This document shows positions 1 to 64,000 of a stretch of DNA of 64,000 nucleotides, piece by piece. The stretch is taken from assembly GCA_003249645.1 (NCBI GenBank), contig QKIH01000050.1:1-64000 (forward strand), written 5' to 3'. The position numbers were made by a program, and so were the translations under genes. Position 1 is the first letter of the stretch, and the number at the start of each line of letters is the position of its first letter. The notes beneath the pieces are model-generated. The model did not search any database, was not told where the DNA came from, and saw only the letters and a list, made by a program, of their open reading frames with translations. Source of the DNA: Desulfobulbaceae bacterium (GTDB taxonomy: Bacteria > Desulfobacterota > Desulfobulbia > Desulfobulbales > Desulfocapsaceae).

Positions 1-1
1 A

Positions 2-229
2 CGTTCTGTTGAGCCTGGAGACGCTTTCTGTCCCTTGGGAATGAAGGGACAGAAGAAGATAAACCGTTTTTTAAGTGATAAAAAGATTGAGAAATTAGAC
101 CGAAAAAACTACCCGATTCTGCTTTTCGAGGACAAAGTGCTTTGTGTCGTCGGCTTGCAGATAAATGAACTCTTTAAATATAACCAAACAACCAGAAATT
201 ATCTGATTATTCGCTGGACATCATACTGA
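2..229 (+). CDS. tilS: tRNA(Ile)-lysidine synthase TilS, C-terminal end (partial)
   Basis: Only the last 75 or so codons are in the window; the frame is open to the left edge and ends at the TGA at 227-229. The visible part reads EPGDAFCPLGMKGQKKINRF and later PILLFEDKVLCVVGL, which matches the C-terminal TilS substrate-binding domain (PGD..RPLG.KG.KK..., then IP.....V.WV.G.R). TilS attaches lysine to C34 of tRNA-Ile(CAU) so that it reads AUA. The ATP-pyrophosphatase domain with the SGGxDS motif lies outside the window. The gene converges on selB with only 4 bp between the stop codons, and I see no terminator hairpin there. Confidence 0.8.
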   Translation, partial: RSVEPGDAFCPLGMKGQKKINRFLSDKKIEKLDRKNYPILLFEDKVLCVVGLQINELFKYNQTTRNYLIIRWTSY

Positions 230-233
230 TATT

Positions 234-2150
234 TCACGATTTCTTTCGAAGAACGCGTTTATCACCAACGCGGATGGTAAGCCTGATCTTATCAAAATAT
301 TCCAGAATCGGAATCGAGAATTTACGGGTAAGACCGGAAAGGTTCTTAAACGCCGGAGCATCTATTTCGCCATGTTCCGTGATATGTTTCTGAACCTGTT
401 CGGTCAGATTATTAAGAACTTCTGTATCATAATAGAGAGACTCATTTATTTTTACCAGCATCAAAAGATCCATCACTTCTTTAACAAGGTTTTCAGTATA
501 GTCTGAAAACGATTCCATTGTTTCCTTGATGGTTGGGGTATATAAGCCTTTCTCTTTGTACCACTTTTCCAGATCTGCACGCAGTTGCTTTTCGTCAGCC
601 TTTAATGCGACCTGATGACCGGCCATCCTGATAACAGACTCTTCCTGAGCGATTTCGCCGCCTTTCAGAAGCTTGTTAACGACGTAATTATACAGCCTGG
701 TATTCAGATGCCTGCTCAGGCCCGTTCGAAGCTCTTCTCTTGAAATACCGGATTGCATCGGATTCTTCGAATGATACTGTTTCAGGCCATCGATAATCAG
801 TTGCTCCATTTTAACTACGCTGGACTCTGAGACATAGATCTGATTCACAGTATCAATGATGACGATTTTCTTGTTTGAGAGTGTATCTGCAAGCGCTTTT
901 TTCAGGTGTTTGCCAAAGAGCCCAAGGCGGATCCCCAGCTCATCAAAGCTTAGCCCTCTACTGCTCTCCTCAAGCAGGAAAATCGCTCTTTCCTCAAGCG
1001 TTCCGTTTGCAAGCGTATCAACTGCTTTTCTGTTGTATTCCCGGTCTTTTTCACTGACCCGCTTTCTTTTTGCAGGAGAGACATTTCCGCAAACCATTCC
1101 ACCGCCGATGGTGGTTACAGGAGAATAACTACGGACGACATAGCAATCTCCAGGCCATACGGCCACAGGCTCTTCAAGAAGAAGCTGAATACTGGTTTCA
1201 TCTCCGGGAATTATTTCGTCGCTTTCGAGAAGTGATATCCTGCCAAAGACCTCGACAGTTCCCAGATGTACTCTTACCCGTGCACGATGCTTCAATGGCT
1301 TTGAGTTAGAACCCAGATAAAGAAAACTGCAGTCAAGCATATAATTAGGCTCAAGGCTTCCAGGAGTTGCGACAACCATCCCGCGAGAGATACTCTGGGT
1401 TTCAACGCCCTGAAGATTTATCGCTGTCCTGTGACCGGCCTCAACCTCTTCCACAGCATTGGAATGCACCTGAATACCGCGGATTTTTGCAACTTCGTCA
1501 CCGGGATAAATTCGCATATCCTCGCCAAGTACTGCTCGACCGGAAATTGACGTTCCGGTTACAACAGCACCAAAGCCCTTCATGGCAAAAATTCTGTCAA
1601 CAGGAAGCCTGAACGGACCGAAAACCTCTTGGAAAATCTGCTCACGAACAAAGTCATCAAGAAGTTTTTTTACATCATCAATTCCTTCCCCAGTGATTGA
1701 AGATACCGGAATGATAGGTGAATCCTCTAGAAATGAGCCTTCAACAAACTGACGGATTTCATCCTGAACCATTTCGAGCCATTCTTCATCCACCATATCT
1801 TTCTTGGTGAGAACAACAAAACCCTGTTTCACTCCAAGCAGTTTACAGATTTCAAAATGCTCCTCAGTCTGCGGCATGATACCTTCGTCCGCAGCCACAA
1901 TGAAAGCTAGAATATCCATACCGGTGACACCGGCGACCATGTTTCTGACAAACTTTTCGTGACCGGGCACATCAACGATGCCAAGACGATGTCCACAGGG
2001 AAGATCAAGATAGGCAAAACCCAGTTCAATGGTAATCCCCCGTTTTTTCTCTTCTTTTAAACGGTCAGTCTCAATTCCGGTCAAAGCCCGGACCAGACTG
2101 GTTTTACCATGATCAACGTGGCCTGCTGTCCCTAGTACTATTTCACGCAT
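234..2150 (-). CDS. selB: Selenocysteine-specific elongation factor SelB
   Basis: A 638-residue GTPase that delivers Sec-tRNA to UGA codons followed by a SECIS hairpin. The EF-Tu-like G domain is complete: P-loop [12 protein letters not shown] at residues 7-18, switch I RGITIE at 37-42, DVPGHE at 60-65 and TKKD at 115-118. Beta-barrel domains follow, then about 250 residues of winged-helix repeats of the type that bind the SECIS element. Length matches bacterial SelB. It is the last gene of a leftward run after mrp and an MBL hydrolase, 25 bp after the latter. Its presence implies that the organism makes selenoproteins; selA, selC and selD are not in this window. Confidence 0.96.
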
Positions 2151-2175
2151 TGCTAATAATTACTCGCTGAATAAA

Positions 2176-2802
2176 TCAAAGATAAGGGTTTCCCTGTTTT
2201 TCTTCACCTATGGTTGAAGAACTTCCTCCATAACCGTGTCCAGGCCATACAATCGTATTGTTTGGCAGAACAAACAGCTTTTCATTGATCGATTCGAGAA
2301 GTTGATTATGCGAACCGCCGGGAAAATCTGTTCTACCTATTCCGCCTGCAAAAAGGGTATCACCAGTAAAGAGATTTGGCGCATTATACAGACACATTCC
2401 GCCGGGAGTATGCCCTGGTGTATGAATAACGGCAAGTTTTTCGTTGCCGAGAATGATCGTATCGCCATCCTTAACAGTTATATCCGCTTTAGGCGAATGT
2501 TCAAGTCCAAGCACGGAGAAGAATTTGATGACCGCATCTTTTGAGAAAAACTGATCATCATCTTCGTGCATTATTATCTGGGCTCCGGTCTGCTCTTTCA
2601 GGATTCTGTTGCAGCAGACATGATCGGCATGACCATGGGTCGCGATGATATATTTCAATTCAAGACCGAGATTCTTTACCTCAGCAAGAATTTTCTCCTC
2701 ATTGCCGCCAGGATCAATCACTGCCGCCTCTTTTGTTTCTTCACATCCGAGGATATAACAGCAAACCCCCATTCCGCCGACTATCAGTTGGTGAACAATC
2801 AT
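2176..2802 (-). CDS. MBL-fold metallo-hydrolase, glyoxalase II-like
   Basis: About 208 residues from the chosen ATG at 2802 (protein starts MIVHQLIVGG). An upstream in-frame ATG at 2841 would add 13 residues unlike the family. The zinc-binding motif THGHADH is clear, followed by HTPGHTPGGM, the metal-bridging aspartate in FTGDTLF and a late histidine in WPGHGYG. This is the hydroxyacylglutathione hydrolase-like (COG0491) arrangement. Such proteins hydrolyse thioesters or other substrates; the actual substrate cannot be read from sequence, and many sulfate reducers lack glutathione, so GloB activity should not be assumed. It lies between mrp (60 bp upstream) and selB, probably one transcript. 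Confidence 0.85.
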   Translation of the reverse strand: MIVHQLIVGGMGVCCYILGCEETKEAAVIDPGGNEEKILAEVKNLGLELKYIIATHGHADHVCCNRILKEQTGAQIIMHEDDDQFFSKDAVIKFFSVLGLEHSPKADITVKDGDTIILGNEKLAVIHTPGHTPGGMCLYNAPNLFTGDTLFAGGIGRTDFPGGSHNQLLESINEKLFVLPNNTIVWPGHGYGGSSSTIGEEKQGNPYL

Positions 2803-2862
2803 ATTTCTTTTTATGCAGTTCGGGACATATTGAATAATCAATATGTCACCGAAATTTACTTA

Positions 2863-3804
2863 TTAACAGCTGCCGGAACCACAAGCACAGGAACCGCCGG
2901 CCATCTTGAGAGTAACAGGTGCGGCCACAGGTGGCAGACGATTCTCAATAGCATCGACAATTGTTTGAAATGCGGTAATTGCAGGACTGTCATTATCGGA
3001 AGACAGATACGGCGCACCGTCATCTCCGGCAACAACAACTTTAGGGTCCATCGGTACCCGGCCAAGGAATGGCAGTTCAAGTTCACGGGCTAATTGTTCA
3101 CCACCGCCTGACTTGAATATGTCTACTGTCTGATTACAATGTGGACAGACAAAACCTGACATATTTTCTACAATCCCCGTGATCTCCATCTTCATGGTTT
3201 TACAGAAATTGATAGATTTTCTGACATCAGCAAGTGCCACTTTTTGAGGCGTGGTAACAACGACCGCTTTGGTATTCGGGATGGTCTGAGCAACAGAAAG
3301 CGGCTCATCGCCTGTGCCCGGAGGAGCATCGATAACCAGATAATCAAGATCACCCCAGTCAAAATCGGCAACGAATTGGCGAATAGCCTGAATCTTAAGC
3401 GGACCGCGCCAGATAATAGCCTCATCGCGATCGTGCATGAGATATTCAAGCGACACAACTTTAAGATTCTCTGAATAAGCAAGTGGTTCAACAAGCGAAT
3501 CCGGTGTCTTCGGCGGTTGAATAACCCCTTTCAAATTAAGCATCCGCACAACATCAGGACCATGAATATCAACATCCATCAGACCAACTTTATGACCTCT
3601 CTTGGCAAGACCAAGTGCGAGGTTAACAGACACTGTAGATTTACCAACACCACCTTTACCGCTCATAACAAGAATTTTGTTTTTTATCTTGCCAAGAGAT
3701 CTGGTAATTGCATTTTCCTGTTGAGCCTGCTGTGCCTGCTGAGATTCCTTTGTTGAACAAGAGCCTCCACTGCTTGAGCAGGAGCCTCCACATGAATCAG
3801 ACAT
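2863..3804 (-). CDS. Mrp/NBP35-family iron-sulfur cluster carrier ATPase
   Basis: A P-loop ATPase of the Mrp/ApbC/NBP35 family that carries and transfers 4Fe-4S clusters. The ATG at 3804 is preferred over an upstream in-frame start at 3852 because a strong GGAGGA (complement of 3811-3816) sits 6 bp before it. The protein then starts with a Cys/Ser/Gly-rich tail (CGGSCSSSGGSC), as in NBP35-type members. The deviant Walker A is MSGKGGVGKSTVS, Walker B is YLVIDAPPGTGD, and a CPHC motif occurs about two thirds in. The C-terminus ends CACGSGSC, another possible cluster ligand set. About 313 residues. It heads the mrp-MBL-selB run. Confidence 0.93.
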   Translation of the reverse strand: MSDSCGGSCSSSGGSCSTKESQQAQQAQQENAITRSLGKIKNKILVMSGKGGVGKSTVSVNLALGLAKRGHKVGLMDVDIHGPDVVRMLNLKGVIQPPKTPDSLVEPLAYSENLKVVSLEYLMHDRDEAIIWRGPLKIQAIRQFVADFDWGDLDYLVIDAPPGTGDEPLSVAQTIPNTKAVVVTTPQKVALADVRKSINFCKTMKMEITGIVENMSGFVCPHCNQTVDIFKSGGGEQLARELELPFLGRVPMDPKVVVAGDDGAPYLSSDNDSPAITAFQTIVDAIENRLPPVAAPVTLKMAGGSCACGSGSC

Positions 3805-4229
3805 CTGTTTTCCTCCTATAGAAAAAAAATCGAATAAATGGAATTTGTTCAATATCTCCTGATGATAAATCCATTTTTTGAGACAATATATACTAGGGAA
3901 ATATTGCAGAACACTACAGTAATCTTGTTTTCAGGAATTGCAATCCATTTCATCCGTGCATACGCAAACTATTTTCCGCCGATCTTTGCTAAAGCACTAC
4001 GCTTTTCAGGGTTTTTGTTGCTTTCTCACTTCACTCGACTTAATATCTACATCTTTATGTACCACAGTTGCAAAACACTTCTGATTTGAATGTTGTCTCT
4101 CTGTAGCTCAAATGCATAAAAGTGTGTGATGATAATAGCTTGTAGACGGTTAGTCATGTCTGCTTTATTCGTTGTTTTTCATCGCTTTACACTCATTTTT
4201 TCATAATAAACTCAACGTGGAAGCACAAT
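3805..4229. other. Divergent intergenic region between mrp and ftsY
   Basis: About 425 bp with no supportable gene. One open frame (3838-4089) has no recognisable start signal, no family resemblance, and overlaps the mrp ribosome-binding site, so I do not call it. The region must hold the promoters for mrp (leftward) and ftsY (rightward). I see TTTACA at 4186-4191 and TAATAA at 4204-4209, but the 12-bp spacing is too short for a normal sigma70 promoter. No convincing pair was found for the other strand. Confidence 0.5.
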
Positions 4230-5594
4230 ATGTTAGGCTGGTTTAAAAGAAAACTGAAAAAGTCGAAAGACGAACCTTCATCGTCGGTTGAAGAGCAGGT
4301 AATAGCATCACCCGAAGAGGAGCTTGCTGAACTCACTCAGGAAGAAAGTGAAGTGATCGGGCAAGAAGGTTCCCCCTTTTCTGATGAAGAAACATTTACG
4401 GAACAGGTTCAGCAGGATTCCTCTGAAGACCACGAACCAGAAAACATTTTGACAGAAGAACCTGAGGACTTTGCTGTTCACACGAGCAAAGAGCAGAAAA
4501 CTTCTGCCGATGAAGATTCTTCATCCTCTGAACTTTCTGAAGAAGACCTCGCTTGCGATAGCGAAATTGAAGAACCTGAGGAACGGGCTGAAGAAGAGCA
4601 ACCAGTTGCCGATTACAAGATCAAAGTTCGCCGCGAAAATGAGCCGTTTTCAACTCCAGAACCTAAAAAAGCGGGCCTTTTTAAACGGCTCTCTGAAAAA
4701 CTGAGCCGAACTCGGGAGTCTTTCACTTACCAGATCGACAGCCTGTTTCTCGGCAAAAAAGTTATCGACGAAGATCTGCTTGATGAGCTTGAAGAAATCC
4801 TGATTACTGCCGATATCGGCATCACTATTACTCAGGAACTCCTTGAACATGCCCGAAGAAAAGTAAAGCGCAATGAACTCAGTGATCCTGAATCGTTGAA
4901 ACAGGTCCTGAAAAAGAAGATCAAGCAATATATCGTCGAGCACGACAAGCCTGCCGAGCTCGTTATGCCTGCCAAAGGCCCCTTTGTCATCATGGTGGTC
5001 GGTGTAAACGGCGTCGGCAAAACAACCACCATCGGCAAAATAGCCCATAAGTTTATTCAGTCAGGTCAGTCGGTACTGCTCGTTGCAGGAGACACCTTCC
5101 GCGCTGCTGCTGTTTCCCAGCTTACCATCTGGGCAGAACGTAATGGCGTCGATATAGTCTCTAAAGAAAATGCCGACCCGTCTTCGGTTGCATTTGATGC
5201 CATGGCTAAAGCACAGTCTGGAAACTATGATGTTGTTCTGGTTGACACGGCAGGCCGTCTCCACACCCAGGAGAACCTCATGGATGAACTCAAGAAAATT
5301 AAAAGGGTCATCGGCAAACAACTTCCTGGCGCACCCCATGAGGTCATGCTGGTCATTGATGCAACGACCGGTCAAAATGGTGTAAGCCAGGCGAAACTCT
5401 TTGATGCGGCAGTTGATATCACCGGCATCACCCTGACCAAACTGGACGGCACCGCTAAAGGCGGCATCGTAGCCAATATAGCCAAAGAGATGAAGACTCC
5501 AATCCGATTCATCGGCATAGGTGAACAGATAGATGATTTGCGTGACTTTAATGCCGACGAATTCATCGAAGCTCTCTTTCAAAGTAAACAATAA
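4230..5594 (+). CDS. ftsY: Signal recognition particle receptor FtsY
   Basis: A 454-residue SRP receptor GTPase that docks SRP-ribosome complexes at the membrane. It starts MLGWFKRKLKK, a typical basic membrane-contact start, followed by a Glu/Ser-rich acidic A domain to about residue 140, then the helical N domain and G domain. G-domain motifs: GVNGVGKTTT at 258-267, then DTFRAAA, DTAGR, TKLDGTAKGG and a closing GIGEQIDDLRDF. The acidic region is long but ordinary for this protein. It is followed 18 bp later by the J-domain gene, suggesting one transcript. Confidence 0.97.
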   Translation: MLGWFKRKLKKSKDEPSSSVEEQVIASPEEELAELTQEESEVIGQEGSPFSDEETFTEQVQQDSSEDHEPENILTEEPEDFAVHTSKEQKTSADEDSSSSELSEEDLACDSEIEEPEERAEEEQPVADYKIKVRRENEPFSTPEPKKAGLFKRLSEKLSRTRESFTYQIDSLFLGKKVIDEDLLDELEEILITADIGITITQELLEHARRKVKRNELSDPESLKQVLKKKIKQYIVEHDKPAELVMPAKGPFVIMVVGVNGVGKTTTIGKIAHKFIQSGQSVLLVAGDTFRAAAVSQLTIWAERNGVDIVSKENADPSSVAFDAMAKAQSGNYDVVLVDTAGRLHTQENLMDELKKIKRVIGKQLPGAPHEVMLVIDATTGQNGVSQAKLFDAAVDITGITLTKLDGTAKGGIVANIAKEMKTPIRFIGIGEQIDDLRDFNADEFIEALFQSKQ

Positions 5595-5612
5595 TAAACA
5601 GCTAACAGCATT

Positions 5613-6440
5613 ATGGAATACCGTACACAGCAGCAGCCGGGTTGCGGCGGCTGCCTTCTCATCGCCCTTTTATTTGTTTTTATCACCGGTGGCGCCCCTG
5701 CAATGATTAATTTTCTCGGCTGGCTTTTCTTCTCCGGCCTTGCAGGTATTTTTCTCTTTATTGCAATTTTCTGGGGTTTTTCTTTCTGGCTGCAGAAAAA
5801 GGTCTCGATCTACGAATCTTCACAAACTGAGAGCCACAACCGCTTTGTCTATCTGCTTGTTCAGATACTGGTTCATATCGCTAAAATAGACGGCAATGTC
5901 AGCAAGGAAGAAATCACAACCATACAGAATTTCTTTCAATATAATCTGAGATACAATCAAACCCAGATGAGCTGGGTGAAGAACCTCATTAAAGACGCCA
6001 TGTCTGAAACACAGCCGCTGAACGTTCTGCTGCAGGAGTTTAAATCAAACTTTGCTTACGAACCGAGGCTTATTCTCATCGAGCTGATTTTTCAGATAAT
6101 TCATACCAAATCACCAATTCCTCAAAATGAGGTAAAGGTTGCCCGGGAAATTGCAGCCTTCCTGCAGATCTCTGACTACGACCTGCGAACCATCGAGGCA
6201 AAATATAACTACAGACAGCATCAGAGTCAGGCAAATTCTGCCAATACGGCTTCCAAGCACTATGCAACTCTCGGTCTTGAACCCGGTGCAACAAAAGAGG
6301 AAATCAAGAAAGCTTATCGTAAATTGAGTATGCAATATCATCCCGACAAGGTAAGACACCTTGGTGAGGAATTCAGAAGTGTTGCAGAAGAAAAGATGAA
6401 AGATATCAACGTGGCATACGATTTTCTGAGCAAAAATTAA
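5613..6440 (+). CDS. Membrane-anchored TerB / J-domain co-chaperone (DjlA-like)
   Basis: 275 residues. The N-terminus has a Gly/Cys-rich start and two closely spaced hydrophobic segments (about residues 11-35 and 38-58). A TerB-like all-helical domain follows (about 65-190), with its typical acidic KIDGNVSKEE stretch. The C-terminus is a J domain (about 210-275) with the HPD motif in MQYHPDKV. DjlA of E. coli has the same order (membrane anchor, TerB domain, J domain) and recruits DnaK to the membrane. I infer the same type of role; the client is unknown. Gap of 18 bp after ftsY. Confidence 0.85.
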   Translation: MEYRTQQQPGCGGCLLIALLFVFITGGAPAMINFLGWLFFSGLAGIFLFIAIFWGFSFWLQKKVSIYESSQTESHNRFVYLLVQILVHIAKIDGNVSKEEITTIQNFFQYNLRYNQTQMSWVKNLIKDAMSETQPLNVLLQEFKSNFAYEPRLILIELIFQIIHTKSPIPQNEVKVAREIAAFLQISDYDLRTIEAKYNYRQHQSQANSANTASKHYATLGLEPGATKEEIKKAYRKLSMQYHPDKVRHLGEEFRSVAEEKMKDINVAYDFLSKN

Positions 6441-6466
6441 AGCAGCAAACATCAAGGAGTAACAAT

Positions 6467-7651
6467 ATGTCTGTTTCAAAGAAAATGAGTGCTTTTGCTG
6501 AAAAATCATCATGGATCAGGAAGATGTTCGAAGAGGGTGCCAAAATGAAGGCACAATATGGTGCGGAGAATGTTTTTGACTTCAGTCTCGGCAATCCAGA
6601 CCTTCCTCCTCCGGCTGAATTTGATCAGGTAATCCAAAGGATTGTATCCGACTCTCCGGCAGGCAGTCATGCCTATATGCCCAATGGCGGCTACCCTTGG
6701 GTTCGTGAGGCTGTGGCAAAGCGCATGTCGAAGGAACAGGGTGTTGAAATTGACGCCGCAGACATGCTGATGACCTGCGGTGCCGCAGGGGCCATCAATA
6801 TCACCATGAAGGCGTTGCTTGATCCCGGTGACGAAGTCATCCTGCTTGCCCCTTATTTTGTCGAGTACAACTTCTATGTCGACAATCACGGCGGCGTATG
6901 CAAAGTCGTCAACACAGACAGCGAATTCAATCTTGATTTTAAAGCAATAGAAGAGGCTATTACTGAAAAAACCAAAGCTGTTATCATCAACTCGCCGAAC
7001 AACCCTACCGGGCAGATATATTCAAAGGAATCACTTCAACAGCTTGGCGATCTGCTCCGTTACATCGGTGAACAGTACGCAACGACAATTTATCTGATTT
7101 CCGATGAACCGTACCGCAAAATTGTCTTTGGTGATAATACCGTTCCGGGTATTTTCCCTGCCTACAGAAATTCGATTGTTCTTTCATCCTATTCCAAAGA
7201 CCTGTCACTGCCGGGTGAAAGGATTGGATACCTGGCTGTCCACCCTGAGATAAACGAAAAAGCTTTACTGCTTAATGCTCTTACCATGGCCAACCGGATT
7301 CTTGGCTTTGTCAATGCACCTGCACTGATGCAGAGAGTGGTCGCAGAACTGCAGGATGCCACAGTGGACAATACTATCTATGAAAGAAGAAGAAACACCT
7401 TCTGCAAGATTCTGAGCGATGCGGGTTTTGACTTCATCCCGCCAAAAGGTGCGCTTTATATTTTCCCTAAAACTCCGATAGAAGATGATGTCGAGTTCTG
7501 CAGAATTCTTCAGGATGAAAAAATACTGGCGGTACCCGGACGCGGTTTCGGCGCGCCGGGTTATATTCGACTTGCCTTCTGTGTTGAAGACGCCGTTATT
7601 GAAGCGGCAGCAAAACCTTTTGCCAGAGCCTTTGCCAAAGCGATTGCATAA
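6467..7651 (+). CDS. PLP-dependent class I/II aminotransferase
   Basis: 394 residues, fold-type I aminotransferase. The PLP-lysine motif is SSYSKDLSLPGERIGY and the NSPNNPTGQ motif of aspartate-aminotransferase-like enzymes is present. A good AAGGAG lies 8-9 bp before the ATG. The protein begins with the helical segment MSAFAEKSSWIRKMFEEG, typical of a subgroup annotated only as pyridoxal-phosphate-dependent aminotransferase. The substrate cannot be assigned. It ends the ftsY run, with a strong bidirectional terminator directly after it. Confidence 0.9.
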   Translation: MSVSKKMSAFAEKSSWIRKMFEEGAKMKAQYGAENVFDFSLGNPDLPPPAEFDQVIQRIVSDSPAGSHAYMPNGGYPWVREAVAKRMSKEQGVEIDAADMLMTCGAAGAINITMKALLDPGDEVILLAPYFVEYNFYVDNHGGVCKVVNTDSEFNLDFKAIEEAITEKTKAVIINSPNNPTGQIYSKESLQQLGDLLRYIGEQYATTIYLISDEPYRKIVFGDNTVPGIFPAYRNSIVLSSYSKDLSLPGERIGYLAVHPEINEKALLLNALTMANRILGFVNAPALMQRVVAELQDATVDNTIYERRRNTFCKILSDAGFDFIPPKGALYIFPKTPIEDDVEFCRILQDEKILAVPGRGFGAPGYIRLAFCVEDAVIEAAAKPFARAFAKAIA

Positions 7652-7674
7652 GCCGTTACAGATGAACAAAAAAA

Positions 7675-7705
7675 GGGGGCCCTTTTCAAAAGGCCCCCTT
7701 TTTTT
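7675..7705. terminator. Bidirectional intrinsic terminator
   Basis: GGGGGCC (7675-7681) pairs with GGCCCCC (7692-7698), with further TTTT/AAAA pairing inside. An A-tract lies on the left (7668-7674) and a T-tract on the right (7699-7705), so it can end both the rightward aminotransferase transcript and the leftward der transcript. The T-tract overlaps the last codons of der. Confidence 0.9.
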
Positions 7706-9056
7706 ATTTCTTTTTCTTGTCCCGCTGCTCGGATTTGTCTTTAAAAATCAGCTGAATCGGCACTTTATCCAATTCCAGTCCATCTCTGAATTTATTCGTT
7801 AAATAGCGTTTATACGAGAAATGGACCCCTTTATAACTGTTTGTCATGATGACAAAACGCGGCGGCTTTGAGCCGATCTGAGATGAGTAATAGAACTTGA
7901 GTCGTTTGTTCTTGTATATCGGCGGCGAATGTTCTGCGACGGCATCTCTAAGAAGATTATTGATTGCTGAAGTTGGAAACTTAGCACTGTATTGTCTGTA
8001 AACGGCACCGATTGTCGGAAAGAGACGTTTTATACCATATCCGGTGAGAGCAGATACCCTGAGCAAGGGAGCAAAACCGACAAACGGTACTGCCAGGGCA
8101 ATTTCTCCCATGAGCTGTTCCTGCCTCTTTTTATCGTCTTTGATCAGATCCCATTTATTGACCATGAGAATCAGCGCCCTACCCTGATCCTGTGTGTACC
8201 CGATGACTGTCGCATCCTGCTCTGTGATCCCTTCTTCGGCATCAATGAGAACTACAGCAACGTCACAGCGTTCAAGAGCACCAAGAGCTTTCAGGATAGA
8301 AAATTTTTCTATCTTCTCTTTGGTCTTCCCTTTCCGGCGAATACCTGCTGTATCAATCAGGTAATAACTATACTTTCCGTGGGTGAGCAGGGTATCAACA
8401 GAATCGCGTGTCGTTCCGGAAACATTCGACACAACCATCCTTTCTTCTCCCAAAATCCTGTTTATCATAGAGGATTTTCCGACATTGGGGCGACCGAAGA
8501 ACGCAACACGCACCGTTCCTTCCGGCAGATCTTCTTCTACGGGGCCTGTTTCAATGGTCTCACAGAGATCATCCAGCAGGGTCTGAAAACCGTAGTTATG
8601 TTCCGCGGAAATTGCCCACAGCTTGTCAACTCCCAATTCATAAAACTGCGAGATCAGTTCTACTTCCTGTTCAGGACCGTCTACCTTGTTCACGACATGA
8701 AAAATCGGCTTTTCCGTTTTTCTGAGGATATTTACCACCTCATAATCAGCAGGAGTCAGGCCTTGTCTTCCATCCATCAGAAACAGGATGATATCGGCCT
8801 CATCAATGGCCGCCATCGCCTGATTTCTGATATGATCGACCATGATATCTTCAGGGTTATCATCAATACCGCCGGTATCAACCAGCATAAATGACTTCTC
8901 ATCCCAGGTGACACGTTCATAATGTCGATCCCTGGTAACACCGGGCGTCGGGTCAACCAGAGCCTTTCTTGATTTTGTAATACGGTTGAACAGGGTTGAT
9001 TTCCCGACATTGGGCCGACCAACCAGTGCAACAATTGTTCTACTTTCAGTTTGCAT
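7704..9056 (-). CDS. der: Ribosome-assembly GTPase Der (EngA)
   Basis: 450 residues with the tandem G domains that define Der. The first P-loop is GRPNVGKSTLF near residue 13 and the second is FGRPNVGKSSMI near 188. Each has its own DTGGI / DTAGI and NKVD / NKWD motifs. A C-terminal KH-like domain follows and the protein ends in a Lys-rich tail. Der is needed for late 50S subunit maturation. It is the last gene of the leftward envelope block, 20 bp after the sugar-kinase gene. Confidence 0.97.
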   Translation of the reverse strand: MQTESRTIVALVGRPNVGKSTLFNRITKSRKALVDPTPGVTRDRHYERVTWDEKSFMLVDTGGIDDNPEDIMVDHIRNQAMAAIDEADIILFLMDGRQGLTPADYEVVNILRKTEKPIFHVVNKVDGPEQEVELISQFYELGVDKLWAISAEHNYGFQTLLDDLCETIETGPVEEDLPEGTVRVAFFGRPNVGKSSMINRILGEERMVVSNVSGTTRDSVDTLLTHGKYSYYLIDTAGIRRKGKTKEKIEKFSILKALGALERCDVAVVLIDAEEGITEQDATVIGYTQDQGRALILMVNKWDLIKDDKKRQEQLMGEIALAVPFVGFAPLLRVSALTGYGIKRLFPTIGAVYRQYSAKFPTSAINNLLRDAVAEHSPPIYKNKRLKFYYSSQIGSKPPRFVIMTNSYKGVHFSYKRYLTNKFRDGLELDKVPIQLIFKDKSEQRDKKKK

Positions 9057-9076
9057 ATTTCCACCTCATAAGAGGA

Positions 9077-10132
9077 TTAATTTTCGCCTAAAATCTGTTT
9101 TATTCGCTCCAGGCTCTGATCGACTGTCCGGCGCAAAATAGTAAACTGCTGCAACTCAGTATACATCAAAAGAGTCTGAAGGTTTAGCAGTGCCGGAATA
9201 ATATATTGTTTAAAAAACGTTTTTTTGCGCACTTTATAAAGAAATGAAAACGCGCCGGCGATCTGCAGATTACGCTGTAATGCAAGATATGGATATGTTT
9301 TTTCAAACTCCCTGCAATCACCAGTTAAATATCTGCCAAGCTGCTGCACATAGTATTTATAGAGAGCAGTCTTTGTCTCCTGAGTAAGATCAGCATAAGG
9401 ATCATTTAACAGTGAAGCAAGATCATAGCCGGGCGGCCCTATTCTTCCTCCCTGAAAATCAATAAACGTGATCTGCTCACCACGAAGCATAATATTGCGT
9501 GATTGAAAATCGCGGTGCAGAAAACAGCGCATCCCGCCGCTCCCGGCATTTTCCGCTATCAACTCAAACTCACGATCAAGGCCCTCAGGGCTGACCATGC
9601 CAATCAAATCATTAAGGCAGGCTCGTTCAAAATAACGCGATTCTCTTTCAATCATCAAGCCCCGATCATACTCCTGGGTGTCCCAGCACCACTTAACATC
9701 GAAGCCGACAGCCCCTTCAAACTGCATATATACCAGCTTGTCGACGACGTTTTGATACGCTGACAAGTCATCATTTTCTTCAATCTGCAGATGATCGTAC
9801 AGGCGTTGATCACCAAGATCTTCCATCATGACCATGCCGCTGGCAGAATCAAAACCATGGATTTTCGGTACAGCTGCACCCCGTTCGTAAAGGTGGCACC
9901 CAATCTTGTGGACGGCATTAGCCTCAAGATGGGCCGCTTCACTGTTATCCCCAGGAAATACTGTAAGACAAATAGATTCAGTTTCTTTTACTACCCGAAA
10001 AAAACGTCTGGTTGACCCGTCGGCGGCAATTGCATTAAAACTGATACTGCCGGTATCTTCGGAATCGATACCGAGATATTTACGCACTCCCTCTTTCATT
10101 GCCGAAACGAGCATGTCCATATCTTCTCTCAC
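9077..10132 (-). CDS. AmgK-like sugar kinase (APH-fold phosphotransferase)
   Basis: 351 residues, aminoglycoside-phosphotransferase fold. Visible motifs: the catalytic loop LHRDFQSRN, then the metal-binding IDFQGGRIGPPGYDLASLL. This second motif is very like that of AmgK, which phosphorylates the anomeric carbon of MurNAc and GlcNAc in the cell-wall recycling route described in Pseudomonas. The gene overlaps the preceding nucleotidyltransferase gene by 4 nt, which is the AmgK-MurU pairing. Family members are often annotated only as phosphotransferase. Identity as AmgK is inferred from motif plus neighbour; antibiotic resistance is unlikely. Confidence 0.72.
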   Translation of the reverse strand: MREDMDMLVSAMKEGVRKYLGIDSEDTGSISFNAIAADGSTRRFFRVVKETESICLTVFPGDNSEAAHLEANAVHKIGCHLYERGAAVPKIHGFDSASGMVMMEDLGDQRLYDHLQIEENDDLSAYQNVVDKLVYMQFEGAVGFDVKWCWDTQEYDRGLMIERESRYFERACLNDLIGMVSPEGLDREFELIAENAGSGGMRCFLHRDFQSRNIMLRGEQITFIDFQGGRIGPPGYDLASLLNDPYADLTQETKTALYKYYVQQLGRYLTGDCREFEKTYPYLALQRNLQIAGAFSFLYKVRKKTFFKQYIIPALLNLQTLLMYTELQQFTILRRTVDQSLERIKQILGEN

Positions 10133-11019
10133 CCGACCACAATGGTGTTGCTATACGATGAATTCTCAGGGACGACGACATTATCCCAGACAACTGCATT
10201 TCTAAGAGACGCTCCGGACTCAACCGTAACATTATCGCCAAGCACGCACCAGCCTTCGATAACCGCTGACGAATCGATATGCACATTTTCACCTGTGTAA
10301 ACCAAGCCATCCTGTTTCTTCACCAATTCAGGTAGCCGATAAACATCTCCAGCGAGAATATCCCGGTTCAAAGCAAGATAATCAGCAGCCGTTCCCATAT
10401 CTGTCCAGAAGCAATCCGTTGTATCGTAAACACCGATTTTAATCTTATCCTGCAACAATCCTCTATAAAGGTCTATTATACATGAATATTCTTCATCGAT
10501 AATTCGATCAAGTATTTCCGGATTGATCACATGAACGCCTGTAAAGGCTCGTTTGGTACAATTCTGCTCACCGGTACTAAACCCGCACACTTCACCATCT
10601 TTCACGTCCACCGTATTGAAGCGGGGATAGTCGTGCATTGCAAGCGTCACCCCGGAATCAGAATTCAGATGATACCGGTAAAACCCGGCCAAATCAATTT
10701 CATGGTAGATGTCACCGTTGGTCAACAGCAGCGGCTGATCAGTTAGGTTTTTCATCGCACGCCTGACACCACCGCCGGTTCCGAGGATTGTGTCTTCCTG
10801 CTGAACTATAACCCCTTCAATATCAGCCACCGCCTCAACAATCTGATCACGGAGATGGTGACAGTTAACAATAATCGTCTCTGCCCCATAGCGACGCAGC
10901 ATTTCAATAGTACACTTCAGTAATGGCTTATTGAGAACAGGAAAAAGCGGCTTTGGACGATATTGAGTATAAGGATGCAACCGGGTGCCAAACCCGGCGG
11001 CAAGGATCATTGCCTGCAT
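10129..11019 (-). CDS. MurU-like NDP-sugar nucleotidyltransferase with beta-helix tail
   Basis: 296 residues. The N-terminal nucleotidyltransferase domain starts AMILAAGFGTRLHPYT with RPKPLFPVLNKPLL, the signature for NTP and sugar-phosphate binding. The C-terminal 60 or so residues are hexapeptide-like turns (HIDSSAVIEGWCVLGDNV, then VTVESGASLRNAVVW) of a left-handed beta-helix. Pseudomonas MurU (MurNAc-1-P uridylyltransferase) is shorter and lacks this tail, so a GDP-mannose-type or other NDP-sugar product is possible. The 4-nt overlap with the AmgK-like kinase gene supports the MurNAc reading. Confidence 0.68.
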   Translation of the reverse strand: MQAMILAAGFGTRLHPYTQYRPKPLFPVLNKPLLKCTIEMLRRYGAETIIVNCHHLRDQIVEAVADIEGVIVQQEDTILGTGGGVRRAMKNLTDQPLLLTNGDIYHEIDLAGFYRYHLNSDSGVTLAMHDYPRFNTVDVKDGEVCGFSTGEQNCTKRAFTGVHVINPEILDRIIDEEYSCIIDLYRGLLQDKIKIGVYDTTDCFWTDMGTAADYLALNRDILAGDVYRLPELVKKQDGLVYTGENVHIDSSAVIEGWCVLGDNVTVESGASLRNAVVWDNVVVPENSSYSNTIVVG

Positions 11020-11054
11020 ATCAGAAAAAAGTTAATTGTGTTAAGACGTACTGT

Positions 11055-11900
11055 TTAAATACAGAGCTTACCGTCGCCGTTTTCATGCAGACCGACGACA
11101 ACAATCCCGGCCGCATCTGCTTCCTGCACAACTTTCTCACGGTCAAAAAGAAGTGACTGTCCTGCTTCAACGGCTAGTACGGAACCTTTGACGCTTTTCA
11201 GGGTCTCTATTGTCTTGAGTCCGGTTGCAGGGAGATCAAAACGAAAATCCTGACCGGGCTTTCTCACTTTGACCACAACAGCCTTTTCTTTTGCCAGCTG
11301 ACCTCCACGCAGGATTGCCGCATCGGTTCCTTCGATTGCTTCAACCGCAACAACAGAACAATCTCGTACAACAACGCACTGACCGATATCGAGCTGGCCG
11401 ATTGCCTTGGCATTCATCCATCCGAACTGAATATCCTTCAGCTGATCTTTTGATGGTTTCTTCTTGGTCAGCACACCCTGAGGAAATAGAAGATGCTGAA
11501 GATAAAGCGTCGATTCAAGGACTTTGATACCTTCTTTTTCAAGGCTTTCGGCAACAGCACGTAATATTGCATCATCCTGCTTGATATCAATCTTATTCCA
11601 TAAGGTGAGCCCTTTAAGATCAGGCAGGATGTCACGAAATATTTTTGTTTTCGTAATCGTCCCAAGGAATACCGTTTCTGCAACATCATGCTGTTTGAAA
11701 AACTTGATGATCTTGCCAAGCTGGCCAAGCTTTACCCAGCAGGAATAATCTGCGGCCGCAATAACTTCGTCGGCGGTCTCTCCCCTATGCCCGATTACAG
11801 CTATTTTCCTGCCTGCTTTTCTGGCTGCGTCTATAAAGAGGGTGGGGAACTGTCCCCCACCGGCTATAATACCTATGGGTTGTGTATCAGCAGACATCAT
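11055..11900 (-). CDS. lpxI: UDP-2,3-diacylglucosamine pyrophosphatase LpxI
   Basis: 281 residues of the LpxI (DUF1009) family, which hydrolyses UDP-2,3-diacyl-GlcN to lipid X and UMP in place of LpxH. The N-terminus IGIIAGGGQFPTLFIDAA and the C-terminal GLKTIETLKSVKGSVLAVEA region are characteristic, with a late Gly/Leu-rich GIVVVGLHENG. The start is the first of two adjacent ATGs and overlaps the lpxA stop by 1 nt, so it is translationally linked. It is the next lipid A step after LpxA and LpxD, encoded in the same block. Confidence 0.93.
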   Translation of the reverse strand: MMSADTQPIGIIAGGGQFPTLFIDAARKAGRKIAVIGHRGETADEVIAAADYSCWVKLGQLGKIIKFFKQHDVAETVFLGTITKTKIFRDILPDLKGLTLWNKIDIKQDDAILRAVAESLEKEGIKVLESTLYLQHLLFPQGVLTKKKPSKDQLKDIQFGWMNAKAIGQLDIGQCVVVRDCSVVAVEAIEGTDAAILRGGQLAKEKAVVVKVRKPGQDFRFDLPATGLKTIETLKSVKGSVLAVEAGQSLLFDREKVVQEADAAGIVVVGLHENGDGKLCI

Positions 11901-12697
11901 TAATCTTCGGTAGTTCTTTTCACAACACCGCGTTTTGAACTTTCAAAGAAACGTACCAGCTCCATAACTTCTTCACAGTCGCCAAGTTCATTTTTTGCCT
12001 GCTCGATAGCATCTTTCATCAGCAGATTCGGAGAACGGAAAATAATTTTGAATGCATCTTCAAGCTTATTGATAGTCTCTCTGGTGAAACCGTTTCTTTT
12101 CAGCCCAACTTTGTTGATACCGCTGATTCTCGTTCTGTTTCTGGTCCCTGCAAGAATAACATAGGGAGGTACATCGAGGCTGATTCCGGACACCCCGCCG
12201 ATATAGGCAAACGGACCTATCCTGCAGAACTGATGTATAGCAACAAGTCCGCCTATTGAGGCTCGGGTGCCGACTTCAACATGTCCGGCAAGCGTTGCCA
12301 CGTTAGCCATAATTACATGGTCTGCTATTTTGCAGTCATGGGCAACATGGGTGTAGGCCATCAGCAGATTATCATTGCCGATACTGGTCACACCGGCACC
12401 ATGCGGAGTGCCGCGATGAATTGAGGCATATTCCCTGATCTGATTGTTGTTGCCGATATGCAGCTCAGTCGGCTCACCGTTGTAACTCAAATCCTGTGGC
12501 GGTCCACCGACCACGGCAAAGGAGCCGATATAGTTATTCTCGCCGATCGTAGTCGGGCCGGAGACAACGGCATGTGCTTCAACCCTGGTGTTGGCACCAA
12601 TCTTCACACCTGCTTCTATTACAGAGTAAGGACCAACAATTACGGTTGAATCAAGTTCAGCTTTTGGGTCTACAACGGCTGTTGAGTGAATGTTCAT
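11900..12697 (-). CDS. lpxA: Acyl-ACP:UDP-GlcNAc O-acyltransferase LpxA
   Basis: First enzyme of lipid A synthesis, a trimeric left-handed beta-helix acyltransferase in the cytoplasm. I use the ATG at 12697 (MNIHSTAVVDPKAEL); a TTG four codons upstream is also open. Neither has a strong ribosome-binding site. Hexapeptide repeats run through most of the protein, and the catalytic-histidine region is seen in AYTHVAHDCKIADHVIMAN. The C-terminal helical domain ends near FFESSKRGVV. About 265 residues, normal for LpxA. The 121-bp gap to fabZ upstream contains an inverted repeat listed separately. Confidence 0.96.
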   Translation of the reverse strand: MNIHSTAVVDPKAELDSTVIVGPYSVIEAGVKIGANTRVEAHAVVSGPTTIGENNYIGSFAVVGGPPQDLSYNGEPTELHIGNNNQIREYASIHRGTPHGAGVTSIGNDNLLMAYTHVAHDCKIADHVIMANVATLAGHVEVGTRASIGGLVAIHQFCRIGPFAYIGGVSGISLDVPPYVILAGTRNRTRISGINKVGLKRNGFTRETINKLEDAFKIIFRSPNLLMKDAIEQAKNELGDCEEVMELVRFFESSKRGVVKRTTED

Positions 12698-12782
12698 GAT
12701 GTTTTTCAAATGTTTTATGATTGGTTCAATAAACCGGCAAATTAGAATCGGCCTGTTTACAGAATATGGATCAATAGCGCAA

Positions 12783-12811
12783 GGAAATTCTCCTCAATTA
12801 GGCGAATTTCC
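12783..12811. repeat. Inverted repeat between fabZ and lpxA
   Basis: GGAAATTC (12783-12790) and GAATTTCC (12804-12811) form a perfect 8-bp stem with a 13-nt loop. There is no T-tract on either side, so it is not a normal terminator. It lies in the only sizeable gap of the glmS-der block and could be an RNA processing or stability element. Confidence 0.45.
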
Positions 12812-12818
12812 ATCCTTG

Positions 12819-13271
12819 TTATGAAAATGATGCCATCAGCTCAGCTTCTGCAGCAAGTATATCATCGACATAGGCCTTTCCGGTCATCACCATGATCCCG
12901 CGCTTCTGTTTGATAAGCTCAAGCTTCATAACCACCTGATCGCCCGGAACAACAACTTTTCTGAATCTTGCCTTGTCGATTCCTGCAAAATAGAGCAATT
13001 TTTTGCCTATGTTTTCAGGTTGTGAGTAAAATGCCATGATTCCGCCTACCTGAGCCATACCTTCAAGGATAAGCACACCGGGCATCACCGGTCTTTCCGG
13101 AAAATGTCCCTGGAAAAATGGCTCATTAATGGTGACATTCTTGATGCCGACAATATCCTTGCCCAAATTGATCGAGAGAATCCGGTCAACCATAACAAAA
13201 GGATATCGGTGCGGCAGCAGTTTTAAAATTTCAAGAATATCAATGCTGTCCGGTACTTGTATTTCGCTCAT
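12819..13271 (-). CDS. fabZ: 3-hydroxyacyl-ACP dehydratase FabZ
   Basis: 150 residues, hotdog-fold dehydratase of fatty-acid elongation. The ATG at 13271 ([12 protein letters not shown]) is chosen because AAGGAG (complement of 13280-13285) sits 8 nt upstream; a GTG three codons earlier would overlap that site. The family core is present: [14 protein letters not shown], then [23 protein letters not shown] with the catalytic His and Glu. Its place between lpxD and lpxA is the classical arrangement, linking hydroxyacyl-ACP supply to lipid A. Confidence 0.97.
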
Positions 13272-13283
13272 AAACACCACTCC

Positions 13284-14327
13284 TTAACGTGTTTCATCTA
13301 TCTGATTTTTTAAATCCTCAAGTTCTTTTCTTAAACTGCGGATTTCTTTTCTCATTTCAGGCAGCCTGCCAAATGTCGCAGTTGCTTTCCCCCACTCTTT
13401 TATAGGCAATGCGGGAGCGCCTCCGACAACTGAACCTGCTGGAAGATCGGTGTGCACAGCTCCCCTTGCAGCAACCATGACACCATCACCAAGGGTGACA
13501 TGACCTGCGGAGGCGGACTGTCCGCCCATAACAACATTGCGACCAAGTATTGTCGAACCGGCAAGACCTACCTGTGCAACAATAATTGAGTTTTCACCAA
13601 TGATAACATTGTGCCCGATTTGTACCTGGTTGTCGATCTTTGCACCGGATTTCACCATGGTAACACCGAATGTCGCCCGATCAACACAGCAATTTGCTCC
13701 AATTTCAACATCATCACCGATTTCAACAATACCAACCTGGGGACGTTTATAATGAAAACCTTTTCCATCCGTGGCATAGCCGAATCCGTCGCTGCCGATT
13801 ACTGTGCCCGGGTGAAGAACAACTTTGTTTCCCAGCAGACTACCTTCAGCAATTGTCACATTGGCCTTGATCACACAATCATCTCCGATATGGACATCGT
13901 CACCAATGAACACGCCGGCTTCAATTGTCGTCCTTTCACCAATGCTGACATTTTCGCCAATCACAACATACGGACCCACAGTAATCTCTTCAGGCAAATC
14001 GACACTTTCAGCAACAACCGCTGAAGGATGTACCCCCTTGGCAATAAAATCTGTGGCAAGGAAAAAGGCATGAATAATCGCAGAGCCAAGATACGGATCC
14101 TTCACCTTAATAACATCCATATCAGGATTTTCCACCGACATCGGTACCAGAAGAGCAGAGGCATTCGTTAAATTGCGGAGTTCATTACCCTTCACTTTGG
14201 TAACGAAACTCACCTCTCCTTCCTGGGCCTGTTCGATGGAATTAAGGGCAGATATGACAAGGGAGCCATCGCCAATCACTTCACCATCAACCATCTTTGA
14301 AAGTTCTTCAAGAGTTACCCTTTTCAT
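13284..14327 (-). CDS. lpxD: UDP-3-O-acylglucosamine N-acyltransferase LpxD
   Basis: 347 residues, third enzyme of lipid A synthesis. The N-terminal uridine-binding domain (about 1-100, ending GVHPSAVVAESV) precedes a long run of beta-helix hexapeptides. The catalytic-histidine segment appears in VQIGHNVIIGENSIIVAQ and the C-terminus is a coiled-coil helix (EMRKEIRSLRKELEDL). A clear AAGGAG lies 5 nt before the ATG, inside the stop region of the preceding gene. The stop codon overlaps the fabZ ribosome-binding site. Confidence 0.97.
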   Translation of the reverse strand: MKRVTLEELSKMVDGEVIGDGSLVISALNSIEQAQEGEVSFVTKVKGNELRNLTNASALLVPMSVENPDMDVIKVKDPYLGSAIIHAFFLATDFIAKGVHPSAVVAESVDLPEEITVGPYVVIGENVSIGERTTIEAGVFIGDDVHIGDDCVIKANVTIAEGSLLGNKVVLHPGTVIGSDGFGYATDGKGFHYKRPQVGIVEIGDDVEIGANCCVDRATFGVTMVKSGAKIDNQVQIGHNVIIGENSIIVAQVGLAGSTILGRNVVMGGQSASAGHVTLGDGVMVAARGAVHTDLPAGSVVGGAPALPIKEWGKATATFGRLPEMRKEIRSLRKELEDLKNQIDETR

Positions 14328-14336
14328 CTGCGCTCC

Positions 14337-15521
14337 TTATGCACTATATAAAAGAAATTTCCGGCGAATCTCTTCAAAACCGTTCAGTTCATCATGCCAC
14401 TGCTGTTCAAGCTCAGCTATACTTACACCATTTTCAATTTTTTTTCTCAGCATACGATCACCGAGAATCAGATCCATGGGTAATTTTTCAAACTCATATT
14501 CATACGGCGGCTGCTTATAGGCAAAATTTTCGTCACCATACAGCATGGCTGCCTGGTACAGGGCTAGACTGGTTCTGTACGGTTTAAACAGTTTTCTGTC
14601 CGTTACATGCAAGAAATACCCCTTGCACGACTTTCCTGCCCATTTTCCAGAAGTCGGTTCAAAGATGATCGGCCTGAAATAACAACCAGGAAGAGAAGTC
14701 TTCGCCAGATGGGCAGTAATGCTTTCAAGCTCCCAGGCGGGTGCTCCAACCAGTTCAAACGGACGCGTCGTCCCCCTGCCCTCGGATACGTTGGTTCCTT
14801 CCCACAGGACCTGACCGGGATAGACTACTGCAGTATCAGCACACGGCATATTGGGAGAGGGATGAGCCCAGACAAGACCGGTCTCTTCATAATACATTGA
14901 TCTGTTCCAGCCGGACATCTCAATAATTTTTAAATCAGCCTTATTTCCCAGCTGATCATTCATATAGAGTCCAAGCTCACCAAGAGTCATTCCATGACGC
15001 ATAGGAAGAGGAAACAGACCGACAAAAGAGGTGTAATCTTTTCGTAAAATGTTTCCTTCAATCTCTATTCCACCAATAGGATTTGGCCTATCAAGAATCA
15101 CCACCTCTACATCAAAGAGCGCAGCGGCTTCAAGACAGTATGCCACCGTATACATAAAGGTATAGACCCGTGTTCCGACATCAACCAGGTCGATGAGCAA
15201 TACATCGATCTGCTCAAACATTTCCTTGGTCGGCTTTCTGGTCTGACCATAGAGACTGTAAACAGGAAGTGATGTTGCAGAGTCCAATGAATGATCGGAT
15301 TCGATCATGTTATCCTGCTTTTCAGCAAAGAATCCGTGCTGAGGAGAAAAAAGCAGCTTCAGATCATCACCGAAACATTCTTTCAACCTGTCCTTTGCAT
15401 AGTGATACTGCTGATCGGTAGATGCCTGATTAGAGAGAAGCCCTAAACGCCTGCCTCTATACTGCTGCTGTAAATCCGACTCCTGCAGCAGTCTATCAAG
15501 CCCTGTTTTTACTTTCATCAT
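14337..15521 (-). CDS. NamZ-like DUF1343 protein (GH171 exo-N-acetylmuramidase family)
   Basis: 394 residues of the DUF1343 family, founded by Bacillus NamZ, which releases MurNAc from the non-reducing end of glycan fragments. Visible hallmarks: LGLLSNQASTD near the start, LLFSPQHGFFAEKQD, IDVLLIDLVDVGTRVYTFMYT, then ILDRPNPIGG and the conserved MRHGMTLGELG. The protein begins MMKVKTGLDRLLQESDL with no signal peptide or membrane segment, unlike secreted Bacillus NamZ. It lies 7 bp after glmS and directly before lpxD. With the MurU/AmgK-like pair downstream it suggests MurNAc salvage. Enzyme activity is inferred from family only. Confidence 0.8.
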   Translation of the reverse strand: MMKVKTGLDRLLQESDLQQQYRGRRLGLLSNQASTDQQYHYAKDRLKECFGDDLKLLFSPQHGFFAEKQDNMIESDHSLDSATSLPVYSLYGQTRKPTKEMFEQIDVLLIDLVDVGTRVYTFMYTVAYCLEAAALFDVEVVILDRPNPIGGIEIEGNILRKDYTSFVGLFPLPMRHGMTLGELGLYMNDQLGNKADLKIIEMSGWNRSMYYEETGLVWAHPSPNMPCADTAVVYPGQVLWEGTNVSEGRGTTRPFELVGAPAWELESITAHLAKTSLPGCYFRPIIFEPTSGKWAGKSCKGYFLHVTDRKLFKPYRTSLALYQAAMLYGDENFAYKQPPYEYEFEKLPMDLILGDRMLRKKIENGVSIAELEQQWHDELNGFEEIRRKFLLYSA

Positions 15522-15528
15522 ATCAGGA

Positions 15529-17370
15529 CTATTCCACCGTCACGCTTTTCGCGAGGTTTCTCGGCTGATCAACATCACAACCCCTCATTGTTGCAATCTC
15601 ATACGACAAGAGCTGGGCAGGGATGGTGTAGAGGATAGGGTTCATCTCATCGTGCACCTTCGGCAGATAAATGATAGCATCCGTGATGGTGTTCAGGTGT
15701 TTGTCTCCTTCAGTACCGATAAGAATAATACGCCCCTGCCGTGCTTTTATTTCTTCAACATTTGAAATTGTCTTCTGATATAAATCATCCTGCGGAGCAA
15801 TTGCCAGTACCGGCATCTTGTTATCAATTAATGCTATAGGCCCATGTTTCAACTCGCCTGCGGCATAACCTTCAGCGTGAATATAGGAAATTTCCTTAAG
15901 CTTTAAAGCACCTTCAAGGGCAATCGGAAAATTGACCCCGCGGCCGACAAAGAGAAAATCGCTGCAATCGTAATAACCTTCTATCAACTGGGCTATCTGC
16001 TCCTGAAGCACGGGGAGCAGTTCTTCAATTACACGGGCAATATCAATCAGAGCGGCAGCAAGTTCTAGTTTTTTCTCTGTTTCAAGCGTTCCCCGTTTTT
16101 CACCAAGGAAAATGGTGAATAAAAAGAACGCTGCAAGCTGGGAAGTGAAAGCCTTTGTTGAAGCAACGCCGATTTCAGGCCCGGCATGGGTATAGACAGT
16201 GCCATCAGCCTCTCTTGTCATGGTCGACCCGACAACATTGCAAATGGTGATCACTTTTGAGCCAAGCTGTTTCGCCAGCCTTATACCGGCCAAGGTGTCA
16301 GCCGTCTCGCCGGACTGGCTTATGGAAATGGTCAAAACCCTGTCATTGATCAACAGATTCCTGTATCTGAATTCAGAAGCAATATCGACATCGACAGGGA
16401 TTTTGGCATATTTCTCGATCCAGTATTTTGCAACCAGTGCCGTGTGCCATGAAGTACCGCAGGCAACCAGAAAGATTCGATCAATATTGCAGAAATCTTC
16501 ATCAGAAAGATTAATTTCAGCAAGCGTAACCTCGCCTGTTTCCGGGTTAATCCTGCCGCTTATGGTATTTCTTATGGCCATCGGCTGTTCAAAGATCTCT
16601 TTAAGCATAAAATGCTTATAACCGGCCTTCTCTGCCATAGCAGCATTCCAGGTAATCGTTGTTGCTTCCTTTTGAACCCTGTTGCCCGAAACGCTGTCAA
16701 AGACCTGCATGTCATTTTCCTTGATAACGGCCATTTCACCGTCTTCGAGGAAGATCACCTGGTTGGTGTAGGGCAAAAGCGCAGGAATATCACTTGCTAT
16801 ATATCCTGCTCCGCTCTCATCAACCCCGAGAACAAGCGGGCTGTGTTTACGAACAGCAATCAATGTATCAGGCATCTGCGCCCAGAACAGACCAAACGCG
16901 TATGAGCCCTCTACTCTGGTCAGAGCCTGTTGCACTGCTGCAACAAGATCGTTTTCAAGATAATCCTCGATAAGGTGAACGAGTACTTCTGTGTCGGTCT
17001 GAGATTTAAAGACATGGCCCTTAGCCTGCAGTTCAAGACGAAGAGAATGATAATTTTCTATAATCCCGTTATGCACAAGCACCAGTTCACCGGTACAATC
17101 GGTGTGCGGATGGGCGTTTTCGGTAGTAGGAGCTCCATGAGTGGCCCAACGTGTGTGTCCAAGACCGATGTGAGAGGGTGCGATAATGGCATCATCTATC
17201 AGTGCTTCCAAGGCAGAAAGTTTTCCTTCACACCGGTATTTGATCAGCTTGCTGTCCTGATAATAAACTATCCCTGCGGAATCGTAACCGCGATATTCAA
17301 GCTTGCGCAAGCCTTCCAATATAACAGGTACGACACGTCGAGAGCCGACGTAACCGACTATTCCACACAT
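15529..17370 (-). CDS. glmS: Glutamine--fructose-6-phosphate aminotransferase GlmS
   Basis: 613 residues. Makes glucosamine-6-phosphate from fructose-6-P and glutamine, the entry to UDP-GlcNAc for peptidoglycan and LPS. The N-terminal class II glutaminase starts with the catalytic cysteine (MCGIVGYVGSRRVVP), with GHTRWATHG further in. Two SIS sugar-isomerase domains follow (CGTSWHTALVAKYWIE; SISQSGETADTL; later GRGVNFPIALEGALKLKEISY). The C-terminus NLAKSVTVE is the invariant GlmS end. First gene of the leftward envelope block. I see no glmS ribozyme-like leader in the 179 bp upstream. Confidence 0.98.
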   Translation of the reverse strand: MCGIVGYVGSRRVVPVILEGLRKLEYRGYDSAGIVYYQDSKLIKYRCEGKLSALEALIDDAIIAPSHIGLGHTRWATHGAPTTENAHPHTDCTGELVLVHNGIIENYHSLRLELQAKGHVFKSQTDTEVLVHLIEDYLENDLVAAVQQALTRVEGSYAFGLFWAQMPDTLIAVRKHSPLVLGVDESGAGYIASDIPALLPYTNQVIFLEDGEMAVIKENDMQVFDSVSGNRVQKEATTITWNAAMAEKAGYKHFMLKEIFEQPMAIRNTISGRINPETGEVTLAEINLSDEDFCNIDRIFLVACGTSWHTALVAKYWIEKYAKIPVDVDIASEFRYRNLLINDRVLTISISQSGETADTLAGIRLAKQLGSKVITICNVVGSTMTREADGTVYTHAGPEIGVASTKAFTSQLAAFFLFTIFLGEKRGTLETEKKLELAAALIDIARVIEELLPVLQEQIAQLIEGYYDCSDFLFVGRGVNFPIALEGALKLKEISYIHAEGYAAGELKHGPIALIDNKMPVLAIAPQDDLYQKTISNVEEIKARQGRIILIGTEGDKHLNTITDAIIYLPKVHDEMNPILYTIPAQLLSYEIATMRGCDVDQPRNLAKSVTVE

Positions 17371-17549
17371 AGCTAAGCTCCGTTTTTATCTGATTATGTT
17401 GATTTTTTTATTAAAGATGATCAATTTCTTTAAGGTTTTGAGAATAACACGGCTATTTTCTTCAATGCGAGTTTTTTCTTTAAACCTTCTGAAAAAACAG
17501 GTACCATTTGGCGAATTTGAAAGATTAACCTTTACATTAAATTGAAACA

Positions 17550-18101
17550 ATGAGCGATAGAGAACGATTGAAACAGATTCTTCTGGAAAAATCATACAGA
17601 AAGGGCACTTTCACCCTCACTTCCGGAAAAACATCTGACTTTTACATAGACGGCAAACAAACCACCCTTTCTGCCGAAGGAGCATATCTCTGCGGCAAAC
17701 TTCTTTTCGAACTGATCAAAAATAACGAGACGCCAATTGAAGCTGTTGGCGGCATGACTCTTGGTGCTGACCCGCTTGTAACAGCTGCATCCATCGTCAG
17801 TCACCTTGAAAACGCCCCCATCCCGGCATTTATCGTTCGTAAAGAGGCAAAAGGTCACGGAACCGGCAATTACATTGAAGGGCTGAAAAATATGCCTGAA
17901 GGTGCAACCGTTGCCCTGGTAGAAGATGTTGTTACCACCGGCGGTACTCTGCTTAAAGTTATTGATCGTGTTGAGAGTGCCGGCTTTAAAGTCGGTCTCG
18001 TCGTCACAGTAGTCGAACGTCAGGAAGGCGGCGAAAAAATCCTTGCTGATGCAGGCTATCCACTGAAAGCCATCTTTACCAAAGCAGAAATGCTTGCCTG
18101 A
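17550..18101 (+). CDS. pyrE: Orotate phosphoribosyltransferase PyrE
   Basis: 183 residues, converts orotate and PRPP to OMP in pyrimidine synthesis. The family signature VALVEDVVTTGGTLLKVI (PRPP-binding loop) is present, with the N-terminal FTLTSGKTSDFYIDGKQ and RKEAKGHGTGNYIEG. The ATG at 17550 has no obvious Shine-Dalgarno (upstream is TTAAATTGAAACA), so it may be weakly initiated or nearly leaderless. It is divergent from glmS. The stop is followed 2 nt later by the start of a small dual-CXXC gene. Confidence 0.95.
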   Translation: MSDRERLKQILLEKSYRKGTFTLTSGKTSDFYIDGKQTTLSAEGAYLCGKLLFELIKNNETPIEAVGGMTLGADPLVTAASIVSHLENAPIPAFIVRKEAKGHGTGNYIEGLKNMPEGATVALVEDVVTTGGTLLKVIDRVESAGFKVGLVVTVVERQEGGEKILADAGYPLKAIFTKAEMLA

Positions 18102-18103
18102 TT

Positions 18104-18274
18104 ATGAACTGTCCGGAATGCAAAGGTAAACTTGAAGTACATCGCATGTGTAGAAGAGTTCGCATGCGATGTACTGAGTGTCGGAAAGAATTTCAGATCC
18201 ACGAAGTAGCCTCGGAGCTTGATCAGGAGACAGAAGAAATTTTAGAGCGCTATACTGCCATCATCTACGATTGA
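18104..18274 (+). CDS. Small dual-CXXC zinc-ribbon-like protein
   Basis: 56 residues starting ATG 2 nt after the pyrE stop and ending TGA at 18272-18274. Five cysteines: CPEC at positions 3-6, a single Cys at 16 and CTEC at 23-26, then an acidic helical tail (ELDQETEEILERY). The spacing CxxC-x16-CxxC suits one zinc ribbon. I recall a Desulfobacterota family called dual CXXC motif small (seleno)protein, in which some members have selenocysteine; this copy has only Cys. Function is unknown. The tight link to pyrE suggests co-translation. Confidence that it is a real gene is good from cysteine pattern and spacing. Confidence 0.75.
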   Translation: MNCPECKGKLEVHRMCRRVRMRCTECRKEFQIHEVASELDQETEEILERYTAIIYD

Positions 18275-18298
18275 GCTTTTTTAGTCTTAAAAGCTTTT
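18274..18298 (+). terminator. Weak terminator-like hairpin after the dual-CXXC gene
   Basis: AGCTTTT (18274-18280) pairs with AAAAGCT (18289-18295) across an 8-nt loop and is followed by only a short T run (18295-18298). AT-rich and modest, so termination is uncertain. Confidence 0.4.
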
Positions 18299-18402
18299 CC
18301 TCACAAAAAAAAGAGCCGTAATACTGGACAACTCTTCCCCGAAGCATTATATTTTAACAATTAAACGTAGCAAATATATATTTTTTTTCGGGGTTTGAGA
18401 GC

Positions 18403-18891
18403 ATGGGTATGTCAGGGGAAAAAATACTCTCTGTAAAAGCGTTTGTAAATAATAGTGGAATCTCATCCATTTCCTGTCCTGCCTGCGGACTGGTGCGTGA
18501 AGCTTCCGTTGCTAAATTCCAAAATCAGAGACATGTGCTTTCAGTAAAGTGCAAGTGCGGGACCAACTTCAAGGTTCATCTTGAATTTCGCAAGTTTTTC
18601 AGAAAAAACACTGATCTGGAAGGGGTCTATACCATTTTACCACCCGACTCTGGCGGTGGTCTGGCACAGATAAAAAACATTTCAAGAAGCGGAATCGGCT
18701 TTTGTGTCAGTGGCAAACACACAATACAGACAGGCCAAAACGCCAAGGTAAAATTCACGCTGGATAACCGGAAAAGCACAACTCTTGATAAATTTGTCAT
18801 AATTAAATCAGTAAATGACAATTACATCGGATGTGCCTTCATTGAGAATCAGGATTTTGAAAAGGAGCTTGGATTCTACCTCCAGCCTTAG
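18403..18891 (+). CDS. Zinc-ribbon PilZ-domain protein
   Basis: 162 residues. The N-terminal part carries CPAC and CKCG (about residues 26-57), a likely zinc ribbon. The C-terminal half is PilZ-like, with ISRSGIGFCVSG matching the PilZ (D/N)xSxxG core and a later IGCAFIE. PilZ domains bind cyclic di-GMP, but the usual upstream RxxxR is only suggested by FRKFFRKN, so binding is uncertain. The ATG at 18403 is used; an ATG two codons on is possible. It converges on hflX and the ends overlap by 4 bp. Confidence 0.75.
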   Translation: MGMSGEKILSVKAFVNNSGISSISCPACGLVREASVAKFQNQRHVLSVKCKCGTNFKVHLEFRKFFRKNTDLEGVYTILPPDSGGGLAQIKNISRSGIGFCVSGKHTIQTGQNAKVKFTLDNRKSTTLDKFVIIKSVNDNYIGCAFIENQDFEKELGFYLQP

Positions 18892-20537
18892 TTTCCGCCG
18901 CTCATTCCGCTTGACGACAGAGCCTTGCGGATCTTCTGCTGAGCTGCTTCCAGAAACGGCTGCAGGGTGCTGGAGTCCAGCGCACTGATGGTGACGCCGT
19001 CTTTATCAAGATTTACCGGAAGCATCCCCTCAACCCTGTCTATCTTGTTGTAAACCTTTAGACACGGGATAGACTGCAGATCAAGTTCATTGAGTATCTT
19101 TTCAACGATGTTAATATGATCCACATAACATGGGTTTGAGACATCAATCACATGAACGAGCAGATCAGCCTCTTCGAGTTCTTCAAGAGTTGCCTTAAAT
19201 GCCTGCATCAGTTCATCGGGCAGATCCCGGATAAAACCAACGGTATCTGTTATAATCACCTCAATATCTTCCGGAAACCGCAATCTTCTGCTGGTCGGAT
19301 CAAGGGTGGCAAAAAGTTTATCTTCTGCAACGATATCACTATTGGTCAATATATTAAGCAGAGTCGATTTTCCTGCGTTGGTATAACCAACAAGCGAGAG
19401 GACAGGGAGGTCTTTCTTTCTTCTCTTCGATCTTCTTCTTGCCCTCTCATCACTGACCTGCCTGAGATCTTTGGCAAGCCTTGCCAACCTATCGTTTATG
19501 CGCCGCTTATCGATTTCAAGCTTGGTCTCACCCGGGCCTCTTGCGCCGATACCACCGGTTAAACGGGAGAGAGAATCATCTTTGGTGGTCAGATGAGGGA
19601 TCATATATTTCAGCTGTGCCATTTCAACCTGCAATTTACCTTCACGGCTCATTGCCCGATGAGCAAAAATATCCAGAATGAGTTGGGTCCTGTCGATAAC
19701 CCGCAGTTCAGTAAAATCGGTAATAGACCTGACTTGAGACGGGTTAAGCTCCTGGTTGAATATCAGCAGATTTGCATTTTTCTGCAGTGCAAGGATCATG
19801 ATTTCGGCCAGTTTTCCTTTACCGAGAATCAAACGGGGATTAACATTTTTTCTTCGCTGCAGTACTGTATCCAGAACGGTGATATTATCTGATTTGGCCA
19901 GCTCAACAAGTTCATTAAGAGACTCATCGGCCCGAATTTTTGTTTCGGTTGAAACAGAGATCAGAATTGCCCGATCTTCTTTTAAATCAACCTCCTGACT
20001 TTGCGCAGTCCGGGAGAATTCGGCCTCAATTGCCGCAATAACAGCTTCTGCAGATTCGTTCTGATTGGCCGGATGAACCGGTTCCAGAAACTGCCAGTTT
20101 GCACCATCACCGCTATCCGGAATCAAGTGAACCGTGTACATCTTTTCAGGCAGTCCATCAGGCAGAACTTTAATGACTGACAACATATCAAGGCGGAGAA
20201 AAAGCAGATCCATCAAATCTTCATCACTGATATCTTCCATGGCGAGATGGGTATGAACAAGTCGCAAGCCCTTCAACCTGCCACCTGACGTACGAACTCC
20301 CGTCAGTTGCGGAATCATGATTCCACCAAAATCGCCGACAATGACTGCCTCGATTTTACCACTTCGATGAATGAGCAGGCCAAGCTGCCTGTTTATCTCA
20401 AGGGAAAGCTCTGACAAACTTCTCGCAAGGTCAGCACCGATAATCTGATGACGATCCACCCGCTTGCCGGCCAGCCGTTCAAGAGACTTCAGCTGCTGTT
20501 TTTTAAGACCTTCAGTTCTACCAAGTACAGTGCTAAT
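18888..20537 (-). CDS. hflX: Ribosome-associated GTPase HflX, apparent ATT start
   Basis: HflX GTPase that splits stalled ribosomes. The core is clear: GGIGARGPGETKLE, P-loop VGYTNAGKSTLLN, DTVGFIRDLP and NKID. The first standard start codon is a GTG at 20459 with no ribosome-binding site, and it cuts off part of the conserved N-terminus. The frame stays open upstream and encodes LGRTEGLKKQQLKSLERL, like the GNxxGLxxxQxxxLxxL start of long HflX proteins. At 20537 an ATT codon sits 7 nt after a perfect GGAGG (complement of 20545-20549), and no ATG, GTG or TTG occurs between. I therefore propose ATT, giving 549 residues. It follows nadE by 27 bp. Confidence 0.88.
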   Translation of the reverse strand: MSTVLGRTEGLKKQQLKSLERLAGKRVDRHQIIGADLARSLSELSLEINRQLGLLIHRSGKIEAVIVGDFGGIMIPQLTGVRTSGGRLKGLRLVHTHLAMEDISDEDLMDLLFLRLDMLSVIKVLPDGLPEKMYTVHLIPDSGDGANWQFLEPVHPANQNESAEAVIAAIEAEFSRTAQSQEVDLKEDRAILISVSTETKIRADESLNELVELAKSDNITVLDTVLQRRKNVNPRLILGKGKLAEIMILALQKNANLLIFNQELNPSQVRSITDFTELRVIDRTQLILDIFAHRAMSREGKLQVEMAQLKYMIPHLTTKDDSLSRLTGGIGARGPGETKLEIDKRRINDRLARLAKDLRQVSDERARRRSKRRKKDLPVLSLVGYTNAGKSTLLNILTNSDIVAEDKLFATLDPTSRRLRFPEDIEVIITDTVGFIRDLPDELMQAFKATLEELEEADLLVHVIDVSNPCYVDHINIVEKILNELDLQSIPCLKVYNKIDRVEGMLPVNLDKDGVTISALDSSTLQPFLEAAQQKIRKALSSSGMSGGN

Positions 20538-20564
20538 ATTCTCGCCTCCGGGATTTACCGTTTC

Positions 20565-22208
20565 CTATTTCTGATAATTTTGCACATTCGGATATCTTCT
20601 GCCGTAACCGAATGCCTTTGAAGTAACTTTAAGCCCCATTGGTGCCTGCTTGCGCTTATACTCATTGATCCGCACCCGTCTTAAGATATCTGTCACAACA
20701 GCCAGATCAAATCCTTTCTCCACGATCTGATCCTTTCCAAGTCCTTCTTCCAGATGCAGAGTTATGATCTGATCCAGAACCGCATATTCAGGAAGGTCAT
20801 CCTGATCGACCTGATCTGGCTTCAACTCTGCGGAAGGCGCTTTGGTAATGGTATTTACAGGTATTCTTTCTTTTTCTTTATTAACAAAGCGGGCAAGTTC
20901 ATAGACCAGTTGTTTCGGAACATCTGAGATAACAGCCAAACCGCCACTCATATCACCGTATAAGGTACAATACCCCACTGCCATTTCACTCTTGTTGCCC
21001 GTTGTCAACAGGAGGTTGCCAAACTTATTGGACAAGGCCATCAGTAGATTACCGCGAATTCTTGCCTGCAGATTCTGTTCCGTAAGGTCTTCACCGTAGC
21101 CGTCAAAAAGATCCGCAAGCGCGTGTTCAAACGAATTGAAAAGAGGTTCAATGGGTATCAGCTCAAACCTGCAGCCCAAATTTTCAGCCAGCTGTCTGGC
21201 ATCATCAATAGAGCCCTGAGATGAATACTGAGAAGGCAGAGCAACCCCGAGAACATTCTCAGCTCCAAGCGCGTCAACGGCAAGTAAAGCGGTCAAAGCC
21301 GAATCAATTCCACCGGAAAGTCCTAGCACCGCTTTTGAAAATCCGCATTTTTTTACATAATCTCTCACACCCATAACAAGAGCCTGATAGACCTGCTCAA
21401 CTTCAGACGAGGAAGTGAAATCAGCCTTCCGTTCACTCACTTCATCGAGTTCGAAAACTGTCATATCTTCTTCAAAAGAGTTCAGGGCCACGCTCAGTTC
21501 ACCCTTTGCATCGACCACCATTGACGATCCGTCGAACAACAGTGAATCCTGGCCGCCAACCTGGTTGATATAGGCAAGAGTGGCATTATACTTTTTGCAC
21601 AGATTGGAAAAAATGGACCGGCGGGTTGCGAGCTTGCCTTTCTGAAACGGTGACGCAGAGATGTTTATCAGCAGATCAATCGGAGTCTTTTCATCCGATG
21701 CGCGACGAAAAATTTCCTGCACCGGATCGCAATCATATTCTTTCACCTCGTCAAACCAGATATCTTCACAGATGGTTACTGCCAACCGTTTGCCGTCTTT
21801 TTCTATAAACGGTGCAGGTGAGCCTTCTTCAAAATACCGTTTTTCATCAAACACGTCATAGGACGGCAGGAGCTGTTTATGAATAATCTGTTTAATTTCG
21901 TTGTTATCGATATAAAAAGCGGAATTAAAGAGTTTTTTCCCTTCTCCTTTATTTCGCTCGACCCCGCCGACAATAATACTGATCGGCGGCAGATCTTTCA
22001 CCAGAGAATCTAAAGCTTGCTTCTGATCATCGATAAATGAACTGCGTTCAAGCAGATCCTGCGGCGGATATCCGGAAACAGCAAGCTCAGAAAATATCAC
22101 CAGATCAGCATCCTCTTGATGCGCTTTCCGGGAAAATGCTTTAATTTTGCTGCAGTTATATGCAAAATCTCCGATAATCGGATTAATCTGAGCTATCGCT
22201 ATCTTCAC
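20565..22208 (-). CDS. nadE: Glutamine-dependent NAD+ synthetase NadE
   Basis: 547 residues, last step of NAD synthesis. The N-terminal nitrilase-like glutaminase domain has the catalytic set: Glu in IFSELAVSGYPP, Lys in HKQLLPSYDVFDE, and Cys in VTICEDIWF. The C-terminal synthetase domain has the ATP-binding LGLSGGIDSALTALL (about 290-305) and GNKSEMAVGYCTLYGD. The two-domain form uses glutamine rather than free ammonia. It sits in the leftward lon-mltG-nadE-hflX run; nadA is elsewhere in the window at 39.1 kb. Confidence 0.97.
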   Translation of the reverse strand: MKIAIAQINPIIGDFAYNCSKIKAFSRKAHQEDADLVIFSELAVSGYPPQDLLERSSFIDDQKQALDSLVKDLPPISIIVGGVERNKGEGKKLFNSAFYIDNNEIKQIIHKQLLPSYDVFDEKRYFEEGSPAPFIEKDGKRLAVTICEDIWFDEVKEYDCDPVQEIFRRASDEKTPIDLLINISASPFQKGKLATRRSIFSNLCKKYNATLAYINQVGGQDSLLFDGSSMVVDAKGELSVALNSFEEDMTVFELDEVSERKADFTSSSEVEQVYQALVMGVRDYVKKCGFSKAVLGLSGGIDSALTALLAVDALGAENVLGVALPSQYSSQGSIDDARQLAENLGCRFELIPIEPLFNSFEHALADLFDGYGEDLTEQNLQARIRGNLLMALSNKFGNLLLTTGNKSEMAVGYCTLYGDMSGGLAVISDVPKQLVYELARFVNKEKERIPVNTITKAPSAELKPDQVDQDDLPEYAVLDQIITLHLEEGLGKDQIVEKGFDLAVVTDILRRVRINEYKRKQAPMGLKVTSKAFGYGRRYPNVQNYQK

Positions 22209-22223
22209 AATCTTCCTCCGCTT

Positions 22224-23282
22224 TTACTCAGAACGCGTTTTCTTTCTCTGAAATTTATATACCGCACGATTATGTTCTCTCAGAGTTTTTGAGAAATAAT
22301 GGCTCCCGTCATTCTGTGACACGAAATAGAGATAATCATGTTTTTCAGGATTGAGTGCCGCAGCAATCGACTCCCTGCCGGGATTACAGATCGGTGTCGG
22401 CGGCAAGCCATCAATAATATACGTATTGTAGGGATGATGCGTTTTTAAATCTTTTTTGGTGATCGTACCACTGTATTCCTCAAGGCCGTATATCACTGTC
22501 GGATCAGACTGCAGCCTCATACCGCACTCCAGCCTGTTGGCAAACACCCCTGCGATCTTGGGCCGTTCACTGCTGTTCCCGCTCTCTTTTTCAATAATCG
22601 AGGCCAGTATTATTGTTTCTGCATTTTCCTGCGGCACAAATTTTTTCTGTACCAGAGAAGACCACTCTTTTTGAAAATGATGCACCATCATGGTGATTAT
22701 TTTTTTTGCATCGACATCATCCCGTGTGAAAAAATATGTTTCCGGGAAAAGATAACCTTCAAGGCTTTTAAGACCGGTCAAGCCAAGAGAACTGATGAAT
22801 TGAGGATCATGAGCAAGAGAGACAAACTCCTTTTCATTACACCACCCGTCATCAGAGCAGAATATTTTTGCCACCTCTTTTATATTTTTCCCTTCAGGTA
22901 TTGTTACAGAATGCTGAATAGGTTGTGCGGAGGCCAGGGTATCAATAACGATTCCAGGACGCTGACCGGTAGAAAGAAGAAATTCTCCCGCCTGAAGTTT
23001 TGACGCCTTTCCCTTTAGCCGGGTTAAAATCTGAAAGCGGATATCTTTCTTGATGAGTTTCTGCTGCGCAAGAATATCAGCAATTTCTCTGACGGAGCTG
23101 CCTTTGGGAATAATAACCGTAACCGTATCATTCTTTTGACTCGGTGCCGGAGTGAACACATAACTGAGATACCAGCTTCCAAAGGCGACTAGCCCCAGGA
23201 TGACAAAAAGGGTTGCCCAAAGGACAACCCTTTTTCTTTTGCTGCCGGAAGGTGAAGAACCATAAGATGCAGTCTGCTGCAT
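22224..23282 (-). CDS. mltG: Endolytic murein transglycosylase MltG
   Basis: 352 residues of the YceG/MltG family, an inner-membrane lytic transglycosylase that sets glycan strand length. A short basic cytoplasmic start (GSKRKRV) is followed by one transmembrane segment (about residues 18-42). Then comes a LysM-like part (VTVIIPKGSSVREIADILA) and the catalytic domain with ILASIIEKESG, whose Glu is the catalytic residue, and YNTYIIDGLPPTPICNPG. Nine bp after lon and 15 bp before nadE. Confidence 0.95.
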   Translation of the reverse strand: MQQTASYGSSPSGSKRKRVVLWATLFVILGLVAFGSWYLSYVFTPAPSQKNDTVTVIIPKGSSVREIADILAQQKLIKKDIRFQILTRLKGKASKLQAGEFLLSTGQRPGIVIDTLASAQPIQHSVTIPEGKNIKEVAKIFCSDDGWCNEKEFVSLAHDPQFISSLGLTGLKSLEGYLFPETYFFTRDDVDAKKIITMMVHHFQKEWSSLVQKKFVPQENAETIILASIIEKESGNSSERPKIAGVFANRLECGMRLQSDPTVIYGLEEYSGTITKKDLKTHHPYNTYIIDGLPPTPICNPGRESIAAALNPEKHDYLYFVSQNDGSHYFSKTLREHNRAVYKFQRKKTRSE

Positions 23283-23291
23283 AGATAAAAC

Positions 23292-25694
23292 TTATTTCTT
23301 TTTCTTTGCTACAGCAGGTTCAGCTTCAGCAAATGCAATTTTCACCACCTGATCCATGCTCTTCACAGGGAAAAACTGCATTTTCGAGCGGATATCTTTC
23401 GGAATTTCAATAAGATCTGTCTTATTCAATTCTGGAATAATGACCTTGTCAATTCCTGCACGTAAGGCTGCCAATGCTTTTTCTTTTAGTCCGCCGATAG
23501 GCAGCACCCTGCCCCTCAGAGTTACCTCGCCGGTCATGGCCAGTTTAGAAACCGGAACTTTTTGCGTAATTGCCGAATAGAGCGCGGTAGCCATGGTTAT
23601 GCCGGCAGAAGGTCCATCCTTTGGAATAGCACCAGCCGGTACATGGATATGAAGATCATGCTTATCGAAATAATCTTCCTCAAGATTCAGCTGTTTTGAA
23701 CGGCTTCTGCAATATGTCAAGGCAGCCTGTGCAGACTCCTTCATCACATCGCCCAGTTGTCCGGTCAAGGTCAGTCGGCCTTTACCCGGCATAAGATTGA
23801 CTTCAATCTGCAGGATCTCTCCGCCGATTTCGGTCCAGGCAAGGCCGGTAACCAGACCAGGCTGTTCAAGGCGATTTATTTCCGCTTCTGGAATGGCCTT
23901 TGGCGGCCCGAGATATTTAGCCAAAGTTCTTTCAGAAATCGCATATGGTCCACGGCCGCCTTCTGCTATTTTCCTAGCTACTTTTCTGCAGAGTTTGCCA
24001 ATCTCACGCTCCAAATTACGAAGCCCTGCTTCTTGCGTGTAATGTGTGATGACATACGTAATTGTTTCATCATCAATGCTCAGATGCGAGGCCTTGATAC
24101 CGTTTTCCTTAATCTGTCTTGGAAGCAGATATTTATTGACGATAACGAGCTTCTCTTCAAGGGTGTATCCTGAAAGCCTAATAACCTCCATCCTGTCCAT
24201 GAGCGGCCCAGGAATAGTGTGAGTCATGTTGGCAGTAGTGATAAACAACACCTTCGAAAGATCAAACGGCAGATTCAGGTAGTGATCTGAAAACTCGTCA
24301 TTCTGCTCAGGATCAAGCACCTCGAGCAGAGCTGAAGATGGATCGCCGCGGTAATCCGCGCCAATTTTATCAATTTCATCCATCATGAAAATGGGGTTAT
24401 TGGATCCGGCAGTTTTCAGCCCCTGAATAATACGGCCCGGCATAGCTCCGATATATGTCCGTCTATGGCCACGGATTTCAGCTTCATCACGCATGCCGCC
24501 AAGGGAAAGACGATGAAAATTTCTTCCCATTGCGCGTGCAATTGACTGGCCAAGTGATGTCTTGCCTACACCTGGAGGACCGACAAAACACAGGATCGGA
24601 CCTTTAGTCGAATCGTTGAGTTTTCTCACTGCAAGGTATTCAAGAATACGCTCCTTAACCGAATCAAGACCATAGTGATCTTCATCAAGAACTTCTTTCG
24701 CTTTAACCAGATCAAGCATATCCTTGGTGGATTTCTTCCATGGCAGGTCGAGAATCCAGTCGATATAACCGCGAATAATAGTGGCCTCTGAAGAATCGGG
24801 ATGCATCATGTCCATGCGTTCAATCTGTTTTTTCGCTTCTTTACGAACAGATTTAGGCATTTTGGTTTTCTTCAGTTTCTTGATCAGGTCTTCAATTTCC
24901 TGGCTCCGGTCATCGGTATCGCCGAGTTCCTTCTGTAAGGCATGAAGCTGTTCACGAAGGAAATACTCGCGTTGAGAACGGCTCATCTCTTCTTTGGCAT
25001 CGTTTTGAATCTTTGCCTGGACAGTCGAGACCTCAAGCTCTTTGGTCAGAAAATTATTGACCAGTTTCAGTCTTTCAACCGGGTCACTTTCCTCTAGAAT
25101 CGCCTGACTTTCTTCTATTTTCAGCCTCAGATTGGAACCAACCAGATCAGCAAGCCGACCGGGTTCTTCGATGTTATTGATGATCATCATCAGATCAGCA
25201 GAGAGAATACCGCGAAGCGACATGATTTTTTCCGTCTGCTCACGAACGCTTCTCATGAGAGCTTCCGTTTCAACGGAAACATCTACCGCCTCCAGATCTT
25301 CAATAACCTCAACACTTACCTGATAGGACGGTTCTGTCCTGATAAACTCTTTTATCCGGGCTTTTGACATCGCCTGAACCAGAACCTTCAATCTGCCGTC
25401 AGGCAGTTTCAAGGTTCTCATCACCATGCAGACCATGCCAACCTTATAGAGATCTTCTATATCAGGATTATCCTTGGTCGCATTCTTCTGGGTAACCAGC
25501 ATGATAAGCTTATTCGAGTCAAGCGCCTCATTAACAGCTTCTACGGAACCTGGTCGTCCAACGAACAGAGGAATTATCATGTAGTTGAAAACTACCACAT
25601 CCCTTACCGCCATCATGGGTAATATTTCAGGAATTTCGACATCCTCATTGGAGAAGTCGTCCATTCCTATGCTCAACGTATCGTTAAAATCCAC
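23292..25694 (-). CDS. lon: ATP-dependent protease Lon
   Basis: 800-residue La protease that degrades misfolded and regulatory proteins. Order: N-terminal substrate-binding domain (EIPEILPMMAVRDVVVF), coiled-coil region, AAA+ domain with GPPGVGKTSLG and MDEIDKIG, and the proteolytic domain with the Ser-Lys dyad motif PKDGPSAGITMA. It ends in a Lys-rich tail. The start is GTG at 25694, preceded by a perfect AGGAGG (complement of 25700-25705) 5 nt away. Head of the lon-mltG-nadE-hflX run. Confidence 0.98.
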   Translation of the reverse strand: MDFNDTLSIGMDDFSNEDVEIPEILPMMAVRDVVVFNYMIIPLFVGRPGSVEAVNEALDSNKLIMLVTQKNATKDNPDIEDLYKVGMVCMVMRTLKLPDGRLKVLVQAMSKARIKEFIRTEPSYQVSVEVIEDLEAVDVSVETEALMRSVREQTEKIMSLRGILSADLMMIINNIEEPGRLADLVGSNLRLKIEESQAILEESDPVERLKLVNNFLTKELEVSTVQAKIQNDAKEEMSRSQREYFLREQLHALQKELGDTDDRSQEIEDLIKKLKKTKMPKSVRKEAKKQIERMDMMHPDSSEATIIRGYIDWILDLPWKKSTKDMLDLVKAKEVLDEDHYGLDSVKERILEYLAVRKLNDSTKGPILCFVGPPGVGKTSLGQSIARAMGRNFHRLSLGGMRDEAEIRGHRRTYIGAMPGRIIQGLKTAGSNNPIFMMDEIDKIGADYRGDPSSALLEVLDPEQNDEFSDHYLNLPFDLSKVLFITTANMTHTIPGPLMDRMEVIRLSGYTLEEKLVIVNKYLLPRQIKENGIKASHLSIDDETITYVITHYTQEAGLRNLEREIGKLCRKVARKIAEGGRGPYAISERTLAKYLGPPKAIPEAEINRLEQPGLVTGLAWTEIGGEILQIEVNLMPGKGRLTLTGQLGDVMKESAQAALTYCRSRSKQLNLEEDYFDKHDLHIHVPAGAIPKDGPSAGITMATALYSAITQKVPVSKLAMTGEVTLRGRVLPIGGLKEKALAALRAGIDKVIIPELNKTDLIEIPKDIRSKMQFFPVKSMDQVVKIAFAEAEPAVAKKKK

Positions 25695-25783
25695 TAAAAC
25701 CTCCTGAAAAAGCTCATATTGGAATCATCTGGATATGATGAAAAATTTGTCTGAATCACCCCTCAAAACAACTCAGGGTTCTT

Positions 25784-25811
25784 TTTATAATCGTATATTT
25801 GAAAAAGTCAG
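25784..25811 (-). promoter_or_regulatory. Candidate sigma70 promoter for lon
   Basis: On the minus strand CTGACT (complement of 25806-25811) and TATAAA (complement of 25784-25789) are separated by 16 bp, about 90 bp upstream of the lon GTG. A second -35-like TTGACT (complement of 25839-25844) has only a poor -10. I did not find a convincing heat-shock (sigma32) promoter. Confidence 0.38.
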
Positions 25812-25968
25812 CGAAAAACTAAACATTACAAGGATTGAAGTCAAGATAACATTATAATGGATATTCAATAATTCATTGATTTTTCCTTGATCTAAAACTT
25901 CTTTTACACCATATTGTTTTTCATCTTTTTTCCAACTTCATAATGACGCCTTTTTACAGGAGAAGATT

Positions 25969-26775
25969 ATGCTTTCAGCAAAGAGTTTTTTCTCTCTGGA
26001 TGATTTTCCCCAAGCGGAAATATTTTCAGAGGACGGATATGTCTGGGATGGGTTGAACAACCTCAAGTCGTATATGGATTCTTATGAATATCCCAAAATG
26101 CTCTCAACATATCTCAACCTTCAGGGACGGCCTGTTGAAGAGACTTTAATCTTCTGGCACAATCAGATTCTCTGCTCGTGCAACACCGAAATAACCCTAG
26201 GTGATACGAACAAAGGCGGGCTCACGGTCGTTCGCAACGGCAAGGAGCTCGAAGGCGCTTCTGTAATTATGGCCGGAGCTATCCTGCTCGGCAATCAGAT
26301 TGCAATCGGTGAGGGGGTGCTGATTGAAGGCGGGGCAACGATAAAATCACCTGCTATTATCGGTGACTGCACCGAAGTGAGACAAGGCGCCTACATGCGC
26401 GGCTACACGCTGATTGGCAAACGATGTGTCGTCGGCCATACAACAGAAGTGAAGCATTCGATTTTCCTTAACGATGCAAAGGCCGGCCACTTTAACTATC
26501 TTGGCGACTCTATCCTTGGCAACAATGCTAACCTTGGTGCCGGCACCAAATTTGCCAATCTCAGGTTTTTAAGCGGCACTGTCAAAATCAAAACTGAAAA
26601 TGAAATAATAGATACAGGAAGAAAAAAATTCGGCGCTATACTGGGGGATAACGCTCAAACCGGCTGTAACTCGGTGACCAATCCAGGCACCCTGCTTGGC
26701 CCCAAAAGCATGCTTCTGCCCAATGTAACTGCGCCATCAGGTTTTCATCCTGCCCAATCGGTCATCAAACAATAA
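25969..26775 (+). CDS. GlmU C-terminal-like left-handed beta-helix acyltransferase
   Basis: 268 residues. After about 80 residues of unassigned N-terminus the protein is a hexapeptide beta-helix very like the acetyltransferase half of GlmU: IGEGVLIEGGATIKSPAIIG, then GAYMRGYTLIGKRCVVGHTTEVKHS, and KKFGAILGDNAQTGCNSVTNPGTLLGP. The GlmU uridylyltransferase domain (LAAGxGTRM) is absent. Probably an acetyl- or acyltransferase acting on a nucleotide sugar; substrate unknown. A GGAGA lies 5-6 nt before the ATG. It is 13 bp upstream of fumarase, so the two may share a transcript although no metabolic link is obvious. Confidence 0.75.
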   Translation: MLSAKSFFSLDDFPQAEIFSEDGYVWDGLNNLKSYMDSYEYPKMLSTYLNLQGRPVEETLIFWHNQILCSCNTEITLGDTNKGGLTVVRNGKELEGASVIMAGAILLGNQIAIGEGVLIEGGATIKSPAIIGDCTEVRQGAYMRGYTLIGKRCVVGHTTEVKHSIFLNDAKAGHFNYLGDSILGNNANLGAGTKFANLRFLSGTVKIKTENEIIDTGRKKFGAILGDNAQTGCNSVTNPGTLLGPKSMLLPNVTAPSGFHPAQSVIKQ

Positions 26776-26788
26776 CGAAGAGGAAGTA

Positions 26789-28303
26789 ATGACAATTATC
26801 AATTCGGAAGACTTTATCAGCTCCATTGCAGAAAGCCTGCAATATATATCCTATTATCACCCCATCGATTTTGTCGAGGCCATGCATGGCGCATACAAAA
26901 GGGAGAAGAATCAGGCCGCCAAGGATGCGATCGGACAGATCCTGATCAACTCCAAGATGTGTGCGATCGGCAAACGGCCAATCTGTCAGGATACCGGTAT
27001 TGTCAATGCCTTCGTTAAGGTCGGCCAGGATTGCCGGTTTGACACCAAGCAAACCATTCAGGAAATGGTTGATGAAGGTGCAAGGCGCGCTTATTCAACA
27101 CCTGAAAATCCATTGAGAAAATCTGTCGTCACACCACCGTACGGCAATAGAAAAAATACCAGAGACAACGCCCCGGCTGTTGTCTACACTGAAATCGTTC
27201 CCGGTGACACCATAGAAATCCATATTGCTGCCAAAGGCGGCGGCTCTGAGAACAAGAGTAAGTTTGTTACCCTTACACCTAACGACAACATCGTTGAGTG
27301 GGTGAAAAAGACCGTTCCTGCCATGGGTGCCGGCTGGTGCCCTCCGGGTATTGTCGGCATCGGTATCGGTGGAACGGTAGAGAAGTCGATGCTGCTGGCC
27401 AAAGAGTCCTTAATGGCTCCGGTTGATATGCCCGAAATTATTGAACGTGGGCCGAAAAACGACACGGAAGCCCTGAGGCTTGAAATCTATAATGCCATCA
27501 ACGAGCTTGGTATCGGGGCCCAGGGTCTTGGCGGACTGACCACGGTCCTTGATGTCAAGATCATGGAATACCCTACCCACGCCGCATCACTTCCTGTCTC
27601 CATGATTCCTAACTGTGCTGCTACCCGTCACATCCATTTTACACTGGATGGCAGCGGCCCTGCAGAATTCACCCCGCCTTCGCTTGATCAATGGCCGGAT
27701 ATTTCACTTGAAGCCGGAGACGATGTCAAACGCGTTTCTTTAGATGGCATCAGCAAAGAAGAAATCGCCAATTGGAAAAGTGGTGAAACCCTGCTGTTAA
27801 ACGGCAAGATCCTCACCGGTCGTGATGCTGCTCATAAACGAATCCAGGAATACCTTGAAGCAGGCAAAGAACTGCCCGGTGGAGTCGACTTCAATGGCAG
27901 ATTCATATATTATGTCGGACCAGTTGATCCGGTTGGCGATGAAGCTGTCGGACCAGCTGGACCTACAACATCCACCAGAATGGATAAATACAGCTCCATG
28001 ATGCTCAAAGATGCAGGTCTTTTCGGGATGATCGGCAAATCCGAACGTGGTGATGCGACCATTGAAATCATTCGTGAAAACGGCTCTGTCTACCTCATGG
28101 CGGTTGGTGGTGCAGCATACCTTGTTTCCAAGGCAATCAAAAAATCACGGGTCGTGGCTTTTGAAGATCTCGGTATGGAAGCAATTTATGAATTTGAGGT
28201 AGAAGACATGCCGGTTACCGTTGCAGTTGACAGCAGAGGTGAGGCTGTTCACAAAACCGGCCCTGCTTTCTGGCAGCAGGAAATCAAGAAAATGAAAGCA
28301 TAA
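26789..28303 (+). CDS. Class I (4Fe-4S) fumarate hydratase, fused alpha/beta form
   Basis: 504 residues covering both halves of the iron-sulfur fumarase family. The alpha half includes PICQDTGIVNAFVKVG, whose Cys is a cluster ligand, and later GWCPPGIVGIGIGGT and IPNCAATRH with further ligand cysteines. The beta half starts around KRVSLDGISKEEIANWKSG, with GPTTSTRMDKYSSMML and VVAFEDLGMEAIYEFEVEDMPV. It interconverts fumarate and malate and is oxygen-sensitive, fitting an anaerobe. Many bacteria have the two halves as separate genes; the fusion is like E. coli FumA/FumB. Confidence 0.95.
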   Translation: MTIINSEDFISSIAESLQYISYYHPIDFVEAMHGAYKREKNQAAKDAIGQILINSKMCAIGKRPICQDTGIVNAFVKVGQDCRFDTKQTIQEMVDEGARRAYSTPENPLRKSVVTPPYGNRKNTRDNAPAVVYTEIVPGDTIEIHIAAKGGGSENKSKFVTLTPNDNIVEWVKKTVPAMGAGWCPPGIVGIGIGGTVEKSMLLAKESLMAPVDMPEIIERGPKNDTEALRLEIYNAINELGIGAQGLGGLTTVLDVKIMEYPTHAASLPVSMIPNCAATRHIHFTLDGSGPAEFTPPSLDQWPDISLEAGDDVKRVSLDGISKEEIANWKSGETLLLNGKILTGRDAAHKRIQEYLEAGKELPGGVDFNGRFIYYVGPVDPVGDEAVGPAGPTTSTRMDKYSSMMLKDAGLFGMIGKSERGDATIEIIRENGSVYLMAVGGAAYLVSKAIKKSRVVAFEDLGMEAIYEFEVEDMPVTVAVDSRGEAVHKTGPAFWQQEIKKMKA

Positions 28304-28312
28304 TTGCAGTGT

Positions 28313-28348
28313 AACCTGAGGGAGATATTTCTCTCTCAGGTTATTTTT
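28313..28348. terminator. Terminator between fumarase and trhP
   Basis: AACCTGAG (28313-28320), extended by GAGA, pairs with TCTCTCAGGTT (28332-28342), followed by ATTTTT. It ends the fumarase transcript. The right arm overlaps the stop codon of the convergent trhP gene, so leftward termination would be less efficient. Confidence 0.75.
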
Positions 28349-29609
28349 CACTCAGGTCCTTCACCCGACGTATAATAGTAAGAGCCGTAGTGTCGGCTAT
28401 ACGGGGTTCAGTTACAAGAACCATTGTGTTACCCGGGTTTGCTTTTTCGACCCTCTCTCCTTTATCACCAATCATATCAACCAAAATCACTTGTTGATCC
28501 TTGCCGTCACGCCCCATTACAGTGAGTTCTTCTTTCAAAAAAAGCGTATTTCGAATTTCAACTTTCACACCCTGTTCATCCTCACCGGTTATAACTGCAA
28601 CCGGCTCCATAAACTGCTCTGCACGGGAGGATTCATAGAGCATATCTGAAGCATTGGGCGGGGTGAGAAAGAAGTTTTCCGTCACCCCTCTGGTACCAAG
28701 CTTCTGCAGTTCATCATAGAGATGCTCCGGCAGCCTGATTAAGGCAGGATCGTTCCATGCATTTTCCGGCAGTTCGGCAAGATAATCAAGCGCCGCACGA
28801 TAGACCCGAACCACACCGCCGACATAGAAAATCGATTTCATCCGCCCTTCTATCTTCAACGAATCAACTCCGGCCGCAACCAGCTGCGGAAGGACCTGCA
28901 GCAGACAAAGATCCTTCGAGTTGAAGATGTAGGTTCCATACTGGTCTTCTTCTACCGGAAAATATTCGCCTGGTCTTTTCTCTTCCATCAGGGAATAGGA
29001 AAAACGGCATGGATGAGAACACGCCCCCTGATTTGCATCACGGCTGGTCATATAGTTTGAAAGCATGCAACGCCCTGAATAAGAGATACATAAAGCACCA
29101 TGAACGAAGACTTCCAGCTCCTTTGCCGTATTCTGCCTGATCTCTGTAATTTCTTTAAATGAGAGTTCCCGGGCTAGATTAATCCGCGAAACACCCTGTT
29201 CAAACCAGAATGCAGCTGAATGTGAATTGGTGATATTTGCCTGGGTAGAAAGATGAACCGGCAACTGCGGAACAATCTTTTTCACGAAATGCAGAACACC
29301 GGGGTCTGCGACAATAACACCGTCAACACCTATTGCGGCAATCTCGGTCAGATATGTATCCAATCCTGCAAAATCACGATTATGGGCAAAGATATTTGTC
29401 GTGACATAAACCTGCACATTATGTTCATGGGCAAATTTCACCCCTTCTGCCATCTGTTCTAAAGAAAAATTACCGGCCTTTGCCCGTAAGCCGAAGGTTT
29501 TTCCACCGAGATAAACAGCGTCTGCACCGTAATGGACTGCCGTTTTCAGTTTTTCAAGATTGCCTGCCGGTGCAAGAAGTTCAGGTATTTTTATGGTCTT
29601 TCTGGTCAT
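28341..29609 (-). CDS. trhP: U32-family protein, prephenate-dependent tRNA hydroxylase TrhP-like
   Basis: 422 residues of the peptidase U32 family. It begins PELLAPAGNLEKLKTAVHYG, with YLGGKTFGLRAKA, a Cys-rich centre (HGALCISYSGRCMLSNYM, then GACSHPC) and DSLKIEGRMKS. The conserved cysteines are cluster ligands in characterised members. The YegQ/YrrO branch (TrhP) makes 5-hydroxyuridine at U34 of tRNA using prephenate; length and motifs fit this branch better than the collagenase or UbiU/V branches. Divergent from mnmA, another U34-modifying enzyme, which supports a tRNA role. Confidence 0.82.
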   Translation of the reverse strand: MTRKTIKIPELLAPAGNLEKLKTAVHYGADAVYLGGKTFGLRAKAGNFSLEQMAEGVKFAHEHNVQVYVTTNIFAHNRDFAGLDTYLTEIAAIGVDGVIVADPGVLHFVKKIVPQLPVHLSTQANITNSHSAAFWFEQGVSRINLARELSFKEITEIRQNTAKELEVFVHGALCISYSGRCMLSNYMTSRDANQGACSHPCRFSYSLMEEKRPGEYFPVEEDQYGTYIFNSKDLCLLQVLPQLVAAGVDSLKIEGRMKSIFYVGGVVRVYRAALDYLAELPENAWNDPALIRLPEHLYDELQKLGTRGVTENFFLTPPNASDMLYESSRAEQFMEPVAVITGEDEQGVKVEIRNTLFLKEELTVMGRDGKDQQVILVDMIGDKGERVEKANPGNTMVLVTEPRIADTTALTIIRRVKDLSEK

Positions 29610-29640
29610 GGGATTGCTACTTTATTTTTCACTGCCGGTA

Positions 29641-29702
29641 ATGTATTTTGAATAATACATTTTTGATACTTTAAGAAAAAATTCAGCTTATAGGATAAGC
29701 TG
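29641..29702. promoter_or_regulatory. Two inverted repeats in the trhP-mnmA divergent region
   Basis: ATGTATT (29641-29647) and AATACAT (29654-29660) form a 7-bp inverted repeat with a 6-bp spacer. CAGCTTAT (29684-29691) and ATAAGCTG (29695-29702) form an 8-bp repeat with a 3-bp spacer, ending 20 bp before the mnmA start. They could be operators or, for the second, a 5'UTR hairpin. No clear sigma70 promoter pair was seen. Confidence 0.4.
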
Positions 29703-29722
29703 CTTTACCATACAAGCAATCT

Positions 29723-30760
29723 GTGAAAAAGAAAAATATCGCCATCGCAATGAGTGGAGGGGTCGATTCCACAGCCTGTGCTCTCATGCTCAAAGATCAA
29801 GTCGAGGTTTCCGGCTTTTTCATGAATATAGGCCAACCCGATTTTGAGGCCCAGCAATTACGGGTTCAGGAAATTGCTGACCGGCTTGAAATCAGACTGT
29901 CTGTAATTGACCTGCGAAAGGCCTTTAACGATCTGGTATTACGCTACTTCAGTGACAGCTATAAACACGGCTTAACCCCCAATCCCTGTGTCATCTGTAA
30001 CCGCAAAGTCAAGTTCGGCCTTTTTGCCCAGACAATGCTGCAGACCGGCGTAGAACTTATCGCAACCGGTCATTATGCAATACTCGACAAAATCGGCAGC
30101 CGCTTTATCCTCAAACAGGGCGTAGACCCCGTAAAAGACCAGTCATACTTTCTTTGCCGCCTTAACCAGCAGCAGCTTTCACGTTTTCTTTTTCCTCTCG
30201 GTTCGTATGAAAAAAAAGAAATATATGCTTTCGTCAAAGAAAGAGGTTTTACTGACTTTGAAGGAAAAGAAAGCCAGGATGTCTGCTTTTTAAAAGATGT
30301 AAAAGTTGGCGAATTTCTCGAACAACTTGAACCATTGATGAAGGGTGAAGGATATATTGTCACCGCCGAGGGCAGAATTCTCGGCCGCCATAAGGGGCTT
30401 CATCACTACACCATCGGCCAGCGCAAGGGCCTGGGAATTTCTGACGTTACGCCCTATTATGTGACTAAACTCGATGCCGCGGCCAACCGGGTCATAATCG
30501 GGAAAAATGAAGATCTTCTCAAAAACACTCTTGACGTAAATGATATGCACTGGTTGTCAGACGAAAATCCTGATTTATCAAGAGAATATCTGGTCCGCAT
30601 CCGGTACACCCATAGAGGCACAATGGCGACCATAAAACAAACGGCAGCCGACAACTGGGCCATACACTTTGTCTCTCCACAACGTGCCGTCACCCCAGGG
30701 CAGTTCGCTGTTATCTACGATGGAGACATCCTCATCGGATCAGGAGTTATCCAGCGGTAA
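29723..30760 (+). CDS. mnmA: tRNA-specific 2-thiouridylase MnmA
   Basis: 345 residues, thiolates U34 of Glu, Gln and Lys tRNAs. GTG start (VKKKNIAIAMSGGVDS). The PP-loop SGGVDST is at residues 9-15. Catalytic cysteines are in LTPNPCVICNRKVKFG and in SQDVCFL; DQSYFLCRL is also typical. The C-terminal beta-barrel contains IGQRKGLGI and the final GQFAVIYDGD. The stop overlaps the mtaB start (TAATG), so translation is coupled. Confidence 0.97.
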   Translation: MKKKNIAIAMSGGVDSTACALMLKDQVEVSGFFMNIGQPDFEAQQLRVQEIADRLEIRLSVIDLRKAFNDLVLRYFSDSYKHGLTPNPCVICNRKVKFGLFAQTMLQTGVELIATGHYAILDKIGSRFILKQGVDPVKDQSYFLCRLNQQQLSRFLFPLGSYEKKEIYAFVKERGFTDFEGKESQDVCFLKDVKVGEFLEQLEPLMKGEGYIVTAEGRILGRHKGLHHYTIGQRKGLGISDVTPYYVTKLDAAANRVIIGKNEDLLKNTLDVNDMHWLSDENPDLSREYLVRIRYTHRGTMATIKQTAADNWAIHFVSPQRAVTPGQFAVIYDGDILIGSGVIQR

Positions 30761-32085
30761 TGAGCAAGAAATTCCACACTATCACCCTTGGCTGCAAGGT
30801 AAATCAGTTTGAATCCGCCGCCTTTGTCTCGGAGCTTGAAGAACTCGGTCATCAACAGGTTTCGGCTAGTACAGATGCCGATATCATCATTATCAATACC
30901 TGCGCAGTAACTGCAAAAGGCGGCTCACAGTCACGCAATGCCGTTAGAAAATGCGCCAGAGAAAACTCTGATGCCTCAATTGTAATAACAGGATGCTACT
31001 CTCAGCTCGACAGCGAGCTGCTCAATGATATAGACGAACTGCAGGGCAGGAAGGTCCTGTTTGTTGGAAACGACGAAAAAGAATTTCTCGTTTCACGCGC
31101 TCTTTCTGACAGTTACCAGAACAAGCTGCCACAACTTGAAGATATGCGAAAGATCAGGACTTTCGGCAATCTGCAGGTAAACGCTTTTGCAAACCGAACC
31201 CGGGCCTACCTCAAAGTTCAGGATGGATGCAACAGTTTCTGCAGCTACTGCATCGTTCCTTACACAAGAGGCAGAAGCAGAAGCCTGCCGATGGAGGAGG
31301 TGATTTCTCAGGCAGAGCGTTTCATAAAAAACGGCCACAAGGAAATTGTACTTACCGGCATCCATGTCGGCAACTATGGAACTGATCTTCAGGAATCCGA
31401 GACTATTGTCTCTCTCATTGAAAAATTGTGCAGCTTGTTTCCCGATACCAGAATCAGACTCAGCTCCATTGAACCGATGGAGATTGATAATAAGCTTTTA
31501 AGCCTCTTCTCCAGGCATGACAATTTTCAGAGCCATCTGCACATCCCCCTTCAAGGCGGTGACGACGATATCCTTGACAGGATGGGAAGAAAATACACAA
31601 CCGCAGAATTCCGTTCCATTATAAATGCATGTCACGAGATCAAACCGGATATGTGTATCGGAATTGATGTTCTTGCCGGTTTTCCCGGTGAGGATGAGGC
31701 CAGTTTTGAACGCACCCGCAATTTTCTGCAGGAACTCGACTACACTTATCTTCATGTCTTCCCCTACTCTATCAGACCTGGGACTCCCGCTGCCCGATTC
31801 AAAAATCAGGTCCCAAAGCATATTAAAGATGAACGAGTGGAGGTCCTTCGTGAAATAAGTGAAGCCAAAAAGAAAGACTTCTGCCTGAAGCACATAGACG
31901 AGATACGCCCGGTTCTTATCGAAGGGTCAAGAGATAAGAAAGGAAGATTAAAAGGATTTACAGATAATTATATCCCTGTTTTAATAGCTGGCGAAAATCA
32001 GCTGATTCACACCGTTCAACAGGTTCGACTGGTAAAATGGGAAAGCAACTCAATCGTTGGAGAAATATGTCGGTATGATAGGTGA
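30760..32085 (+). CDS. mtaB: tRNA t6A37 methylthiotransferase MtaB
   Basis: 441-residue radical-SAM methylthiotransferase converting t6A37 to ms2t6A37. The N-terminal UPF0004 domain binds an auxiliary cluster through Cys in TLGCKVNQFES, INTCAVT and TGCYSQ. The radical-SAM motif is CNSFCSYCIVPYTRGRSRS. A TRAM-like C-terminal domain is short. The pattern LGCKVNQ matches MtaB rather than MiaB or RimO. It overlaps mnmA by 1 nt and cinA by 11 nt. Confidence 0.94.
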   Translation: MSKKFHTITLGCKVNQFESAAFVSELEELGHQQVSASTDADIIIINTCAVTAKGGSQSRNAVRKCARENSDASIVITGCYSQLDSELLNDIDELQGRKVLFVGNDEKEFLVSRALSDSYQNKLPQLEDMRKIRTFGNLQVNAFANRTRAYLKVQDGCNSFCSYCIVPYTRGRSRSLPMEEVISQAERFIKNGHKEIVLTGIHVGNYGTDLQESETIVSLIEKLCSLFPDTRIRLSSIEPMEIDNKLLSLFSRHDNFQSHLHIPLQGGDDDILDRMGRKYTTAEFRSIINACHEIKPDMCIGIDVLAGFPGEDEASFERTRNFLQELDYTYLHVFPYSIRPGTPAARFKNQVPKHIKDERVEVLREISEAKKKDFCLKHIDEIRPVLIEGSRDKKGRLKGFTDNYIPVLIAGENQLIHTVQQVRLVKWESNSIVGEICRYDR

Positions 32086-33331
32086 AATAATCGCCATAGG
32101 CAATGAACTGACCAGCGGCAGAATTCATAATACAACAAGCGGCTTTGCAGCAAGGCATCTTTTTGAAGCAGGTTACGATATTCATGCAATGCACACCATT
32201 GGTGACTCTCCACTATTAATAGGCGAGGCTCTGCAGCGTGCATTGCGACATGTCGACTTTATCATCGTCACCGGTGGACTGGGGGCAACCGATGATGATC
32301 TCACCAATGAGGCGGTTTCAAAAGCATTAAACAGGCCAACCCTGCCTAATTTTGAAATACTTTCACTGATCAGAGACAAACTGGTTGAATTGTCTTCTAA
32401 AGAATCAAGCCGACTTGAAAAACTGGCATGGCTTCCTGAAGGGGCAAACCCGCTCAACCCGGGAGCCAAGATGTCGGGTTATATGCTGGTTCATGATGAG
32501 AAACCCATTTTTTTTCTGCCGGGTGTTCCAAGCCAGATGCAGAAGCTTCTCGTCGAAGATGTTATGCCCCAGCTTGCGACCTGGCCGTCAGGAAAAAAGC
32601 TCTCGACCATGCAGAAACTTTTTAAGATATTCAACCTTACTGAAGTTGAAGTCAATCAGCGCATCTCATCACTTGATCTGCCTGACAATGTACAGATTGG
32701 TTACTACCCTGTTTTTCCCGAAGTGCATCTCTCCCTCACAGTCCGGGACCATTCTCCGGAGCGGTTAGAAGAATCATTTCAATACAGCAGTGAACTGATC
32801 CGTGAAGCGTTAAGCCCTGCTGTTTTCGGTTATGATCGTGAAAGTATGGAACTTGTCGTTGGAAGACTGCTCAAAAAGGCAGGGATGCAGCTGGCTACAG
32901 CAGAATCATGCACAGGTGGGCTGATATCGCATAAATTAACGACAATTCCTGGATCTTCATCGTATTTTTTAGGAGGTGTCACCTCGTACGCCAACAGCCT
33001 GAAAATGTCTCTACTCAACGTCGCCGAAGCTGACCTGATCAATTACGGTGCGGTCAGTGAACAGGTCGCAAGAACCATGGCTGATTCGATAAAAAAAATA
33101 ACAGGTGCAGAAATTGGTGTCAGTGTGACAGGTATTGCAGGACCTGACGGGGGAAGTGCTGCAAAGCCTGTAGGTACAGTCTTCATAGGCCTTGCAACAC
33201 CGGAAGACACGACGATCCATGAGTATCATTTTTCCGGTGACAGGCATCAGATTCAGGAGATAACAACACAAACAGCACTTGACCTAATCAGATCATATTT
33301 GTTAGTAAACAAGTTCGACTCTTTGCATTAA
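32075..33331 (+). CDS. cinA: CinA family protein
   Basis: About 418 residues from the ATG at 32075 ([16 protein letters not shown]); an ATG 6 codons upstream is less family-like. The N-terminal MoCF domain has [17 protein letters not shown], and the C-terminal CinA/PncC domain has [20 protein letters not shown] and [10 protein letters not shown]. Known activities in the family are NMN deamidase and ADP-ribose pyrophosphatase. Its position just before recA is seen in many bacteria. It overlaps the mtaB end by 11 nt. Confidence 0.94.
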
Positions 33332-33392
33332 GTCATTTTTCCTATTACATCAATTCATATCACTCCACCTTATTTCAGGGAGATACAACATT

Positions 33393-34430
33393 ATGGCAAC
33401 AGCTAAGACAACTGACAGAGCGAGCAGTGTGGATAATGCTATCAATCAGATCCAGAGACAGTTCGGTAAAGGTTCGATCATGCGTCTCGGCACCCAGGAA
33501 ACCGAACGCATACCTGTCATTCCAACAGGCGCACTAAGTGTTGATCTTGCTCTTGGTGTCGGTGGTTTTCCACGCGGCAGGATAACCGAGATCTTCGGTC
33601 CTGAGTCGTCCGGTAAGACAACGCTTGCCCTTCATGCAGTTGCTGAAGCACAAAGACGGGGCGGAGCTGCTGCATTCATTGACGCAGAGCATGCACTTGA
33701 TACCAGCTACGCAGCACGTCTTGGCGTGGATATCGATAACCTTCTTGTTTCACAGCCAGACTATGGCGAGCAAGCTCTTGAAATAGCCGAAATTCTCATT
33801 CGTTCCGGCGGTGTTGATGTTATTGTTATCGACTCCGTTGCAGCGCTTGTTCCAAAAGCCGAGATTGACGGTAACGTCGGTGATTCGCACGTTGGTCTGC
33901 AGGCAAGACTGATGTCGCAGGCTATGAGAAAATTTACGGGTGTATTGAACCGTTCAAACACCGTACTGATTTTCATTAACCAAATCCGTATGAAGATCGG
34001 TGTCATGTTCGGCAATCCTGAAACAACCACTGGCGGTAATGCACTCAAATTCTATTCATCTGTCCGTATCGATATCAGAAGAATCGGCCAGCTGAAAGAC
34101 GGACAGGAAGTCATCGGCAACAGGACCAAGGTTAAAATTGTTAAAAATAAAGTTGCCCCGCCATTCAAAGAGGCGGAGTTTGACATTGTTTACGGCGAAG
34201 GGGTTTCAAAAATCGGTGACCTGCTTGACCTTGCCGTCGAACAGGAGCTTGTCGAAAAAAGCGGTGCCTGGTACTCATATAACAGTGAGCGCATCGGCCA
34301 GGGACGGGAAAATGCCAAACGTTTTCTTGCTGAACATGAAGACATGTGCCTTGAACTTGAAAATAAGGTCCGTCTCGGATGCGGCCTTACACCGATCGAT
34401 GCATCACCTGCCAAAAAAGAAGCAGAATAA
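33393..34430 (+). CDS. recA: Recombinase RecA
   Basis: 345 residues, the central strand-exchange and SOS co-protease. Family landmarks: [17 protein letters not shown] near the start, Walker [59 protein letters not shown] and the Lys-rich pre-C-terminal part. SD GGGAG lies about 9 nt before the ATG. A TTGCAT/TACATC pair at 33323-33351 with 17-bp spacing is a weak promoter candidate. I did not recognise a LexA box. Confidence 0.99.
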
Positions 34431-34437
34431 ATGTCTT

Positions 34438-34490
34438 AACTCCGGGCTTCATTCAGATGAATCCCGGAGTTCATCAGGTTTCTTTTTCTT
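34438..34490 (+). terminator. recA terminator
   Basis: AACTCCGGG (34438-34446) pairs perfectly with CCCGGAGTT (34463-34471), with an inner TTCAT/ATGAA stem, forming a long hairpin. A T-rich tract (34479-34490) follows after 7 nt. Confidence 0.75.
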
Positions 34491-34544
34491 ATTCTAATTT
34501 CAGCAGCGAATATAACTTGACTCCGCTTTTCCGATTCGGGTACG

Positions 34545-34557
34545 GGTATAATATACC
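34545..34557. promoter_or_regulatory. Palindrome on a consensus -10 before the FAD dehydrogenase
   Basis: GGTATAATATACC is a perfect 13-bp palindrome around a central A and contains a consensus TATAAT (34547-34552). The nearest good -35 (TTGACT at 34517-34522) is 24 bp away, too far, so an activator or a degenerate -35 would be needed. It lies 27 bp upstream of the gene start. Confidence 0.45.
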
Positions 34558-34583
34558 ATTCATATTTATCCGGAGGTGAGTCC

Positions 34584-35969
34584 TTGAATTCTGCGAAAAA
34601 ATATGACGTCATTATTGTCGGCGGTGGTCCGGCTGGACTCTTTGCCGCCTACTATCTCAGCAAACATTCGTCTCTTTCAGTCCTGCTTCTTGAAAAAGGA
34701 AAGAGTTCTTTAAAAAGAAAGTGCCCGATCAGCGACAAGGGCTGTATTCATTGCAAACCTTGCAATATCCTGTGCGGTATTGGCGGAGCAGGACTTTTTT
34801 CAGACGGGAAATTAAATTTTATTCACAAACTCGGCAAAACGGATCTGACGCAGTTTCTGCCTCTTAGTCAGGCCATGGCTCTGATTAATGAAACGGAAGA
34901 GATTTTCAACCACTTTAAAATGGATGGCGAGGTCTTTCCAACAAATATGGAAAAGGCCATGGAAATCCGGAAGGCAGCAAGGAAATTCGGCATTGACCTG
35001 CTACTCATAAAACAGAAACACCTGGGCAGCGAACATCTTCCTCATCACATATCCGCCATGGCTCAAACAGTTGAGCAGCAAGGTGTGAAATTTCAAACCG
35101 GTGAAGATGTCATTGACATATTGGTCAACAATAATGCTATTGCAGGAGTTACAACCAATAAAGACACCTATCTAGCAGACAACGTTATCTTAGCACCCGG
35201 TCGTGTCGGCGCAGAATGGCTTGGTGCAATCGCCAGGAAATTTAACCTCAGTCTCTCTCAGCGAGGAATCGAGGTTGGGGTGAGAGTTGAGGTCCACAAC
35301 GAAATCATGAAAGATATCTGTTCCATTATCTATGACCCGACTTTTTTTGTCAGGACAGCAAAATACGATGATCAGACCAGAACTTTCTGCACCAATTACG
35401 GCGGCTATGTCACCCTTGAGAATTATCAGAACTTTGTCTGTGTCAACGGTCACGCATACATGGACAACAAGTCGGATAACACCAATTTTTCTTTTCTCTC
35501 GAAAGTTGTCCTCACGGACCCGGTAGAAGACAACCAGGCCTACGGTGAATCGATTGGCAAACTGGCTACCCTTATCGGCGGTGGAAAACCGATCCTTCAA
35601 CGTTTCGGCGACCTGAAACGTGGCAGACGATCCACCTGGAACAGAGTTAAAAACAGCTATATTGAGCCAACCATGAAAGATGTTACCTGCGGCGATATTG
35701 CAATGGCGCTGCCTGAGAGAATTTTAACAAATATTGTCGAAGGTTTGCATAAACTCAATGATATAATCCCAGGTGTCTCAAATGATGAAACTTTACTCTA
35801 TGCTCCTGAAATCAAATTCTTTGCAACCCAGATAGAAACAGGGCATAATCTTGAAACAGCAATTAATGGATTATTCGTTGCCGGTGACGGTCCGGGAGTT
35901 GCCGGAAATATCGTCTCTGCAGCTGCAACTGCACTGTTGCCGGCCAAAGAAATAATTCGGAGAATATAA
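34584..35969 (+). CDS. FAD-dependent dehydrogenase (COG2509-like)
   Basis: 461 residues. The start is TTG at 34584, supported by GGAGGTGA (34572-34579) and the lack of another start before the FAD motif. The Rossmann motif DVIIVGGGPAGLFAAYYL begins near residue 8 and the closing FAD motif is LFVAGDGPGVAGNIVSAAAT. A Cys-rich segment at about 48-68 (CPISDKGCIHCKPCNILCG) is typical of this family and may hold a metal or be redox-active. Substrate unknown. It stands alone between the recA terminator and the rubredoxin promoter. Confidence 0.85.
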   Translation: MNSAKKYDVIIVGGGPAGLFAAYYLSKHSSLSVLLLEKGKSSLKRKCPISDKGCIHCKPCNILCGIGGAGLFSDGKLNFIHKLGKTDLTQFLPLSQAMALINETEEIFNHFKMDGEVFPTNMEKAMEIRKAARKFGIDLLLIKQKHLGSEHLPHHISAMAQTVEQQGVKFQTGEDVIDILVNNNAIAGVTTNKDTYLADNVILAPGRVGAEWLGAIARKFNLSLSQRGIEVGVRVEVHNEIMKDICSIIYDPTFFVRTAKYDDQTRTFCTNYGGYVTLENYQNFVCVNGHAYMDNKSDNTNFSFLSKVVLTDPVEDNQAYGESIGKLATLIGGGKPILQRFGDLKRGRRSTWNRVKNSYIEPTMKDVTCGDIAMALPERILTNIVEGLHKLNDIIPGVSNDETLLYAPEIKFFATQIETGHNLETAINGLFVAGDGPGVAGNIVSAAATALLPAKEIIRRI

Positions 35970-35979
35970 ACAAAATCAA

Positions 35980-36007
35980 TTGACAATCGAATATTCGATT
36001 GTATAAT
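35980..36007 (+). promoter_or_regulatory. Consensus sigma70 promoter for rubredoxin
   Basis: TTGACA (35980-35985), 16-bp spacer, TATAAT (36002-36007): both hexamers match the sigma70 consensus exactly. The predicted transcript starts near 36014, about 55 nt before the rubredoxin ATG. The spacer is occupied by a palindrome listed separately. Confidence 0.85.
35983..36002. promoter_or_regulatory. Perfect 20-bp palindrome between -35 and -10 (candidate operator)
   Basis: ACAATCGAATATTCGATTGT is a perfect inverted repeat that fills the promoter spacer and touches both hexamers. A dimeric protein bound here would block RNA polymerase, so a repressor site is the simplest reading. The regulator is not identified. 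Confidence 0.75.
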
Positions 36008-36024
36008 GAGATAAACGATAATAG

Positions 36025-36040
36025 TTCTCAATATTGAGAA
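36025..36040. promoter_or_regulatory. Perfect 16-bp palindrome in the rubredoxin 5'UTR (second candidate operator)
   Basis: TTCTCAATATTGAGAA, centred 42 bp (four helical turns) from the centre of the first palindrome and just downstream of the predicted transcription start. It differs in sequence from the first, sharing only the AATATT core, so it may bind a second regulator or act as an RNA hairpin. Confidence 0.6.
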
Positions 36041-36067
36041 TTCTAAACCAACTCAAGGAGGTCCACA

Positions 36068-36226
36068 ATGCAAAAATGGGAATGCCCTTGCGGCTATATT
36101 TACGATCCGGCAGAAGGTGACTTAGAAAACGGCATAGAGCCGGGAACTGCCTGGGAAGATCTTCCAGCTGACTGGGTGTGCCCACTTTGCGGCGCAGAAC
36201 AGGACTCTTTCTGGAAAGCAGATTAA
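36068..36226 (+). CDS. Rubredoxin with a CxC first knuckle
   Basis: 52 residues, small one-iron electron carrier. It starts [18 protein letters not shown] and has the second metal loop DWVCPLCGA at about 36-43. The aromatic core residues (Trp4, Tyr10, Tyr12, Trp29, Trp37, Phe48 or Trp49) are in family positions. The first metal loop has Cys6-Pro-Cys8 instead of the usual C-x-x-C. A perfect AAGGAGGT precedes the ATG by 6 nt. Rubredoxins pass electrons to rubredoxin-oxygen oxidoreductase or rubrerythrin in anaerobes; partner genes are not adjacent. Confidence 0.92.
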
Positions 36227-36240
36227 TTGCTGAAAATTTA

Positions 36241-36279
36241 AGCCGGAATCAGATTTAAAACTGATTCCGGCTTTTTTTT
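36241..36279. terminator. Strong terminator after rubredoxin
   Basis: AGCCGGAATCAG (36241-36252) pairs perfectly with CTGATTCCGGCT (36261-36272) across an 8-nt loop and is followed by eight T (36272-36279). It overlaps the end of the convergent aminotransferase gene. Confidence 0.93.
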
Positions 36280-37456
36280 ACATCATTTTCTCTATCGCCT
36301 TAGCCAGTCTTTTTATCCCCTCTTCGGCCGTAGCCTCATCAACACAGGAAAAGTTCAGCCTAAAGTCAGAGCGTTTTTTCACAGTTGTATAAAACGGGTC
36401 ACCCGGGACAAAGACAACATTTTCTTTTACCGCTTCATTGAATAAATCCATAGAACTCATCTGCCCCGGCAGACGGCCCCATAAGAACATCCCCCCTTCC
36501 GGTCTGGTATTACTGACTCCATCTGGAAAATATTTTTCTATACTGTTCAGCATTGCCCGACACTGGGAACCATATGCTTTACGAATTTTTGCAATGTGCT
36601 CATCCAGATCATAATCGCAAAGAAAACGGTGCAGAATCGACTGAGTAAAATTGCATGTGTGCAGATCTGATGCCTGTTTTGCAACAAGGAGCTTCTGGTT
36701 GAGAGCTTCCGGGGCAACAATCCACCCAAGCCGCAGACCGGGGGCAACGATTTTGCTGAAGGAACCGAGCATCACTGTTTTTTCAGGATTAAGACTGTAA
36801 AACGATGGAGCGTCTTCCCCATGAAATCTCAGTTCACCATATGGGTCATCTTCAATAACAAAGAAGTCGTTTTTTTCAGCACACGCCATGATACCCTTTC
36901 GATTTGCCTCATCATAGGTAATACCGGAGGGATTTTGAAAGTTCGGCACTGTATACATGAGCTTGACCGACTTATCCAGATGAAGAGAATTCAACTGCTC
37001 AAGATCCATACCGGTATCATGGACCGTTACAGGGAAAAAATTCGGCTGATAAATTGAAAATGACTGAATTGCCCCGAGATAGCCAGGCTCCTCCATAATG
37101 ACGCCGTCTCCTGCATTGACAAGTGTTTTGCCGAGCAGGTCAAGTCCTTGCTGTCCGCCGTTGGTAATCAGGATATTTTCAGGCGAAACATCAATATTTT
37201 TTCTTTTTTTATACCTGTCAGCAATCCACTGCCGCAATTCAATCAGCCCCTCTGAGTTGCTGTACTGGAGCAGACTTTTTCCACAGCTTTCGAAGACCTT
37301 TGCTGTTGCATCCTTAATCTCCTTTTCGGGGAACAGCTCTCTATTCGGCAAGCCTCCGGCAAAGCTGATTATCGAAGGATTAATAGAAACTTTTAAAATT
37401 TCACGGATAAAAGATTTGGGAACATCCTTTATCCTGTCAGAAAACATCTCGTCCAT
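36278..37456 (-). CDS. PLP-dependent aminotransferase, LysN/MocR-like fold-type I
   Basis: 392 residues. The start MDEMFSDRIKDVPKSFIREILK and PSIISFAGGLPNRELFP are typical of the 2-aminoadipate/aromatic aminotransferase (LysN-type) group, which is related to the enzyme domain of MocR regulators; no DNA-binding domain is attached here. PLP-lysine motif: LGSFSKIVAPGLRLGW; NFQNPSGITY substrate motif. Substrate cannot be assigned. It overlaps the upstream hotdog gene by 20 nt, so translation is probably coupled. Confidence 0.88.
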   Translation of the reverse strand: MDEMFSDRIKDVPKSFIREILKVSINPSIISFAGGLPNRELFPEKEIKDATAKVFESCGKSLLQYSNSEGLIELRQWIADRYKKRKNIDVSPENILITNGGQQGLDLLGKTLVNAGDGVIMEEPGYLGAIQSFSIYQPNFFPVTVHDTGMDLEQLNSLHLDKSVKLMYTVPNFQNPSGITYDEANRKGIMACAEKNDFFVIEDDPYGELRFHGEDAPSFYSLNPEKTVMLGSFSKIVAPGLRLGWIVAPEALNQKLLVAKQASDLHTCNFTQSILHRFLCDYDLDEHIAKIRKAYGSQCRAMLNSIEKYFPDGVSNTRPEGGMFLWGRLPGQMSSMDLFNEAVKENVVFVPGDPFYTTVKKRSDFRLNFSCVDEATAEEGIKRLAKAIEKMM

Positions 37457-37883
37457 TCTCGTTTTCCTTTTTTAACAGAACCGACCATTCAAACTTGGCT
37501 TTCATAGTGATCTGTTGCTTGTTATTTTTCACCAGAACCGTAAAGCGTAACTTTGCAAGCCCTCTTTCCTTAAGACCTTCTTTTACTTCTTCAATTTCCA
37601 CCTGACTCAATGCCCCTGAAGCAAATAGTGCCCCTTGAGCAGGTTTTGAATATTTCACTTCAGCTTTTCTTACTACTGCAATCACATCTTCGGCAATATC
37701 GCTAAAGGCATCCTTCATAATAAAACCGCTGGCTGTCTCGGCAAGTGCAAATTGAGCACTTGCATGAACAGTGCCGATATGATTGTGATATTTTCGGGAT
37801 TCAGGCAATTCCAGCAGAACACCCTCTTTCCCAGATTCTTTCAGTCCGATAAAGTGGCTGAATGGAATATCTTCTAACTGCAT
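37437..37883 (-). CDS. Hotdog-fold thioesterase-like protein (DUF4442/YiiD-C type)
   Basis: About 148 residues from ATG 37883; a TTG two codons upstream is also possible. The fold signature is GTVHASAQFALAETASGFIM, with AEVKYSKPAQG in the second half, matching DUF4442/PaaI-like hotdog proteins. These hydrolyse acyl-CoA-type thioesters or act as binding domains; substrate unknown. It precedes and overlaps the aminotransferase gene and is 23 bp after the membrane-anchored unknown. Confidence 0.72.
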   Translation of the reverse strand: MQLEDIPFSHFIGLKESGKEGVLLELPESRKYHNHIGTVHASAQFALAETASGFIMKDAFSDIAEDVIAVVRKAEVKYSKPAQGALFASGALSQVEIEEVKEGLKERGLAKLRFTVLVKNNKQQITMKAKFEWSVLLKKENENGRDVF

Positions 37884-37906
37884 GCTCAATCTCAGGAGTA
37901 GTACAA

Positions 37907-38608
37907 TTAATTTCCAGACTCGGCAGCAGACTGCACATTGTCATCTGCCGCAGCAGGAGCAGGGTCAACCTCAGCATTCTTCTGAACCACAGCTGTATTG
38001 CCAGACTCATCGACTGGCGGCGGTTCATCCTTGGTACCGCCAAAACGAATCTGTTCCGTCTTTATATGAAACTGGCCGGTCCCTGTCGCATCCAGCCCTA
38101 CTATTTCCCCGGCGACCCAGATTAGATCGCCGCTATTGGCCTTGTTTAATTGCGGATATCTGTTGACGTCGGCATCACATACAACAGTAATACCAAATCC
38201 GCTTTCAGACACATCTAGATAAAGAAATGTGTTCTTGTTTTCATCCTCTTCTATTTTAAAAAAATAGAGCGGCCACATGACTTTGAGCCCTGGTAGTTTC
38301 TGACTTTGCTCATCCAGGGCTACAGGATCAAGCCCCTCAATTGCTTCAAGAAGCTGGCCTGGCCTCGGTTCTATATAAAACGTTTCAGGCTTCGGGGGCG
38401 CTTCACCTTGTTTGTTCATGTTTTGTGGACTTTCTTTTTTCTCTACCGGTATTTCAATCTTTTTTGGTGCTGCTTCGGCTGAAGTGTCTTTTTGGGTATC
38501 ACTGTTGCTGTTAAGCAGAGATCCAATCCCACCCAGGATGATAATAACTATGATGGCAACGGCTGTAGGAACCAGTAACTCTTTGTTTTTATCAAACCAG
38601 TTTTTCAT
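37907..38608 (-). CDS. Membrane-anchored protein of unknown function
   Basis: 233 residues from ATG 38608, chosen for its AGGAGT ribosome-binding site. I do not recognise the family. A short cytoplasmic start (MKNWFDKNKELLV) is followed by one transmembrane segment (about 12-28). Next come a Ser/Asn/Lys linker, a globular part (about 65-190) with alternating beta-strand patterns such as LIWVAGEIVGLDATGTGQF that could be OB-like, and a Pro/Ala/acidic tail. It probably sits in the periplasm on a membrane anchor. It begins the leftward run with the hotdog and aminotransferase genes. Confidence 0.7.
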   Translation of the reverse strand: MKNWFDKNKELLVPTAVAIIVIIILGGIGSLLNSNSDTQKDTSAEAAPKKIEIPVEKKESPQNMNKQGEAPPKPETFYIEPRPGQLLEAIEGLDPVALDEQSQKLPGLKVMWPLYFFKIEEDENKNTFLYLDVSESGFGITVVCDADVNRYPQLNKANSGDLIWVAGEIVGLDATGTGQFHIKTEQIRFGGTKDEPPPVDESGNTAVVQKNAEVDPAPAAADDNVQSAAESGN

Positions 38609-39108
38609 TACTCCTGCCCCTGTTCGCGGTAAAACGTTTCTCTTGTTTTGTAAAACAAAGCGCACCTGCACTATTACAATTATTCGTTTTAGCACCAATA
38701 ATTGCAGTTGTCGTCAACATTTTTCACCCAGCGCGGATCAACCTGAAAAATCTTATCCTCCTATCTTTCTTTGGTTTAATGAAGTTTTGTACTGCATTTA
38801 ACTTTTCAACAACACTCGACTAATTCAACTGGCGCTTGTCTGATCATTATTTATACTTACTTTAATGATGCAGGGGCCATATCAAACTCATTTCATTCAT
38901 TATCGGGCAGCCTTCATCAGATTAAATACGGTGATTACTTCGTAATGGTGTTATGATGCATTGATACCGTGTTGATAAAGCTCTCGTTTTTTCTTAAAAA
39001 AGTTCAGATGAGATGAATTTGTATCAAAAGTTAGCTTACTTATTCTTATAGCCATAAGATCACAATTCTGTTTTTTCCTGCAGGAGGGGAACTTAGTTTT
39101 TCTGACCA
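38609..39108. other. 500-bp divergent intergenic region upstream of nadA
   Basis: No supportable gene. It contains an inverted repeat TTGTTTT/AAAACAA (38643-38658) just upstream of the membrane-anchored unknown and a TTGATA-N17-TAAAAA promoter candidate for nadA (38972-39000). A leftward open frame over 38951-39205 begins inside nadA with a TTG and has no family resemblance. I see no riboswitch-like fold or tRNA. Confidence 0.5.
38972..39000 (+). promoter_or_regulatory. Candidate sigma70 promoter for nadA
   Basis: TTGATA (38972-38977), 17-bp spacer, TAAAAA (38995-39000). Good -35 and moderate -10, about 110 bp before the nadA start. Confidence 0.4.
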
Positions 39109-40170
39109 ATGACGAATCAATCTTCTTTAGCAAAAATGGCAGAGATTTCACTGCCGATAGTTTCAGTACCAGCTCATATTCAGCATCCACCGCTCTCTGA
39201 AGCACAGGAACAGGAGCTGACAGACAAAATCAAACGTCTTCTCAAGGAAAAAAACGCAGTACTGGTTGCCCACTATTATACCGACGGAAAACTGCAGAAA
39301 CTTGCAGAGCAAACCGGCGGATGCGTTGCAGACTCTCTGGAAATGGCAAGATTCGGTACCGAAACCGCAGCAGATACGCTGGTTGTCGCAGGCGTTAAAT
39401 TCATGGGTGAAACCAGCAAAATCCTCAACAACGAGAAACGTGTGCTGATGCCCGATCTGAACGCTACCTGCAGTCTTGATGAAAGCTGCCCGATTGAGCT
39501 CTTTGATGCCTACTGTAATCAATTTCCTGATCATACAGTAGTTGTTTATGCAAACACCAGTGCTGAAGTAAAAGCCCGATCAGATTGGGTTGTCACATCG
39601 GGTATTGCCCTTGAAATCATCGAACATCTTGCTAAAAAAGGGGAAAAGATCCTCTGGGGTCCGGATCAGCATCTCGGCCGATATGTCCAGCGGGTAACCG
39701 GAGCAGAAATGATCTTCTGGCCCGGGTCATGTGTGGTTCACGAGGAATTCAAATCTGTTGCCCTGGAGAGAGTAAGACGCCTGCATCCTGAAGCGGCTGT
39801 CCTTGTACACCCAGAATCGCCTGAAAATATTATTCAACAGGCAGATGTTGTCGGCTCAACAACAGCCATGATCAAGGCTGTAAAAGAGATGCCGAATAAG
39901 GCTTTCATTATCGCAACGGATAAAGGCATTTTCAGTAAAATGAAAGAGGTTGCTCCTGACAAGATTCTCATTGAAGCGCCAACCGTGGGGGAAGGTGCCA
40001 CCTGCCAGAGCTGTGCTGCCTGCCCATGGATGGGGATGAACTCGCTATCAAAGGTGGCAGCTATCCTGGAACATGGAACCAATGAGATACACGTTTCTCC
40101 GGAACTTGCAGAAAAGGCGTATATTCCGATCAAACGAATGCTCGACTTTGCTGCATCCATCCGTAAGTAA
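39109..40170 (+). CDS. nadA: Quinolinate synthase NadA
   Basis: 353 residues, condenses iminoaspartate and DHAP to quinolinate using a 4Fe-4S cluster. Landmarks: [55 protein letters not shown] and [15 protein letters not shown] near the end, which include the three ligand cysteines. An in-frame TGA at 39103 forces the ATG at 39109, yet the only strong AGGAGG is 21 nt upstream (39082-39087), so initiation may be weak. No nadB or nadC is adjacent. Confidence 0.96.
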
Positions 40171-40177
40171 TGAACGC

Positions 40178-40206
40178 GAACAGGCTGCGTTCCTGCCAGC
40201 CTGTTC
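40178..40206. terminator. Hairpin between nadA and aroK
   Basis: GAACAGGCTG (40178-40187) pairs perfectly with CAGCCTGTTC (40197-40206) across a 9-nt loop, between convergent genes. Neither side has a T-tract, so it may end transcription poorly or protect 3' ends. Confidence 0.55.
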
Positions 40207-40724
40207 TACTTCCTTATCCCCAGCTTTTTGATTATCTCTTTAGCAATGTCCTGCTCGTCCCTGCCATCAACGTTAACTATGATATCGGCAGCTTGTTTAT
40301 AGAGCTTCAATCGATCATTATACAGCGTTTTAGCCTGCTCAATATTCTGGAGCAATGGACGTTTTTTAATCTTTTTCTTTGCATTCGGGTGTCCACTTAT
40401 CTCCTTGATAATCGCATCAAACTCACCATGAAGATAAACGACCTTGCCTATCTGGTTTATATTGGGAACTTTGAAAAAACCGCCGCCGGTTGATACTATT
40501 GTGTTGTATACGCTCTTTTCCAGCCATAATGCAACATCACGTTCCAGTTCGCGGAAACGCTTCTCGCCAAATTGCTCAAAAATGTCCTTCACTTTCATAT
40601 TGGCATAAGATTCAATCAGGTCATCACAATCCACAGCAAACATACCTGTTCTGTCAGCGAGTTCTCTTGCCGTACGCCCCTTTCCTACACCCATGAAACC
40701 GATTAAGACTATATTTTCCTTCAC
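40206..40724 (-). CDS. aroK: Shikimate kinase
   Basis: 172 residues, phosphorylates shikimate in aromatic amino acid synthesis. Fold and substrate motifs fit: IVLIGFMGVGKGRTAREL, CDDLIE (shikimate-binding Asp), RFRELERD, VSTGGGFF and the lid region ending KKRPLL. The P-loop is odd: the Ser/Thr that normally follows the invariant Lys is Gly (GVGKGR). Other residues are intact, so I expect an active kinase, possibly with an altered Mg-ATP site. It is 2 nt after the QTMAN-like gene on the same strand. Confidence 0.9.
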   Translation of the reverse strand: MKENIVLIGFMGVGKGRTARELADRTGMFAVDCDDLIESYANMKVKDIFEQFGEKRFRELERDVALWLEKSVYNTIVSTGGGFFKVPNINQIGKVVYLHGEFDAIIKEISGHPNAKKKIKKRPLLQNIEQAKTLYNDRLKLYKQAADIIVNVDGRDEQDIAKEIIKKLGIRK

Positions 40725-40726
40725 CT

Positions 40727-41836
40727 TTACTCCTCAAGTCCGAATAACCATTGCTCGTACTGCGATTTTAAGCACGACCAGCTGAATTTATCTGTGATAT
40801 TTCGACACTCAGCAACTGAAAGTGTATGATGCTCAGAAATACACTCTTTTAGAGCACCATACAAGCCTTTCTCTTTATAGAGATATTTCTCTTCATACAA
40901 CTCGGGATATGCCAGCCTGTCCGGCAAAACAGGTCTGCATCCAACCCGTATCGCTTCAACGACAGATATACCGAAAAACTCGTGGTTGGCTGTGGAAACA
41001 ACAATATCACCTCGAACCAGCAGCTCGATATACTGTTGATAGGATTCAACATATCCAAAATGAATAATCTCTTCTGCAAGCATTTCCTTTGCTTCGTTAA
41101 AGCATGACGGTGAATGGTTGAACGACTGACCGAGAACAATCAGCTTAAACCCCACGCCATCTTTTTTTAACCGATAAAGAGTATTGAAGAACTTCCTCGG
41201 CCCCTTATCATGTTCCCATCTATGATTCCATATAATAACTGGCACCGGATTGTTCGGCTTGCCGCTCTTCAATCGCTCATCCAGGGCTGACAGGTCTGAT
41301 CCCGGATAGAGAATCCGGCACTTAGATTTTATTTGCTCAACGATCTGAATCAGCTGCATATCAGCTGTCTTTTTCAGATACCTTGCACAGCCCTCCACAA
41401 AAGAGTTCATATTAAATCGCGTATTAAAGGCAAGACTGTCAGATGCCAACGCTGTGAGAAAATTAATAGCGAGAAATTGATACATGCTCCTGTCTTCCAT
41501 ACGGCTCGGATAGACAAACTGATTTTCGTGAAAATAAGTGACGATTTTGGTTGTACGACTCCACCACCCAATCTGCGATAGAGAAGATCGTAAAACACTG
41601 ACATCGACAAAAGTTGAACAAAGAACTACATCAAACGCTCTCTTGTTTTCCGGAAATGTGCTGATCTGCTCAACAAACCATAGAGCGGAAATCTGCATAC
41701 GCATTTTCCACTTTCTTGCAGGCAATGTCAGCCAGGTGTAATCGGCATCGATAATCCTGCTGAGTCCTTCTAAAAACTGACGATGAGAACCTCCGAAATA
41801 GGGTTCAAGGATGAGTATTCGTTTTTTTTGTATCAC
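40727..41836 (-). CDS. QTMAN-like (DUF3524) glycosyltransferase
   Basis: 369 residues. The N-terminus ILILEPYFGGSHRQFLEGL with WLTLPARKWKMRMQISA is the DUF3524 signature shared with animal GTDC1/QTMAN, the tRNA-queuosine mannosyltransferase. The C-terminal half is GT4-like: VIIWNHRWEHDKGPRKFF, FGYVESYQQY and HEFFGISVVEAIRVGCRPVLP, with the EX7E-like donor motif. Bacterial members are known by sequence, but I am not sure that any substrate is proven. The start overlaps the upstream YkgJ gene by 32 nt. Confidence 0.8.
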   Translation of the reverse strand: MIQKKRILILEPYFGGSHRQFLEGLSRIIDADYTWLTLPARKWKMRMQISALWFVEQISTFPENKRAFDVVLCSTFVDVSVLRSSLSQIGWWSRTTKIVTYFHENQFVYPSRMEDRSMYQFLAINFLTALASDSLAFNTRFNMNSFVEGCARYLKKTADMQLIQIVEQIKSKCRILYPGSDLSALDERLKSGKPNNPVPVIIWNHRWEHDKGPRKFFNTLYRLKKDGVGFKLIVLGQSFNHSPSCFNEAKEMLAEEIIHFGYVESYQQYIELLVRGDIVVSTANHEFFGISVVEAIRVGCRPVLPDRLAYPELYEEKYLYKEKGLYGALKECISEHHTLSVAECRNITDKFSWSCLKSQYEQWLFGLEE

Positions 41837-42287
41837 AACGCTTCAATTCTTTTTTCAGCACTTTTTCAAAGGGAACACCTGTTTTCAAACTATAACCGCA
41901 GCCTGGCGGCAAAGTACCTCCACAGAAATGGAGAGATTTTGAAGGGAATTTTTTGCAAATCGACAGTCTGTTTTCGTAATCCCTGCAAATACCCTGTTGG
42001 GTTATCCAGGAACAGGAAAATTGAACAAACCCCTCTTTATCCTTTCCTTCCGGAACAAATCGTCTATATTCCGGATAACGGGTGCAAACCCGTTCGAAAT
42101 CTTTAATATGACGTATCCAACCCGAATCAGCTCTCAAGCTTATCTTGCGACAGCAGTTACCGCATTGAACACATTTCCCTTCAATGAGCACATCTTTACC
42201 TGTCAGAAGCATAGCCGCATATCGGATAATCCCCGTTAGAGAAAATGAGCCGATATTTTTATAAATTTTACTGATACCCATATACAA
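41805..42287 (-). CDS. YkgJ-family cysteine-cluster protein
   Basis: 160 residues. The signature CVQCGNCCRKISL is at about 39-51, with further cysteines in CSWITQQGICRDYENRLSIC and GGTLPPGCGYS. YkgJ-type proteins are thought to bind zinc or iron-sulfur through the CxxCxxCC set; function is unknown. The 32-nt overlap with the QTMAN-like gene suggests that the two products are made together. A second YkgJ-family protein is encoded at 52.6 kb. Confidence 0.8.
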   Translation of the reverse strand: MYMGISKIYKNIGSFSLTGIIRYAAMLLTGKDVLIEGKCVQCGNCCRKISLRADSGWIRHIKDFERVCTRYPEYRRFVPEGKDKEGFVQFSCSWITQQGICRDYENRLSICKKFPSKSLHFCGGTLPPGCGYSLKTGVPFEKVLKKELKRCDTKKTNTHP

Positions 42288-42374
42288 TATCCGTTATTAA
42301 TGATTGCTGGTGACACGATAAACGGGTAAAGTTACAGGCAAAGAATATACGATTACATCATTGGAGACAAGACC

Positions 42375-43172
42375 ATGTGGAAGTCAAAAGACGTTTATTA
42401 TATATCATCAAACACCGGAATTCTCGCCAGGGATATGGGCAAAGCCCTGCTCTGCCAGTTTCCTGAGGTGAATTTCAACGAAGAGTCATTTCCCTTTATT
42501 CGCACCGAATCACAGGCAAAAAAGGCGATGGAAAAGATTCTCAGCCAGTCACCTGCAAGGTATCCGCTGGTTATCTCAACGCTGCTAAGTGAAAGGCTCA
42601 ATGACATTTTTGATTCACCTGAAGTTGAATTTATCAACGTACTGACCCCTTATTTAAGCAGGCTGGAAGGCATTCTTGAAACAAAAGCATTGAGAGAATC
42701 AGGTTTTGCCCGCAGTGATAACTCAACCATGAATAAACGCGTCAACGCAATCCATTTTACCATTGCCCATGACGATGGAACCGCAACCCGTGATTATGAT
42801 GAAGCCGATCTCATCATCGTCGGCGTCTCCCGTTCGGGTAAAACTCCTATTTCTGTCTATCTCGCAACCCAGATGGGAATAAAGACCGCAAATTATCCTT
42901 TAGTTGCAGACGATCTCAATTCATATACACTGCCGCCTGAAATCGTACGAAACAAAAAACGGGTGGTAGCCCTTTCCATTTCACCCGAAATACTCAGTGC
43001 TTTTCGTGAAAAGCGATATGAAGGCAGCAGTTATGCCAAGCTCTCCACCTGTGTCACAGAACTCAAGCAATCCGACCAGATATTTTTAAAATATCAATTT
43101 CCTGTGGTATACTCAGATGGAAAGTCCATAGAAGAAACCGCAACTCAGGTTGCCCAGGCAATTATGAGATAA
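42375..43172 (+). CDS. ppsR: Pyruvate dikinase / PEP synthase regulatory protein (DUF299)
   Basis: 265 residues of the DUF299 kinase-pyrophosphorylase family, which inactivates and reactivates PEP synthase or pyruvate phosphate dikinase by phosphorylating a threonine. The ADP-dependent P-loop is IVGVSRSGKTPISVYLA (about 148-164), preceded by the family-typical HDDGTATRDYDEADLI. The N-terminal VYYISSNTGILARDMG is a variant of the usual VSDSTGETA. Which of the two targets it controls is not clear; neither is in the window. Confidence 0.88.
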   Translation: MWKSKDVYYISSNTGILARDMGKALLCQFPEVNFNEESFPFIRTESQAKKAMEKILSQSPARYPLVISTLLSERLNDIFDSPEVEFINVLTPYLSRLEGILETKALRESGFARSDNSTMNKRVNAIHFTIAHDDGTATRDYDEADLIIVGVSRSGKTPISVYLATQMGIKTANYPLVADDLNSYTLPPEIVRNKKRVVALSISPEILSAFREKRYEGSSYAKLSTCVTELKQSDQIFLKYQFPVVYSDGKSIEETATQVAQAIMR

Positions 43173-43189
43173 AAACAGACGAGGGGACT

Positions 43190-43414
43190 ATGACGGGCCT
43201 GATAGCAGATATGCCGTGGAGCATGATCATAATACTTTGTCTGACGCTGGGACTCGCACCCTTTGCTCCGCAACCCCATATTGTCGAAAAACTGCGCATG
43301 TTTTTCAGCGGCACACTGCACCGCCCGCTGGATATCGTTGATCTTTGTTTTCACGCCCTCCCCTTTTTACTTGCCCTTGCAAAACTCGGCGTAACTTTTT
43401 TTGGAAAACAGTGA
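43190..43414 (+). CDS. Small conserved two-helix membrane protein
   Basis: 74 residues with two hydrophobic segments (about 9-26 and 49-66) and the motif LTLGLAPFAPQPHIVEKL between them. I recall similar short Desulfobacterota proteins annotated as RND transporter, although 74 residues cannot be one; treat the function as unknown. SD GAGGGG precedes the ATG by 5 nt. The stop overlaps the GTG start of the next gene by 4 nt. Confidence 0.75.
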   Translation: MTGLIADMPWSMIIILCLTLGLAPFAPQPHIVEKLRMFFSGTLHRPLDIVDLCFHALPFLLALAKLGVTFFGKQ

Positions 43415-43887
43415 AGACATCACCCGAAACCTCCTGCCCTTGCGGTTCAACTAAAAGTTATCAGCACTGCTGCCTTCCTTTTCACAATGAAAGCAGCCTA
43501 CCGGCCACCGCAGAAGAGCTTATGCGCTCCCGCTACAGCGCTTTCTGCAAAAAAGAACTGAGTTATCTCTTCAACAGCTGGCATCCTGCCAACAGACCTG
43601 CTGCGGAAGAAATACTCGCAGGGAAAGTGCACTATATTTCTCTGCAGATCATTGATACAGAAAAGGGCCTTGCAGAAGATGAGACGGGAGAGGTGACTTT
43701 CATTGTCCGCTATATTGAAAAAGATCAGCTTTTTACCATGAAAGAGAAAAGCTCCTTTGTCAATCAGCAGGGGAAATGGCTTTATCTTGATGGTGAGAAT
43801 CAGTTAAGCCGGGAAAACCTGAAGAAGAACAGCCTCTGTCCCTGCGGTTCGGGCAAAAAATTCAAGCGCTGCTGTCACGCGTCCTGA
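43411..43887 (+). CDS. YchJ-family SEC-C motif protein
   Basis: 158 residues from GTG 43411. It has an N-terminal SEC-C zinc motif (CPCGSTKSYQHCC), the YchJ/UPF0225 core LMRSRYSAFCKKELSYLFNS, and a C-terminal second SEC-C motif (CPCGSGKKFKRCC). The two terminal zinc motifs around an NTF2-like core match YchJ. Function is not established. Translation is coupled to the preceding small membrane protein (GTGA overlap). It converges on coaBC with 1 bp between. Confidence 0.88.
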   Translation: MKTSPETSCPCGSTKSYQHCCLPFHNESSLPATAEELMRSRYSAFCKKELSYLFNSWHPANRPAAEEILAGKVHYISLQIIDTEKGLAEDETGEVTFIVRYIEKDQLFTMKEKSSFVNQQGKWLYLDGENQLSRENLKKNSLCPCGSGKKFKRCCHAS

Positions 43888-43888
43888 A

Positions 43889-45088
43889 CTATCTCTTCTT
43901 AAGCACCGTATCCCAGATAAGATCAGAAGTATGTTCCTTTGAGGTAAATGGCAGCTCTATAACCTCGTCCTGAAATACCAGCGTTATCCTGTTATTATCC
44001 GTCTCGAAACCGGTAGAGGAAGAAGCAATATCGTTTACTGCTATAAAATCGAGATTTTTCTTCTGCAGTTTTTTTCTGGCATATTCCAAATGGTTCTGTG
44101 TCTCTGCGGCAAAGCCGATCAGAACCTGACCTTCTTTTTTCTGTTTTCCCAACTGTTCGAGAATATCAATCGTTCGAACGAGCTCAACAGGCTCTTCAGG
44201 TTGCTCACCTTTTTTCACCTTATGCTTTTTACAGTCTGACGGTCTAAAATCACTCACTGCCGCTGATTTGACAATGATGTCACACGCCCCAGCATGCTCA
44301 AATACAGCTTCTGCCATATCTGCAGCCGTCACGACCTTGAAACCGTGAACATCCGGCGGAAAAGGTATTGAAGTCGGCCCGCTTATGAGTATGACTTCAG
44401 CCCCCCGTCTTCTGGCAGTTCTGGCCAGAGCATAACCCATTTTCCCGGAACTTCTGTTACTGATAAACCTGGCAGGATCAAGCGGTTCACGAGTCGGCCC
44501 TGCAGTGATCAACACCTTTTTCCCGTAAAGATCTTTGTCTGAAAGATGGCAGAGGATTATCTCCTGGGCATCGTCCCACTCGGGCAGTCTACCTTTTCCT
44601 TCACTCTTGCATGCCATCATACCAACATCGGGTTCAATTACCGTGTAACCGAATTCGCGAAGCGTTGCGATGTTCTTCCGAGTCGATGGATGATCATACA
44701 TCGCCGGATTCATAGCGGGGAAAATGACAACGCTTGATCGATTAACCAATGCTGCTGCGGTAAGAAGATCATCCGCCACTCCCTGGGCAAGCTTTGCTAT
44801 GGTATTAGCCGTTGCCGGTGCAATTACGAAAAGATCCGCCTGCTGACCAAGTTCAATATGCGCCATGCCGTCCGGGCTTGAATCTTCAAACATTCCGGAC
44901 ATCACCGGCCGACCGGAGAGACTTCTGAAGGTGAGCGGTGCGACAAAATTTTGTGCCGATTCAGTCATGATAACGGTAACACAGGCCTCTGCTTTGGCCA
45001 TGGCACTCACCCATCCGGCAACTTTAAAGGCGGCAATGGAACCGCAAACACCAACCAGAATATTTTTGCCGGCAAAAATCCTGCACAT
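43889..45088 (-). CDS. coaBC: Bifunctional phosphopantothenoylcysteine synthetase/decarboxylase CoaBC
   Basis: 399 residues, two consecutive steps of coenzyme A synthesis. The N-terminal flavin-dependent decarboxylase has ILVGVCGSIAAFKVAGW, the active-site PAMNPAMYDHPSTRKN and the Cys-containing MACKSEGKGRLPEW. The C-terminal synthetase starts at KKVLITAGPTREPLDPARF, with SNRSSGKMGYALA and KKKNLDFIAVND. A good AGGTGAT precedes the ATG. It is 19 bp after the priming glycosyltransferase gene, probably read from the glycan-locus transcript. Confidence 0.97.
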   Translation of the reverse strand: MCRIFAGKNILVGVCGSIAAFKVAGWVSAMAKAEACVTVIMTESAQNFVAPLTFRSLSGRPVMSGMFEDSSPDGMAHIELGQQADLFVIAPATANTIAKLAQGVADDLLTAAALVNRSSVVIFPAMNPAMYDHPSTRKNIATLREFGYTVIEPDVGMMACKSEGKGRLPEWDDAQEIILCHLSDKDLYGKKVLITAGPTREPLDPARFISNRSSGKMGYALARTARRRGAEVILISGPTSIPFPPDVHGFKVVTAADMAEAVFEHAGACDIIVKSAAVSDFRPSDCKKHKVKKGEQPEEPVELVRTIDILEQLGKQKKEGQVLIGFAAETQNHLEYARKKLQKKNLDFIAVNDIASSSTGFETDNNRITLVFQDEVIELPFTSKEHTSDLIWDTVLKKR

Positions 45089-45107
45089 AGATCACCTCTT
45101 TTTCTTT

Positions 45108-46520
45108 TTAGTAGGCGCCATTTCCCCTAAAAATCATCACAATGGTCTTGCCGATAATTTTGAGATCGTTCCATAAAGAATAATTCAGAATGTACCAGTC
45201 ATCAAGTTTGACACGTTCACTGTAATCTTCTGTATCTGAACGCTTCCCGACCTGCCAAGGTCCGGTGATACCAGGTTTCATCGAGCAGTATCTACCTGCG
45301 CTTTCCTTGTAGAAATCGGTCAACTCCTTACCGACAATGGGCCGTGCTCCGACAACGCTCATATCGCCTTTCAGGACATTAAAAAACTGAGGGAATTCAT
45401 CAAGGCTGGTTTTCCGCAGGAATTTCCCGATGCGAGTAATTCTTGGATCATTTTTCAATTTAAAGGTATGCTCCCATTCTTCACGCATATCAGGGTTCTC
45501 TGCCAGAATCTTTTGAAGCTGCTCATCAGCATTAACCCGCATGGTTCTGAATTTCATACAGCCGAATTCTTTTCCGGCTGATGTAATACGTTTATGTCTG
45601 TAAATAACCGGACCGCCATCAGAAAGTTTGACAGCCAGAGCGATAAACAGAAGAAGCGGTGAGCAAAGTACCAGGACAAGCAAAGAGAAAATCACATCAA
45701 AACTGCGCTTCCACTCGGTATGCGGATTAAAATTCAAAATAAGCATCTGGCCAAGAGACTGTATCTCGGCATGATGCAGCCCGAAAACATAGAGATCCGG
45801 AATAAGATAGATTCTTGCACCTAAGGATCTGCATTCCCTCAGGATAGTAAAGATCTTTTTCTCAGCACGCATTGGCAGTGCGATATAAACATAGTCAATG
45901 GGATTATTCTCAAGAAACTGGGGAAGCGAATCAATGTTGCCGAAGATAGGTCTGTCAAGAACCTTCATTTCTTCTTCATTATCAACAATCTTATCGTCAA
46001 AAAAACCGATGATGTCAATACCGGCCCACGGAATAGACTCAACTTCTTTTACCAGTTTCTTGCCAAGATCGCCTGCTCCGACAACAACCCCTCGTCTCAT
46101 GTTTTTTCCTCGAGTACGAAAAAAGCGAAGGATCTTTCTTGCAATAACATGTAGCAAAAAAATCAGTACAGGAGAAATTGTGCTCCAGAGCATGAAGACA
46201 ACCCTGGAATAAGCATGCGAAATCTTAAAAATGAAGAAATAGAACAGAATGATCCCGACTACGGCACCCCAGGCTCTTAATATAACGAGAAATTCCATAT
46301 AAAACTTCCAGCCTCTCCAGGAACGGTATAGCTGAAAAGACTGAAAGCTTATGAAGCATAGAACAAAAATTATAACCAGAAGTCTGTTATAAAAATCACT
46401 CCACTCAACCCTGTACCAATAAACAAGGAAAGCGAAAAAAGCGGTCGCGAACACACAATCAAGCAGATGCAGCAATCTTGCTATAATGGAACTCTGTTCA
46501 CGAAGATTGGTTAATGTCAT
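45108..46520 (-). CDS. Priming polyprenyl-phosphate phosphoglycosyltransferase (WbaP/WcaJ-like)
   Basis: 470 residues. Four to five N-terminal transmembrane segments are followed by a nucleotide-binding-like domain (RRGVVVGAGDLGKKLVKEV). The C-terminal bacterial sugar transferase domain has a membrane helix (SFDVIFSLLVLVLCSPLLL), VIYRHKRITSAGKEFGCMKFRTM, and the final ARPIVGKEL with MKPGITGPWQVGKRSD. Such enzymes put the first sugar phosphate on undecaprenyl phosphate to begin capsule, exopolysaccharide or O-antigen units. The sugar is not predictable. Confidence 0.9.
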   Translation of the reverse strand: MTLTNLREQSSIIARLLHLLDCVFATAFFAFLVYWYRVEWSDFYNRLLVIIFVLCFISFQSFQLYRSWRGWKFYMEFLVILRAWGAVVGIILFYFFIFKISHAYSRVVFMLWSTISPVLIFLLHVIARKILRFFRTRGKNMRRGVVVGAGDLGKKLVKEVESIPWAGIDIIGFFDDKIVDNEEEMKVLDRPIFGNIDSLPQFLENNPIDYVYIALPMRAEKKIFTILRECRSLGARIYLIPDLYVFGLHHAEIQSLGQMLILNFNPHTEWKRSFDVIFSLLVLVLCSPLLLFIALAVKLSDGGPVIYRHKRITSAGKEFGCMKFRTMRVNADEQLQKILAENPDMREEWEHTFKLKNDPRITRIGKFLRKTSLDEFPQFFNVLKGDMSVVGARPIVGKELTDFYKESAGRYCSMKPGITGPWQVGKRSDTEDYSERVKLDDWYILNYSLWNDLKIIGKTIVMIFRGNGAY

Positions 46521-46549
46521 ATATTACAAATCCTTATCACAACAACGGT

Positions 46550-47491
46550 TCAGCGGGAAAGCCAATACCTGTTGTTCATAGTGCAAAGATGAATTACTTT
46601 TTCCGGCAATATAGTATATCTGCGCCCCAAAGCATACCCCAGATATTTACAACCGTTTCTCAACAGTGAGTCTGAAAAACGCGAAACCTCACCTTTTTTA
46701 AGAAGATCCTTCAACTGATCGATGACATACTTGCTCCCGATGCTCGTTGCACCGCCATATGTTTCAAGCAGCCACGGCTCTGCAGCATGAAAAACCCCAT
46801 TATCAAAAGATCGTTTGAACTCTTCAGCCAGACTGTAATTATGTGAATGATAGACACGGGCCTCTGCGACATAGGCAACCTTTTTGCCGTTTTTCACTAG
46901 ACGCGCTGTAGCATCCATATCTTCACCGAAAATCAGCTTTTTTCTAAAATATTCGATGGCAGCAAGGTCTTTTCTTCTATATGCGGCAAATGAATTGGAT
47001 GTAAAAACCGTTTTCAATCCATACTGCTGCTTATCTTCAAGAGAACGTACCGAAGAAGATGGCGGATAGTTGAAATACCGAAGCTCTCTTGCACAATAAT
47101 CTGCATCAAACGATGGCAGCTGACGTCCATAGCATACAGCAATCCTCTCATCTTCAAGCAGTGGTGTCAGAAGCTTTTCAACACAATCCCGTGAAGCCGG
47201 TAAAGCATCCTGGGTAAAAAACAGGATGATGTCTCCGTCGGTTTGTGCCGCAAGCTCAGATCTCGTTCCGCCATGATCAAACTCCGCCGCTTTGATTTTA
47301 GTGACTTTAACGTCAAATGCCTCTGCAACAGCTACGGTATCATCAGTTGACTCAGAATCAACAACATGAATATCCTGAAGCAGGATGGTCTGTTGGGAAA
47401 GCATGGCAAGCAGCTCACGAAGGGTTGCAGCTCCATTTCTTGTGGGGATGATCACCGTTATGAACGGCGGCTGTTGTGTAATTGTGCTCAT
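46550..47491 (-). CDS. Family 2 glycosyltransferase (rhamnosyltransferase-like)
   Basis: 313 residues, GT-A fold. It begins FITVIIPTRNGAATLRELL, with DIHVVDSESTDDTVAVAEAF and the metal-binding region IILFFTQDALPAS. The sequence EFDHGGTRSELA is typical of GT2 enzymes often annotated as rhamnosyltransferases. Acceptor and donor unknown. Start overlaps the preceding GT gene by 4 nt. Confidence 0.85.
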   Translation of the reverse strand: MSTITQQPPFITVIIPTRNGAATLRELLAMLSQQTILLQDIHVVDSESTDDTVAVAEAFDVKVTKIKAAEFDHGGTRSELAAQTDGDIILFFTQDALPASRDCVEKLLTPLLEDERIAVCYGRQLPSFDADYCARELRYFNYPPSSSVRSLEDKQQYGLKTVFTSNSFAAYRRKDLAAIEYFRKKLIFGEDMDATARLVKNGKKVAYVAEARVYHSHNYSLAEEFKRSFDNGVFHAAEPWLLETYGGATSIGSKYVIDQLKDLLKKGEVSRFSDSLLRNGCKYLGYALGRRYTILPEKVIHLCTMNNRYWLSR

Positions 47492-48306
47492 ACCTTGAAA
47501 ACCTTCACAAACAGATACTTCATCATGGCAAAAATAACATATCCAGAGGGATGAAGCCTGTATAGCTTCAACTCGCTCTCAGCAGCTAAAAGTTTTAGCG
47601 AATAACTCATTTCACTTCGGTTTGCATTCCACCCCCGACAATGATAAGCAACAAGATCGGGTTCATAAATCAATGAATAGCCAAGCTTTCTTAACCGCAG
47701 ACCGAGTTCGATATCTTCCTTGTAGAGAAAGAACTCTTCATTAAACACCTTATTATTCAACTTTATTACAAGCTCAACCGGCAAACAGAGAAGTGCCCCG
47801 CATAAAGCAGGAACATTTTCCCGATTTTTATATTGCCCATGATCCAACTCCCCCTGAGCTCGATCATACCAGCGTCCGTACCATTTTCTGAAGACTCCGG
47901 TTGAATCAATCCGACCGGTCGGCTTATCTTGTTCGATATCATAACCGATCAATTTACCGCCTAAAATTGATGCTTCATCTGAGTGTTCAAAACGGAGCAG
48001 CATTTTTTCGACAAAGTTCTCAAGCAAAAACAGATCCGGATTGATGAAGAGAACAACATCGAAATCGAATTGCAAAAGATCAAGACCGCAATTATTTGCG
48101 CGGGAAAAGCCGATATTGCTTTCATATACTATGTCAACATTATCATTTTCGGCAAAACGTGCAAGATAGCCGGCATCTGTTGATCCGCAGTCAACAATAA
48201 CGATCCGGCTTAACTGAACGCTCTGTGAGAGCAAGGCTTGAACGCAACGATGCAATACCTTAACGGAATTGTGGGTAACAATTATTGCAGCAACACGTTT
48301 GCTCAT
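47488..48306 (-). CDS. Family 2 glycosyltransferase
   Basis: 272 residues. GT2 signatures: VAAIIVTHNSVKVLHRCVQAL, RIVIVDCGSTDAGYL, ESNIGFSRANNCGLDLL, VLFINPDLFLLE and FLYKEDIELGLRLRKLGY (the ED acid-base motif). Soluble or loosely membrane-associated. Overlaps its downstream neighbour by 4 nt. Confidence 0.87.
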   Translation of the reverse strand: MSKRVAAIIVTHNSVKVLHRCVQALLSQSVQLSRIVIVDCGSTDAGYLARFAENDNVDIVYESNIGFSRANNCGLDLLQFDFDVVLFINPDLFLLENFVEKMLLRFEHSDEASILGGKLIGYDIEQDKPTGRIDSTGVFRKWYGRWYDRAQGELDHGQYKNRENVPALCGALLCLPVELVIKLNNKVFNEEFFLYKEDIELGLRLRKLGYSLIYEPDLVAYHCRGWNANRSEMSYSLKLLAAESELKLYRLHPSGYVIFAMMKYLFVKVFKV

Positions 48307-48330
48307 CTTTCAATTAATAAAAAGATTTTT

Positions 48331-49380
48331 CTACAGAAAGAGACTGCAATACGCCTTAAAGAGCGTATTGGATTTACCGGCAGAACGCCTTCTTGACATG
48401 ATCGATTCGATAACATCGCGTTCGGCTTCTTTCAGCAAAACACCGAAGGCATCGGCACCGATATTATCAGCATTGTCCAGTACATCACGTCTCTTTTGCA
48501 CCATCTTCGGCGTTTCACACACAGCACGTATAATACCAGATAAATAGGAAATAAGTTTACATTTCTTCACACAAAAGACAAACCAGAGCAACTGGTAGAC
48601 AACAATTGCCGGAAAAAATCGGACAAGAAGAGAAGCAGGGTAATTTTTGGTCAGCGTATGCAGGCTGTTCTTGGTTGATTGTCGTATGGTAAACGGATTG
48701 ATCTTCGATCCTGTTGTGGCGCTGCCGATGTGATACACCTTTGCCTCGGCAAGATAATATGTTTTCAAATTTCTTCGTACAGCGCGAAGATTAAGATCAA
48801 CATCTTCAAGGTAGGCAAAATAATCTTCATCAAAGAGCCCAGCTCTTTCAAAATAGCGCCTGCTGTATACTGCAGCCCCTGCACAGGCTCCAAAGACCTC
48901 ACGACTGGTGCTGTAAAGGGGTGAATCCTTCTCCATCGTTCCAAGTCGGTATCCGGCACCGCCGCGAAGATATGCGTCCCCTGCTCCATCAAGATATTGA
49001 CGGTCATGATAATTGAGCATTTTTACAGCCAGACAATCGTAGCCTTGCTGATTTTCAATCCAATTCTCAATTGCTTCAATGCAGTCAGGGGCCGCTTCTA
49101 TGTCATTATTAAGAAGAAACATCCACTCAGCAGTAGCCTGTTCAATTCCCCTGTTAACACCGGCGCTGAAACCGATATTATACGGCAACACGATACATTT
49201 CACCGCAGGAAACCGGCGGTGAATATTCTCAACAGACGCATCTGTTGAACCGTTATCAACAACTGTAACGCTGAAATTGCCGGAGCTTTGCTTTTCTAAG
49301 GAAGCCAGACAATCCTGAAGCATTGTCCAGCCGTTCCAGTTTGGAATAATTATCTCAATAAGCGGTTGGGAGTCCTTCAT
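48331..49380 (-). CDS. Family 2 glycosyltransferase
   Basis: 349 residues. It starts LIEIIIPNWNGWTMLQDCLA, with VTVVDNGSTDASVEN, YNIGFSAGVNRGIEQ, FLLNNDIEAAPD and YFAYLEDVDLNLRAVR. A hydrophobic stretch near residues 255-275 may attach it to the membrane. Closely related in pattern to the neighbouring GT2 proteins, so an ancient duplication is possible. The ATG overlaps the upstream gene's stop by 1 nt. Confidence 0.87.
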   Translation of the reverse strand: MKDSQPLIEIIIPNWNGWTMLQDCLASLEKQSSGNFSVTVVDNGSTDASVENIHRRFPAVKCIVLPYNIGFSAGVNRGIEQATAEWMFLLNNDIEAAPDCIEAIENWIENQQGYDCLAVKMLNYHDRQYLDGAGDAYLRGGAGYRLGTMEKDSPLYSTSREVFGACAGAAVYSRRYFERAGLFDEDYFAYLEDVDLNLRAVRRNLKTYYLAEAKVYHIGSATTGSKINPFTIRQSTKNSLHTLTKNYPASLLVRFFPAIVVYQLLWFVFCVKKCKLISYLSGIIRAVCETPKMVQKRRDVLDNADNIGADAFGVLLKEAERDVIESIMSRRRSAGKSNTLFKAYCSLFL

Positions 49381-50351
49381 CAGACTGAATCGTCATTATC
49401 CGGCTTTTGACCTTTACGAAAAACATTACGCACAAAATAGATAGGTTTGTTTTGCGATTCATGATAGGTGCGTGCCTGGAGCTCGGCAAGAAGGCCCATG
49501 GTGATAAACTGCACACCTATAAACATCAGCAGTACCGCAAGAAAGAGCAATGGCCGGTCAGACAATGGTACACCAAAAAACTGGCGCTGAAAGGTCATGA
49601 TGAGGGCCATCAGAAACCCTAATCCCCCTGAGCTCAAACCGATCAGACCGAATATCTGTATAGGCCTGGTGGAATAGCTTAAGAGAAACTTGACTGTCAT
49701 CAGATCAAGGATAACCCTGATGGTACGGGAAATTCCATATTTAGAAGTACCAAAACGTCGTGGTCGATGGTTTACCTTTACCTCGGTAAACGAAATACCC
49801 ATGCCGCTGGCGATTGCCGGGATGAATCGGTGCATCTCACCATAAAGTTTAACATTCTTGATGACTTCTTTACGAAATGCTTTCAAGGTGCAACCGTAAT
49901 CGTGAAGACTTACTCCGGTGGTCGAAGAGATGATTTTGTTGGCTATGATGGAAGGCAGTCTTCGGCTGATGAACTTATCTTTTCTTTCAAAACGCCATCC
50001 TGTTACAACATCATATCCTTCACGAATCTTGCTGATCAGCATCGGAATATCGTGTGGATCGTTCTGCAAATCAGCATCCATGGTAATGATTACATCACCT
50101 CTTGCGTAATCAAATCCAGCTGACATTGCTGCAGTCTGACCGAAATTTTTTCTGAAGCTGACAACTACAACCCCAGAATCCTCTTTCTGAAGATCTTGAA
50201 GAAGTTTCAGGCTGGTATCTGTACTGCCATCATCAATGAAAATAATTTCATGTTCTTCTTCCATAGAATTAAGAACTTCTTTCAGCTCTTTATAGAGCAG
50301 AGGAATATTCTCTTCTTCATTTAACAGTGGTAATACGATGGACAATAGCAA
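49380..50351 (-). CDS. DPM1/GtrB-like polyprenyl-phosphate glycosyltransferase
   Basis: 323 residues. GT2 catalytic domain with SIVLPLLNEEENIPLLY, IIFIDDGSTDTSLKLL, GDVIITMDADLQNDPHDIP, then HRFIPAIASGMG. Two C-terminal transmembrane segments (about 230-255 and 265-290) give the GtrB/ArnC arrangement, which loads a sugar on polyprenyl phosphate at the inner face. The start is a TTG at 50351, supported by AAGGAG 8 nt upstream. Confidence 0.9.
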   Translation of the reverse strand: MLLSIVLPLLNEEENIPLLYKELKEVLNSMEEEHEIIFIDDGSTDTSLKLLQDLQKEDSGVVVVSFRKNFGQTAAMSAGFDYARGDVIITMDADLQNDPHDIPMLISKIREGYDVVTGWRFERKDKFISRRLPSIIANKIISSTTGVSLHDYGCTLKAFRKEVIKNVKLYGEMHRFIPAIASGMGISFTEVKVNHRPRRFGTSKYGISRTIRVILDLMTVKFLLSYSTRPIQIFGLIGLSSGGLGFLMALIMTFQRQFFGVPLSDRPLLFLAVLLMFIGVQFITMGLLAELQARTYHESQNKPIYFVRNVFRKGQKPDNDDSV

Positions 50352-50495
50352 ACCCGCGTCTCCTTAACGATCAGACTTTGTAATGGAAATAGCAGCTAAA
50401 CTTTTCTGGCTTTTCACTTAATAGAATCATAACACCAAGTCAAGCACATTCACACTGCCAAAGGGATAGATTCACATCGGCGAATCAATTCTTTT

Positions 50496-51569
50496 TTAAT
50501 GGGAAGATTCCTTGCCCGTAATAATGTTTTCACCTATTTTTTTCTGCTTCTTATAGAGCATATAAATGAAGAAACCGACAATACCCACCAACAGAATTTT
50601 CAAACGCAGCAGCAGCCCCATGGCCAATGACTGTTCAGCCGGAATTCCTGCAAGAAGAAAGTAGTAAACAAAGATCGATTCAAAATAACCGATATTACCA
50701 AGAATTGTAACAGGAAGATGTGCTGCAAACATAATTGAAGGTGTCAGGGCACAAACAAGCAGCAAACTCACATCAACTGAAAATGTTTTATAGGCAAAAT
50801 AAACGTTTAACCAGGTAAGGATATAAAACAGAATAGTCAGCAGAACAAGCTTAACAAGACACTTCCTGTCACTCTTTAATGTGGCTGCGGCATCTGCCAG
50901 CTCGGTCTTTATTTTACCGAGTTTTTCTTCAAAGATCAGCCATACTTTTTCTATAAAACCAAACGGTTTTGCAAGCCACGAGAATGCCTTTTGCTCGGTC
51001 AGTTTTCGGAGAAAACGAAAAACTAAACTGCGCAACCGGCCGATCACCTTCATTGGTGTTTTGGCTACGATCAACCAGCTGAACAGTACGAGGAAAAAAG
51101 CACTGGCCACAGCCGGAATAATGATAGTGCTGTGCTGATACAAACCAGGCCAGAATAGCGGCATGACAATGGCAAGACAGAAAAGCAGAAGAATCCCTGA
51201 AAAACGCTCAATAAATATGGCAACAGCAGAATGAGCATGATTCTTTATTTCGTTACCGACATAATATGACCTGACCACATCACCACCAATGGTAGACGGC
51301 AGTATGTTGGAGAAGAAATAGCCTATGCAATAGACCTTCATCAGACTCCAGAATGAAAGCTTTTTCCCTTTCATATCGAGAATAACCTTCCATTTCATAC
51401 AGCTTGCCATGACCATGATCCAGGTCAGAATAATAGAGAGAATAAGATAAAAATAATCAACCTGATGAATCAGCTTTGCCAGCTCATTAGTCTTGATAAA
51501 GGTAAAAAGGATATAGAAAAAGCCTACACCGACCAAGGCTTTAATTAAAAATTTCAAGGTGCTTCGCAT
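50496..51569 (-). CDS. LPG-synthase-TM / YbhN-like flippase-domain membrane protein
   Basis: 357 residues with about eight predicted transmembrane segments and the family motif PSTIGGDVVRSYYVG. This is the lysylphosphatidylglycerol-synthase transmembrane (UPF0104) family without the aminoacyl-transfer domain. Members are thought to move lipid-linked substrates across the membrane; here, next to a GtrB-like enzyme and GTs, a glycolipid-related role is plausible. It is the first gene of the leftward glycan locus, behind a good promoter. Confidence 0.82.
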   Translation of the reverse strand: MRSTLKFLIKALVGVGFFYILFTFIKTNELAKLIHQVDYFYLILSIILTWIMVMASCMKWKVILDMKGKKLSFWSLMKVYCIGYFFSNILPSTIGGDVVRSYYVGNEIKNHAHSAVAIFIERFSGILLLFCLAIVMPLFWPGLYQHSTIIIPAVASAFFLVLFSWLIVAKTPMKVIGRLRSLVFRFLRKLTEQKAFSWLAKPFGFIEKVWLIFEEKLGKIKTELADAAATLKSDRKCLVKLVLLTILFYILTWLNVYFAYKTFSVDVSLLLVCALTPSIMFAAHLPVTILGNIGYFESIFVYYFLLAGIPAEQSLAMGLLLRLKILLVGIVGFFIYMLYKKQKKIGENIITGKESSH

Positions 51570-51628
51570 ACTTTTGGGGCCTTATAATAAAGTAATTAAT
51601 CATACTGCGTAGAATAGAGTACTGCACA

Positions 51629-51657
51629 TCTATACGAGACATAGTGTTTTCTGTCAA
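51629..51657 (-). promoter_or_regulatory. Sigma70 promoter for the glycan locus
   Basis: On the minus strand TTGACA (complement of 51652-51657), 17-bp spacer, TATAGA (complement of 51629-51634). Consensus -35 and good -10, about 60-65 bp upstream of the flippase-like gene. Confidence 0.65.
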
Positions 51658-51697
51658 TGGAAGCAAACGGCTAAAAAACGTTCTTTTTCTTCACCGT

Positions 51698-51713
51698 TTT
51701 GACCCATGTCAAA
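51698..51713. promoter_or_regulatory. FNR/HcpR-like palindrome upstream of the ferredoxin
   Basis: TTTGACCCATGTCAAA: perfect TTTGAC/GTCAAA half-sites around a 4-bp CCAT spacer. This is the geometry of CRP/FNR-family sites. A TAATCT (51734-51739) about 31 bp downstream of its centre could be the -10 of an activated promoter. Regulator identity is inferred from site type only. Confidence 0.5.
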
Positions 51714-51815
51714 GTTTTCGGCCAATTATCTGCTAATCTAAGATCAGAAATTATCTTGAAGAGGATAAAAGAACACTTACTATTACAATGAATCTTACGA
51801 AATAAGGAGCACCCG

Positions 51816-52571
51816 ATGAAAACGACACGTAAAATAATCCAGATTGATGAAGAGCTCTGTAACGGTTGCGGGCTGTGTGTTCCTGACTGCGCTGAGGGCA
51901 GCTTAAAAATAATTAATGGCAAAGCCAAACTGATGGCAGATAAACTTTGTGACGGCCTTGGAGCCTGCCTTGGCTCCTGTCCGACTGGTGCACTTAAGAT
52001 CATCGAACGTGAGGCCGACGATTTTGATGAGGAAGCGGTAAAGGAATATCTGGAAAATGAAAAGGGTATTAAAAAGGCTTCTGTAAATGCAGGCGGCTGC
52101 CCATCCGCAAAACTGCATACCTTTAACACGATTCAGCCCCAGTCACCCTGCCAGTCTGCCAATAAACCTGCAGCATTTAATTCTGGAGAATCAAGTGCTC
52201 TCTCACACTGGCCGGTACAGATTCGTCTTGTCCCTGCCCATGCACCGTTTCTGCAAAATGCAGAACTGCTTATTGCGGCCGACTGCACTGCCGTTGCAGT
52301 AAGAAATTTTCAGCAGAAATACTTAAACAATAAAAAAGTAATGATGGGCTGCCCGAAATTTGATGATGCCGACGGTTACGTGCAAAAATTTGCAGACATT
52401 CTCAGACAGTGCAATCTTAAGAGCATAACTATCCTGATTATGGAAGTACCCTGCTGTTCTGCAATGAATGTTATTCTGAAAAAGGCAATTGAACTTGCTG
52501 GGGTAGGTGTTCCGGTCGAGCAGATCACCATCTCCCTTCAGGGTGAAGAGATATCAAGACATACCTGGTAA
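51816..52571 (+). CDS. Two-cluster 4Fe-4S ferredoxin with Cys-rich C-terminal domain
   Basis: 251 residues. The N-terminal ferredoxin fold has CNGCGLCVPDC (about 15-25) and CDGLGACLGSCPTG (about 45-58), giving ligands for two clusters. A helical linker and GGCPSA follow. The second domain (about 125-250) carries Cys in AADCTAVAV, MGCPKFDD, RQCNLK and VPCCSAM. This composite is common in anaerobes, but its partner is not known. A good AAGGAG precedes the ATG. An FNR-like site lies upstream. Confidence 0.86.
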   Translation: MKTTRKIIQIDEELCNGCGLCVPDCAEGSLKIINGKAKLMADKLCDGLGACLGSCPTGALKIIEREADDFDEEAVKEYLENEKGIKKASVNAGGCPSAKLHTFNTIQPQSPCQSANKPAAFNSGESSALSHWPVQIRLVPAHAPFLQNAELLIAADCTAVAVRNFQQKYLNNKKVMMGCPKFDDADGYVQKFADILRQCNLKSITILIMEVPCCSAMNVILKKAIELAGVGVPVEQITISLQGEEISRHTW

Positions 52572-52574
52572 ATA

Positions 52575-52594
52575 GTGAGGGAACGCCCTCATTA
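52575..52594. terminator. Weak hairpin between convergent ferredoxin and YkgJ genes
   Basis: TGAGGG (52577-52582) and CCCTCA (52587-52592) pair perfectly around an AACG loop, with one wobble and one A-T pair beyond. No T-tract, so termination is uncertain. Confidence 0.35.
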
Positions 52595-53254
52595 TAACCA
52601 GTTAAGAGTCATCCCCTGATAGCCCTGTCTAGACTGCACGCCAAGCGGGGCGAGAAGCTGAAAAACAGGGCGTCCGAAATAAAACATCTCCTGATCGACA
52701 CTGAGTTTGAACTTTGCTGCAATACCGTTTCGTATACGCAGATCAGTATTCACCAGAAGACTGATCTGCTTTCTGCCGTTTTCATCCAGCCGTCGCTCCC
52801 GTATCGCCATATAATCAGGAACAGGACACAAAGCTTCATACTCAACAACATAAGCCCGTAAGGGATCTTGCTCTGCGATAATATCCATTCGGATTAATGT
52901 ATCCTTTTCAATCAACTCAAGAGTCGCCGTCGGATTCCAGCACTCGAGTACCGAGCAGCTGGATGGCCGTTTTTCGTAAATGGTACACCGCTTCAGATCT
53001 TCGTCAAAATAGGTACAGCTCCAACTCCCCTTCTTTCCTTTCAGTTTGACAAGCTCGGTGCTGGATGGAGAAACCTCCTCCGAAAAGGGTTTATGAACCA
53101 GCTCTCCTTTACGGATCGTAATCAAATGATCAAGCGGCCAGGTTCCTTTTTTCAACAGTTCCAGATCGACGCTATGCAGGGCCGGACCTCCCTTTGTGCA
53201 GCAGATACCACATTGACTGCACCCCATCTTTACCCCCTGCTTCTTTGCAGCCAT
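52592..53254 (-). CDS. YkgJ-family cysteine-cluster protein
   Basis: 220 residues. The cluster motif CSQCGICCTKGGPALH is at about 12-27, with CTYFDEDLKRCTIYEKRPSSC and a later ECWN. This is the classical YkgJ/Fe-S-oxidoreductase-like arrangement; function is unknown, and zinc or Fe-S binding is inferred. It begins 1 nt after the stop of the CBS gene, so the two are probably co-translated. Confidence 0.82.
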   Translation of the reverse strand: MAAKKQGVKMGCSQCGICCTKGGPALHSVDLELLKKGTWPLDHLITIRKGELVHKPFSEEVSPSSTELVKLKGKKGSWSCTYFDEDLKRCTIYEKRPSSCSVLECWNPTATLELIEKDTLIRMDIIAEQDPLRAYVVEYEALCPVPDYMAIRERRLDENGRKQISLLVNTDLRIRNGIAAKFKLSVDQEMFYFGRPVFQLLAPLGVQSRQGYQGMTLNWL

Positions 53255-53255
53255 A

Positions 53256-53909
53256 TCAGCGAAGCTCCGGTTTTATCAAGGTAAAGCCTGCATCTTTGAA
53301 CAGCTTCTGCACCTTATTGACATTGTATGTATTTAGTCTCATGTAGATACGGCCATTATGATTGTCATCACCTGCCATTCGAATTATGCGGGTCAAAGGA
53401 ATCTGCTTCTGCTCAAGCAGGGTGACGATCTTGGTCATGCAGTCAGGCTGTCCTTCATCTTCAATTGCAATGAGCACAGATCCCTTTTCTGCCATGCCGA
53501 AAAGCTTTCTGTAAGCACTTGTGAGATCGCGTATGGAGAACATGCCGAGGATTTTTTTATCACCATCAATCACCGGCAGAGCACCGACTCGTTTTCTGTC
53601 AAACATCAGCAGACTGTCATCAAGAGTATCATAGGGCGAGATTGTAACACAGTCTGTCACCATAATATCTCTGACTCTTGTCCTGTCAACCACACTTTGC
53701 GATGCTATCAGCTGCTCTCCCTGCACGACGGTTGAGGGGAATGCAGACCTGATATCTCTATCTGTAATAATGCCGATCAGGGTTCCTTTTTCGTCTGCAA
53801 CAGGCAGATGCCGGAATCTGTACTCGGACATGATTTCTCGAGCTTCAGGAAGAAAGGCATCCGGTGAAATAGTAATCGGATTCTCAGTCATATATTCAGC
53901 AATATACAT
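53256..53909 (-). CDS. Tandem CBS-domain protein, AcuB-like
   Basis: 217 residues. Two CBS repeats: YMTENPITISPDAFLPEA to LIGIITDRDIRSAF (about 6-55) and VRDIMVTDCVTISPYDTL to LGMFSIRDLTSAY (about 78-135). A C-terminal ACT-like part (about 140-217, SVLIAIEDEGQPDCM to YMRLNTYNVNKV) resembles AcuB. CBS pairs bind adenine nucleotides and regulate partner proteins. A histone-deacetylase-like (AcuC-type) gene lies immediately upstream, echoing the acu pairing. Confidence 0.86.
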   Translation of the reverse strand: MYIAEYMTENPITISPDAFLPEAREIMSEYRFRHLPVADEKGTLIGIITDRDIRSAFPSTVVQGEQLIASQSVVDRTRVRDIMVTDCVTISPYDTLDDSLLMFDRKRVGALPVIDGDKKILGMFSIRDLTSAYRKLFGMAEKGSVLIAIEDEGQPDCMTKIVTLLEQKQIPLTRIIRMAGDDNHNGRIYMRLNTYNVNKVQKLFKDAGFTLIKPELR

Positions 53910-53935
53910 ATCAATACCATCTGTTCTAAATAATA

Positions 53936-54913
53936 TTATTCAGGTCTGGTCGCCAGACCCCTGAGATATGTTTCAACAGACTCACCGAGTACAGTTAACT
54001 CATACCCTCCTTCAAGAATCGACAAAAGACAACCGCCGCAATACTTTTCACTCCATCCTCGAACGGTCCGGCCAATTCTGCCATACAACTCTGTTGTGAA
54101 GCCGAGCCCTGACATATCATCCTTTACATGACTGTCAAAGCCTGCAGCAATAACCATGGCATCCGGCTGCCATATTTCCAGTTGTGGCTCGACTGTCTCG
54201 CGGAGGATTTTCATTACTTCTTTTTCACCTGCTCCCGGAAGTAGCGGAATATTCAATATAGATCCCGCTCCTTCTCCAAGGCCTTTTTCATCTGCATACC
54301 CCGTCCCGGGATAACTAAAACTCGGATGTTCATGGAGGCTGACGTAATATGTTGTGGGAGATCGTTCAAAAGCAGACTGTATCCCGTTGCCGTGATGAGC
54401 GTCAAAATCAAATATCACCACCCTCTTTTTATTAAATTTATTCTCCCAGTATTTTGCCGCAATCACGCAGTTATTGAAAAAACAGAAGCCAAAAGGAATA
54501 TTTCGTTCCGCATGATGACCGGGAGGGCGCACCAGACAGAATACCTGCTTTGCTTTTTTGTCTTCAATAAGGTCTATACCGGTTATGCCTGCAGCTGCCG
54601 AAAGACAGGCAACGTCATAGGAATCATAACAGACCTGATTATCCACATGATCAATGTAGGTCCGCCCTGATAACACCAGCTCTTCAAACCGAAATAGCCA
54701 TGCTTCGTCATGGCCTGTCAGAAGCCACTCGCGATCAATAGGATGAGGTTTGACAAAATCGAGGTATGGAAGCAGCGGACTTGCAAGCAGCGAGTCCATG
54801 ATTACTTCTAAACGTACAGGCGATTCGGGATGCTCCCCTCCCCCTGTATCATGATCAAAATAATGTGAATCGGTAATGATAGAGATGTGGTCAAACGTTG
54901 TTGCGCTATTCAC
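53936..54913 (-). CDS. Histone deacetylase / AcuC-like amidohydrolase
   Basis: 325 residues, arginase/deacetylase fold. Active-site and zinc residues are visible: PPGHHAERNIPFGFCFFNN (tandem His), IFDFDAHHGNGIQ (Asp-x-His zinc ligands) and AAGFDSHVKDDMSGLG (third Asp). The start is GTG at 54913 with a weak ribosome-binding site. Bacterial members remove acetyl groups from proteins or from acetylpolyamines; AcuC regulates acetyl-CoA synthetase. The AcuB-like gene 26 bp downstream favours an AcuC-type role. Confidence 0.9.
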   Translation of the reverse strand: MNSATTFDHISIITDSHYFDHDTGGGEHPESPVRLEVIMDSLLASPLLPYLDFVKPHPIDREWLLTGHDEAWLFRFEELVLSGRTYIDHVDNQVCYDSYDVACLSAAAGITGIDLIEDKKAKQVFCLVRPPGHHAERNIPFGFCFFNNCVIAAKYWENKFNKKRVVIFDFDAHHGNGIQSAFERSPTTYYVSLHEHPSFSYPGTGYADEKGLGEGAGSILNIPLLPGAGEKEVMKILRETVEPQLEIWQPDAMVIAAGFDSHVKDDMSGLGFTTELYGRIGRTVRGWSEKYCGGCLLSILEGGYELTVLGESVETYLRGLATRPE

Positions 54914-55038
54914 TGATAGGTAAACTCTTGTTGAATCCGATGTGAGGGTTGGTGTATCCTCCTGTGTCCCGGCAGGAAGACAGAATTAAGCCGATTTTCT
55001 AAAATACAGGCAAAACATATTTAATTACAAGACATATT

Positions 55039-55296
55039 ATGAAAATATTCTTTTACTGGTCACCACTTTGCCCCCGGTGTAGAATGGCAAGAAGATCCTT
55101 GAAAAAGCTGATAAAAAACTATCAGAATGCAGAATTGGTAGAGGTTGATGTTGTAACCGAATTCAAGAAAACAGCGGCTGACGGTATTAGGCTGTTCCCT
55201 GCAATCAAGATAGCCGACAAGAAACTGGCAGGCATTTTACTTTCTTCCGAAAGAATTGAATCGTTTCTTGACGAGAACCTCAAACGTATCCAATAA
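55039..55296 (+). CDS. Small thioredoxin-fold protein with CPRC motif
   Basis: 85 residues. It begins KIFFYWSPLCPRCRMARRSLKKL, placing the redox motif CPRC at about 11-14. The cis-Pro that defines the fold is in LFPAIKI. Too short for classical thioredoxin, so it is closer to glutaredoxin-like or redox-active disulfide proteins. It is separated by 2 nt from the permease gene downstream, implying co-expression. Target unknown. Confidence 0.78.
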   Translation: MKIFFYWSPLCPRCRMARRSLKKLIKNYQNAELVEVDVVTEFKKTAADGIRLFPAIKIADKKLAGILLSSERIESFLDENLKRIQ

Positions 55297-55298
55297 GC

Positions 55299-56153
55299 AT
55301 GACTCATATAATAAAAAATTCAATAAGCCGTCTTGATTTCACCGCATGGCTCCTGGTCATAGCTTTTTTCTGCGGCAGTGCTGTCCTGTTCAACGGAAAC
55401 CTTCAGATGTCTTTTATCGGTGCAAGCGGCATTATTATCGAAATGCTTATTATCGGTGTTTCAATTGAAACAATCATTCATGCACTAAAAGATACAAAAG
55501 GGATAGGAACCCTCACAGGTTTCATCACAAATGGCCCGGAAGCCCTTTGTCTTCTCGTCGGCCTCTTTGTCGGAGATATCATTTTCGCAGCATCAACTCC
55601 GCTTGGTTCCAATTTTATGAACCCTATCCTGCTACTGATCGCAGCTGCTATCTGCGGCAAATTTACCGCAATGTTTAAAACACATCCGTTTTTTACCTGG
55701 GCTACCATTCTGATCACAGCAGTTATGGCTATTCTCTTCTTTCTCATCAAAGAAAATATGTACTGGTTATGGATTGCAGCTGTTGTCATTCCGACCATCA
55801 TCATTTTCATCAAACGACCTGAAGAACATGTCATTGAAAAAGACGATGACCAGGAAGAGCCATCCAACAAAATCTGGCTCATTCCTGCAGTTATTTTATT
55901 GACAGTTGCCGGATATTTTCTTGACTCCGTTGTCAGCTTTTCTGCTCAGAGTTCGCATGCGCCTAAGGGTGTGATCGGATTTCTTGTACTCTCTACACTG
56001 ACCAGCTGGCCGGAATTCAAATCGTGCATCAGTCTGCTGCAGCGTGGAAATGTGCTTGCCGCCATTCTCAATATCACCGTATCTATCACCGTATCCAATA
56101 TCACCAACATCTGGCTTGCCGCTGTCGGCGTCACAACCTATCTCCTGTTATAA
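55299..56153 (+). CDS. CaCA-type cation exchanger-like membrane protein
   Basis: 284 residues, about nine to ten transmembrane segments. Two inverted alpha-repeat-like segments are visible: TGFITNGPEALCLLVGLFVG with STPLGSNFMNP, and LSTLTSWPEFKSCISLL with ITVSNITNIW. These echo the GxSxPE and GSNxxN motifs of Na+/Ca2+ exchangers, with an acidic Glu kept in each repeat (PEA and PEF). A charged acidic loop (about 168-188) separates the halves. Ion and direction are unknown. It follows the thioredoxin-like gene by 2 nt. Confidence 0.75.
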   Translation: MTHIIKNSISRLDFTAWLLVIAFFCGSAVLFNGNLQMSFIGASGIIIEMLIIGVSIETIIHALKDTKGIGTLTGFITNGPEALCLLVGLFVGDIIFAASTPLGSNFMNPILLLIAAAICGKFTAMFKTHPFFTWATILITAVMAILFFLIKENMYWLWIAAVVIPTIIIFIKRPEEHVIEKDDDQEEPSNKIWLIPAVILLTVAGYFLDSVVSFSAQSSHAPKGVIGFLVLSTLTSWPEFKSCISLLQRGNVLAAILNITVSITVSNITNIWLAAVGVTTYLLL

Positions 56154-56214
56154 TTTAAATTTGGAACAGTTATTGCATCAACACAACTGACAACCCTAAC
56201 AAAAGGAGACTAGC

Positions 56215-56403
56215 ATGGACATTAGCGCTACTTCATTGTCAAATTCAGCAATGTCACTGCAAAAAAAGCAGGCTGACTCTGATATAATGCAAAGATCACT
56301 CGAAAAGATGGAAGCTATCCCTGTTGAGCAGAAAGAAGGTGAAGCAAAGCAGGTGGAAAAAACCTCCAGTAGCAAGCAGGGAAGGATAGACTTTTACGCA
56401 TAA
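56215..56403 (+). CDS. Small soluble protein of unknown function
   Basis: 62 residues, no membrane segment, rich in Ser, Lys, Glu and Gln; starts MDISATSLSNSAMSLQKKQ and ends GRIDFYA. A strong AAAGGAGA 6-7 nt before the ATG supports translation. The start and end loosely recall YjfB-type putative motility proteins, but the middle does not convince me. It is alone, between the permease and a large inverted repeat. Confidence 0.6.
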   Translation: MDISATSLSNSAMSLQKKQADSDIMQRSLEKMEAIPVEQKEGEAKQVEKTSSSKQGRIDFYA

Positions 56404-56427
56404 TCTTTCCTGCTAGTTTAGCAATTA

Positions 56428-56475
56428 CTTACAATACAGTATTTCGATGCGGTATTTGAATTACTGTATTGTAAG
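56428..56475. repeat. Perfect 14-bp inverted repeat between convergent genes
   Basis: CTTACAATACAGTA (56428-56441) and TACTGTATTGTAAG (56462-56475) are perfect complements separated by 20 bp. It lies between the 62-residue gene and the leuA stop. The AT-rich stem has no T-tract, so it could be a terminator of low efficiency, a mobile-element footprint or a protein-binding site. Confidence 0.7.
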
Positions 56476-56491
56476 CATCATAGTCTGGAAA

Positions 56492-58174
56492 CTATCTTTT
56501 GGCCCTGTTAAGACAACTCAGGACAGCTTTTATCGATGCGACGATAATATCGGTATCAATTCCGGCCCCCCAGAACTTTTCACCATCATTCGTTTCAATT
56601 TCGATATACGTTACGGCTTTTGCACTTGAGCCACCATTCAGGGCATGCTCGTGATAACTGCAGAGGACGAACGTATCACCTATTTCTGATTTAATGGCGC
56701 TGCAAAAGGCATCAAGCGGTCCATTTCCGTGACTGGCAACGACTTTTACTTCACCATTAATACTGATTTCAGCTTCAATATCAGCAAAACTTGCATCTTC
56801 GCTGGAATCAATATGCCGCTTATTCACATGAAATCCTTTCAATCTGTAAGGGCCATTATTTGCAATATATTCCCGGTTGAATGCTTCACCGATCTCACCA
56901 TGTTGCAGTTCCCGTCCTTCCCGATCCGTAATCTGCTGAATAATCTTGCCGAATTCAGGATGCATCTGCTTAGGCATTTTATAGCCGAAATCATTTTCCA
57001 TGACATAGGCAACACCGCCCTTACCTGACTGTGAATTGATTCTAATAATGGATTCATACGTTCTGCCCACATCAGTAGGATCAATCGGCAGATACGGCAC
57101 CTCCCAGAAACCGGATTCAGTCTGGTTATACATATCCATCCCCTTATTGATTGCATCCTGATGAGAACCTGAAAATGCGGTATAAACAAGTTCTCCGGCG
57201 TAAGGATGGCGAGGATGCACATCCATACGGGTAACACGCTCATACACATCAATCAGCTTATTGATATTATCCATTTTCAATTCCGGATTCACCCCTTGCG
57301 TAAAGAGATTGAGAGCAAGGGTAACAAGATCGACATTGCCGGTACGTTCACCATTGCCGAACAAGGTCCCCTCCACTCTGTCGCCTCCGGCAAGCATGGC
57401 AAGTTCAGTTGCAGCAACGGCACATCCCCTGTCATTATGAGCATGCAGGCTCAAGATAACCGATTCTCTGTTTTTAATATTGCGGCCAAACCACTCAATC
57501 TGATCAGCATAAACATTGGGTGTAGACATCTCGACTGTGGCCGGGAGATTCAGAATTATCTGATTTTCAGGAGTAGGCTGGAAAACATCCATTACTGCTT
57601 CACATATTTCAAGGGCATATTCCATTTCCGTTCCGGTGAAACTTTCAGGTGAATATTCATATCTGAATTCCGTACCAGGATGTTTCTTTGCTTCAGCTAT
57701 GACAAGTTCCGCACCTTCAATAGCAAGCTGAACAATCTGCTCTCTGCTCATCTTGAACACCGCTTTGCGCTGCAGCGTAGAAGTTGAATTATACAGATGC
57801 ACAATTGCCTTTTTTGCCCCTTGAAGCGACTCAAATGTCTTTTTAATAAGATGCGGCCTGGCCTGGGTTAAAACCTGAATCGTGACATCATCGGGGATAA
57901 GATTATCTTCAATGAGTTTACGTGCAAACTCATATTCTACCTGTGAGGCAGAAGGGAAGCCGACTTCAACTTCTTTAAACCCGACCTCAACCAGCAGTGA
58001 AAAAAGTTCGAGCTTTTTCTCTAGATTCATTGGCTGCACCAATGCCTGATTACCATCACGAAGATCTACACTGCACCAGATCGGAGCAGATTCTATGGCC
58101 TTGCTTGGCCAGGTTCGATCATTAAGCTCAATCCTTGGATAAGGTTGATATTTTTTCACTGCTTCGGGATTCAT
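56492..58174 (-). CDS. leuA: 2-isopropylmalate synthase LeuA (long, type 2)
   Basis: 560 residues, condenses acetyl-CoA with 2-oxoisovalerate at the start of leucine synthesis. The catalytic HMGL-like domain has SVDLRDGNQALVQPMN near residue 35 and the metal-binding LHAHNDRGCAVAATELA, with GNGERTGNVDL. The C-terminal regulatory LeuA dimer domain (about 430-560) provides leucine feedback. The N-terminus (YQPYPRIELNDRTWP) and total length match the LeuA2 type found in Corynebacterium rather than E. coli LeuA. AAAGGAG precedes the ATG. Transcription passes through an attenuator upstream. Confidence 0.96.
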   Translation of the reverse strand: MNPEAVKKYQPYPRIELNDRTWPSKAIESAPIWCSVDLRDGNQALVQPMNLEKKLELFSLLVEVGFKEVEVGFPSASQVEYEFARKLIEDNLIPDDVTIQVLTQARPHLIKKTFESLQGAKKAIVHLYNSTSTLQRKAVFKMSREQIVQLAIEGAELVIAEAKKHPGTEFRYEYSPESFTGTEMEYALEICEAVMDVFQPTPENQIILNLPATVEMSTPNVYADQIEWFGRNIKNRESVILSLHAHNDRGCAVAATELAMLAGGDRVEGTLFGNGERTGNVDLVTLALNLFTQGVNPELKMDNINKLIDVYERVTRMDVHPRHPYAGELVYTAFSGSHQDAINKGMDMYNQTESGFWEVPYLPIDPTDVGRTYESIIRINSQSGKGGVAYVMENDFGYKMPKQMHPEFGKIIQQITDREGRELQHGEIGEAFNREYIANNGPYRLKGFHVNKRHIDSSEDASFADIEAEISINGEVKVVASHGNGPLDAFCSAIKSEIGDTFVLCSYHEHALNGGSSAKAVTYIEIETNDGEKFWGAGIDTDIIVASIKAVLSCLNRAKR

Positions 58175-58202
58175 TTTTTTCTCCTTTAGGCCGAAGTAGA
58201 AT

Positions 58203-58238
58203 AAAAAAAGGCCGCGGTTTTTAATAACCGCGGCCTTT
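58203..58238 (-). terminator. leuA attenuator terminator
   Basis: On the minus strand AAAGGCCGCGGTT (complement of 58226-58238) pairs perfectly with AACCGCGGCCTTT (complement of 58207-58219) around a 6-nt loop, followed by a run of T (complement of 58203-58209). It sits between the leader peptide and leuA, so it must be bypassed for leuA expression. Confidence 0.92.
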
Positions 58239-58266
58239 CAAGGTATCTGCTGTATGTCAAAAAAAC

Positions 58267-58338
58267 TTACAAAACACCCACCCTTGCCACGGCAAGCAAA
58301 CGAAGTAGTTCGAGTAGGAGTAGTAGGTTCTTTTTCAT
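58267..58338 (-). CDS. leuL: leuA leader peptide (leucine attenuator)
   Basis: 23 codons from ATG 58338 to TAA 58267-58269. Ten residues are leucine: positions 5-9, 11-12, 14-15 and 23, several as CTA, and three are valine. Ribosomes short of charged Leu-tRNA would stall here. The codons for residues 15-18 contain CCGTGGC (complement of 58286-58292), which can pair with GCCGCGG of the terminator's first arm (complement of 58228-58234) to form an antiterminator. The same segment forms a small self-hairpin CTTGCC/GGCAAG. This is the classical layout of amino-acid attenuation. Confidence 0.88.
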   Translation of the reverse strand: MKKNLLLLLELLRLLAVARVGVL

Positions 58339-58385
58339 TATGTTCTTTGTATTTGAATTAAATATTTTTTACAACTGTGCAATAT

Positions 58386-58414
58386 AGATAATCCTTAGAG
58401 AGCATACTTGTCAA
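58386..58414 (-). promoter_or_regulatory. Promoter of the leuA leader
   Basis: On the minus strand TTGACA (complement of 58409-58414) and TTATCT (complement of 58386-58391) with a 17-bp spacer. Consensus -35, weak -10. The transcript would start about 40 nt before the leader ATG. Confidence 0.6.
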
Positions 58415-58519
58415 GCCGATTTTCTCGTTTTTATACGCTTTTATCCAGAGCTTGCAACATTCATATTGAGCTGAGCAAGTTAAATTGACAATTTTGCAAA
58501 ATGCAATCGGTCTTCATGG

Positions 58520-58548
58520 TTGACATCTCTTGGTTCGGCCTTTATATT
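58520..58548 (+). promoter_or_regulatory. Sigma70 promoter for ilvB
   Basis: TTGACA (58520-58525), 17-bp spacer, TATATT (58543-58548): consensus -35 and five of six at -10. The 5'UTR is about 75 nt and shows no leader peptide or terminator. Confidence 0.78.
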
Positions 58549-58629
58549 CGGTAGTTACAGCTATTTTTCAAATCAATAGCAATCTTTGTCTTTCATTTCA
58601 CTAACTAAACATATTAGAAGGTTGGATTA

Positions 58630-60330
58630 ATGGGTAAAATTACTGGCTGCAAGGCAATTGTTCAGTGTCTACAGGAAGAGGGAGTCTCCACCATCTTCGG
58701 TTATCCCGGTGGAGCGGTTATCGATTTGTATGATGAGCTGATGGATGCCGACATTACCAATGTGCTTGTTCGTCACGAACAGGGTGCAGTCCATGCCGCT
58801 GATGCATATGCAAGGGTTACAGGGAAAGTCGGTGTCGCCCTGCTTACTTCCGGCCCAGGTGCCACCAATGGTGTTACCGGAATTGCCACTGCTTATTCCG
58901 ATTCCATCCCCCTGGTGGTTTTAACCGGCCAGGTGCCTCGTGCACTTATCGGCAACGATGCCTTTCAGGAAGTAGATATTGTCGGCATCACCCGTCCATG
59001 CACTAAACACAACTACCTGGTAAAAAATAAAGAAGAACTTGTTCCTGTTCTTCGCGAAGCATTCCACATTGCAAGAACCGGTCGTCCCGGTCCGGTTTTG
59101 GTTGATCTCCCGAAAGATGTCGTGAAGGACCTGATTAATTTTCCGGAAAAGACACCAATCAGGATGCAGAATTATCAACCGAATTATATTCCGCATGCAG
59201 GTCAGATTGCTAAAGCCTGCAAGCTGATATCCAAAGCACAGAAACCGGTTCTTTATGTCGGTGGCGGCGTTATTCTCTCAGATGCAAGCAAGGAACTGAC
59301 CGAACTTGCCAAGAAACTCAGTATTCCTGTTACCATGACCCTTATGGGGCTTGGCGCTTTTCCGGGTCAGGACGAGCTTTCCATGGGGATGCTTGGCATG
59401 CATGGAAGCTATACCGCCAATATGGCCGTTGCCGAATGTGATCTGCTGATCGCCGTTGGGGCAAGATTTGATGATCGTGTTACCGGTAAACTCGATGACT
59501 TTGCTACCAAAGCAAAAATCATTCACATTGATATAGATCCAACATCTATCAGCAAAAACGTCAAGGTGGATGTTCCAATCGTCGCAGACTGTAAGCATGC
59601 CCTTTCAGCAATGAATGAGTGGTTTGACGACGAAGAGCACTCTGATATTGAAGAAGAAGCAGCTCGCCATCTTCCCTGGTTTGAAATCATTCGCGGCTGG
59701 ACTGCGGCACATCCTCTTAGCTACAAGATGGATGATAAAGAAATCAAGCCCCAGTATGTTATTGAGAAAATTAACGAACTTACCAAGGGTGAGGCGATCA
59801 TAACAACTGAGGTCGGCCAGAATCAGATGTGGGCAGCACAGTTTTACAAATTCAATAAACCGAGAAATTTTGTTACCTCCGGTGGTCTTGGCACCATGGG
59901 CTTCGGTCTTCCTGCAGCCATTGGTGCTCAAATGGCATTCCCTGATAAGACAGTTATAGATATAGCAGGTGACGGTTCGATACAGATGAACATTCAGGAG
60001 CTTGCAACAGCCAGACAGTATAACTGTCCAGTTAAAATTGCCATTCTCAACAACAATTATCTCGGAATGGTTCGTCAATGGCAGGAACTTTTCTATAAAA
60101 AACGTTATGCCTCCACGGATATGACTGTTCAACCTGATTTTGTTGAACTGGCCAAGGCATTCGGCGCTGTCGGTCTAAGAGCGACAAAGCCGAGTGAAGT
60201 TGAAGATGTCATCAAAGAAGCGCTGAGCATCAAAAACGTTGTTATCATGGATTTTACTATCTCAAGAGAAGAAGGTGTCTATCCGATGGTGCCTGCAGGA
60301 AGTTCCAATACACAAATGCTGCTTGTCTAA
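58630..60330 (+). CDS. ilvB: Acetolactate synthase large subunit (acetohydroxyacid synthase)
   Basis: 566 residues, ThDP enzyme making acetolactate and acetohydroxybutyrate. The catalytic Glu is in LVRHEQGAVHAADAYAR. Central FAD-binding domain: MLGMHGSYTANMAV and VGARFDDRVTGKLDDF. C-terminal ThDP site: TSGGLGTMGFGLPAAIGAQ and GDGSIQMNIQELATA with NNNYLGMVRQWQELF. The AHAS-type length and the ilvH neighbour rule out the catabolic enzyme. Divergent from leuA; both need 2-oxo acids of the branched-chain route. Confidence 0.97.
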   Translation: MGKITGCKAIVQCLQEEGVSTIFGYPGGAVIDLYDELMDADITNVLVRHEQGAVHAADAYARVTGKVGVALLTSGPGATNGVTGIATAYSDSIPLVVLTGQVPRALIGNDAFQEVDIVGITRPCTKHNYLVKNKEELVPVLREAFHIARTGRPGPVLVDLPKDVVKDLINFPEKTPIRMQNYQPNYIPHAGQIAKACKLISKAQKPVLYVGGGVILSDASKELTELAKKLSIPVTMTLMGLGAFPGQDELSMGMLGMHGSYTANMAVAECDLLIAVGARFDDRVTGKLDDFATKAKIIHIDIDPTSISKNVKVDVPIVADCKHALSAMNEWFDDEEHSDIEEEAARHLPWFEIIRGWTAAHPLSYKMDDKEIKPQYVIEKINELTKGEAIITTEVGQNQMWAAQFYKFNKPRNFVTSGGLGTMGFGLPAAIGAQMAFPDKTVIDIAGDGSIQMNIQELATARQYNCPVKIAILNNNYLGMVRQWQELFYKKRYASTDMTVQPDFVELAKAFGAVGLRATKPSEVEDVIKEALSIKNVVIMDFTISREEGVYPMVPAGSSNTQMLLV

Positions 60331-60390
60331 TACGGTTTTAAACCATTAAGACAGTTTGAATCATTATTAGAGTCCATAGAAGGAAAAGCA

Positions 60391-60876
60391 ATGAAACATA
60401 CTATTTCGGTTCTGCTGCAAAATAAACCAGGTGTTCTTTCAAGAGTAACAGGCCTTTTCAGTGGCCGAGGATTTAATATTGAAAGCCTTTGTGTAGCCGA
60501 GACAATCGATTCCGGCGTGTCCTGCCTCACCCTTGTCACTAAAGGTGATGAAGCAATAATTGAGCAGATCACCAAACAGCTTCATAAACTCATAGATGTA
60601 ATTAAGGTTACCGATATCTCTGAAAAAGAATACGTCGAACGTGAGATGGTTCTCATCCGGATAAAGGCTGAAGCGAATACCAGAGCTGAGGTTCTTCGTG
60701 TGATTGATATCTTTCGCGGCAAGGTAGTTGATGTAAGCCCGAGAAGCTACGCAGTTGAGGTCACCGGGTCTGCTTCAAAGATAAAAGCTATTATAGACAT
60801 ATTGCGTCCCATCGGCATAAAAGAAATTGTCAGAACGGGAATTATTGCCATGCCTCGTGCTGGCGCTTCAAAGTAA
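60391..60876 (+). CDS. ilvH: Acetolactate synthase small (regulatory) subunit
   Basis: 161 residues. Tandem ACT-type domains: HTISVLLQNKPGVLSRVTGLFSGRGFNIESL at the start is the ACT domain that binds valine, followed by the ALS-SS C-terminal half (ELVLIRIKAEANTRAE-type segment, MVLIRIKAEAN) and RTGIIAMPRAG at the end. Activates IlvB and provides valine feedback. 60 bp after ilvB. A GAAGGA precedes the ATG. Confidence 0.96.
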   Translation: MKHTISVLLQNKPGVLSRVTGLFSGRGFNIESLCVAETIDSGVSCLTLVTKGDEAIIEQITKQLHKLIDVIKVTDISEKEYVEREMVLIRIKAEANTRAEVLRVIDIFRGKVVDVSPRSYAVEVTGSASKIKAIIDILRPIGIKEIVRTGIIAMPRAGASK

Positions 60877-60900
60877 TAAAGCAGCTTTCAGGACGTAAAA

Positions 60901-61554
60901 ATGATCCAGCCAAAAATTCCGATAGCGCACGAAGGATACCCATTCATCGCCATTGCCGCTTTTCTTTCTCTAATTTTTGCCATAATCGGACAAGGCTTGC
61001 TTTTATTTGTGGGCCTTTTAGCAACAGCGTTTATCACCTATTTCTTCCGGGATCCTGAACGGTTTGTTCCAGCTGATGACGCCGCTGTCATCTCTCCTGC
61101 TGACGGCAAGATAATTGTTATCGAAGACGTTTTCGACGACCGTTTTACCAACCAGGAGGCTATTAAGGTCTCTATTTTCATGAATGTCTTCAATGTTCAT
61201 GTAAACAGAGCACCACTTAGCGGCACTGTAGAAAAAATTATTTACAGTCCGGGAAAATTCTACTCGGCCGACAGTGTTAAAGGTGCTGAGCATAACGAAT
61301 TCTGCAGTATCGTTTTAAAGACTGATCATGGTGACAAGCTTGCTTTTGTGCAGGTTGCCGGCCTGATCGCAAGACGTATAGTCTGTTATCTCGAACAGGG
61401 TGACAAAATCGCCGCAGGAAGAAGGTTCGGTCTTATTCGTTTCGGTTCCAGAGTCGATCTCTATCTGCCGCGATCAATGCAGACGAAGGTCAGCATCGGA
61501 CAAAAAGTTACAGCAGGAGAAACTATACTGGCTACTACCCTCAAGGCTGACTAA
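60901..61554 (+). CDS. psd: Phosphatidylserine decarboxylase proenzyme, short form
   Basis: 217 residues, turns phosphatidylserine into phosphatidylethanolamine. Two N-terminal membrane-near hydrophobic segments (about 15-45), then FFRDPERFVPADDAAVISPADGKI. The self-cleavage site producing the pyruvoyl group is in FGLIRFGSRVDLYLP (GS). It is the short Psd-A type rather than the E. coli long form with LGST. 24 bp after ilvH and followed by pssA, so both steps of PE synthesis are adjacent. Confidence 0.94.
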   Translation: MIQPKIPIAHEGYPFIAIAAFLSLIFAIIGQGLLLFVGLLATAFITYFFRDPERFVPADDAAVISPADGKIIVIEDVFDDRFTNQEAIKVSIFMNVFNVHVNRAPLSGTVEKIIYSPGKFYSADSVKGAEHNEFCSIVLKTDHGDKLAFVQVAGLIARRIVCYLEQGDKIAAGRRFGLIRFGSRVDLYLPRSMQTKVSIGQKVTAGETILATTLKAD

Positions 61555-61555
61555 A

Positions 61556-61584
61556 TTGGCTTTCCAGGATTTTTTTAGTATAAT
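61556..61584 (+). promoter_or_regulatory. Candidate internal promoter before pssA
   Basis: TTGGCT (61556-61561), 17-bp spacer, TATAAT (61579-61584). Perfect -10 and spacing with a partial -35, starting right after the psd stop. It could give pssA extra transcription independent of ilvBH. Confidence 0.55.
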
Positions 61585-61624
61585 ATTTTTATTTATTATC
61601 CTTTAATTGCAATAGGTGTCATTC

Positions 61625-62395
61625 ATGTCTTTGGAAAATCAGGAAATCAGTACAAAATTTCACCCTCTTCCATGCCTTTTCACCATTGCCAGCCTTTTCT
61701 GCGGTTTCTATTCTATCCTGGCCTGTATTCGCGGCGATTACGTTCTTGCCGCAACCACCATCCTGATAGCAGCTGTTTTTGACGGTCTTGATGGAAGGGT
61801 AGCCAGATTAACAGGCACTACCAGCACCTTCGGCATGGAACTTGACTCCCTTTGCGATATGGTGTCATTTGGCGTTGCCCCTGGTCTACTCGCATATTTC
61901 TGGGCACTCGAACCATACGGACGTTATGGCTATTTAGCTGCCTTTCTTTACATAGCAACTACCTGCCTGCGACTTGCCAGGTTCAATTCACAGCAAAGCC
62001 TTGAGAGCAGTCCTAAAAATTTCACCGGTCTTCCCTGCCCTGCTGCAGCCGGTATGATTTCATCTATGGTACTGTTTTCCAGTTATCTTGGAATCGAACA
62101 GGATGTAAAACACATCTCTGTATTACTTATGGTTTATGTCCTCAGCTATCTCATGGTATCCAATCACACATATCTGAGTTTCAAAAAAACCAATCACCAA
62201 AGAGGCCGCTCTTTCCAGCTTATCGTTGCAAGTCTTCTTCTTTTTATTCTTGTTGCAGCTGAACCGAAGGTTATGCTGTTTGTTTTAGGGCTTATCTATA
62301 CCGCTTCCGGACCGTTTCTTGGAGCTTATAAAAGAATTGCTGTCATTCGCCATAGACAACAGGATAAATTTCAGGCCAAAAACAACCATCAATAG
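61625..62395 (+). CDS. pssA: CDP-diacylglycerol--serine O-phosphatidyltransferase PssA
   Basis: About 256 residues from ATG 61625; a GTG three codons earlier overlaps the AGGTG ribosome-binding site. The CDP-alcohol phosphotransferase motif is DGLDGRVARLTGTTSTFGMELDSLCD (DG..AR....G...D...D), with seven to eight transmembrane segments. It makes phosphatidylserine, the substrate of the neighbouring Psd. This is the integral-membrane type II enzyme. Confidence 0.94.
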   Translation: MSLENQEISTKFHPLPCLFTIASLFCGFYSILACIRGDYVLAATTILIAAVFDGLDGRVARLTGTTSTFGMELDSLCDMVSFGVAPGLLAYFWALEPYGRYGYLAAFLYIATTCLRLARFNSQQSLESSPKNFTGLPCPAAAGMISSMVLFSSYLGIEQDVKHISVLLMVYVLSYLMVSNHTYLSFKKTNHQRGRSFQLIVASLLLFILVAAEPKVMLFVLGLIYTASGPFLGAYKRIAVIRHRQQDKFQAKNNHQ

Positions 62396-62409
62396 GTTTC
62401 GTAGCTATT

Positions 62410-63024
62410 TTGCGAATAATCAGCGGATTTGCCAAAGGCAGAAAACTTTACGGGCCACAGAACGATAAAGTTATCAGACCGACATCTGACAGAGCTAAGG
62501 AGGCATTGTTTAACATTCTTGCCGAAAGAGTACAATCTGCCCACGTTATTGATTTCTTTGCAGGAACAGGTGCATTCGGCATAGAAGCGCTCAGTCGGGG
62601 CGCTCTATCAGCGACCTTTATCGACAATGGCCATGAATCGCTCAAACTTCTTGACAAAAATCTGAAACTCCTGATTCAATCAATTCCAGATTCAACACCG
62701 CCGCCCCGCATTGACGTGATTAAAGCCGATGCCCTCAAATTTAATCCCCGATCGGGAAAAATGAAAATCCCACTGAATGCTGTCGATCTAATCTTTATGG
62801 ATCCGCCATATTCAAAAGGACTTGCAGAGAAAGTCTTAAACAGACTTGACCAGATCCCTGATCTAAAATCGGATTGTCTGGTCATCGCCGAAGAACGTTC
62901 AAGTGAACGTCCACCGCAGAACTTCAACTATTTAACCTTAATAGATCAGAGACGATATGGTGATACAGTCTTCTGGATTTATCAAACTGCAAAAACTCTC
63001 ATTTGCGACACAAAAGAGCCATGA
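62410..63024 (+). CDS. rsmD: 16S rRNA (guanine966-N2)-methyltransferase RsmD
   Basis: 204 residues. TTG start giving MRIISGFAKGRKL, the usual RsmD beginning. SAM-binding region VIDFFAGTGAFGIEALSRGA, and catalytic MDPPYSKG (the N/DPPY motif). RPTSDRAKEALFNIL is the family signature for rRNA contact. It methylates G966 in the 30S subunit. Its stop overlaps the coaD start (ATGA), the usual rsmD-coaD pairing. Confidence 0.95.
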   Translation: MRIISGFAKGRKLYGPQNDKVIRPTSDRAKEALFNILAERVQSAHVIDFFAGTGAFGIEALSRGALSATFIDNGHESLKLLDKNLKLLIQSIPDSTPPPRIDVIKADALKFNPRSGKMKIPLNAVDLIFMDPPYSKGLAEKVLNRLDQIPDLKSDCLVIAEERSSERPPQNFNYLTLIDQRRYGDTVFWIYQTAKTLICDTKEP

Positions 63025-63521
63025 AATCATCCGAATCGCCTACCCTTGCACTTTACCCTGGAACATTTGACCCCATAACAAACGGACATCTCGATATCAT
63101 TAACCGCGCTCTGAATCTCTTTGACAGAGTTATTGTCACCCTGGCCACAAATTCTGGTAAGAAGCCCTTGTTCAGTCTGGAAGAACGAATTGACATGATC
63201 AGGCAGTGTTTTCCAGATCAGGAGGAACGGCTTGAGATTGACTGTGCATCCGGATTGCTGGTAGAATATGCGCGAAACAAGGGGGCTAGCGCAATTATCC
63301 GTGGATTGCGTGCTGTATCAGATTTTGATTATGAATTTCAGCTCGCCCTTATTAACCGGAAGCTGGCAAGAGATGTTGAAACCATCTTTCTCATGCCGGG
63401 ATTCAGATGGATTTATATCAGTTCTTCAATCATTAAAGAGGCTGCAAGCCATAAGGGTGACGTCAGTGATTTGGTCCCTGCCCATGTGAACCGTGCTCTG
63501 ATAGCAAAATTCCAACAATAA
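63021..63521 (+). CDS. coaD: Phosphopantetheine adenylyltransferase CoaD
   Basis: 166 residues from ATG 63021, chosen because it overlaps the rsmD stop. Nucleotidyltransferase motif LYPGTFDPITNGHLDII (T/HxGH), with RGLRAVSDFDYEFQLALINR and ISSSIIKEAASHKGDV (ISSTxVRE-type). Penultimate step of CoA synthesis; coaBC lies at 43.9 kb. A strong terminator follows. Confidence 0.97.
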   Translation: MKSSESPTLALYPGTFDPITNGHLDIINRALNLFDRVIVTLATNSGKKPLFSLEERIDMIRQCFPDQEERLEIDCASGLLVEYARNKGASAIIRGLRAVSDFDYEFQLALINRKLARDVETIFLMPGFRWIYISSSIIKEAASHKGDVSDLVPAHVNRALIAKFQQ

Positions 63522-63526
63522 AAAAA

Positions 63527-63561
63527 GGGGGCACAGGCTAATCGCCTGCGCCCCCTTTTTT
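63527..63561. terminator. Bidirectional terminator after coaD
   Basis: GGGGGCACAGGC (63527-63538) pairs with GCCTGCGCCCCC (63544-63555) with one mismatch and a 5-nt loop. T-tract at 63556-63561 and an A-tract at 63521-63526 on the other side. Confidence 0.9.
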
Positions 63562-63579
63562 GAAACAACTTTAAGAGTA

Positions 63580-64000
63580 TTACTTCCTATTCTCCAGCTC
63601 TTTTCTCAGGTTGTTTATTTCTTCTTGAAAACTCGCCCGTAATGCTTTCATTTCTTCTTTTATAAGCACTGTTATATTTTCTGAAGGAGCTTCTTCCTGA
63701 GTTACAGCAGAGTCGTCGCTAATTACTGCATTGTCTTCAGCGAGCCTATTTTCAGTAGAATCATTTTTTTCGCTCTTATCTTCATCAAATCCGAAAGGAT
63801 CTTCTTCTACGAGATCGCCTTCATCGATGATATCAAGCTTGGTGAAAACAAACTCACCTGCTTTTTCGGCACCAGTCTCAGAACGGATAGGATCCATAAA
63901 GGTAAGAACATCGCCTTTAACAACAGCCTGCCTGTCAAGCATAGTCTGCTGCCATGTCAATATCTTAGTAGTTTCCTCAAGCAGCATTTCCTGTGCAGCC
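63580..64000 (-). CDS. Acidic coiled-coil protein of unknown function (partial at window edge)
   Basis: At least 139 residues are visible. An ATG at 63987 is possible, with AGGA before it, but the frame stays open to the window edge, so the true start may lie outside. The first part (LTWQQTMLDRQAVVKGDVL, then FMDPIRSETGAEKAGEFVF) looks globular. It is followed by a Glu/Asp-rich stretch with EEDPFGFDEDKSEKN and a C-terminal coiled-coil helix (MKALRASFQEEINNLRKEL). I do not recognise the family. Confidence 0.6.
   Translation of the reverse strand, partial: AAQEMLLEETTKILTWQQTMLDRQAVVKGDVLTFMDPIRSETGAEKAGEFVFTKLDIIDEGDLVEEDPFGFDEDKSEKNDSTENRLAEDNAVISDDSAVTQEEAPSENITVLIKEEMKALRASFQEEINNLRKELENRK

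Follow-up and report, generated by a model that had tools for sequence, protein, structure and literature searches.

A conserved candidate leucine attenuator upstream of type 2 leuA in Desulfobulbales

In the window (the entire 64,000-nucleotide stretch of DNA that was analyzed), we identified a putative transcription attenuator on the minus strand, between the divergent genes ilvB (58630, plus strand) and leuA (58174, minus strand). The leuA gene (56492–58174), which is predicted to be controlled by this element, encodes a 2-isopropylmalate synthase of 560 aa that is of type 2, as had been proposed, scoring 782 bits against TIGR00970 (cut-off 697.4) and 868 bits against NF002991 (cut-off 455). 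It is preceded by the motif AAAGGAG (58181–58187), the likely ribosome-binding site. Further upstream lies a leader peptide ORF of 23 codons (MKKNLLLLLELLRLLAVARVGVL; 58267–58338), with the ATG at 58338 and the TAA stop codon at 58269–58267, and homologous leaders are present in Desulfocapsaceae and Desulfobulbaceae. In agreement with the original prediction, 10 of the leader codons are Leu codons (four CTA, two CTC, two CTT and two TTG), nine of them within the 11 putative control codons 5–15 (58294–58326), where the Leu positions are conserved in relatives. A run of at least nine Leu in 12 codons before a stop codon occurs once in the window, compared to 0.025 occurrences per 64 kb in dinucleotide shuffles.

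Downstream of the leader, the anticipated terminator was readily recognized: strand 3 (AAAGGCCGCGGTT; 58226–58238) and strand 4 (AACCGCGGCCTTT; 58207–58219) form a 13-bp hairpin (58238–58226 paired with 58219–58207) around the loop ATTAAA, which leads into a T-tract of seven T (58209–58203), the first three of which also belong to the stem. Strand 3 is common to the terminator and to an antiterminator, of which only a part had been described previously. The 7-bp pairing of CCGTGGC (58292–58286) with GCCGCGG (58234–58228), including one G-U pair, was found as claimed, but it represents just the outer half of a more extensive structure. This outer helix contains 8 bp (58293–58286 with 58234–58227), and its 5′ arm is the strand 2 core, GCCGTGGC (58286–58293), located within leader codons 16–18 rather than 15–18. 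The inner helices combine 58279–58268 with 58254–58241 and 58266–58264 with 58258–58256; the 5′ arm, strand 2′ (58268–58279), extends into the stop codon, and the 3′ arm is strand 3′ (58241–58254). The complete antiterminator fold has a predicted energy of −28 kcal/mol (z −2.7), and folding predictions recover the antiterminator for 71 of the 74 family members. Furthermore, we identified a third pairing that was absent from the original prediction, in which strand 1 (58315–58338), consisting of the leader start and the first Leu codons, would pair with the stop region (58281–58253) when the leader is free of ribosomes. The leuA ribosome-binding site is outside all the conserved helices found.

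The promoter originally placed upstream of the leader was borne out in its −35 box only. TTGACA (58414–58409) is backed by conservation, as 71 of the 74 Desulfocapsaceae members have this hexamer no more than 110 nt ahead of the leader ATG, compared to two expected from shuffling. The TATATT (58386–58381) that had been assigned as the −10 box is 22 nt away, which is too far; TATCTA (58390–58385), at 18 nt from the −35 box and with counterparts in some relatives, is the likelier −10 candidate, yet a poor one of weak consensus. Sigma-70 promoter scoring of the minus strand at the locus scored no match. On the plus strand, a good sigma-70 match for the divergent ilvB/ilvN genes is located at 58520–58548 (TTGACA, 17 nt, TATATT; 11/12), and no Leu-rich leader ORF is visible on that side.

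The element is widely distributed among relatives. In the group of genomes that we infer to be Desulfocapsaceae (f1), the full leader was found in 74 of the 81 leuA upstream regions, and in the group inferred to be Desulfobulbaceae (f12), including the cable bacteria Electrothrix and Electronema, in all 34 (33 through ORF search and one, in G199, through a covariance model; in G129, the terminator is masked by a run of N). The leader is also present in one genome of another group (G177, f5). Altogether, all parts of the attenuator upstream of leuA are retained across at least 15 genera and more than 100 relatives. Among the seven Desulfocapsaceae regions without a full leader, contig ends truncate three (G088, G069 and G018), and for G069, the covariance model detected a complete copy on another contig. 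The other four belong to the genus g16, in which G080 and G075 retain the terminator without the Leu leader, and G081 and G082 show neither leader nor terminator, apparently representing stepwise loss of the attenuator. In the genus g4, three loci (L156, L144 and L143, in G009, G015 and G017, respectively) combine the full RNA architecture with Leu-poor leaders, such as MYQQKIYSNILLSPQKKYPVVEIGEF, in which leucine sensing may be weakened or shifted.

The covariance model, which was built in this work and run on 152 genomes, separates the leuA elements, at 50 bits or more, from all other matches, at 41 bits or less, the exceptions below 50 bits being copies in G069 and G129 that are cut or gapped. 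Outside the group, it scored 47.5 bits on a leuA locus from Nitrospirota and 36.7 bits on one from Spirochaetaceae. Under the strict cut-off, type 2 LeuA in the order was detected almost exclusively in Desulfocapsaceae and Desulfobulbaceae, and among 198 genomes of the phylum, it was found only in the window's own genome, five genomes of f12 and one of f32. Therefore, type 2 leuA and the switch appear to travel together.

The alignment of related Desulfobulbales, which had been suggested as a check, showed conservation of the Leu-codon run and of the two alternative pairings, with compensatory changes. In the antiterminator core, 97.6% of the alignment cells are paired in the true register, compared to at most 62% when the strands are slid, and two positions are compensated in the 51-sequence alignment (C-G to U-A and U-A to C-G). 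The number of compensated pairs in the core is not above that in shuffles (163/500), but none of the 500 shuffles was as high in compensated cells or in the covariation score. For the terminator, 95% of the cells are paired and eight pairs are compensated, as many as in none of the 500 shuffles. Because strand 3 is shared by the antiterminator and the terminator, changes in this strand track both partners. In the genus g16, one C of strand 3 is mismatched with strand 4, yet is retained and paired in the antiterminator, which is direct evidence for a constraint imposed on strand 3 by the antiterminator.

The two further pairings were assessed by permutation. The inner antiterminator helix reaches −10.6 kcal/mol with its own partners, compared to −8.6 kcal/mol with permuted ones, and none of the 3000 permutations was as strong. 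Pairing of strand 1 with strand 2′ reaches −16.5 kcal/mol within genomes, compared to −14.3 ± 0.57 kcal/mol when permuted among genera (0/3000 as strong), although the excess is missing in the genera g16, g15 and g12. A protector helix formed by the Leu region and the strand 2 core was ruled out (p = 0.71). The predicted protector helix is one in which strand 1 pairs with strand 2′ rather than with the core, and this set of pairings is the three-state logic of classical attenuators.

The position of the RNA elements relative to the reading frame is nearly invariant. In 65 of the 74 Desulfocapsaceae leaders, 23 nt separate the start of the antiterminator core from the stop codon; seven exceptions are shifted by whole codons, and two leaders of the genus g17 are in a different register. 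In Desulfobulbaceae, the core starts 26 nt before the stop codon in 32 of 33 leaders. The Leu codons follow the same arrangement: in Desulfocapsaceae, Leu frequency is 22–86% at codons −20 to −12 and then 0–4% at codons −10 to −2, and in Desulfobulbaceae, it is 97% at codon −13 and 0–3% from −11 to −3. Hence, in both families, the core follows the last common Leu codon at a distance of 10 nt, whereas the distance to the stop codon differs by one codon. A ribosome with a Leu codon in its A site covers roughly the next 10 nt, so the core would be just exposed during a stall on Leu. On the upstream side, the ribosome footprint reaches about 15 nt beyond the P site, and the core lies 17–23 nt before the stop codon. 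The original view that a ribosome at the stop codon masks the antiterminator strand thus holds only in part: the inner arm would be covered, but the core would be covered at its 3′ edge only. The window leader is slightly untypical, as its codons 14 and 15 (positions −10 and −9) are Leu codons, and Leu occurs there in only five of 144 family cells. A ribosome stalled at these two codons would cover the core, whereas a stall at codons 5–12 would fit the model.

Codon choice is also biased. CTA accounts for 38% of the Leu codons in Desulfocapsaceae leaders, compared to 2.6–4.6% in genes (the reference being the genes of the window and the leuA genes of relatives). In Desulfobulbaceae leaders, the bias is toward CTT and CTC, not CTA.

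Taken together, the anatomy of the locus, its conservation, the fixed geometry and the compensatory changes support the originally proposed leucine attenuation. From this comparative sequence evidence, we estimate a probability of roughly 0.93 that leuA is controlled here by a classical ribosome-mediated transcription attenuator, with charged leucyl-tRNA as the sensed signal. The leucine response would depend on ribosome stalling and co-transcriptional switching, as follows. Under low leucine, the ribosome would stall on the Leu run and mask strand 1; strand 2 would stay free because the spacing of about 10 nt puts the leading edge of the ribosome just before the core. Strands 2 and 2′ would then pair with strands 3′ and 3 ahead of strand 4 synthesis, so that no terminator forms and leuA is read. 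With ample leucine, the ribosome would reach the stop codon and cover strand 2′ along with the edge of the core, strands 3 and 4 would form the terminator, and transcription would end near 58203. Without translation of the leader, strand 1 would pair with strand 2′, again resulting in termination. In folding predictions with the ribosome at codons 2–12, before strand 4 is made, the antiterminator has −26 to −30 kcal/mol, and with the ribosome at the stop codon, it is reduced to −2.4 kcal/mol. Because the inner hairpin together with the terminator (about −37 to −44 kcal/mol) is more stable at equilibrium than the antiterminator even with a stalled ribosome, antitermination would have to be kinetic.

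We considered whether the attenuator might instead respond to another signal, for example through a T-box that binds tRNA, a riboswitch or a protein, with the ORF being incidental. Strands 3 and 4 alone make a good terminator that would suit any such sensor, but the frame, the Leu positions and the stop codon all hold fixed positions with respect to the RNA core, a constraint that nothing but a ribosome translating the leader would impose. Moreover, the Rfam search of the window yielded no family at the gathering score, and no T-box (RF00230) was found in the window or in 58 genomes of the order, which makes this explanation improbable. Similarly low odds apply to control of leuA translation, a functional small peptide or a trans-acting leader RNA in place of transcription termination. 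Precedents are available, given that trans-acting leader peptides in other bacteria are described in PMC7298713, and that in the actinobacterial leuA element, the Leu run pairs with the leuA ribosome-binding site (PMC1262725). Here, however, a conserved intrinsic terminator with a T-tract separates the leader from the gene, the ribosome-binding site is not engaged by the conserved helices, and the C-termini of the leader peptides vary by genus (AVADTEGL, TVVETGEF and AVAGMAKF) while the RNA pairing is kept. Lone terminators are common in intergenic regions, so a Leu-rich ORF might by chance have arisen beside the ordinary terminator of an upstream transcript. This coincidence, the least credible of the alternatives, is already refuted by the conservation in more than 100 relatives with fixed spacing and covariation; besides, the neighboring ilvB is divergent, so that none of its transcripts end here.

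The predicted leucine attenuator resembles the enterobacterial leuL leader (RF00512), with which it shares a CTA-rich Leu run, an antiterminator strand in the ORF just after the run, a terminator with a T-tract and the location before leuA. The two differ in detail: the last CTA is 14 nt from the antiterminator strand in Escherichia coli (L199, direct reading) and about 10 nt here; the core is GCGCGG/CCGCGC in E. coli and GCCGTGGC/GCCGCGG here; the core is 31 nt from the stop codon in E. coli and 23 or 26 nt here; and, unlike in the enterobacterial leu operon, the LeuA encoded downstream is of type 2. The Leu_leader model of RF00512 aligned over its full length but scored only 20.7 bits (gathering score 50), compared to 145.8 bits for the E. 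coli control. The CTA preference in Desulfocapsaceae leaders resembles that in the Salmonella leu leader, where replacement of CTA with CTG reduced sensitivity (Carter et al. 1986, as cited in PMC1183508).

A leader peptide of leuA outside enterobacteria is not unprecedented, as Actinobacteria have a leader ORF with a Leu run upstream of leuA, combined with a different RNA element. This LEU element is described as a pseudoknot in whose base stem the Leu run pairs with the leuA ribosome-binding site, and data from Streptomyces are inconsistent with classical attenuation there (PMC1262725); in contrast, the element described here has a conserved intrinsic terminator and a conserved antiterminator. 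In other bacteria, leucine T-box leaders serve the same gene class and physiological signal, and a Peptococcaceae MAG with a related LeuA (L063) has a T-box upstream of the LeuA gene. The Termite-leu family (RF01730) produced a weak full-length match over the terminator and the ribosome-binding site (25 bits; gathering score 51). However, none of 11 loci with related leuA genes gave a match with E of 0.01 or lower, and the best match in the order is located among genes for cytochrome oxidase rather than at leuA; we therefore take this similarity to be a generic terminator match and reject Termite-leu as the same element. In the open-access literature, we found no earlier description of a leucine attenuator in Desulfobulbales. 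A proteobacterial survey by Vitreschak and colleagues (FEMS Microbiol Lett, 2004) is cited in PMC1262725.

Some elements with partial resemblance were observed elsewhere. Attenuator-like elements precede genes for class I SAM-dependent methyltransferases in a different Desulfobulbales family (L208; G128:C44:107327-107463) and in Nitrospirota (L037, 1840–2020), with the leaders MNTLNLLTTKCALAIGLWSIWRCIAVAQGGFR and MMHVKALQTRRLQIAAWLTIAVAEGGSS, the core GCCGTGGCT 23 nt before the stop codon, a GC-rich terminator and no clear control codon. At a Nitrospirota type 2 leuA (L034, 2769–2920), the leader MSIINLQNHLRLTKDAWHEAVAEGGFF shares this core and its distance of 23 nt to the stop codon but contains just three Leu codons; the terminator there is GGCCACGG. 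In a Spirochaetaceae MAG (L035, 2796–2945) and a Nitrospirota MAG (L026, 2834–2990), type 2 leuA is preceded by Leu-rich leader ORFs with terminators, which suggests that leucine attenuators occur at type 2 leuA in other phyla. A tentative and rather unlikely extension is that the leuA element is one use of a wider scaffold, consisting of the core GCCGTGGCT, a stop codon about 23 nt downstream and a GGCCACGG or GGCCGCGG terminator, that also occurs before methyltransferase genes with leaders lacking an obvious Leu run. If true, a fixed RNA chassis would carry interchangeable sensing codons. A phylum-wide search of 345 genomes for the pattern of core, stop spacing and terminator yielded matches in 23 genomes, which is not clearly above the backward control, and accordingly a wide attenuator class defined by this pattern is unsupported. 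Of the matches inspected, only those in G000 and G012 are leuA elements, and that in G474 is at the end of a coding sequence.

To conclude, leucine attenuation has been studied experimentally mainly in enterobacteria, and the element described here would extend it to Desulfobulbales, with their sulfate-reducing and cable bacteria, for which we found no such Rfam family. The alignment and the covariance model could seed an Rfam entry. With more than 100 natural variants, the geometry of the attenuator can be read statistically: the gap of 10 nt between control codons and core is the same in both families while the stop distance differs by one codon, which makes footprint-based models of attenuation directly testable.
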